Counted from the first letter of the stretch, positions 1 through 35,615 are shown. The stretch is DNA of 35,615 bases from Candidatus Nomurabacteria bacterium (GCA_026395995.1 JAPLXQ010000009.1:1-35615); one strand, 5' to 3'. Translations and numbers: made by a program. Notes: a model not told the origin generated them from the sequence alone.

Positions 1-2
1 CC

Positions 3-113
3 AATGTCAGAAGTATCAATTGTGCATTGAAGAAATATTTGCAATACTACAACTACGAACGATTACATTTAAGTTTAAATTTAAAAACGCCTAATCAAAT
101 TATATCAAAGTGA
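3..113 (+). CDS. IS481-like DDE transposase/integrase, C-terminal fragment (cut by window start)
   Basis: Own translation: NVRSINCALKKYLQYYNYERLHLSLNLKTPNQIISK*, the usual 'YYNxERxHxSLNxKTPxQ' transposase C-terminus; stop codon overlaps the element end that recurs inverted at the other window edge. Confidence 0.8.
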   Translation, partial: NVRSINCALKKYLQYYNYERLHLSLNLKTPNQIISK

Positions 114-126
114 TTCCAAGCTATTG
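110..126. repeat. IS end (terminal inverted repeat), GTGATTCCAAGCTATTG
   Basis: Exact reverse complement of CAATAGCTTGGAATCAC at 35485-35501. Confidence 0.8.
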
Positions 127-246
127 GTTAGAATACGATTTATCTATCCATGATATATAAAAATATTTAGCAAATATTTTTATTTGACTTAAACTATTAC
201 TTATAGTATTCTGAATATAAATTTGTAAATTTAACAACTAAAAAAA

Positions 247-1368
247 ATGACAACAAATATTTCAGTACTTCTAAATGAAGTGAAAAGAATTGAAGATATT
301 GTTATCTTTGAAAACAAAGAGACAAACTTAATGTATTTCAGGCTTGAATTTCAAGACCAAATAATGACTTGCCCTGATGAAAAATCTGCTTTTTTAAGTA
401 TTAGTGTATATTCACAAGTGATTATTTGTAGGCTTCCACAATGGTCAAAAAATTCTTCAGAAGAAATAGCAACATCTAAAGAAAAATATCGCATTTTCTT
501 ACGAAAAGAACGTGAGTGGCTAATTAATCCTGAAATTAAAGAAGCACTTGATAGCTTCCCTGTACTAAGCAGGGAAAAAGATATTAAAAATGCAATCAAT
601 TTTACTCAAATAATTGAGATAAAGCATGACTATATCCATTTAGGTTGTCAAAGTGCTGGTGTTGAAAATCGTGTTTATGTTTTTAGTAATAAACACTGGA
701 TATCAGTTCCCTATAGTGACTTAGGAATATCTTACCCTGTTACTCATTTTGATAAAGCTAGACTTCATTACTTGAAGGGTGGTATACCATGCCTTATTTT
801 GTTAAAAGAAAAGGCAATGAATCCATTATCTTTGTACTTTTTACCTTCAATAAAAGAAGGTGGAAAATATCTTGAAATTCCAAATGCAAAAGATTATCAA
901 GAAAAATATCCTAATAGTAAGTGTGCTGTCTTTAGAAATATTTTTAGTAATTATATTGTGGTGGCTATTGGTTCAGGATTTAGTACAACACCAAAATATT
1001 TTGAACTTTACCGATTAAATTCAAATAATTATTTACCAAATGAAATTGATAATGAAGGAAATTTGATTGGTGATAATGTTAAGTTTGAAAATGAATATTT
1101 TACAGAAAATTATATTCTTGTAAAAGAAAAAAATAATTGGATACCACTTAGCAGTAAAGAAGGGCACAGTGAAAATTTGTTCTCTATTATTTCAACTCAG
1201 ACATGGAGAGTAACACCTTTAGCTGTTGAATACTTTATTGGTAGTACAACTTCTATCGTTAGACCTGAAATTGAAAATGGAGAAATTACTGGAAGGATTC
1301 CAATGCCGGAAACAGTTAAACTTAGTATTGATTCTAGATTTCATTCACAGAAAAAAATTACAAAATAA
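247..1368 (+). CDS. hypothetical protein (373 aa)
   Basis: Long ORF followed by a hairpin terminator; no family recognised. Confidence 0.75.
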   Translation: MTTNISVLLNEVKRIEDIVIFENKETNLMYFRLEFQDQIMTCPDEKSAFLSISVYSQVIICRLPQWSKNSSEEIATSKEKYRIFLRKEREWLINPEIKEALDSFPVLSREKDIKNAINFTQIIEIKHDYIHLGCQSAGVENRVYVFSNKHWISVPYSDLGISYPVTHFDKARLHYLKGGIPCLILLKEKAMNPLSLYFLPSIKEGGKYLEIPNAKDYQEKYPNSKCAVFRNIFSNYIVVAIGSGFSTTPKYFELYRLNSNNYLPNEIDNEGNLIGDNVKFENEYFTENYILVKEKNNWIPLSSKEGHSENLFSIISTQTWRVTPLAVEYFIGSTTSIVRPEIENGEITGRIPMPETVKLSIDSRFHSQKKITK

Positions 1369-1386
1369 ATATCATTATTTAGTAAA

Positions 1387-1420
1387 TGCACCGTATATTT
1401 AATATGGTGCATTTTTTTTA
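1387..1420 (+). terminator. Rho-independent terminator
   Basis: gcaccgtat-atttа-type loop-atatggtgc hairpin (GCACCGTAT/ATATGGTGC) followed by a T run. Confidence 0.75.
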
Positions 1421-1421
1421 T

Positions 1422-3137
1422 TTATCTATCCGGTGCCACTTCGTAATAATTTAGCAGAAATTTTGTAATTTCTAAAAATGGATCAGCCCAAGTCTGAGAT
1501 GCATAAGCCACACCCTTTGGGTTAACGGCATATAAAAATATAATAAATTTTGGATTGTAAGCTGGGAAATATCCAAAAAATGAATGTGTATGTCTATCTT
1601 CATAATAACCACCCCCATTTTCTTTAGCCACTTGGGCAGTACCTGTCTTTACCGCAACAGTATAATGTTCAAATTTTGCTGCACCACTCTTGAGTGATTT
1701 ATCCATCACTGTCACGAGCATACGGGTAATTTCTCTTGAAGTTTTTTCTGAGAATTTTACACGCTGCGTAGGATAAACCATTTCTTTTTCACTACCATCA
1801 TTATATTTTATTTTACTGACCAAATGTGGTGTGACTAAATTTCCACCATTTCCGAGAGACGCTAGAGCTCTTACCATTTCAATAGGAGTCATAGCTATAC
1901 CTTGACCAAAGGCAGCATTGGCATATTCTAATTCACGAGGACTATTTAAATTATTTACCAGACCACTTGTCTCATTTGGTAAATCAATTCCTGTTTTATC
2001 TTTTAGACCATAGGAGAGCATATAATTTCTCAAATTCTCTCTTCCTAAATGTTGATACACATAAACCATACCTGTATTGAGGGATTGATTTAAAACATCT
2101 TGCATACTTGTGCCTGGTCCACGTCCCTTTTTGTCGAAATTATTTATCTGTTTTTTCTCAATAATCACAAAACCCTTATCATCATATTTTGTATTTGCAG
2201 TCACCACACCCAAATCAAGCCCAGCAGACATCACTAAAGGTTTTATAACAGAGCCAAACTCATATACATTTTCAACCAAGGGGTTTGAAAAAGTTTTAAC
2301 ATTTTTTATTTTAGAAAAATCATTTGGGTCAAAACTTGGCTTTACATCGAGAGCATAAATAGAACCATCAGCTGGATTCATAATTATCCCACCGATAGAA
2401 TCAATATTATATTTTTCTTTTACTTCCAAAAGTTTATTACTCAAAAATGCTTGGACTGATGGCTCAATGGTCGTAACCAGATCACCAGCTCGTTCTTTGC
2501 TACCAGTAAAAAGTGTTTCTTTTAAATTAGAGAAAACTTCAGCAAAAAAGTTTATATAAGGATTATCTTTATTTCTAGATAAAACATCATTGTATTGTCT
2601 TTCCAAACCATAACGTCCAGCCAGCTCATCACCCTTGAAACCTACCAAACCCAAGCTATGTGCAGCCATATCTCCCCCAGGGTAAAAACGCCATTTTTCT
2701 TTATAGATATTTACACCTTTCATATTAAAACTACTGATCTTATCGGCTTGTTCTTTTGTAAGATGAGTAGCTATTTCTTCATAAGGATCATTTTTTTTAC
2801 TAGCCTTATTAAAAAAAGTATCATGATCAACGGTAATGACAGATGCGATATTTTTATAAGTATTTTCTATGTCTACAATATCTTTATTGGTTATTGCTAA
2901 TTTAAAACCCGAAACTTGTACAGAACCAGAAACTAAAATATTATCTTTACGAGTAAAAGATATTGTACCCCTTTCAAAAATATCTGAAGATGGCGTAGAA
3001 TATTGTCTATCTGCTCTCTGTGAATATGAAGACTGGTGAATTATTTGAACAAAAAAAAGCTTTAATATTAAAGCTCCAGCAAATAACAATATACAAAAAG
3101 AAAGTACTTTTATTCTACCTAAAAAACTATAATTCAT
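1422..3137 (-). CDS. ftsI: Penicillin-binding protein 2 / FtsI-type transpeptidase
   Basis: N-terminal TM segment; SxxK (GSVIKP), SxN (SLNTG) and KTG (KTGTAQ) motifs; downstream of rsmH and an ftsL-like ORF. Confidence 0.92.
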   Translation of the reverse strand: MNYSFLGRIKVLSFCILLFAGALILKLFFVQIIHQSSYSQRADRQYSTPSSDIFERGTISFTRKDNILVSGSVQVSGFKLAITNKDIVDIENTYKNIASVITVDHDTFFNKASKKNDPYEEIATHLTKEQADKISSFNMKGVNIYKEKWRFYPGGDMAAHSLGLVGFKGDELAGRYGLERQYNDVLSRNKDNPYINFFAEVFSNLKETLFTGSKERAGDLVTTIEPSVQAFLSNKLLEVKEKYNIDSIGGIIMNPADGSIYALDVKPSFDPNDFSKIKNVKTFSNPLVENVYEFGSVIKPLVMSAGLDLGVVTANTKYDDKGFVIIEKKQINNFDKKGRGPGTSMQDVLNQSLNTGMVYVYQHLGRENLRNYMLSYGLKDKTGIDLPNETSGLVNNLNSPRELEYANAAFGQGIAMTPIEMVRALASLGNGGNLVTPHLVSKIKYNDGSEKEMVYPTQRVKFSEKTSREITRMLVTVMDKSLKSGAAKFEHYTVAVKTGTAQVAKENGGGYYEDRHTHSFFGYFPAYNPKFIIFLYAVNPKGVAYASQTWADPFLEITKFLLNYYEVAPDR

Positions 3138-3468
3138 TTTGCATTACACTAAGACTACCTAATGAATTTTCACGTTTTGCAAATGTTTTATTTATTTCTT
3201 TAAAACCCATACTATAAGCCATTTTCATATCTACTTTTCCAGATAAAGATAAATATTGTAATTCTAAATTATTTACTTCATTACCGAGAGTTCTAGCTTG
3301 GGCATCAATATTTTTACGAGCCACAATGTTCCAAACCATATTTCCCAACACTAAAACATAACACAAAGATAAGAAAATAATTATGTAAATAAAAGCTTTA
3401 AAAGTTCTATTTTCAATATTATTATTATTTATTATATTTGTATTAAGTTTTAAACTTTGTGTTGTCAT
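3127..3468 (-). CDS. FtsL-like small single-TM cell-division protein
   Basis: 113 aa with one TM helix and a coiled-coil-like stretch, between rsmH and ftsI. Confidence 0.6.
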   Translation of the reverse strand: MTTQSLKLNTNIINNNNIENRTFKAFIYIIIFLSLCYVLVLGNMVWNIVARKNIDAQARTLGNEVNNLELQYLSLSGKVDMKMAYSMGFKEINKTFAKRENSLGSLSVMQNEL

Positions 3469-3472
3469 ATTT

Positions 3473-4381
3473 TTATATTTTTTCTATTACTCTTAATTTT
3501 GCACTTCTTGATCTAGGATTTTCTTTTATTTCTAAATCAGTTCCTGTGATTGGTTTTTTTGTAATTATTTTTACTATTCCTTCTTGTTCTTTTTCTTTAA
3601 AAAATCTTTTAACGATTCGATCTTCTAAGCTATGGAAGGATATTACGCTCATTCTACCTCCACCTTTCAAGACATCTACTCCTTTGGTCAATCCTTCGGT
3701 TAAAGCTCCTAATTCGTCATTTACGGCTATTCTGAGGGCTTGGAAAGTCTTTGTAGCACAATGTATTCTGCCTTTTTTATATAAATTAGGGACTGATTTC
3801 TTTATCACTTCCACTAACTCAAAAGTAGTTTTTATAGGGGCTACTCCCCTAGCCTCTACTATTCCTTTGGCTATGCGCCTTGAGAATTGTTCTTCACCAT
3901 AACCGTAAATAATGTTTGCGAGATTTTCCTCACCCCAAGTATTTACGACATCTTCCGCTGTGACATCTTCTGGAGAAGGATTTTCTTTCATAGTCATGAG
4001 CAGTGGCTCATCTTTCATAAAAGAAAATCCTCGTCCGGAATTCTCTAATTGATCAGAACTTAGACCTAAGTCTAAAATTATTCCGTCAACTTTTTCTATA
4101 CCTTCTTTTTCTAACACAGAGCTTATTTCTCTAAAATTAGTATTATGAAAACTGATATTTGCTTTTAATCCTTCAAATTTACTTTCAGCTTTTTTAAAAG
4201 CTCCTTTATCTTGATCTATTGCTATAATTGTAGCTTTTGGGAATTTTTGGCAAACTAGGGCACTGTGCCCTCCACCACCAAAAGTACCATCGACAACAAT
4301 AGAATCTTTTGAAAGATTCAAATTATCAACTGTTTCATTTAAAAGAACTGTCTTGTGAACGCTATTCATTCTATTTTTCAC
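3473..4381 (-). CDS. rsmH: 16S rRNA m4C1402 methyltransferase RsmH (MraW)
   Basis: HKTVLLNETVDNL, DGTFGGGGHS, DLGLSSDQL, SFHSLEDRIVKRFF. Confidence 0.97.
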   Translation of the reverse strand: MKNRMNSVHKTVLLNETVDNLNLSKDSIVVDGTFGGGGHSALVCQKFPKATIIAIDQDKGAFKKAESKFEGLKANISFHNTNFREISSVLEKEGIEKVDGIILDLGLSSDQLENSGRGFSFMKDEPLLMTMKENPSPEDVTAEDVVNTWGEENLANIIYGYGEEQFSRRIAKGIVEARGVAPIKTTFELVEVIKKSVPNLYKKGRIHCATKTFQALRIAVNDELGALTEGLTKGVDVLKGGGRMSVISFHSLEDRIVKRFFKEKEQEGIVKIITKKPITGTDLEIKENPRSRSAKLRVIEKI

Positions 4382-4811
4382 TTCCTAATTTTTCTGCTAA
4401 AGCTCCGGCCATTTTTTCTCCATCTTGCTTGTAATTTGCCCAAGTAGCATCGTTCCAGATTTCGACTCTGTCTCCGACTCCGACTAATGCAACCTTACCC
4501 TTTAATCCAATTCTTTCTTTCAAAAAATCAGGAACTAAAATTCTTCCAATTGAATCTACTTCTACATCACTAGCACGTCCGAGCATAAAACGATTGAAAT
4601 TTCTTTTATCAGCTTTCAAAAAAGAAAGTTCGTTGTCATTATCTGTCAAACGACTTGAAACTTTTGACCATTCTTTCATTGTGAAAACGAACAAACAATT
4701 ATCAGGAGCAGGTGCAATTACAACATGCTTACCCATTTCTTTTCGGAATTTTGCTGGAAGTGAAACTCTATTTTTTTCATCTATTGTATGTATGTATTCT
4801 CCGATAAGCAT
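4371..4811 (-). CDS. mraZ: Transcriptional regulator MraZ
   Basis: GEYIHTIDEKNRVSLPAKFR, GRASDVEVDSIGRILVP; first gene of the dcw cluster. Confidence 0.97.
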   Translation of the reverse strand: MLIGEYIHTIDEKNRVSLPAKFRKEMGKHVVIAPAPDNCLFVFTMKEWSKVSSRLTDNDNELSFLKADKRNFNRFMLGRASDVEVDSIGRILVPDFLKERIGLKGKVALVGVGDRVEIWNDATWANYKQDGEKMAGALAEKLGSEK

Positions 4812-4832
4812 ATATTTTATAATTATTTAATT

Positions 4833-4879
4833 TCCCACTTCTTCCCACTTCATATACATTATAAACCACTTCTTCCCAC
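4833..4879 (-). promoter_or_regulatory. MraZ-box-like repeats flanking the mraZ -10
   Basis: Minus strand GTGGGA-N4-GTGGTT-TATAAT...GTGGGA-N4-GTGGGA (plus-strand units at 4833, 4843, 4864, 4874); TATAAT at 4858-4863. Confidence 0.8.
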
Positions 4880-4906
4880 AATGCTACAAGGTATATTGTC
4901 TATATC

Positions 4907-4915
4907 TGTGGATAA
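4907..4915 (-). promoter_or_regulatory. Consensus DnaA-box-like 9-mer TTATCCACA
   Basis: Plus strand TGTGGATAA. Confidence 0.4.
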
Positions 4916-4963
4916 CTCCGACACTTATAAAATAAGGTCGGAGTCCGACAGTTTTCGTCGGAC
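4916..4963. repeat. Overlapping inverted repeats CTCCGAC/GTCGGAG and GTCCGAC/GTCGGAC
   Basis: Four alternating TCCGAC/GTCGGA units in 48 nt in the divergent mraZ/ORF5039 intergenic region. Confidence 0.7.
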
Positions 4964-4974
4964 TAAAAAATTAT

Positions 4975-5002
4975 TTGCTTTTTTAAGCTTTTATTGTATA
5001 CT
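4975..5002 (+). promoter_or_regulatory. Sigma70-like promoter for the 5039 ORF
   Basis: TTGCTT - 16 nt - TATACT. Confidence 0.5.
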
Positions 5003-5038
5003 GTAATTAAATAGAAAATTGTAAAAAAAAATTTAAAA

Positions 5039-5464
5039 ATGGAAGCATCAAAAATAAAGATTTTAAGCCTAAAACCAGATGGGGGTATAAAAACACCATT
5101 CCTTAATTTAAGCTTTTACCTAACCGAAATGTTAGGCCAATCGATCGACAAAAAGGTAATTATGACCTGGAAAAATCCAGAACCAGAAGGTAATTTGTTT
5201 TATGTCAAAAATACAAGCCAATTCTTTGACAAGGAAACTGTACTTGATATTAATTACTTAGAAGGTGGTCAGAGAGTTTATGTCGGCAACAACCCACCTG
5301 CTCTTAAAGTAATAAGACTAACAACGAATGTTTTTACATTAAATGAATTAATTTATTTAATTACAGAAAACTTAAATGAGGATGAGGAAACAAAAATATC
5401 CTCAGAAAAAATCGCTTTTTGTTTTAACGCCAAAGAAAAAATAGTAGTTTTATTTGAAATCTAA
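5039..5464 (+). CDS. hypothetical protein (141 aa)
   Basis: ORF with upstream promoter-like sequence and downstream terminator. Confidence 0.75.
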   Translation: MEASKIKILSLKPDGGIKTPFLNLSFYLTEMLGQSIDKKVIMTWKNPEPEGNLFYVKNTSQFFDKETVLDINYLEGGQRVYVGNNPPALKVIRLTTNVFTLNELIYLITENLNEDEETKISSEKIAFCFNAKEKIVVLFEI

Positions 5465-5465
5465 A

Positions 5466-5496
5466 AAAGCCCCGCAAAAGCGGGGTTTTAATTTTT
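5466..5496. terminator. Bidirectional terminator
   Basis: GCCCCGC AAAA GCGGGG hairpin with A run / T run. Confidence 0.9.
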
Positions 5497-5501
5497 TCTT
5501 T

Positions 5502-6866
5502 TTATTCTTTAGGACGCATTATCGGGAAGAAAATAACTTCACGGAGATTTTTTTGTTCAGTAAATATTGCCATCAATCTATCGATACCCATACCGAATCC
5601 AGTCATTTGTGGCATACCGTATTCCATAGCAGTAATAAAATCTTCATCGAGATCCATCGCTTCACTATCCCCCGCACTTTTCATTTTTGCTTGAGCTTCT
5701 AGAAGTTCTCTTTGTTTTAATGGATCAACTAATTCAGAATATTGATTTGTAATTTCTGCACCACCGATAATTAGCTGTGCGACTTTTGCTGTACCATCAG
5801 TATTTTGATTTGCTAATGGTTTTAAATCTCCAGGATAATCATCTTTTTGTAAATCTTCTAAAGAGATATTTTGCATATCAATACCAGCATATTGTGTAAG
5901 TAAATCTGCAAATTTTGCTCTAGGCCAAACAGTATCAAAATTTACTTCAACTCCATTACCATCTTTATCATAAACAGTAAAAATACTTTTACCGATGACG
6001 TCTTTTGCTAAAGATTTAAGTAAGGTTTCAGTCCAAGTAATATTTTCTTCAAGTGTGTGATAAGCAGAATACCATTCCATCATTGTGAATTCTTGGATAT
6101 GAGTCGGATCAGAGCCTTCATTTCTAAAGTTTTTACCTATTTCATAAACTGCAGGATAACCACCTACCATAAGCATTTTGTGTTCTATTTCGAGTGATAT
6201 ACGAAGTTTCATATCAATATCTAAATCATTGTGATGAGTTACAAAAGGTTCTGCCATTGCACCCCCTGCTTTGTTTTTCAATATTGGTGTTTCAATTTCT
6301 AAAAATCCTAAATCATCAAAAAACTTTCTAATTTCTTTGATAACTTTTGAACGCAAAATAAAACGGTCTGATACTTCTTTATCAGTTAAAATTTCTAAAT
6401 ATCTTTTTCTAAATCTTTCTTCTGTATCTTGTAGTCCTGCCCATTTTTCAGGAAGTGGAAGCAAAGATTTTGTCATCATTTGCCAATCTTTTACTTCGAT
6501 ACTTTTCTCACCTCTTTTTGTTATAAAAAATATTCCTTGGACTTCTATAAAATCTCCGATGTCTACGACTTCACCAAAAAGATTAAATTTTTCTTCATCG
6601 AGAGAATCTTTTTTAATCAAAGCTTGAAAAGATGTTGAGCCATCGTATAAAGTAGCGAAAACTATCGCACCTTGGCCACGAATAGACATTATTCTACCTG
6701 AAATCCATTTTTGTTCTCCTGATTTTTCTAAATCATCAAAAGACTCGAGTACTTGTGCTAGAGATAATTCTCTTTTAGATTCTGAAACGAAAGGATTAAT
6801 ACCCTTTTCTTTTAAGAGTTCTAATTTTTTTATTCTTGTATCGCGAATTTCTTCTAATGAAGACAT
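5502..6866 (-). CDS. lysS: Lysyl-tRNA synthetase, class II
   Basis: Class II motifs (FRNEGSDPTHIQEFTMMEWY, GFGMGIDRLMAIF); start chosen at MSSLEEIRD, the ORF track extends to 6914. Confidence 0.97.
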   Translation of the reverse strand: MSSLEEIRDTRIKKLELLKEKGINPFVSESKRELSLAQVLESFDDLEKSGEQKWISGRIMSIRGQGAIVFATLYDGSTSFQALIKKDSLDEEKFNLFGEVVDIGDFIEVQGIFFITKRGEKSIEVKDWQMMTKSLLPLPEKWAGLQDTEERFRKRYLEILTDKEVSDRFILRSKVIKEIRKFFDDLGFLEIETPILKNKAGGAMAEPFVTHHNDLDIDMKLRISLEIEHKMLMVGGYPAVYEIGKNFRNEGSDPTHIQEFTMMEWYSAYHTLEENITWTETLLKSLAKDVIGKSIFTVYDKDGNGVEVNFDTVWPRAKFADLLTQYAGIDMQNISLEDLQKDDYPGDLKPLANQNTDGTAKVAQLIIGGAEITNQYSELVDPLKQRELLEAQAKMKSAGDSEAMDLDEDFITAMEYGMPQMTGFGMGIDRLMAIFTEQKNLREVIFFPIMRPKE

Positions 6867-6892
6867 ATAATTAAATTTAATCGAAGCACCCC

Positions 6893-6913
6893 TCCTCATT
6901 CCTCCCCTTATCA
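6893..6913. repeat. Palindrome CCTCCCCTTATCAAGGGGAGG
   Basis: Perfect inverted repeat between lysS and greA. Confidence 0.7.
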
Positions 6914-6928
6914 AGGGGAGGAAGTTCC

Positions 6929-7393
6929 TTATTTAACTTCTACTATTTTATAGTTTACCATTCCTGCTGGAGTTTTGAAAGTAATAGTCTCACCTTTTTT
7001 CTTACCGAACAATGCTTCACCGAGTGGTGAATGATTAGACATTTTTCCTTTTGCCATATCTGCTTCTTCTGCACCGACAATAGTATAAGTCTTATTTTCT
7101 CCTGAATTTTCTTTTTGAACAGTCACAGTAGAACCAACACTAATAGTATCTCCACCAGTATTTGTAACAACTGTAGAATTTTTTAAAATAGCTTCAATTT
7201 TTACGATACGCTCTTCGAGCTTACCTTGATCTTCACGAGCCTGATGATATTCCGCATTTTCTGACAGATCACCTAGTGACTTTGCAAACTCTAATGCATC
7301 GATAATCTCCTTTCTTTTAGGGCCTTTTAGGGCTTCTACCTCGATTTCAAGTTCTTTTCTTTTTTCTTCTGTTATATAATCTCCTTTTTGCAT
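6929..7393 (-). CDS. greA: Transcription elongation factor GreA
   Basis: DALEFAKSLGDLSENAEYHQAREDQGKLEERI; SPLGEALFGKKKGE. Confidence 0.97.
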   Translation of the reverse strand: MQKGDYITEEKRKELEIEVEALKGPKRKEIIDALEFAKSLGDLSENAEYHQAREDQGKLEERIVKIEAILKNSTVVTNTGGDTISVGSTVTVQKENSGENKTYTIVGAEEADMAKGKMSNHSPLGEALFGKKKGETITFKTPAGMVNYKIVEVK

Positions 7394-7402
7394 AAAGTAA
7401 TA

Positions 7403-8325
7403 CTACCTTTTTTTTACCAAAAAATCAAGGTTTTCTTTTAATTTAAAGGTATTTCCATGGTTTAACATCCCCAAATAAGAAGCTCGAGTATTCTCATTAC
7501 TATTATTCTTTAAATTTCTAACCATTCGTTTTTTAGTAGCATTTCTTAATACTCAATGTGTAGGAAAATGCCCCCATTCGAGGAAATCTACACCTGAATA
7601 GATAGTTTTAATAAAGACTTTGTCTGGATGTAGTTCCAGTCGCAAATTTTCTGAAAGAAAATTTGCGACTTCTTTAAGTATATCTTCCAAACACTCTTTA
7701 TCTTCATTTAATATCACAAAATCATCAGCATATCGTATATAATATTTTACTTTCAATACATGTTTCATATATTGATCAAATTCGTTCATATAAATATTTA
7801 CCAGAAGCTGGCTAGTTAAATTTCCCAAGTGGAAGTCCTTTTATCTCAGTCTTAGCGATAGCAGAAAGTGAGATATTTGTTTCAAAACTATCTATTATTT
7901 CACTCAGTAATTTTAGTGTGTCTTTATCTTCTACATTACTGACTTTTCTAATAAAACTTTCAAACCTATATATTGCTTTATGAGTTCCCTTACCTATCCG
8001 ACAAGAATACGAGTCGTGAATAAATTTCTTATCAAAATACGGATACAGTATTCTATATATCGCATGATGTAAAAGTCTATCTCGTACTATAGCTTTATGT
8101 ATATCTCTCGGTTTTGGGTCATTTATTTTAAAGGCTTCATAATTACTGTGTTTATATGTTTTATTTTTTAAATCATTATGTAAAGAATAAATATTATCCA
8201 TCAAATTCACTCCAAACAAAATCACATCTTGTCTTTTTCTTTTTCCATTCAAAAATTCTCGCCATGATACAAATAAATTTTCCACCGATATGATATTATT
8301 AAAATTATGAAAAATTTTATCACCC
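7403..8325 (-). pseudogene. Degraded reverse transcriptase, DGR-like subtype
   Basis: YIRYADDFVIL (YxDD) and LGNLTSQ in the motif-4 position are recognisable, but the gene is split by a +1 frameshift near 7824-7826, an in-frame TGA at about 7553, and an apparent internal loss of the catalytic-Asp motif. Confidence 0.8.
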
Positions 8326-8517
8326 CCCCCTCCCTCGCATTTTCTATCGAAAAAGCGAGCGTCATTCTGAGAACCAAGGAAAGCTTTGCTATTTGGTGTA
8401 ATCAAATCATTCCTCATATGCCGAGAATTGGTAGATATACTACTGGAGCTAGAATTGAAAACCATTTTTTAGATTTACTTGAACTCATCTACAGTATATC
8501 AAAATTAAAAACAAAAA

Positions 8518-8548
8518 GGACCCAAGATTCAAAAGAATCAAAGGGTCC
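8518..8548 (-). terminator. Terminator of the 8571-9212 gene
   Basis: Minus strand GGACCC-TTT-GATTC-TTTT-GAATC-TT-GGGTCC followed by TTTTTGTTTTT. Confidence 0.8.
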
Positions 8549-8570
8549 AAATTTTAATAAAATCATAAAG

Positions 8571-9212
8571 CTACAAAGTAGCGAGTGAGAGAAACACATA
8601 GCCTTCGTTCCACGTATAGTAATCGAAGACGTTCGCATAGCAGTACCACCCGTCATCGTCCCAGTACACGTTCACAGCAACAACCTTACCAGAAGCAAGT
8701 TTTACGTGACAAATATAGTATCTGTCTTTACGTAATTCATACTTCAAGATTTTCTTTCCGAGTTTCGGATTGATAATCAACAAGTAATGCATCGCCCAAA
8801 ATGTATCTTCTTCCATTGGCACGGAAGTATTCGCATTTTGTATAGCAGTATCATTCATATTTTTTGGAAGTATATACTCTTTTGGAGTTACACCTCTGAA
8901 AACATCAACTACTATTGTTCTCGATTGAGCCGGAGCCCACATCCAATTTTTGAAATTATCTCCAAAATACTGAGGTACTAAATCTTTGTTTCTGTGTTGG
9001 AACACTTGTCCAACTACAAAACTTTCTCCAGTTTTTTTACCCAACACTTCTTCGATAAATTTCGCTTTTTGTGAATAGTCGGCTTTCAAGAAAGCTTCCA
9101 TTGCATCAAAAAATTGCTCGTCTTTTTTCTGTACAGCACTATGAGCTTTCGCACTGTAGTCTTTTTGTAAGCCAGAAACTCTTTCTGGGTTTACGCCGAT
9201 AATTTTTGTCAT
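8571..9212 (-). CDS. hypothetical protein (213 aa) with Trp/Tyr/Asp-rich C-terminal tail
   Basis: ORF with strong promoter and terminator; tail VAVNVYWDDDGWYCYANVFDYYTWNEGYVF. Confidence 0.8.
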   Translation of the reverse strand: MTKIIGVNPERVSGLQKDYSAKAHSAVQKKDEQFFDAMEAFLKADYSQKAKFIEEVLGKKTGESFVVGQVFQHRNKDLVPQYFGDNFKNWMWAPAQSRTIVVDVFRGVTPKEYILPKNMNDTAIQNANTSVPMEEDTFWAMHYLLIINPKLGKKILKYELRKDRYYICHVKLASGKVVAVNVYWDDDGWYCYANVFDYYTWNEGYVFLSLATL

Positions 9213-9299
9213 CAGTTATTTTGTATTTAATTTTTACAAAGAAAATCTGTCCTTGTGACAGGAGCCGATATAAGGAATCGGTTTCTTTACCTATTTAAT

Positions 9300-9328
9300 A
9301 GTATACACCCTTTAACGTAAAAAGTCAA
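9300..9328 (-). promoter_or_regulatory. Sigma70-like promoter for the 8571-9212 gene
   Basis: Minus strand TTGACT - 17 nt - TATACT. Confidence 0.8.
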
Positions 9329-9359
9329 GGTATAAAATACCTTATTTTATAAGGTAAAA

Positions 9360-10523
9360 CTATTCTTTAATACCTCCGCCCAGACAGACATCTCCATCGT
9401 AAAATACTATGGATTGTCCTGGGGCGACTAGGATTTCTTTTTCAAAAGAAACTATAGCTATACTGTTTTTAATATTAGATAATTTACAATTCAAAAACTC
9501 CCCATGATAGCGGACTTGAGCTTGGTAAATTTTACCTTCTTCTGGTATTTGTGAAATCCAATTCACAGAAATCAAAGGAAAGGAAAAGTGTTGTTGAGAA
9601 AAGCCTTGCGCAGCGCGACTGGCGCGAGCAGAGAAATTTCCTAGCAAGGAAATATTTGTGCTTTTTGAGGCAACACTTTTCTTTTCCGATACTATTAAAA
9701 TATTATTTTTTATATCTTTTTCGACAACATAATAAGCACTGTCATTATTCCCCTTTTTAGTAATTGTAAAACCATGTCTTTCACCGAGTGTGTAAAAAAC
9801 AGCTCCGTCATGGTAACCAATCTCTTCTCCTTTTTCATTTAATACCTTACCTTGTTCTGACTTTATATAATGTTTCAAAAATACTTTTATATCTACAGCA
9901 CCGAGAAAACAAATTCCCTGACTATCTTTCTTCTCTGCTACTGGAAGCTTGAATTTCTTTGCTAATTTTCGAACCTCTGGTTTCGGTAAATGGCCCACAG
10001 GAAACATAACATGTTTAATCTGTTCAGGAGTTAAAGTCCAAAGAAAATAACTTTGATCTTTCATCGGATCATTACCTTTCAATAAAGAATTATTTTTATT
10101 TTGCGCATAATGTCCTGTTGCAACAAAGTCTGCGCCCATAGAAAGTGCTTTTTTTAGAAAGGCTCCGAATTTAACTTCACGATTACACATCACATCTGGA
10201 TTTGGAGTTCGTCCTTTTTTATATTCAGAAATCATATAGTCTGCTACACCTTCTTTGTATTCTTTTTCAAAATCAAAAGTTAGGAATGGGATGTCTAAAT
10301 GCGCCGCGACGCGCATAGCGTCGCGGCGCTCATCTTCCTCTGTACACACTAAAAAATCCGGGTGCCAAGTCTTTATAAAGACTCCTACCACGTCATAACC
10401 TTGATCCTTTAGTAATGCCGCTGTGACAGAGCTATCTACCCCTCCAGACATACCTACAAATACGGTTCGGCGTTTCTCACCGCGAGCTGTTTTATTCTTA
10501 TTTTTATTAGTTTTTTTAACCAC
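9360..10523 (-). CDS. mnmA: tRNA-specific 2-thiouridylase MnmA
   Basis: GMSGGVDSSVTAALLKDQGYDVVGVFIKTW; NPDVMCNREVKFGAFL; DQSYFLWTL; SQGICFLG. Confidence 0.97.
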   Translation of the reverse strand: MVKKTNKNKNKTARGEKRRTVFVGMSGGVDSSVTAALLKDQGYDVVGVFIKTWHPDFLVCTEEDERRDAMRVAAHLDIPFLTFDFEKEYKEGVADYMISEYKKGRTPNPDVMCNREVKFGAFLKKALSMGADFVATGHYAQNKNNSLLKGNDPMKDQSYFLWTLTPEQIKHVMFPVGHLPKPEVRKLAKKFKLPVAEKKDSQGICFLGAVDIKVFLKHYIKSEQGKVLNEKGEEIGYHDGAVFYTLGERHGFTITKKGNNDSAYYVVEKDIKNNILIVSEKKSVASKSTNISLLGNFSARASRAAQGFSQQHFSFPLISVNWISQIPEEGKIYQAQVRYHGEFLNCKLSNIKNSIAIVSFEKEILVAPGQSIVFYDGDVCLGGGIKE

Positions 10524-10532
10524 GATTATATA

Positions 10533-11069
10533 TTACAAACTAAGTAGTTTTTTGTAAAGCTCAAAAGTTGCACGAGCATCTGATAATCCAGTGTGAACAT
10601 TTTCATTTATTATTCCAAAATATTTACACATTTCACGAAGAGAAAAATGCTCAAAAGTTTCATCACCATGAAATTTCTCCCAAGCCATAGATATAGTATC
10701 GAGCTTGTGATAATGAAAAGTATTTTCTACTTTTGTTTTCAAAAAATTATATTCCAAAAAAGCAGAATCGAAAGAGACATTTTGTCCTACCATAATACAA
10801 TTTTTTACCTTTTCAGAAAGTATTTTTAAGGCTTCAGGTAATGTATAAGCGAAAGCCCAATCTTCTTCATTATATTTATTTACTTTTAGTGCTATCTTAT
10901 CAGCATTTTCTATATGCTCTGGTTTTATTTTCAATTCAAATTCTTCTATTATCTCCATATTTGGAGCGACAATTACACAACCAATCTGAATAATTTCATG
11001 ACGCATAACATCAAGTCCTGTAGTTTCTATATCAATAAAAGCTAAATTATGTTTTCGCATATAATACAA
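10533..11069 (-). CDS. DnaQ-like 3'-5' exonuclease (DNA polymerase III epsilon family)
   Basis: FIDIETTGLD (Exo I), VGQNVSFDSAFL (Exo II), HTGLSDARAT (Exo III). Confidence 0.9.
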   Translation of the reverse strand: MYYMRKHNLAFIDIETTGLDVMRHEIIQIGCVIVAPNMEIIEEFELKIKPEHIENADKIALKVNKYNEEDWAFAYTLPEALKILSEKVKNCIMVGQNVSFDSAFLEYNFLKTKVENTFHYHKLDTISMAWEKFHGDETFEHFSLREMCKYFGIINENVHTGLSDARATFELYKKLLSL

Positions 11070-11074
11070 ATAAA

Positions 11075-11986
11075 TTACTGAGTTAAATATTTTTTTATAT
11101 TTGCTCTATGCTCAGCAAAAGTTTTTGCATAATGAATATTTCCATTTTTATCATGTAAATAAAATAAATACACAGAAGGAGTGGGATGAATTGCAGATTT
11201 TATAGTTTCTATTCCAGGATTTGAAATCGGATGATCTGGTAAGCCTTTATTTTTATAAGTCCACATATCTGCATCTACTTGAAGAGGTATACTTTTATTG
11301 ATTCGATTCCATAAAATCCCCGCAATGACACTACGATCACTATCTCCTTTTGCTTCACCTTCTACAATAGACGCCATGGTGATAATTTGATTCAAAGTTT
11401 TTCCTGAAGAATTTATTTCTGATAATAATGGATTTATTTTCTTTAAAAAATTGTCATGCATCATTTTATAAACATATTCAGCTTTGGCACTAGGAAAGAA
11501 AAAATAAGTGTCTGGAAAAAGATAACCTTCTTTGTCTTTAGTTAAAGTAATAAAAATATTTTTATCAAAATTAACCAACTTTGGAGAAATAGTATTGATA
11601 ATATCATTAATATTAAAACCTTCTGGAATTGTTATTTTTACTTCTTGTATTCCCCTATCCACTTTTACAATTCTACGAGCAACTTCAAAAACAGATATTT
11701 TTTCATTAAAAATATAGTCTCCTGGTAAAATTCTTTTTTCTCCGCCGTCTAAAATAGCCAAGGATTCAAAAACAGTACGAGATCTGATAACATTTTGATT
11801 TTTTAATTCTCGAGACAAGCTTCGAAGACTTGCACCTTGCTCTACTGTAATTATTTTACCAATTGGAAAATTTGAAGTTGGAGATATTAAAAAATGATAA
11901 CCTAAAAATACTATTAAGATAACAGAAAAAACATAATAAGAAGAATAGTGTATTTTTGTTTTTTCTTCCACAATAATAGGTTCCAT
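11075..11986 (-). CDS. mltG: Endolytic murein transglycosylase MltG
   Basis: EGYLFPDTYFF, MASIVEGEAKGDSDRSVIAGILWNR, PISNPGIETIKSAIHPTPSVYLFYL. Confidence 0.95.
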   Translation of the reverse strand: MEPIIVEEKTKIHYSSYYVFSVILIVFLGYHFLISPTSNFPIGKIITVEQGASLRSLSRELKNQNVIRSRTVFESLAILDGGEKRILPGDYIFNEKISVFEVARRIVKVDRGIQEVKITIPEGFNINDIINTISPKLVNFDKNIFITLTKDKEGYLFPDTYFFFPSAKAEYVYKMMHDNFLKKINPLLSEINSSGKTLNQIITMASIVEGEAKGDSDRSVIAGILWNRINKSIPLQVDADMWTYKNKGLPDHPISNPGIETIKSAIHPTPSVYLFYLHDKNGNIHYAKTFAEHRANIKKYLTQ

Positions 11987-11989
11987 AGA

Positions 11990-13267
11990 TTATATAGGTA
12001 AGTTTGATGGTGGAGAAGCTTGCTTTGACTCGACACGCTCCAAACCTGGAACTTTGAGGATTTGTCCTGGGAAATGCCATATTGTTGCCAACTCTTCTGT
12101 ATTTAATACAAAAGTATTTGGTTGATTGTATTTTTTTACAAACATTGAAAAAGGAAATGGTAATTTCTTTTGACGAAGTGGCATATAAAAGAAAGCTCTT
12201 TCTCTATAAGCTTCTAAAAAAGCGTTCGTGAAATCTCTTCTAGTCTTGTCACTAATAAACAATCTATTACCTTGAAATATTTGGAAAAAAGTAGCCAAGC
12301 CTGAACCATTGGTACGAGCAAAACTATTTAAATGCGGTGCATCATATTGACGAAAAATTAGACGTAAGCTTTTTTTATTATTACCATCACTGACTTCTTT
12401 TTTAGCAACATAACAAAGACGAATACCTGTCTCAAAAGTAAGCTTTGTGACTTTTTGAGTAATGGCTGGAATAATATCTTTTTGCCATGGACTAGGAGTT
12501 ATATTTTTTATCTTATTTTCATTTACATTAGTAAAATCCTTAGTCATTTTTGAAATTTCATTTTCAGCTTCTTTCATTAAATTATGCTCATCAAAATATG
12601 TACCAATAGTGTGGTATTTTTTATCACTTGCCCTAATCACTATTTGTAACCACATCTGCTCACCTTTTTGGATTGAACCAAAAAGCTCTATGATTGGTGA
12701 AAGTGGGTCGACTTTAAATTCTTCTTTTGGATCTTTATCAAGACCAAAATCTACATAGGTTTTAATAGGATAGACATCGGGCTTCGTCAATTTCCATTCA
12801 CAACCCCAAAAATCCCATCCACTATCTCCTCCTACAGACGGTACAGCCAAAGTATAATCATCGACTTCTTTTATCTGAGCCTGAGGATACTGTGCATACA
12901 TTTGAGTTTCGACTAAACTTTTTAAACGTGAAGGAATACGAACATAAAAATGAACCTGTCCATCAATAGAGACAATTTCCAAAGAAAACCATAGACGCAC
13001 AGCGCCTTTCCAATATTGTGACCTTCTGTCTTTACCAGCTATTTGATACAAAGAATTAGTCAAAAAAAGCTCCATCGCTTTTGGAGACCTCAAAACATCT
13101 CTCGGAGGTATTACCTCAAGAACAATCCACTTAATTCCAGAAATCCATTCTGTTTTGACATAATGTTTCCAGACAGTCCAAGCAATATAGCCCAAAAGCA
13201 TAGTCACCCCAATTGGTAAAATAAATAGAAAAATATTATAAAAAAAGTTCCCTAATATATTTGTCAT
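11990..13267 (-). CDS. hypothetical membrane protein (425 aa)
   Basis: N-terminal TM helix and long intact ORF; looks like a conserved CPR membrane protein, family not confirmed. Confidence 0.75.
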   Translation of the reverse strand: MTNILGNFFYNIFLFILPIGVTMLLGYIAWTVWKHYVKTEWISGIKWIVLEVIPPRDVLRSPKAMELFLTNSLYQIAGKDRRSQYWKGAVRLWFSLEIVSIDGQVHFYVRIPSRLKSLVETQMYAQYPQAQIKEVDDYTLAVPSVGGDSGWDFWGCEWKLTKPDVYPIKTYVDFGLDKDPKEEFKVDPLSPIIELFGSIQKGEQMWLQIVIRASDKKYHTIGTYFDEHNLMKEAENEISKMTKDFTNVNENKIKNITPSPWQKDIIPAITQKVTKLTFETGIRLCYVAKKEVSDGNNKKSLRLIFRQYDAPHLNSFARTNGSGLATFFQIFQGNRLFISDKTRRDFTNAFLEAYRERAFFYMPLRQKKLPFPFSMFVKKYNQPNTFVLNTEELATIWHFPGQILKVPGLERVESKQASPPSNLPI

Positions 13268-13283
13268 TAATCTTATTGTAATA

Positions 13284-13319
13284 TAAAAAAACCAAAAACG
13301 AAAGGTTTTTGGTTTTTTT
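13284..13319. terminator. Hairpin terminator
   Basis: AACCAAAAAC GAAA G-GTTTTTGGTT with flanking A/T runs. Confidence 0.8.
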
Positions 13320-13337
13320 ATATTTAACTATAGTGAT

Positions 13338-13439
13338 CTAATGATTTTGAGTAAATAAGCCTATTAGGACTGCTACGATGAGTAATCCGATAATAATCAT
13401 AAGAACATGTATCATACCCTTATTATAATTATTTTTCAT
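13338..13439 (-). CDS. Small single-TM protein (33 aa), not in the ORF track
   Basis: Own translation MKNNYNKGMIHVLMIIIGLLIVAVLIGLFTQNH*; begins 5 nt after the upstream gene's stop codon. Confidence 0.5.
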   Translation of the reverse strand: MKNNYNKGMIHVLMIIIGLLIVAVLIGLFTQNH

Positions 13440-13443
13440 AGAT

Positions 13444-14490
13444 TTAGACTGTTGTATAAAGACCATTTTTATTCTTTTTAAAGAATTTTGGATTTTGTAA
13501 GTTGACTAAGATAGTATTTTTTTTGAAATATCTTTCTTTCATTACTTTTTCTACTACGTCTTCTTTGGATAAAGGTCCATCTTTTTTCAAAATATCTTTG
13601 ATGACTTCACGTGCGATACCTGTCTTGTATCCCCATTCAGCCAAAGCGTACATTCCACGTCCAACTAGTACAAATCTTGAGTCTTTAATAAGTTCATTGT
13701 GACAAGTAGCATAATGAGTCTTTTTTCCAAAAGTAGTAGTGATAGCATCGGCTACTTCTTTGAAATGCATTGGTTCACCATTTTTACGCATTACTAGAAA
13801 AGCATAATCTTTTACTCCACGAGTACGTACATTTGGAGATGAAGCACGTCCCCATTCACCTAGAGGATTCTTTCCGACTTTCTTTGACATTGAAAGCCAA
13901 CGACGGGCAACCTCTTCATTTCTGTATTTTTCTGAAACATCTTTTAGATTATCTAAAAACATTTTTATCATTTCAGTTTCAGGAATGAGGTCTTGATCAT
14001 TCATACCAGAAAAAAGTTTTTTCAAAGAATCATGAACTTTGTCTACTACTTCATCATCAATACTCCAGCGAACATGAAAATGATCATCTTCACGGTGCTT
14101 TTTGAAAGCATCACCAAGTACTAAATAAAAATGTATATGATTTTGAGTTGATTTGTCTTTTGAGATACTAGGAAGCAAATCATGTTCAGCAACAATAGAA
14201 CCAAAAGAACTCATTATTTGTTTTAATTCATCAAAAACTCCTTGTTCAGATTTAAAACCTTCTCCTTTTTTAATAGACATAATGGCTGCATCTTCTATCT
14301 GACGAACTCTTTCACGAGTTATGCCATATTTTTTTCCGATTTCTTCAAGAGTTTTTTTCTCAGCATCAGTAGTCAAACCAAAACGATTCATGATGACATC
14401 GCTAGCTCTGTCTTGAAGATGTGATGTTATTTTTTTTGTAACTTGTTTTGGTTTAAATGATATTGTTGCCATATTTTTTTCTTTTCTCAT
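13444..14490 (-). CDS. Sigma-70 region 4-like HTH protein with C-terminal HARE-HTH-like domains
   Basis: LEEIGKKYGITRERVRQIEDAA is a region 4 helix-turn-helix signature; C-terminus has two HARE-HTH-like stretches. Start may be MATISF at 14472. Confidence 0.85.
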   Translation of the reverse strand: MRKEKNMATISFKPKQVTKKITSHLQDRASDVIMNRFGLTTDAEKKTLEEIGKKYGITRERVRQIEDAAIMSIKKGEGFKSEQGVFDELKQIMSSFGSIVAEHDLLPSISKDKSTQNHIHFYLVLGDAFKKHREDDHFHVRWSIDDEVVDKVHDSLKKLFSGMNDQDLIPETEMIKMFLDNLKDVSEKYRNEEVARRWLSMSKKVGKNPLGEWGRASSPNVRTRGVKDYAFLVMRKNGEPMHFKEVADAITTTFGKKTHYATCHNELIKDSRFVLVGRGMYALAEWGYKTGIAREVIKDILKKDGPLSKEDVVEKVMKERYFKKNTILVNLQNPKFFKKNKNGLYTTV

Positions 14491-14544
14491 TATTTAGAGA
14501 AAAAATTATTTTTTAAAAATTAATAATAAATTGTTTATATACTT

Positions 14545-14575
14545 ATTATACACACCTTTGACTCAAAGTCAAAGG
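14545..14575 (-). promoter_or_regulatory. Promoter with palindrome over the -35 box
   Basis: Minus strand TTGACT-16 nt-TATAAT; inverted repeat CCTTTGACT-CAA-AGTCAAAGG at 14555-14575. Confidence 0.7.
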
Positions 14576-14593
14576 TATTACACAAAACATAGA

Positions 14594-16402
14594 CTAAGCT
14601 TTACGAACAGCTTTAATTCTATCCATTTCAGTCAAAAACTTCTTACGTAAACGAACACTTTTTGGAGTGATTTCTAAATATTCATCACCACTCATTATTT
14701 CCAATCCACGTTCAATACTAAGGGTAAATGGAGGACGAACAACGATTGCTTCATCAGTTCCTGATGCACGCATGTTTGTAAGTTGTTTTCCTTTTGTAGG
14801 GTTTACAGCCATATCCTCACCTTTGAGAACATTACCGACTACCATACCTTCATACACCTCTGTACCGTGATCTATATACATAATACCACGTTCTTGTAAA
14901 TTTGCAAGTGAGAAAGCTACAGCCTTTCCAGCGACCATAGATGTCATAGAACCATATTCTCTTTTCTTTACTTCTCCAGCATATGATTTAAAACCAATAA
15001 CCAATGAAGACATTATTCCCTCACCTTTTGTATCGATAATAAATTCTCCACGGTAACCCAAAAGTCCACGAGTAGGTATTTCAAAAGCAATTCTTTGAAT
15101 ACGTCCCTTGGAAGTCATATCTTTCATGACTCCACGGCGCTTACCAATTTTCTCGATAACACTTCCAGAAAATTCTTCTGGCACATCAATAACCAATTCT
15201 TCATATGGTTCTGTCTTTTGACCATTTTCTTCTTTAATAATTACTTCTGGTTGAGAAACCTGTAATTCAAAACCTTCACGGCGCATATTTTCTAACAAAA
15301 CAGCTACATGTAATTCTCCACGTCCATAAACTTTAAAGAAAGATGGGCCAGAATTTGTAGTACCTTGGTCTGGAGAAAAATCTACCTTGAGTCCGACGTT
15401 GATTTCGAGTTCTTTTTCAAGACGTTCTTTGATTTGACGAGATGTAACAAATTTTCCTTCTTTACCTGCAAATGGAGAATCATTTACTAAAAAGTTCAAA
15501 GAGATTGTAGGTTCATCGATTGCAATTGTCGGAAGTTCTTGAGTATTTGCATCAAGACAAATAGTCTCTCCAATATAAATATCTGGAATACCTGAAAGCA
15601 TGACAATATCGCCAGAATTGGCTTCTTGAATTTCTTTTCGAGCAATACCTTCAAAAGAAAAAAGTTTTGTAATTTTTCCTGTACGAGTACCGTGTACACC
15701 TTTGACAGTGACAGTACCTCCTGAAGTTATTTTTCCTCCATAGACACGAGCGATAGCCATACGTCCTAAGAAATTGTCATAGCCCAAATTGAATACTTGA
15801 GCCAATGCTGGTTCAGCATCATGACCGGAAGCTTGTGGGACACTTGCTAAAATTAAATCTAAAAGTGGTGAAAGATCAGCAGCACGACTTCCTAAATCCA
15901 TAGTCGCCCAACCTTCACGCCCAACTGCATAAATAGTCTTGAAATCTGCCTGTTCATCTGTCGCACCAAGCTCAAAGAAAAGCTCAAGAACTTCTTCATG
16001 CACACGGTGAGCGTCGGCTGCTGGCTTGTCGATTTTATTTATTACTACTATTGGTTTTAAACCAAGCTCTAAAGACTTTTTCAATACGAAACGAGTTTGT
16101 GGCATAGGTCCTTCGACAGCATCTACAAGGAGTAAAACAGAGTCGATAGCACGAAGAACACGCTCGACTTCGGATCCGAAGTCAGCGTGGCCTGGTGTGT
16201 CCACAATGTTGATCTTTGTATTTTTGTAATAGATAGAAGTATTTTTTGAGTAGATAGTAATACCACGCTCTTTTTCAATATCGTTTGAGTCCATTGATAT
16301 TCCTTCTGTTTGTAATCCACCATTTTGCTTCATCAAAGCATCGGTCAGAGTTGTCTTTCCGTGGTCGACGTGTGCGATGATTGCGATGTTTCGTATTTCC
16401 AT
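14594..16402 (-). CDS. typA: Translational GTPase TypA/BipA
   Basis: [31 protein letters not shown]; full-length BipA architecture. Confidence 0.97.
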
Positions 16403-16556
16403 AATTGATTTAAAATTAACTAATAAATAATAATTGTATAAACAAAAAAAGCCGACGGGCTAATGTCATAATAATAACACACAAACATTTTAAATGCAAA
16501 GAAAAAAGAGTAACCATTTGGCTACTCTTTTATTTTGACTTCTGAAGAAGATTTAA

Positions 16557-16904
16557 CTATGCTACCTGCTTTTCAAACAAATGATTTATTATTTGTTCTT
16601 TGATTATCTCACTTTTTTCTTTTCCAATAATATCTTTTATACTTTGTGTTTGTGTACACATAATTCTAGTATCATTTTCTGAAACACGATTTTCCTCAAA
16701 CAAAGATACAAAAGATAAATAATTATCGTACGGATCTTCAATAAAAAAAGGAGACAAACGCTGCTCTTCAATATGAATACCAAACATATAATTAAAGTAA
16801 TTTTCTTCCTCACAATAGATGAAGTCATTAAAATAATCATCTTCATGTTCAAGAATAAGATTATTTTTATTCTCATTTTCTTCAGTTCTAGAATATTTTT
16901 GCAT
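16557..16904 (-). CDS. hypothetical protein (115 aa)
   Basis: ORF with strong upstream promoter; acidic protein, no family recognised. Confidence 0.6.
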   Translation of the reverse strand: MQKYSRTEENENKNNLILEHEDDYFNDFIYCEEENYFNYMFGIHIEEQRLSPFFIEDPYDNYLSFVSLFEENRVSENDTRIMCTQTQSIKDIIGKEKSEIIKEQIINHLFEKQVA

Positions 16905-16983
16905 AATATTAAATTTTAAGTTAAAAATTAAAGTAAATTTCGGGACTTTTTAACCAAGAACAAGGCTAATCTGACTTGTGTAC

Positions 16984-17013
16984 AGTATAGCATACTATAT
17001 ACCTATTTGTCAA
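16984..17013 (-). promoter_or_regulatory. Sigma70-like promoter for the 16557-16904 gene
   Basis: Minus strand TTGACA - 18 nt - TATACT. Confidence 0.75.
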
Positions 17014-17046
17014 TAGATATAAAACCTTATAAAATAAAGGTAAAAA

Positions 17047-18150
17047 CTAGAAAAGCTTTACAATATCATGATAGGTCACCACGAGCATGAGGAGCATTAG
17101 GAGGCCGAAGCCGATGAGGTTGGCATAATTTGCAAACTTTGGATTGATACGTGAACCTTTGATTTTTTCTACGAGAAGGAAAAGAAGTCTTCCACCATCG
17201 AGAGCTGGAAATGGAAAGAGATTGATGACGGCAAGATTCACAGAGATCATTGCAGCGAAAGAGATAAGATATGCGAAACCAAAACCTTTGTATGCATCCC
17301 CTACTGCGCCGACGAGCCCGACAGGACCAGAGACATCAGAGAAATTCGCCTTACCGACGACGCTATTTTTTATAAGACTGAGTAATCCTACGACAGTATC
17401 TTTTGTGACCGTACAATCAAATTTCAAACCTTCCCAAATAGCAGAGAAGAAAGGCAATTTCAAAATGCCGATAGTATCCATTGCTATACCGATAGTAGCA
17501 TTTGTATTTCCTTTACTTATTGTCGGAGTTACTTTTATAGAACTAAAAGTATTATTTTTTCCACGAAGATAGTCGACTTCAATTTCATTTGTCGGATGTG
17601 TTTGTATAAAAGTTCGTACACTGTCTGGATTTACAGCTGAAAGTTCATCTGTACCACTAGCAAGAGAAACTATTTTATCACCCGATTTCAATCCAGCAAT
17701 TTCGGCTGGAGATTTTGGTGAGATACCGACGATCATCAAATGAACATCGGTCAATTTTTGTTCTGAAGAAATACCACTAGTCGAAGTAGGAAGTCCGGAC
17801 ATAAAACCGACAGAAAAAAGAACCCAAGCTAAAACAAAATTCATAAATATTCCAGCAAAGAGCACAATAGCTTGCTGCCAACGTGGCTTGTTTACCATGC
17901 TTCTATTTGCATCTACGCCATTCGTATTCTCCTCGTCTGGATTTTCTCCATAGATTTTTACGAAACCACCGATAGGTAAAGCATTGAAGCTATAGACTGT
18001 TTCCCCTTTTTTAAAACTCGTGATCTTTGGTGGAAAGCCGAAACCGAATTCATCTACACGAATTCCAAACTTTTTCGCAGAGAAAAAATGCCCCCATTCA
18101 TGAGCGAGAACTAAAACAAGTAAAATTATTATAAAGATAAGTATGTTCAT
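17047..18150 (-). CDS. rseP: Site-2 protease family zinc metalloprotease RseP
   Basis: LAHEWGHF (HExxH), PDZ-like region, NLFPFPALDGGRL. Confidence 0.95.
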   Translation of the reverse strand: MNILIFIIILLVLVLAHEWGHFFSAKKFGIRVDEFGFGFPPKITSFKKGETVYSFNALPIGGFVKIYGENPDEENTNGVDANRSMVNKPRWQQAIVLFAGIFMNFVLAWVLFSVGFMSGLPTSTSGISSEQKLTDVHLMIVGISPKSPAEIAGLKSGDKIVSLASGTDELSAVNPDSVRTFIQTHPTNEIEVDYLRGKNNTFSSIKVTPTISKGNTNATIGIAMDTIGILKLPFFSAIWEGLKFDCTVTKDTVVGLLSLIKNSVVGKANFSDVSGPVGLVGAVGDAYKGFGFAYLISFAAMISVNLAVINLFPFPALDGGRLLFLLVEKIKGSRINPKFANYANLIGFGLLMLLMLVVTYHDIVKLF

Positions 18151-18169
18151 ATTTTCACCCCTCCGTTCT

Positions 18170-18189
18170 GATTAAAATCAGAACACCTC
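18170..18189. repeat. Palindrome GTTCTGATTAAAATCAGAAC
   Basis: Perfect inverted repeat between frr and rseP, followed by CCTCCCCTTCGCAAGGG. Confidence 0.6.
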
Positions 18190-18211
18190 CCCTTCGCAAG
18201 GGCAGGAAAAA

Positions 18212-18763
18212 CTACCCCAGAACTTCTTTTTGTTTCTTTTCAAAAGTCGCCTCGAGAGAATTATTTGCTTCATCAATTATTTTTTGTAAATCATCCTTTG
18301 CACGAAACCTCTCATCTTCTGTCATCTTGCCGTCTTTTTCTAAAGCCTGTATTTCATCCCAAATTCTTTCGCGTTCTTTACGAACAGTGATGCGAGAATT
18401 TTCTAATCTTTCTTTTAAAACTTTTACTAAATTTTGACGAGTCTCGGTAGTGAGCTGAGGGAAAATAACTCGAAGACCCATATCATCAGATGCGACAGAA
18501 AGTCCGAGATTTGCAGTTGTGATTGCTTTTTCAATTGCTTTGATTTGTCCTTTATCCCAAGGAGCTACGCGAAGAGTTTTCACATCTTCAATACTCACAG
18601 ATGCAACGTTCTTAATCGGCTGATATGCACCATAAACTTCGACAGCCACACCGTCGAGTACGAGCGGTGAAGCACGTCCGGTGTTTAACTGTGTGTATTC
18701 CTTTGAAAGGAATTCTTCGACTTTTTTCAAGTCATTCTTAAAATTTGAAAAATTGTATTGCAT
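18212..18763 (-). CDS. frr: Ribosome recycling factor
   Basis: LNTGRASPLVLDGVAVEVYG; LRVAPWDKGQIKAIEKAI; VRKERERIWDEI. Confidence 0.97.
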   Translation of the reverse strand: MQYNFSNFKNDLKKVEEFLSKEYTQLNTGRASPLVLDGVAVEVYGAYQPIKNVASVSIEDVKTLRVAPWDKGQIKAIEKAITTANLGLSVASDDMGLRVIFPQLTTETRQNLVKVLKERLENSRITVRKERERIWDEIQALEKDGKMTEDERFRAKDDLQKIIDEANNSLEATFEKKQKEVLG

Positions 18764-18791
18764 ATAAATGTATTATATATCTTCGTTCTAT

Positions 18792-19541
18792 TTAAAGCAA
18801 AATTGCTATAGATTCCATAAGCATTTTGGTGCTTGAACCTGGTTGACGGAGGTATTCACGAACACTGAAAATTTGCTCTATTACTTTCTCCCTCTCCTTA
18901 CTAAGGAGAGGGTCGGGGTGAGGTTCTTTTGTATTTGAAATTATTACTTCTAAAGCTGAAAGGAATTTCAAAGCTTTGGCTCGTGGTGAGTCAGTGTTTA
19001 CTCCCTCTCCTTTCAGGAGAGGGTCGGGGTGAGGTTCTTCCTCTTCATCCTTCCCTTTCACTAATTCTTTAATATATTCGAGACGGGCAGACAAATTCAT
19101 CTTGATGAATTTGTCTGCTTCTTTTATTTCATCCCCTGTTTCAGATTTCAGAGAAATAAAATAAGTTCTAGAAAGAATAGTCGGTAAAAAAACTTCTTTA
19201 TCTGGAGTTATTAAAAAGAAATGTGTATTTATTTTTGGTTCTTCAAAAATCTTGAGTAAAGTATTTTGTGCATTATGTAAAAAATTATTTGCAGAAACAA
19301 TGAAAATTCTTTTTGTATTTAAATCATTGGAAAAACTTTTTTGATTAGCTGAAGATTTAAAATTCTCAGCATCTTCCATTTTAAAAGTATCGACAGATAT
19401 ATTATAAAAATCAGGATTAGCAATAGTCCCTACATTTATCTCTTCTAAAAAAGAAAAAAGTAGAGGTAAGATATCATTCTTATTCCCTTCTATTAAATAC
19501 GCATGATGTAAGTTTTCTTTATTTAAATACTTTTTTAACAT
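18792..19541 (-). CDS. holB: DNA polymerase III delta'-like subunit
   Basis: AYLIEGN..., NNFLHNAQNTLLKIFEEPKINTHFFLITPDKEVFLPTILSRT. Confidence 0.85.
   Translation of the reverse strand: MLKKYLNKENLHHAYLIEGNKNDILPLLFSFLEEINVGTIANPDFYNISVDTFKMEDAENFKSSANQKSFSNDLNTKRIFIVSANNFLHNAQNTLLKIFEEPKINTHFFLITPDKEVFLPTILSRTYFISLKSETGDEIKEADKFIKMNLSARLEYIKELVKGKDEEEEPHPDPLLKGEGVNTDSPRAKALKFLSALEVIISNTKEPHPDPLLSKEREKVIEQIFSVREYLRQPGSSTKMLMESIAILL
18888..18926 (-). repeat. Palindromic coding repeat copy 1 (EPHPDPLLSKERE)
   Basis: Minus strand GAACCTCACCCCGACCCTCTCCTTAGTAAGGAGAGGGAG, in frame in holB. Confidence 0.85.
19001..19037 (-). repeat. Palindromic coding repeat copy 2 (EPHPDPLLKGEG)
   Basis: Minus strand GAACCTCACCCCGACCCTCTCCTGAAAGGAGAGGGAG, in frame in holB. 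Confidence 0.85.
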
Positions 19542-19550
19542 AGTTCTGAG

Positions 19551-19589
19551 CTAGGCAAGACCTAACGATTATCGTTAGGTCTTGCCTAG
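19551..19589. repeat. 39-nt perfect palindrome between mreB and holB
   Basis: CTAGGCAAGACCTAACGAT-T-ATCGTTAGGTCTTGCCTAG (19 bp stem, 1 nt centre). Confidence 0.9.
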
Positions 19590-19592
19590 CGT

Positions 19593-20606
19593 TTATTTCT
19601 TGCTCAACACTGTTTTCTTGTAGACATCGAGGTGATCAAGGGCAATACCTGTACCTTTTGCGACACAATATAGCGCATCTTCAGCGAGAGTCGCTTTTAC
19701 CCCTGTCTTTCTATACACCAAATCAGGTAAATTGCGAAGCATAGAAGAACCTCCAGTCATAATAATACCGTGGTCAATAATATCTGAGGCCAACTCTGGT
19801 GGAGTTTCCTGTAAGACATCTTTGATGGCTTTGATAATTTGTTTCAATTCTCCATCGATAGCTTTGACGATTTCGTTTGTACCGACTTGAGCAGAGCGTG
19901 GTAATCCTTGGATAAAGTCTCGTCCTTTAATAGTGACACGCAGTTCTTCTTCGAGATTTATTGCTGCTCCGATTTTTATTTTTACTTCTTCGGCTGTTCT
20001 ATCTCCAATAGCAAGATTAAAAGTTTTCTTTATATAGTCGGCGATAGCTTGGTCGATTTTATTTCCAGCACATTTTACAGAAGTCGAAGCCACAATTCCT
20101 CCAAGAGAAATCACTGCGACATCTGTCGTACCTCCTCCGATATCTACAACCATATGACCTTTTGATTCATAAATTGGAATTCCGGCACCGATAGCAGCAA
20201 GAATCGGCTCTTTCACCACGTAGGCATTTTTTGCTCCAGCTTTGATAGCAGCTTCGACGACAGCACGACGTTCGGTACTAGTGACTCCAGCAGGGACAGA
20301 GACCATCACATCTGGTTTAAATAAATTAAATTTCCCCATTGCTTTATTTATGAAATATCGAAGCATAGCTTCAGTCACTCTATAGTCTGCGATGACACCA
20401 TCTTTCATTGGACGATAAGCAATAATAGAATCTGGAGTTTTACCGATCATATCTTTAGCATCAAAACCAATAGCTAGAATTTTATTGTCTTGTTCAGAAA
20501 CAGCTACGACAGAAGGCTCGTTTAAAACAATCCCTTTACCAGGCACAAATACCAAAGTATTGGCTGTACCCAAATCAATTCCTAATTTTTTTGAAAATAT
20601 TCCCAT
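19593..20606 (-). CDS. mreB: Rod shape-determining protein MreB
   Basis: GIDLGTANTLVFVPGKGIVLNEPSVVA; DIGGGTTDVAVISLGGIV. Confidence 0.97.
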   Translation of the reverse strand: MGIFSKKLGIDLGTANTLVFVPGKGIVLNEPSVVAVSEQDNKILAIGFDAKDMIGKTPDSIIAYRPMKDGVIADYRVTEAMLRYFINKAMGKFNLFKPDVMVSVPAGVTSTERRAVVEAAIKAGAKNAYVVKEPILAAIGAGIPIYESKGHMVVDIGGGTTDVAVISLGGIVASTSVKCAGNKIDQAIADYIKKTFNLAIGDRTAEEVKIKIGAAINLEEELRVTIKGRDFIQGLPRSAQVGTNEIVKAIDGELKQIIKAIKDVLQETPPELASDIIDHGIIMTGGSSMLRNLPDLVYRKTGVKATLAEDALYCVAKGTGIALDHLDVYKKTVLSKK

Positions 20607-20643
20607 GGATAAAATATAGCACAGTATATGTTAAACTAACAAT

Positions 20644-22617
20644 ATGAAAATAGTTACCGTAATTCCATTAACAAAAGGGATCTTTAAGGAAGATTTGACT
20701 TACTTTACAGCCAAGCCAGTACCTGATGGTAGTGTTGTCTCTATCCCGGTCCGAAATAAGACAATTCTTGGTATTGCTGTATCTTCAGAAGATGTTAGCC
20801 ACACAAAATCAGACATAAAAAATATGTCTTTCAATATTAGAAAAATTACTGAAGTAAAAGAACATTCTATTTTTTCAAATGAATTTTTATTTACTGGTAT
20901 TGAGATTAGTAAATATTTTGGATCACAAAAAGGCAGAACTCTTACAAGCTTATTGCCAGCTTCTTTTCGAGAAAATTATGATGAGATTGTAAAATACAAA
21001 AAAGAACCTCACTCCGACCCTCTCCTTATAAAGGAGAGGGAGAAAAAACTCAAACCCGAAAAATTACTTTTTCAATCTCCATTAGAAGACCGAATGATAT
21101 TTTATAAAACACTGATTCGAGGAAGCTTTGCAGAAAAAAAATCTGTCTTTATTGTACTACCGACTGAAAGTGATATAGATGATTTTAAGACGACACTAGG
21201 TCATGGTATAGAAAATTTTACCTTTAGTATTCATGGAGGTATGACAGCAAAAAGACAAGTGGATCAATTTAAAAAAATTACTACGACAGATCATCCTATA
21301 TTAATCTTTAGTACAACGCAGTTTTTATCTATACCACGAAATGATATAGGCACTATAGTAATAGAACACGAAAGTTCCAATTCTTATAAAATGTTCAACA
21401 GGCCATTTTTAGATCTTAGGGTTTTTGTAGAACTATTTGCTGAGAAAATTGGAGCAAAATTAATCCTTGCTGATATCTTGCTTCGTTTTGAAACAATCAA
21501 TAGAAAAGAAAAATTGGCTGAAGTTCGTCCCCTTTCATTTCGTTTTAATTTTGAAGGTAATATAGAAATAAAAAATCCAAACCCCACCCCCTCGCCTGAT
21601 AAGCACTCCCCCTTGGCAGGGGGAGAAAAAAGTGGATTCAAACTTTTTTCAAAAGAAAATTTAGAAGAAATAAGAAAAACTATAGAGAATAAAAAAAATG
21701 TCTTTGTTTTTTCTTTACGTAAAGGTTTAGCTACGATGACCGTCTGTCGAGATTGTACTACGACTATCATGTGTGATGAGTGTTCTTCTCCAGTCGTCTT
21801 GTATCTATCTGCTGATGGTAAGAAAAGAATGTTTGTCTGTAATCGTTGCGGTATACAAAAAGACCCACTCATGAAGTGCCCACATTGTGATAGCTGGAAT
21901 TTGACCCCCTTAGGTATCGGTACCGACACAGTCGAAGAAGAATTAAAAAAACAATTACCAAAAGTTAAAATATTTAAATTAGATAAAGAATCTGCAAAAA
22001 CAGAAAAAGGTGCAGAAAAAATAATTACCGATTTTGAAAATGAAAAAGGTGCCATTCTGATAGGTACCGAAATGGCCTTTTTCTATATAAAAGAAAAAGT
22101 AGATCTTTCTATTGTCGCTTCTTTTGATTCACTTTGGAGTATACCGAACTTCAAAATGAGTGAAAAAATTATTCACATAATTTTTTCACTCATTTCTATT
22201 ACTAAAAATACTATCTTAATCCAAACAAAAAATGAAAAAGATTCCGCTCTCACTGCTATCAAAAATGACAACCTTTTAAACTTTGTCCGAGAAGAATTAC
22301 AAGACAGAAAAAATCTAGAATATCCACCATTTAAACGCTTTATAAAAATTACTCATTTAGGAAACAAAGAAGACACCATTGTTACTAAAAAATACTTAGC
22401 AGAACTTTTTGCCGATTATGATGTAAAAATCTTCAGCGCCTTTGTCTCAAAAGTCAAAGGTCAATACGTCACTAATGCATTACTCAAACTCGATTTACAA
22501 AAATGGTCACTACCTCAAATAAACTCTAATTCACAAATAGACGAACATCTCCATAAAAAACTCTCTTCCCTACCGCCAGATTTCTCTATAAATGTAGACC
22601 CAGAAGATTTGTTATAA
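20644..22617 (+). CDS. priA: PriA-like primosomal protein lacking recognisable Walker motifs
   Basis: Zinc-binding region CRDCTTTIMCDEC...CNRCGIQKDPLMKCPHC and GIGTDTVEEELKKQLP are typical of PriA; helicase motifs I and II degenerate. Confidence 0.85.
   Translation: MKIVTVIPLTKGIFKEDLTYFTAKPVPDGSVVSIPVRNKTILGIAVSSEDVSHTKSDIKNMSFNIRKITEVKEHSIFSNEFLFTGIEISKYFGSQKGRTLTSLLPASFRENYDEIVKYKKEPHSDPLLIKEREKKLKPEKLLFQSPLEDRMIFYKTLIRGSFAEKKSVFIVLPTESDIDDFKTTLGHGIENFTFSIHGGMTAKRQVDQFKKITTTDHPILIFSTTQFLSIPRNDIGTIVIEHESSNSYKMFNRPFLDLRVFVELFAEKIGAKLILADILLRFETINRKEKLAEVRPLSFRFNFEGNIEIKNPNPTPSPDKHSPLAGGEKSGFKLFSKENLEEIRKTIENKKNVFVFSLRKGLATMTVCRDCTTTIMCDECSSPVVLYLSADGKKRMFVCNRCGIQKDPLMKCPHCDSWNLTPLGIGTDTVEEELKKQLPKVKIFKLDKESAKTEKGAEKIITDFENEKGAILIGTEMAFFYIKEKVDLSIVASFDSLWSIPNFKMSEKIIHIIFSLISITKNTILIQTKNEKDSALTAIKNDNLLNFVREELQDRKNLEYPPFKRFIKITHLGNKEDTIVTKKYLAELFADYDVKIFSAFVSKVKGQYVTNALLKLDLQKWSLPQINSNSQIDEHLHKKLSSLPPDFSINVDPEDLL
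21004..21042 (+). repeat. Palindromic coding repeat copy 3 (EPHSDPLLIKERE)
   Basis: GAACCTCACTCCGACCCTCTCCTTATAAAGGAGAGGGAG, in frame in priA. Confidence 0.85.
22154..22195. repeat. 42-nt perfect hairpin inside priA
   Basis: AAATGAGTGAAAAAATTAT-TCAC-ATAATTTTTTCACTCATTT. Confidence 0.9.
22597..22617 (+). repeat. 21-nt direct repeat, copy A (priA 3' end)
   Basis: GACCCAGAAGATTTGTTATAA, identical to 24272-24292. Confidence 0.9.
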
Positions 22618-22694
22618 TATACTTGACTTTTAAACTTATATATAGTATTTTATAGTCAGAAATAAAGCGTTACTAAAAAACAAAATAAAGACAA

Positions 22695-23483
22695 ATGGAA
22701 ACTAATGTGTTAAACATTGAGGACTTTGATAAAATCAAAGAAGCTTCAAAACAAAAATCTGCCAGAATATCAGCTTGGCAAAGTTATTATGAAAAACAAA
22801 AAATTATCACTGTAATCAGTAATAATGAAAAAGACCGGGAGTTGTTTAAAAATCTTTCTGAAAAAGTAGGAACAAATGAAAATAAAATTGCATTTATTGT
22901 CTTATTTCCTGTATCTTTTTTTCATCTCAATGACTTTAAGAGTAAAATAGAAAATGCAACTGCAAAATTTTATTTCTTAAAAAATGGAACCGTTATTGGA
23001 GACGAAAAAATAGCACTTAAAATCATTAACTTTGGAAGAGCATACAAAGAAATTGCTCAAAGAGTGACAGGGGTATATGTCAGTAATATTATTCCTGAAG
23101 TAAATGAAAAAGATTTACTTAGTGAAGAAGACGAGCAAAAGCTTACAGAAAAACTTGCTAAATTTGATGAAACACTGAATTTATGGATGGAGAAATTCAG
23201 AAAACTTCCAGCAGTTAACTCTGTAACTTTATATGATATGGAAAGTACTGACAGACTTGTTACCATCGAAATAAAAATAAACTTCCCTGACAAAGAATCC
23301 GCTGACTGGTATTGCTTAAATATTGGAGGTAAAATAGACCATCCTAATTGGGATTATGCAGGAGAGCCATCTACGCTATACGAAGAATGGTCAAAAGGTT
23401 CAAAAGTTAGTACATGGAAAGAACTTTATGACTCCTTAGTAGAGCTTTCAAATTTATACGTGAATGTACCACAACCACAATAG
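22695..23483 (+). CDS. hypothetical protein (262 aa)
   Basis: Intact ORF followed by a CCCCGAACCAATCGGGG terminator; no family recognised. Confidence 0.7.
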   Translation: METNVLNIEDFDKIKEASKQKSARISAWQSYYEKQKIITVISNNEKDRELFKNLSEKVGTNENKIAFIVLFPVSFFHLNDFKSKIENATAKFYFLKNGTVIGDEKIALKIINFGRAYKEIAQRVTGVYVSNIIPEVNEKDLLSEEDEQKLTEKLAKFDETLNLWMEKFRKLPAVNSVTLYDMESTDRLVTIEIKINFPDKESADWYCLNIGGKIDHPNWDYAGEPSTLYEEWSKGSKVSTWKELYDSLVELSNLYVNVPQPQ

Positions 23484-23487
23484 TACA

Positions 23488-23517
23488 ATCCCCGAACCAA
23501 TCGGGGATTTTTTATTT
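23488..23517 (+). terminator. Rho-independent terminator
   Basis: AATCCCCGAACCAATCGGGGATT followed by T run. Confidence 0.85.
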
Positions 23518-23531
23518 GCATTTATTATATT

Positions 23532-24270
23532 TACCCCACAGGATTATTACCCCACAGGATTATCCTATGTAGTTTGTATATCATTGTGATATACTCAATT
23601 TATGGGATATAGAAAACAAGATTTTGAAATTCATGAATATTACCACTTATATAACCGTGGTACAGAAAAACGTCGTATCTTTTTAGATAAAAAAGATTAT
23701 GAACATTTTTTGTATTTAATGTATGTTTGTAATTCTACTCGAAGTATAAAAACTAGAGATTTAGGAGATTTTTTTGATAGAGAAGAAACTATTGTTAATA
23801 TTGGATCATATTGTTTAATGCCAAACCACTTTCATATTTTAGTAAAAGAAAAGGTAGAAAATGGTATTTCATTATTTATGCGTAAATTATTAACAGCATA
23901 TGTAATGTATTTTAATCTTAAATATAAACGAACAGGAAGACTTTTTGAAAATACTTTCAAATCTTCACATGTCAGTAATGATCGTTATTTAAAGTATTTA
24001 TACACTTATATACATCTTAATCCAGCAAAATTAATTGATAAGGGTTGGAAGGAGAAACGTACAAAAAAAGTTTCTGAACTATTAGAATTTGTTTTTGATT
24101 ATAAGTATTCAAGTTTACTAGAATATGATAAGTCTGTTTTAGAGGTAAAAAGAAAAATTATTAATATAGAAGTTTTTCCTAAATATTTTGATAAAATTGA
24201 AGATCATAAAAATGAATTATTTGATTGGTTAACATTAAACAAATACCCCACAGGATAATCCTGTGGGGTA
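23532..24270 (+). mobile_element. RAYT/IS200-like unit with REP-like palindromic ends
   Basis: Left: tandem TACCCCACAGGATTAT x2; right: TACCCCACAGGAT-A-ATCCTGTGGGGTA; encloses a Y1 transposase. Confidence 0.8.
23602..24258 (+). CDS. REP-associated tyrosine (Y1, HUH) transposase
   Basis: YHLYNRGTEKRRIF, CLMPNHFHILVKE (HUH), AYVMYFNLKYKRTGRLFENTFKS, YLYTYIHLNPAK. Confidence 0.92.
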   Translation: MGYRKQDFEIHEYYHLYNRGTEKRRIFLDKKDYEHFLYLMYVCNSTRSIKTRDLGDFFDREETIVNIGSYCLMPNHFHILVKEKVENGISLFMRKLLTAYVMYFNLKYKRTGRLFENTFKSSHVSNDRYLKYLYTYIHLNPAKLIDKGWKEKRTKKVSELLEFVFDYKYSSLLEYDKSVLEVKRKIINIEVFPKYFDKIEDHKNELFDWLTLNKYPTG

Positions 24271-24271
24271 T

Positions 24272-24292
24272 GACCCAGAAGATTTGTTATAA
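24272..24292 (+). repeat. 21-nt direct repeat, copy B
   Basis: GACCCAGAAGATTTGTTATAA, identical to the priA 3' end. Confidence 0.9.
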
Positions 24293-24299
24293 AAATAAA

Positions 24300-24333
24300 A
24301 CACCGTACTTGTTATTAGGTACGGTGTTGTTCT
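24300..24333. terminator. Hairpin terminator
   Basis: ACACCGTAC-TTGTTATTAG-GTACGGTGT. Confidence 0.8.
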
Positions 24334-24337
24334 ATTT

Positions 24338-25738
24338 TCAGAACGGCAATTTATTATTATGATTTGATATTTGGATAGCTATCCAAATATCTATAGGACA
24401 ATCGTAATTAGAAAAAGAATTTAAATACGATTCGTACAATTTTGGAGAACGACTATTTATCGCTTTCGTCTTTTTGTATTCTGGAGTTTTATTCTCCCAA
24501 GATTCCTTTCTAATACCGATATCCATAAGCATTTCCCGCAATTCATATTGTTTTTCGTTCAACATTTGAGAAACTTCAAAAAGTTTTTGAAAATCTACCT
24601 CATCTTTTGCTGCCCATTTTTTAAGTGGCTCATCAAAACCATAACCTGCAATTTCAAATAGTTCAATCAAAAATTGAGGATTTTCATTTTCCTTCCCTAA
24701 AAATTTTTCAATATCTTTTCTTTTTTTGTCTGAGTCATCTTTACAAAATAGATAACCACGGCAGAAGTAAAAAATATCTATCTCTGAAGGACCACTTTCA
24801 TGTGTATGGTGTTGCCAATACATGTTTTTAACATGCCAGAATTTTTTAGCCAAAGAAATGCTCTTTTCTTTTAATTCAGAAAGTATGTCAAACATATCCT
24901 TAGCTTCTCCATGCATTGAATCAATAGAAAGAGAAAGTGACTTCATGATGATCATTAAATGATTCTCTAAATTCCCATTTGAATGAAAAGTAAAGTCTGG
25001 ATTTTGTTCAATGAATGTAGTAATCGAATCAAGCACCTGAGATATATCCGATTTTTTTAAATTATCGAAGTGAATTTTATTTTCGATATACTTAGTCATT
25101 ACCGATGGGTACCAACCGCTTTTTTGGCAAAGTCCCCATAATTCTTCATCATTTTTTGTATTTCTATTATCGAATTCTTTATTACACATTTCTACAAGGT
25201 AGAGGAAAGATTGTTTTACTTTTTTCTGATTTTCACTGGAAATTTTTCCTTCTCTTATAAAAGTTATAAAACTTCCCAGAAATTCAAAAGTTAATCTATT
25301 ATTTGCATTTAACAAAAACTCACAAAATCTTTCAAAAATATGTTGATAGAAAACCTCGTAAGTTCCTTTTTCAACTGATTTAAAGAAAACTCTAAGAACA
25401 AAGAGGTATTCATCGGAAATAAGTACTTCCGGACTTTTTTCGAGACCTTTTTGATAACGAAATTCGCTCATAAACAAATCAAAAGTACTTGGATTAATTA
25501 TGATAATTTCAGAAGTAAATAAAATTAATTTATCTGTCTCTGATAGATTATCATATTCTTTTACCACGCACCTAGACAATTCATTGTGAATTAATCCAAA
25601 TTGTTCATCAGAAAAATTTTTCTTTGGTTCTTTGAATTCTTCCCAAGAAAGAATTTTAATCAATGATTCTTTACTATTTTTAATATTTTCAAGCAAGTTA
25701 GAAACCATTCTATCGGAAAATAAAGTGAATTGTGACAT
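24338..25738 (-). CDS. hypothetical protein (466 aa)
   Basis: Long intact ORF; no family recognised. Confidence 0.75.
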   Translation of the reverse strand: MSQFTLFSDRMVSNLLENIKNSKESLIKILSWEEFKEPKKNFSDEQFGLIHNELSRCVVKEYDNLSETDKLILFTSEIIIINPSTFDLFMSEFRYQKGLEKSPEVLISDEYLFVLRVFFKSVEKGTYEVFYQHIFERFCEFLLNANNRLTFEFLGSFITFIREGKISSENQKKVKQSFLYLVEMCNKEFDNRNTKNDEELWGLCQKSGWYPSVMTKYIENKIHFDNLKKSDISQVLDSITTFIEQNPDFTFHSNGNLENHLMIIMKSLSLSIDSMHGEAKDMFDILSELKEKSISLAKKFWHVKNMYWQHHTHESGPSEIDIFYFCRGYLFCKDDSDKKRKDIEKFLGKENENPQFLIELFEIAGYGFDEPLKKWAAKDEVDFQKLFEVSQMLNEKQYELREMLMDIGIRKESWENKTPEYKKTKAINSRSPKLYESYLNSFSNYDCPIDIWIAIQISNHNNKLPF

Positions 25739-25871
25739 ATGTATATAATTTTTAAGGTTTTTTAAAAGATTATAACTTTAAAGAAGTTCTGTCAACCAAT
25801 ATTCGTCATAATTATATAAGGCACATAAAACCACTTGCTATAAATAAAAAATATGTTAAGCTATACACTAT

Positions 25872-26117
25872 ATGGCTAAACCAATTATAGAAGTTAAAAA
25901 GAACCCGAACGAGAACAATGCAAGTGTTCTACGTCGTTTTACTCGCAAGATTCAAGAATCTGGCATTATTTATAAAGTTAAAAATAATCGTTATAATGAA
26001 AGAGAAGAATCTAAAGTCAAAACCAAAGCCGCTGCTCTAAAAAGAATAAATAAAAGAAAGACAAATGAAAAACTCCGAAAGCTTGGTAAACTCGTAGTAA
26101 AGACTCGCGGAAGATAA
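25872..26117 (+). CDS. rpsU: 30S ribosomal protein S21
   Basis: Small basic protein VLRRFTRKIQESGIIYKVKNNRYNEREES...KKTKAAALKRINKRK-like layout. Confidence 0.85.
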   Translation: MAKPIIEVKKNPNENNASVLRRFTRKIQESGIIYKVKNNRYNEREESKVKTKAAALKRINKRKTNEKLRKLGKLVVKTRGR

Positions 26118-26120
26118 ATT

Positions 26121-26516
26121 ATGATAAAAGATATAGAAGAGAAATTTTCTTTATTAAATCTCACAAAAGGTAAGCTTCCAAGCTTGCCTTTTGCTATGAT
26201 GAAAGAATACGTTTTAGGGAAAAGTTATTCCCTTTCTTTAGTCTTTATTTCTGAAAAAAAATCTCAAGAATTAAATAAAACTTATCGACAAAAAAATAAA
26301 CCAGCCAATATTCTTTCTTTTCCTTATGATAAAAAAACTGGAGAAATTTTTATTTGCATAGCCACAGCAAAAAAACAGGCTAAGGATTTTGACCGTACTT
26401 GGGAGCAATTTATCGGCTTTTTAGTTATCCACGGAATGCTACATTTGAAAGGAATGGAACATAGTAGTACAATGGAAAGAAAGGAGGTTTTATTTTCCAA
26501 AAAATTTGGATGCTAA
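26121..26516 (+). CDS. ybeY: rRNA maturation endoribonuclease YbeY
   Basis: LNKTYRQKNKPANILSFPY; HGMLHLKGMEH metal-binding motif. Confidence 0.92.
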   Translation: MIKDIEEKFSLLNLTKGKLPSLPFAMMKEYVLGKSYSLSLVFISEKKSQELNKTYRQKNKPANILSFPYDKKTGEIFICIATAKKQAKDFDRTWEQFIGFLVIHGMLHLKGMEHSSTMERKEVLFSKKFGC

Positions 26517-26563
26517 ATAAACTTTTTTCTAAAAATTTTAATTACTATTTTATAAAATAAAAA

Positions 26564-27730
26564 ATGATCAGAAACATTTCAGTCGGAATAGATATTGGAA
26601 CAGTGACCACTCGTGTGGTCGTGGCTGAATTTTTTAAAGGTGAAACTACTCCAAAAATAATAGGGACTGGTTTGTCTGAATCCAAAGGTATTCGCCATGG
26701 ATATGTCGTCAAATCTGATGAGGCTGTAAAAAGTCTAAAAAAGGCTCTGACTGAAGCTGAGAATAATTCTGGTATAAAAATAAAAAGAGCTTTTGTTTCT
26801 ATTGGTGGTATTACATTATCTTCTGAGGTTCACAGTGGCTCTGCTATTATTTCAAAAGCTGATAACGAAGTCACAGCTCTAGATGTAAACAAAGCTATCA
26901 AAGAATGTGAAGCTGAACTAGTGCTCGGAAATAAAAAAATAATGAATGTCTTCCCTGTCTCATTTAAACTGGATGAAAAAGAAGTCCATGGTCGCCCTGA
27001 GGGTTTACATGGAGTAAAGCTAGAAATTAAAGCTCTATTTATTACGAGCCTAGCTCAACACTATGAAGACTTATTGGCTGTCGTCGTCGAAGCTGGAGTA
27101 GAACCTATCGATGCTATCGCTTCTCCTATTGCTGCTTCTGAAGTAGCACTTTCTGATAGGCAAAAAATGGTTGGTTGTGCTCTTGTAAATATCGGAGCTG
27201 AGACTGTCTCGATTGCTGTCTTTGAAAATGGATCACCGATATCACTACACATCTTTTCAATTGGCTCATCCGATATTACCAATGACATTGCCCTTGGTTT
27301 AAAGATTCCTCTCGAAGAGGCTGAATTATTAAAAACAAGTTCTGATATAAAAACTTATTCCAAGAAAAAACTCGATGAGATTATCGAAGCTAGACTCACA
27401 GATATTTTTGAATTAATTGAAAATCATTTAAAGAAAATAAAAAGAAATGGTTTACTTCCTGCTGGAATTATTTTTACTGGAGGAGGATCTGCTTCTCCAA
27501 TGCTCGAGAAACTTTCAAAAGAAACACTCAAACTTCCATCACGTATCGGTGGATCAGAATTACTCGGTAATACAAAGACTCGTGTAAGAGATTCTTCATG
27601 GTTTGTCGCCCTCGGCCTATGTATGGTCAGCAAAGATACTGCCTACAATGCTTCTACTGGTAATTTTGGAGAAATGATGAAAGACATAAAAGGTGGAATA
27701 AAATCAATCTTCAAACAACTTTTGCCGTAA
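26564..27730 (+). CDS. ftsA: Cell division protein FtsA
   Basis: VGIDIGTVTTRVVVAE; ALVNIGAETVSIAVFENG; GIIFTGGGSASPMLEKL; directly upstream of ftsZ. Confidence 0.95.
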   Translation: MIRNISVGIDIGTVTTRVVVAEFFKGETTPKIIGTGLSESKGIRHGYVVKSDEAVKSLKKALTEAENNSGIKIKRAFVSIGGITLSSEVHSGSAIISKADNEVTALDVNKAIKECEAELVLGNKKIMNVFPVSFKLDEKEVHGRPEGLHGVKLEIKALFITSLAQHYEDLLAVVVEAGVEPIDAIASPIAASEVALSDRQKMVGCALVNIGAETVSIAVFENGSPISLHIFSIGSSDITNDIALGLKIPLEEAELLKTSSDIKTYSKKKLDEIIEARLTDIFELIENHLKKIKRNGLLPAGIIFTGGGSASPMLEKLSKETLKLPSRIGGSELLGNTKTRVRDSSWFVALGLCMVSKDTAYNASTGNFGEMMKDIKGGIKSIFKQLLP

Positions 27731-27838
27731 ACTTTACAAAACAAAAAAGCGTGTCACAAAAAGTAAAATTTTGCTTTTTTTTATTTTCTGTTATGATAGA
27801 GAGATAAAAACATTTTATTAAAATAACCAGTAAAAATT

Positions 27839-29152
27839 ATGCCAAAAGTAAATCCAGTAATAGAAACATTCGCTAGAATTAAAGTAATCGGAGTAGGAGG
27901 ATCCGGAAAAGGAGCCTTAAATCACATGATTAATTCCAAGGTCAAAGGAGTAGAATTCATCTCAATGAATACTGATACTCAAGACTTACACAACTCTCTC
28001 GCTGAAAAGAAAATTCACATTGGTAAAAACCTCACAAAGGGTCTCGGGGCTGGTATGAATCCTGATGTCGGAAAAAGAGCAGCTGAAGAAACAAAAGCAG
28101 AAATCCAAGACACTATCAAAGGTGCTGACATGGTCTTTATTGCTTGCGGAATGGGTGGAGGTACTGGTACTGGTGCTGCACCAATCGTAGCAAGATCTGC
28201 AAAAGAACAAGGCATCCTCACTGTCGCCGTCGTCACAAAACCATTTTTCTTCGAAGGAGCTACTCGTATGAAAATTGCTGAAAAAGGGATTGAAGAATTG
28301 GCAAAAGAAGTAGATGCTATTATTGTCATTCCAAATGACAAATTGTTACAACTCTCTGATAAAAATACAAATGTTAAAGATGGATTTGCTGTCTGTAACG
28401 AAGTTCTTCGACAAGCCGTCGAAGGAATTTCTGATCTCATTACAACTCCAGGAATAATCAATGTCGACTTTGCTGATATCAAGGCTATCATGTCTGATGC
28501 AGGTTCTGCTCTTATGGGTATCGGTTCTGCTTCAGGAGAAAAGCGTGCAGAAAAAGCCGCCCTCATAGCTATTAATTCCCCTCTTCTAGAAGTTTCTATT
28601 AATGGAGCCAAAGGAGTCCTTTTTGCTATCTCTGGTGGTGATGATCTTACAATCCACGAAATTCAAGAAGCGGCCAAAGTCATCACTGAATCAATAGATA
28701 AGGATGCTAAGGTTATCTTTGGTACTATCCATGATGAGAAATTAAAAAAGGGAGAAGTGAAAGTCACAGTCATTGCTACATCTTTCCCCGCCGATATGCC
28801 TCGTCCAAAAAGTCTTTTTGGTAGTTCAGTCTCAAATCCAGTAATAAATATTTCTGGAAAAGATGATAAGAATCACACTGCAAAAAAAGAAATTCATAAT
28901 GCAGTATCTTCAGTCTTACCATCACAACCTAAAAATGATTTCTTCCGACCAGTAGAAAAAAAAGAAGTTCCACCAGTAGTTTCAGCTTCACCTACTCCAG
29001 CCACAATGACAACACCAAATACAAATACTACAAATAATATAAATGCTAATACAACAGCAAAAGCTACTGTAATAGAAGAAATAATTATTGATGATGAGAC
29101 AGATGACTGGAGTGCTGTCCCTGCTTTCTTTAGAAGAAATAAAAATAAATAA
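27839..29152 (+). CDS. ftsZ: Cell division protein FtsZ
   Basis: IKVIGVGGSGKGALNHMI; GMGGGTGTGAAPIVARSAKEQG tubulin signature. Confidence 0.98.
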   Translation: MPKVNPVIETFARIKVIGVGGSGKGALNHMINSKVKGVEFISMNTDTQDLHNSLAEKKIHIGKNLTKGLGAGMNPDVGKRAAEETKAEIQDTIKGADMVFIACGMGGGTGTGAAPIVARSAKEQGILTVAVVTKPFFFEGATRMKIAEKGIEELAKEVDAIIVIPNDKLLQLSDKNTNVKDGFAVCNEVLRQAVEGISDLITTPGIINVDFADIKAIMSDAGSALMGIGSASGEKRAEKAALIAINSPLLEVSINGAKGVLFAISGGDDLTIHEIQEAAKVITESIDKDAKVIFGTIHDEKLKKGEVKVTVIATSFPADMPRPKSLFGSSVSNPVINISGKDDKNHTAKKEIHNAVSSVLPSQPKNDFFRPVEKKEVPPVVSASPTPATMTTPNTNTTNNINANTTAKATVIEEIIIDDETDDWSAVPAFFRRNKNK

Positions 29153-29154
29153 TA

Positions 29155-30099
29155 ATGATTTATGATCTTATAATTTTAGGTGGTGGCCCCGCTGGTACAT
29201 CAGCAGCTATTTATGCTTCTCGAAAAAAACTAAAAACACTTTTTATTACTTCTGAATTTGGTGGCCAATCTGCCGTCTCTGAAAAAATTTACAACTGGAT
29301 TGGTACTCCTGAGATTTCAGGTCTTGAATTAGCAAACAATTTCAAGAATCATGTCTTGGCACATGTCGATGAAAATCTCGAAGCCAAAGAAGGTCAAAAA
29401 GCTATTCGAGTAGAGGCCTTGCCTCCCTCTGGAGGCAAGGCCTCAGGATTTTCTGTCACTACCGACACAAATGAAACATTTGAAGCTAAAACAATTTTAA
29501 TCTCTACTGGTAGTGGTCACCGTAAACTTGAAGCAAAAAATGCTGACACTTTAGAACACAAAGGTATTACTTATTGTGCCTCTTGTGATGGACCACTTTT
29601 TTCTGGAATGGATGTAGCTGTTATCGGTGGAGGTAATGCTGGTTTTGAATCAGCAGCCCAGCTACTAGCCTACTGTAATTCTGTAACTTTGATAAATAGA
29701 AGTGAGGCTTTTCGTGCCGATGAAGTCACAGTAGAAAAAGTTTTATCTAATCCAAAAATGAAAGTAATAAAAAATGCTGATATTTTAGAAATTAAAGGTG
29801 AAAAATTTGTCGAAGGTTTAATTTATCAAGACCGAACAACAAAAGAAATGAATGAATTGGCTGTGACTGGTATTTTCGTAGAAATCGGACAAATTCCTAA
29901 TACAGACCTCGTAAAAGGACTAGTAGATTTAGATGATGTAAATAGAGTTAAAATCGATCCTTGGACCAATAGGACATCTGTAGCTGGCATCTGGGCGGCT
30001 GGAGACTGCACAAACATCCTCTATCATCAAAACAACATCGCTGCTGGTGATGGTGTCAAAGCACTAGAAGATATTTACCTCTATATTCATACTAAATAA
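29155..30099 (+). CDS. trxB: Thioredoxin reductase family protein
   Basis: LGGGPAGTSAAIYASRKKL; CASCDGPLFSG (CxxC); VIGGGNAGFESA; WAAGDCTN. Confidence 0.93.
   Translation: MIYDLIILGGGPAGTSAAIYASRKKLKTLFITSEFGGQSAVSEKIYNWIGTPEISGLELANNFKNHVLAHVDENLEAKEGQKAIRVEALPPSGGKASGFSVTTDTNETFEAKTILISTGSGHRKLEAKNADTLEHKGITYCASCDGPLFSGMDVAVIGGGNAGFESAAQLLAYCNSVTLINRSEAFRADEVTVEKVLSNPKMKVIKNADILEIKGEKFVEGLIYQDRTTKEMNELAVTGIFVEIGQIPNTDLVKGLVDLDDVNRVKIDPWTNRTSVAGIWAAGDCTNILYHQNNIAAGDGVKALEDIYLYIHTK
29413..29444. repeat. 32-nt perfect hairpin inside trxB
   Basis: GAGGCCTTGCCTCC-CTCT-GGAGGCAAGGCCTC, encoding EALPPSGGKAS. Confidence 0.9.
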
Positions 30100-30102
30100 A
30101 TT

Positions 30103-30939
30103 TTAGTGAAAAGAGAATTTACTTTTTACACTTTTGAAAAAGTAATCTTTATCTATTTCAGCAATACGAACAGACCTTCCTTCTGAAATAATAATTTCAT
30201 CTTTAACTTCAAGCGGACAAATCACAGCTCCGTCGGCAGTCATCACCATGTCTACAGGTTCTAGAGTTCCTGCCATTAAAAGTTCTCCACGTTTACGAAA
30301 ACTCTTTATAACAATTCGTACACTCTTTGTTCGCTTCACCACAATGCTAGGTGTCGGAGTGTTATGATCAAGCATTTCTGTGACAACAAAACAACGAATA
30401 TCTGGCATAACAATAGGCCCATGAAGAGATAGATTAAAAGCCGTAGAACCTGTACCAGTAGAAACCAAAACACCTCCTCCTTTCACTTCCTGAGTTAAAT
30501 GCCCATCAATCCAAACTTCAAGTCTAGAAACACTAAGTACATTTTGTACAACGACTTCGTTTAATGCATTTTTTTCTATAATTTTTATACCATCACGAAT
30601 GATACCAGCTTTCAACATCATTCTTTTTGTTAGATGATAATCTCCGACAATTAATCTATCGAGTCCTGCTAAAAAATCTTTTGGTGAACGAACAGAAGCT
30701 AAAAATCCTACATGCCCCAAATTAAGTCCAAAAAAAATCGGATTACTTTTTTTATAAATATGAGTCGCATCTAGAATAGTACCATCTCCACCGAGAACGA
30801 TAACAATATTCGGATTTTTTTGATCTATCTGTATTTCAGGATATTTAATCTTAAGCCATTTTTTTATCTTTACTTCCCAAATAATAGCTTTTGGATTATC
30901 TCCTCTGTGATATATAGCGATTTTATTTATTTTCTTCAT
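30103..30939 (-). CDS. nadK: NAD kinase
   Basis: VLGGDGTILDATH; GHVGFLA; STGTGSTAFNLSLHGP. Confidence 0.95.
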   Translation of the reverse strand: MKKINKIAIYHRGDNPKAIIWEVKIKKWLKIKYPEIQIDQKNPNIVIVLGGDGTILDATHIYKKSNPIFFGLNLGHVGFLASVRSPKDFLAGLDRLIVGDYHLTKRMMLKAGIIRDGIKIIEKNALNEVVVQNVLSVSRLEVWIDGHLTQEVKGGGVLVSTGTGSTAFNLSLHGPIVMPDIRCFVVTEMLDHNTPTPSIVVKRTKSVRIVIKSFRKRGELLMAGTLEPVDMVMTADGAVICPLEVKDEIIISEGRSVRIAEIDKDYFFKSVKSKFSFH

Positions 30940-31028
30940 TATATATTAAGTATACGTCAAAATAATAAACAGGCAAATAAAAAACAGTATCACCAATTTG
31001 ACGATACTGTTTTGTTTTATTTTTTTTG

Positions 31029-31643
31029 TTACGATAAATGTCTCGTAAGGTCTGATGTATTCAAAATACCAACCTTTGAGCTCATCATTTCAAATTTTGC
31101 TTGTAAAGAAGAATCGAATTCTACTCCTTCACAAGCATCCATAACAACAGAAACATTAAAACCATTTTTAACTGCATCTAACGCTGTCGCTCTTACACAA
31201 TAATCAGTAGCTAAACCACATACAACCGTGTTAGTCACCCCAAGTTCATTGAGTACTACTTTGAGTGGACGTCCATCAGCACACTGTGCCTTTGGCTCAA
31301 AAGCCGAATATCCAGCTAGGTCTTCGGGATCCATTCCTTTAGAAACAATAATGATATTTTTTAAATCTTTAATGTTTAGCTGTGGATGAAATTCAGCCCC
31401 ATGAGTATTTTTTACACAATGCTCAATCCAATCTCCTCCATACTCTTTAAAATGTTTTGTTATTTTCTCATGCCAATCACGTGACATTACAATTACCCAG
31501 CCATTTTTTACAGCCAAAGCAATTAGCTTGTTTACATTTTCAATAATTTTATCTCCATCTGGAACACCAAGCGCACCACCAGAAAAAAAATCATTCTGTA
31601 AGTCGACAAGAATTAATGCAATTAATAATTTAATTTTATTCAT
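31029..31643 (-). CDS. pncA: Nicotinamidase (isochorismatase family)
   Basis: ILVDLQNDFFSGGALGVPDGD; SRDWHE; CGLATDYCVRATALDA. Confidence 0.92.
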   Translation of the reverse strand: MNKIKLLIALILVDLQNDFFSGGALGVPDGDKIIENVNKLIALAVKNGWVIVMSRDWHEKITKHFKEYGGDWIEHCVKNTHGAEFHPQLNIKDLKNIIIVSKGMDPEDLAGYSAFEPKAQCADGRPLKVVLNELGVTNTVVCGLATDYCVRATALDAVKNGFNVSVVMDACEGVEFDSSLQAKFEMMSSKVGILNTSDLTRHLS

Positions 31644-31674
31644 GTTTACAATTTTTTTAATTAATGTATACTTG

Positions 31675-31700
31675 ATATAGTGTATATTAGTACACTATAT
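31675..31700. promoter_or_regulatory. Palindromic operator candidate between pncA and nadD
   Basis: ATATAGTGTA-TATTAG-TACACTATAT, perfect 10 bp stem in a divergent promoter region. Confidence 0.55.
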
Positions 31701-31796
31701 AGGTAACAGTAATTGGTTTCTTTGTTTGTATTTTATCACAATGAATTATCAATGTCAAGACTATTATAGGCTTTAAAATAAAGGTAAAATATTTAT

Positions 31797-32378
31797 ATGG
31801 CTCAAAAAACAATTGGTTTATTATTTGGTTCTTTCAACCCTATTCACAATGGTCATTTGACGATGGCACTAGATGTGGCTGATACTTATCCTGAAATTGA
31901 TGAAATTTGGTTTGTCGTCTCCCCTCAAAACCCAGACAAGCTAAACAATAAAATGCTTCACGAAGACCATCGTTTTAAAATGGTTGAACTCGCAGTAAGA
32001 CCTCACAAAAAATTAAATGCTTCTAATATAGAATTCAATTTACCAAGACCCTCTTTTACTATTAAAACTTTAGAGAAATTAAAAAAAGAATATCCTGAAA
32101 ATAAATTCGTTCTTATTTTTGGCAGTGACGTTATAAACAATCTTCCAAAATGGGAAAGCTATGAAGAAATATGTGAATTCCCTATTATTGGATTAGTCAG
32201 AGATGAGGAGACAATACTTCCAGAATTACAAGAAGCGATTATGGATTTAAAATTATTTAATAGTCGAGTAATCCTATCTTCGACCCAAGTCCGAGAATTA
32301 CTCGAAGGTAAACAACCGATAGATAGATTATTACCAGATGAAGTTATCAAATATATAGAAGATAACAAATTATTTTAA
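31797..32378 (+). CDS. nadD: Nicotinate-nucleotide adenylyltransferase
   Basis: GLLFGSFNPIHNGHL; FVVSPQNPDK; SSTQVRELL. Confidence 0.93.
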   Translation: MAQKTIGLLFGSFNPIHNGHLTMALDVADTYPEIDEIWFVVSPQNPDKLNNKMLHEDHRFKMVELAVRPHKKLNASNIEFNLPRPSFTIKTLEKLKKEYPENKFVLIFGSDVINNLPKWESYEEICEFPIIGLVRDEETILPELQEAIMDLKLFNSRVILSSTQVRELLEGKQPIDRLLPDEVIKYIEDNKLF

Positions 32379-32398
32379 TAAATGTTAATATAAAAAAT

Positions 32399-33283
32399 AT
32401 GGAAAAAATAGAAAATAAAGATAATTTAAATATAGAATTAATAAAAGATTTTGAAATATATTTAGAAAATAAATTTAAAGAACCACACAAAAAATGTAGA
32501 CATGAAAAGCATGTAAGCTATCCTGACAGATTCTCTGTGTCCGATGAGCAGATCTCTTGGAGTACTCCCTATCCAGAATACAATCCTTCTTATTTTTTAC
32601 ATGATGATGTAATAAATAATGATATAACTATATGTGAAAATGGATGGGCTGATCCAGAAGACATAACCAAAATTAATCATAAACTAAAAAGTCTTGAAGG
32701 TGAAATAAAATTCAATGAATTAAATCAGCCAATTAATCCTAAGGGACGAACCGGTATTAAAGGCAGAGGTTTACTAGGTAAATGGGGTCCCAATCTAGCT
32801 GTCGATGCTGTAATAACTAGAATAAATAAAGATTCTGGGTTACTTGAAGTTATTTTAATAGAAAGAAGTGATAATGGTGAACCAGCTTTTCCAGGAGGAA
32901 TGGTAGATGGAAATGAACTAACAAAAGAATCTAGAGAAAGAGAACTAGAGGAAGAGTGTAAATTAAAAATGGATTTATCAAATGCTGATGAATTTTTTAG
33001 TGGTTATATTGATGACTTTAGAAATACTGATAATGCCTGGATAGAAGGTGTCGCTGGACACCTTCATCTTGATGAAAAAAATAGTGAGAATGTTATTCCG
33101 ATTGGAAGTGATGACGCAAAAACTGCAAAATGGGTAGCTCTCGACAATAAAATCATAGATCGATTGACTGCCAATATTAATTTAGTGGCTTTAAAAATGA
33201 TTCTCAAGTTTTATAAAAAAAATACTATGCCAAATTCTACTAAAACACAATTAGAAGATATTTTTAAACAATATTTGAAATAA
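32399..33283 (+). CDS. Nudix hydrolase resembling NUDT9-type ADP-ribose pyrophosphatase
   Basis: Nudix box GGMVDGNELTKESRERELEEECKL; YPDRFSVSDEQISWSTPYPEYNPSYF and NPKGRTGIKGRGLLGKWGPNLAVDAVITR resemble the human NUDT9/TRPM2 NUDT9-H fold region. Confidence 0.85.
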   Translation: MEKIENKDNLNIELIKDFEIYLENKFKEPHKKCRHEKHVSYPDRFSVSDEQISWSTPYPEYNPSYFLHDDVINNDITICENGWADPEDITKINHKLKSLEGEIKFNELNQPINPKGRTGIKGRGLLGKWGPNLAVDAVITRINKDSGLLEVILIERSDNGEPAFPGGMVDGNELTKESRERELEEECKLKMDLSNADEFFSGYIDDFRNTDNAWIEGVAGHLHLDEKNSENVIPIGSDDAKTAKWVALDNKIIDRLTANINLVALKMILKFYKKNTMPNSTKTQLEDIFKQYLK

Positions 33284-33309
33284 TCTTTTAAATAGTATAT
33301 AAAACATAT

Positions 33310-33396
33310 GGAGGTGTGACTGAGTGATTTAAGGTACTTGTTTCGAAAACAAGCGTGCGGGCAACCGCACCGTGAGTTTAAATCTCACCACCTCCG
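33310..33396 (+). tRNA. tRNA-Ser (anticodon CGA)
   Basis: GGAGGTG/CACCTCC acceptor, CTTGT-TTCGAAA-ACAAG anticodon arm, long variable arm GTGCGGgcaaCCGCAC; no encoded CCA. Confidence 0.93.
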
Positions 33397-33426
33397 CAAT
33401 ACAACATAATTAATAAAAAGTCTGTG

Positions 33427-33461
33427 AGCCACAATTTAATAGAATTTATTCTTTTGTGGCT
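33427..33461. terminator. Hairpin AGCCACAA/TTGTGGCT downstream of tRNA-Ser
   Basis: 8 bp stem with a 19 nt loop. Confidence 0.5.
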
Positions 33462-33545
33462 ACAAATAATTTCTCGCCGTCGCTCGAAATTTTCGCAGCC
33501 CGCCCCTCGTGGTTTTGTCTACTGACAAAACATCACTACGGTCGT

Positions 33546-33593
33546 CACAAAATACAAAAAAAGCCCACTGCTGGGCTTTTTTTGTATTTTGTG
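33546..33593. terminator. 48-nt perfect inverted repeat, bidirectional terminator-like
   Basis: CACAAAATACAAAAAAAGCCCA-CTGC-TGGGCTTTTTTTGTATTTTGTG (22 bp stem) between converging tRNAs. Confidence 0.85.
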
Positions 33594-33663
33594 ACCCTAC
33601 AGAGAATCGAACTCTGATTACCGCCTTGAAAAGGCGATGTCCTAACCGTTAGACGATAGGGCC
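33592..33663 (-). tRNA. tRNA-Glu (anticodon TTC)
   Basis: Minus GGCCCTA...CGCC-TTTTCAA-GGCG...CAGAG-TTCGATT-CTCTG-TAGGGTC. Confidence 0.95.
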
Positions 33664-33763
33664 AAATACTTACTGAGTTATCATAGCATTTTTTTAACAA
33701 AAAGCAATAAAAAATCCTCACAATTATATTAGCGAGGACTTATAGTATCTGACTGGTGACAGT

Positions 33764-34504
33764 TTACTTTTTATAAAAAGTTTTTAGAAATTTCTCTCCA
33801 CAATGCCCATAAAGAATGGAATTTTTTACAAGAATATCCATTCGATCAATTTGTTCAGGTGAAAGATTGATTGTTAACTGGTCACAATTACAGCTGATAA
33901 TATTAATTTCTTGATGAACTTGACTATAAAGGTATACTTGACTTGACCAAGCATTATCTTCATCTTCATAAAACTCTGCAGAAGTTAAGGTTGTATTTTT
34001 ACCAAAAATAACTCGATCATTCATTTGTACTGTATGAACAAATTCATGTATAAGAACAGTTGCTTCTGCATCAAGATCATTAGAAATATTCATAATATTA
34101 TCATTCATCACAATAATAATACGGCCATTTTTTACAAATTCATCTGAATTAAATTTAAAAAGTGCTCTACCAGAATCTAAATTCATGGCGTCATCAATCA
34201 GTAAAAAGAAATGACTACTGTCCAATTGAGTACTACCAGATTTATCAGCAGTGACAACTTTTAATCTAGATAATCCAGAAATAATAACCTTTCTTGAATT
34301 ACTATCTGGAATATAACCACAAAACCAAATAGCTCTTGTAATAACCTCTTGTGCTTTATTTTCTAATAAAACTTTTTGAGAGACCGGTGGTTGAATTACT
34401 ATAGTACTATCTGTATAATTTGTTTGTGCTTTTGGATGGCTTTTAATACATCCACTTATAACAACTACTATCGCTGTTGCTATCATTAATAGAGATTTTT
34501 TCAT
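33764..34504 (-). CDS. Lipoprotein with HExxH putative metalloprotease motif
   Basis: Signal peptide MKKSLLMIATAIVVVISGC (lipobox) and VLIHEFVHTVQ. Confidence 0.75.
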   Translation of the reverse strand: MKKSLLMIATAIVVVISGCIKSHPKAQTNYTDSTIVIQPPVSQKVLLENKAQEVITRAIWFCGYIPDSNSRKVIISGLSRLKVVTADKSGSTQLDSSHFFLLIDDAMNLDSGRALFKFNSDEFVKNGRIIIVMNDNIMNISNDLDAEATVLIHEFVHTVQMNDRVIFGKNTTLTSAEFYEDEDNAWSSQVYLYSQVHQEINIISCNCDQLTINLSPEQIDRMDILVKNSILYGHCGEKFLKTFYKK

Positions 34505-34647
34505 ATTTTATTTAATTGTGAAGGACTATATGGTCCGTTTAGTTAATACTGAATTTCTGAAATATATTTATATTATATACTTTTACCATAAAATGTCAAG
34601 GATAGCATCCTGATACAACAATTTTATACTTTTTAACAAAATAAAAA

Positions 34648-34675
34648 TCCCCTATATTAAGGGGATTTTTTGTTA
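34648..34675. terminator. Rho-independent terminator
   Basis: AAAATCCCCTATATTAAGGGGATTTTTT. Confidence 0.8.
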
Positions 34676-35407
34676 TACATGCAAATGTTGTATTGCATAT
34701 ATAATTGAATTACGAATATATTCAATTGATTTTTTATCAGATTCTTTATTTAAGTCTTCTAAGAAATTAACACTCAACTGGCGAGTCTTAAATTTTGAAG
34801 AATTTAAAATTAGAAGTTTTAGCTTATCAATAATAAACTCATCTTGCATATATTCTGCAGCGATAATTGATGGAATAAATGGATTTTTACTTTTATGATT
34901 ATCTTGTCCCTTTTTTGAATTTTTTATTTGAATACCTACCATAGAACAAAAAGTTCCATTTATAGAATCAAATTTTCCTTTAAAATCATAAGATACAGAT
35001 ATCCATAAATCCACCTTCAGCTTATTGTCAGCATATTCACTACCTTTAAGCACTTTCAAGACTCTTAAATATGGAGTTATATCATGAATTTGTTTTACTA
35101 ATCTATAAACTCGCAATTCAGTATATTCACCTCTTTTTCTATCTTCTATATGTTTCTTTAAAAAACTCTGGAAATCCATACAATTATAATAAGTACTATA
35201 ATCTATTTCATCTTCAGCTTTTTTTTCATTAATATTCCAAAAAAAAGAAACTTCCAACTCAGTCAATCCTGAAAGTTTTTGATAAGGAAAAAATATTTTA
35301 CATTTAACTAGGTTAAAAGTATGGGTTGGAAAAACTTCATAACTTACAATATATTTTGATTTAACAAGAGGTCTCAATTTACTACTTATCACTTCTGGTG
35401 TCCTCAT
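34673..35407 (-). CDS. hypothetical protein (244 aa)
   Basis: Intact ORF; no family recognised. Confidence 0.7.
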   Translation of the reverse strand: MRTPEVISSKLRPLVKSKYIVSYEVFPTHTFNLVKCKIFFPYQKLSGLTELEVSFFWNINEKKAEDEIDYSTYYNCMDFQSFLKKHIEDRKRGEYTELRVYRLVKQIHDITPYLRVLKVLKGSEYADNKLKVDLWISVSYDFKGKFDSINGTFCSMVGIQIKNSKKGQDNHKSKNPFIPSIIAAEYMQDEFIIDKLKLLILNSSKFKTRQLSVNFLEDLNKESDKKSIEYIRNSIIYAIQHLHV

Positions 35408-35484
35408 TTTTCATATTTTTAAATAATTTATTTACTCTTAAAGTATCACTTTTTATAAAAAAAGTCAATAAAAACGTAATGGTT

Positions 35485-35501
35485 CAATAGCTTGGAATCA
35501 C
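35485..35501. repeat. IS end (terminal inverted repeat), CAATAGCTTGGAATCAC
   Basis: Exact reverse complement of 110-126. Confidence 0.8.
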
Positions 35502-35523
35502 CTAAGGGTTTAATATTAAAAAT

Positions 35524-35615
35524 ATGTCATACACAACAAACAAAAACATGCCAAGAATTAGAAGGGATGCTAGTGACCTTGTAAGGAGAGGTTGGTCGAC
35601 TCGAAAAGTAGCAAG
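35524..35615 (+). CDS. IS481-like transposase, N-terminal fragment (cut by window end)
   Basis: Own translation MSYTTNKNMPRIRRDASDLVRRGWSTRKVA, a transposase HTH N-terminus. Confidence 0.75.
   Translation, partial: MSYTTNKNMPRIRRDASDLVRRGWSTRKVA

Follow-up and report, generated by a model that had tools for sequence, protein, structure and literature searches.

A putative serial gene-tail displacement array behind priA in a Candidatus Nomurabacteria genome

Islands carried by tyrosine integrases settle at the 3′ ends of genes, restore the 3′ end of their target and leave direct repeats. In the T6SS loci of Vibrio cholerae, effectors undergo sequential displacement, for which homology-facilitated illegitimate recombination (HFIR) has been proposed and which has been linked to the displacement of Rhs C-terminal (tip) regions (PMC5361080). 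Neisseria minimal mobile elements consist of whole-gene cassettes that lie between conserved genes and are exchanged by homologous recombination, with no mobility gene of their own (PMC3898611). The locus described here lies in a 35,615-nt stretch of Candidatus Nomurabacteria DNA (GCA_026395995.1 JAPLXQ010000009.1:1-35615), referred to below as the window, and is probably, though by no means surely, a serial gene-tail displacement array, in which incoming DNA would have brought a donor gene tail together with its cargo. A limited literature search found no description of gene-tail-duplicating cassette arrays behind housekeeping genes in Patescibacteria.

Three priA tails and two inserts between priA and rpsU

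The host gene priA (20644-22617, plus strand) encodes a 657-aa primosomal protein N′ with TIGR00595 and PRK05580 matches, and its 3′ end, which reads DPEDLL in orthologues, forms the insertion point. Tail copy 1 (22597-22617, plus strand) is coding and intact, comprising the codons for DPEDLL and the stop, while tail copy 2 (24272-24292, plus strand) is non-coding and exact, with its cut side against a REP. Both read GACCCAGAAGATTTGTTATAA, identical at 21/21 positions. A sequence-only reading of this DNA had reported the repeat, and it stands: with up to 3 mismatches allowed, GACCCAGAAGATTTGTTATAA matches the window at 2 places, where shuffles give an expectation of 0.00. The same reading had named recurrence of the 21-mer as an unrelated repeat as a possible objection; at the same tolerance, the 760,693-bp genome holds those two matches only. 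Because DPEDLL is kept in the priA genes of relatives, spelled there with other codons, it is the left copy that represents the original coding sequence.

Insert 1 (22618-24271, plus strand), the most priA-proximal, contains a promoter region, a 262-aa gene (22695-23483, plus strand), the terminator-like hairpin of that gene (23487-23509, plus strand) and a REP-RAYT-REP unit. The unit starts with a left REP region holding two direct copies of TTACCCCACAGGATTA (23531-23576, plus strand), continues with the 218-aa Y1/HUH transposase-like RAYT (23602-24258, plus strand) and ends in the right REP palindrome (24243-24271, plus strand). Tail copy 2 abuts this palindrome with a gap of 0 nt, not one nucleotide past it as had been stated. 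The Y1_Tnp domain matches PF01797 above cut-off (3.2e-7) and the HUH motif appears in the translation as MPNHFH, so that a Y1 domain with its motif is combined with flanking REP palindromes, as in a RAYT; the match to the NF047646 equivalog (2.3e-8, 34 bits) falls below its cut-off of 80. A PDB search with the RAYT returned no match. Throughout, palindromic repeats between RAYT ends are counted as REPs, not as duplications. In-frame PHPDPLLKGEG- or SPLAGGE-like peptides occur in priA itself, in the ORF at 18792-19541 and in a xer gene (L333), as though a palindromic repeat had entered coding genes.

The 262-aa protein has no convincing family match in Pfam or NCBIfam, and no homologues were found in viral contigs. 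Among 80 genomes of the genus it has one weak partial relative (G094, 41%, residues 22-126), which has no adjoining RAYT in the fetched stretch. A cargo family common to several loci was considered and rejected, the 262-aa, 227-aa and 215-aa cargo proteins having no detectable relationship.

Insert 2 (24293-25832, no strand assigned) is the older module and comprises a hairpin (24299-24328) and a 466-aa gene without known family (24338-25738, minus strand). It is followed on the plus strand by tail copy 3 (25833-25843), an 11-nt LL-stop remnant ACTTGCTATAA that the sequence-only reading had overlooked, by a 28-nt spacer (25844-25871) and by an rpsU-like gene (25872-26117). The key to this arrangement is genome G097, which has the closest priA among the 80 genus genomes (81% over the last 151 residues). 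There priA is followed by 28 nt, rpsU, ybeY and ftsA, and mreB lies upstream in both sequences; in the window, 3.2 kb of extra DNA separates rpsU, ybeY and ftsA from priA. G097 lacks insert 1, and it lacks insert 2 between priA and rpsU. Moreover, ACTTGCTATAA, of which the window has a single occurrence, shares the codon CTA with G097, unlike the present priA tail with its TTA, and aligning it with the spacer to GACTTGCTATAA and spacer of G097 gives a score of 43 against a shuffled maximum of 32. The remnant directly before rpsU is thus the native tail, followed by the native spacer, which brings the window to three tails and two inserts.

Two modules accordingly stand in series between priA and rpsU, the 262-aa gene with RAYT and tail copy, and the hairpin with the 466-aa gene and native remnant, each ending in a priA 3′ remnant and the native one last. 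The earlier proposal of one insertion behind the priA stop with a 21-nt duplication is correct in that the 262-aa gene and RAYT were inserted and the tail duplicated, but there are two modules and the 466-aa gene is the second insert. The empty-site relative that it predicted exists in G097 and supports insertion, although priA is followed there by rpsU instead of the hairpin near 24300. That hairpin is real; as the displaced original terminator of priA it is ruled out by the G097 order, and it belongs to insert 2.

Tail copies behind other housekeeping genes

RAYTs are numerous in the genus. The survey covers 140 fetched stretches around RAYT matches, some of them overlapping, with 142 RAYT ORFs, whose two sides were compared at the DNA level and by protein-level matching of gene tails. 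At six loci the tail copies across the RAYT score 47-128, whereas 2230 shuffled pairings reach 31 at most: priA in the window, ruvA in the same genome (L065), recR in G027 (L231), rpoD in G080 (L233) and G004 (L104), and a DEAD-box helicase gene in G033 (L223). Weaker recR cases occur in G009 (L074) and G030 (L225).

The ends of recR and rpoD were also searched in 60 genomes, with 1.94 Mb of fetched DNA scanned for tail copies, which are found at recR in 6/55 genomes and at rpoD in 3/55. A RAYT is present in about half of the recR and rpoD inserts of this gene-based sample. The recR insert of G025 is RAYT-free and carries a 143-aa gene, then a nucleotidyltransferase-like gene pair, with three tails; RAYT-free inserts with a PaaX-like gene lie behind rpoD in G035 and recR in G062. 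At recR of G035, four tails are interspersed with a HEPN-like gene, an inositol monophosphatase gene and a REP-RAYT-REP unit. The same architecture, with RAYT or without, thus recurs behind recR, rpoD, ruvA and a DEAD-box helicase gene in related species. Since about half of the recR and rpoD inserts are RAYT-free, the tail duplication cannot simply be put down to target-site duplication by a RAYT.

Unoccupied sites show what the inserts displaced. An empty recR site consists of recR, a terminator and the rplU tail, and in the occupied loci of G027 and G062 the remnant is followed by that terminator and the rplU tail. Likewise, the native sequence found downstream of rpoD in G018, G033 and G021 follows the remnant in G080. 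Relatives vary at the priA-rpsU, recR-rplU and rpoD loci, which stand empty in some and hold different inserts in others. That all this reflects assembly or binning errors, or a chance repeat, is scarcely credible: every genome is a draft assembly, but the same structure turns up at several genes and in numerous independent genomes, there is an orthologous empty site, and 0 chance matches are expected.

Several features of the cargo deserve separate mention. PaaX-like proteins adjoin rpoD in G035 (L295) and recR in G062 (L256), and are found at rpoD also in G024, G062 and G001 (L266, L267 and L275); the G035 copy matches PF20803, the PaaX Cas2-like domain. Palindromes flank the PaaX-like genes on one or both sides, resembling a second REP-like, transposase-free, palindrome-bounded unit. 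The nucleotidyltransferase-like and HEPN-like genes in the recR cargo of the G025 array (L294) and of G035 (L296) are possibly of toxin-antitoxin type.

If an integrase acted in trans on att sites at gene 3′ ends, in the manner of integrons or tRNA islands, site-specific integration would yield a classic pattern that these loci share, namely an element copy that restores the gene 3′ end, direct repeats serving as attL and attR, and serial arrays. We nevertheless regard this route as quite improbable. At least five unrelated target genes are involved, with unrelated tails and no shared core; repeat lengths and cut points differ even within recR; and the modules contain no integrase. There is no Phage_integrase match in the contig of the window, and the sole match in its genome (PF00589) is a tyrosine recombinase gene of Xer type located elsewhere. 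A site-specific integrase is therefore unlikely to be at work.

Allelic origin of the copies and proposed mechanism

Comparison of intact and displaced tails gives, as a raw count, 45/61 changed codons that are synonymous. A refined count omits two items in which trimming had kept non-homologous codons, the row for the window and a single boundary codon of L065; in it, 44/58 changed bases fall at the third position and 44/53 changed codons are synonymous. If the remnant is modelled as decaying neutrally once duplicated, P comes to about 4e-6 for third positions and 2e-10 for synonymous changes, both values being approximate because changes are treated as independent and copies from one genome are pooled. 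In addition, some remnants are closer to another species' recR tail than to that of their own gene (copies 2 and 3 of G035, copy 1 of G025). Since the copies differ mainly at synonymous positions, they are mostly alleles of different lineages, joined by the insertion. In the window itself allelic origin is not demonstrable, as priA copies 1 and 2 are identical. The excess identity of priA to G097 is about 0.15 and shrinks only to 0.09-0.10 in the final blocks, with another block equally low, a profile that hints at most weakly at replacement of the priA 3′ end by a foreign allele. A separate case, L207 in G061, has a 27-nt duplication of a gene start (MATFDEEK), not a gene end, around cargo and RAYT, and its remnant carries non-synonymous changes, i.e. 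neutral decay.

Should the Y1 transposase, alone or with a partner, duplicate about 20-70 nt of its target, the surviving insertions at gene ends would be those that spare the gene. REP ends abut the duplicated piece in every RAYT case, and by hand count non-palindromic repeats flank about 9/81 RAYTs against few of 635 control ORFs. In genome G004, two units of RAYT and cargo lie between repeats in divergent promoter regions. At the first (L077, contig C2), between proS and rpsB, a REP-bounded RAYT with a 227-aa cargo gene sits exactly between identical 21-nt copies, and relatives have a single-copy site, as seen between proS and rpsB in G011 (L154). Each L077 copy holds the -35 boxes of both divergent promoters, so that both genes keep their promoter. 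The second (L081) has 31-nt repeats before mraZ. Because the copies at both loci are non-coding, they give no means of judging allelic origin, and the two loci remain the best cases for a target-duplicating RAYT.

As an account of the tail copies, however, such target-site duplication is unlikely. The same duplications surround non-RAYT cargo; most RAYTs have none; lengths range from 18 to about 80 nt; and the IS200/IS605 family is stated to make no larger ones (PMC2817692). Furthermore, in RAYT units alone 25/30 changes are at third positions and 24/27 changed codons are synonymous, unlike post-insertion decay. The RAYT-free cases and the synonymous differences rule it out in pure form as a general explanation. 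Ordinary IS200/IS605-type transposition, which the sequence-only reading had already discounted, is not expected to yield a target duplication and is indeed not the explanation, given the 21 nt duplicated here and the duplications at other RAYTs and at non-RAYT inserts.

Two further observations concern RAYT surroundings. A DnaA-box-like TTATCCACA lies near several RAYT insertions and before mraZ (in the L081 repeat, upstream of the L104 RAYT, and at about 4900 in the window, upstream of mraZ). Locus L112 (G004:C3:96850-99759) contains a near-identical RAYT pair 2.3 kb apart, in an array of repeated peptidoglycan-binding-like gene ends.

Displacement by a donor tail and its cargo would proceed as follows. 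DNA from a related species, carrying its own version of the gene tail and then an accessory gene, would enter the cell, probably by competence. It would undergo homologous recombination on one side, within the 3′ part of the gene, and illegitimate joining on the other, a few tens of bases ahead of the former stop. The gene would thereby acquire an intact donor tail followed by cargo, and the old tail would persist as a remnant before the old downstream DNA. With each further event the array would grow, its newest module always adjoining the gene. The product would be the same if a circle of tail and cargo integrated by a single crossover. RAYT elements are a common cargo with precise REP ends and may help make the joining end. 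The allelic differences between tails agree with this scheme. The genome contains comEC, and competence works in Saccharibacteria (PMC10633639). An Escherichia coli study built to detect HFIR found partial-gene duplications via single crossover as the main outcome, so that partial-gene duplication in place of deletion is a documented result of one-sided homology experiments (PMC3240628). Against the mechanism, HFIR is reported to be rare and usually to delete recipient DNA (PMC3240628). Also counting against it, all nine RAYT cases have a REP no more than a few bases from the cut of the remnant, on its gene-body side, which is more precise than random illegitimate joining predicts; these exact junctions leave room for an active RAYT role.

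The exact REP junctions and the allelic differences could both be accounted for by two steps, in which a RAYT or foreign DNA breaks the gene tail and recombination with the intact gene of a relative later repairs it. Such a route presupposes that cells survive with priA, rpoD or ruvA truncated and that another event, partly non-homologous, follows every time, repeatedly so for arrays, and it is quite unlikely. A broader extension of displacement by donor tail and cargo is conceivable but rather doubtful: the 3′ ends of housekeeping genes in these Patescibacteria might be docking sites of an integrase-free cassette system, whose tail and cargo units would pass between species, dock via their tail copy and accumulate in arrays; RAYT, by cutting at REPs, would be among the agents that produce the units.

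Tail copies serve as a readable footprint of gene gain beside essential genes, which stay unbroken, in ultra-small Patescibacteria genomes. One sequence could give the insertion order, the donor lineage and the cargo, which includes HEPN and nucleotidyltransferase-like genes, PaaX-like regulators, enzymes and RAYTs. Duplications beside RAYTs, moreover, need not be target duplications made by the transposase.

Comparison with known systems

Tyrosine-integrase islands share with these loci both the restored 3′ end and the direct repeats, whereas the system described here has no integrase or common core and has many targets. Integron cassette arrays similarly grow beside an anchor with one repeat per cassette, but here the repeat is the host gene's own coding tail and there is no IntI, the sole integrase type found being Xer. 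RAYT/TnpA-REP relatives of IS200/IS605 share the Y1 domain, the flanking REP palindromes and the occurrence as single copies between genes; known members make no larger target duplications (PMC2817692), whereas several here lie within tail-duplicating inserts.

Neisseria minimal mobile elements likewise place different whole-gene cassettes between two conserved genes, as seen at priA-rpsU, recR-rplU and rpoD. Their definition, however, includes neither a duplicated 3′ end per cassette nor serial tail arrays, and here the RAYT is a frequent cargo. In the T6SS arrays of V. cholerae, one end receives new modules from other strains and old ones are displaced down the array, as is proposed here. 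There a variable toxin gene forms the anchor, and a different allele or an immunity gene is what gets displaced, while here conserved housekeeping genes act as anchors, their product stays the same, and what is displaced is a short non-coding remnant of the tail. The loci are best read as known sequential displacement in a new form, behind housekeeping genes.
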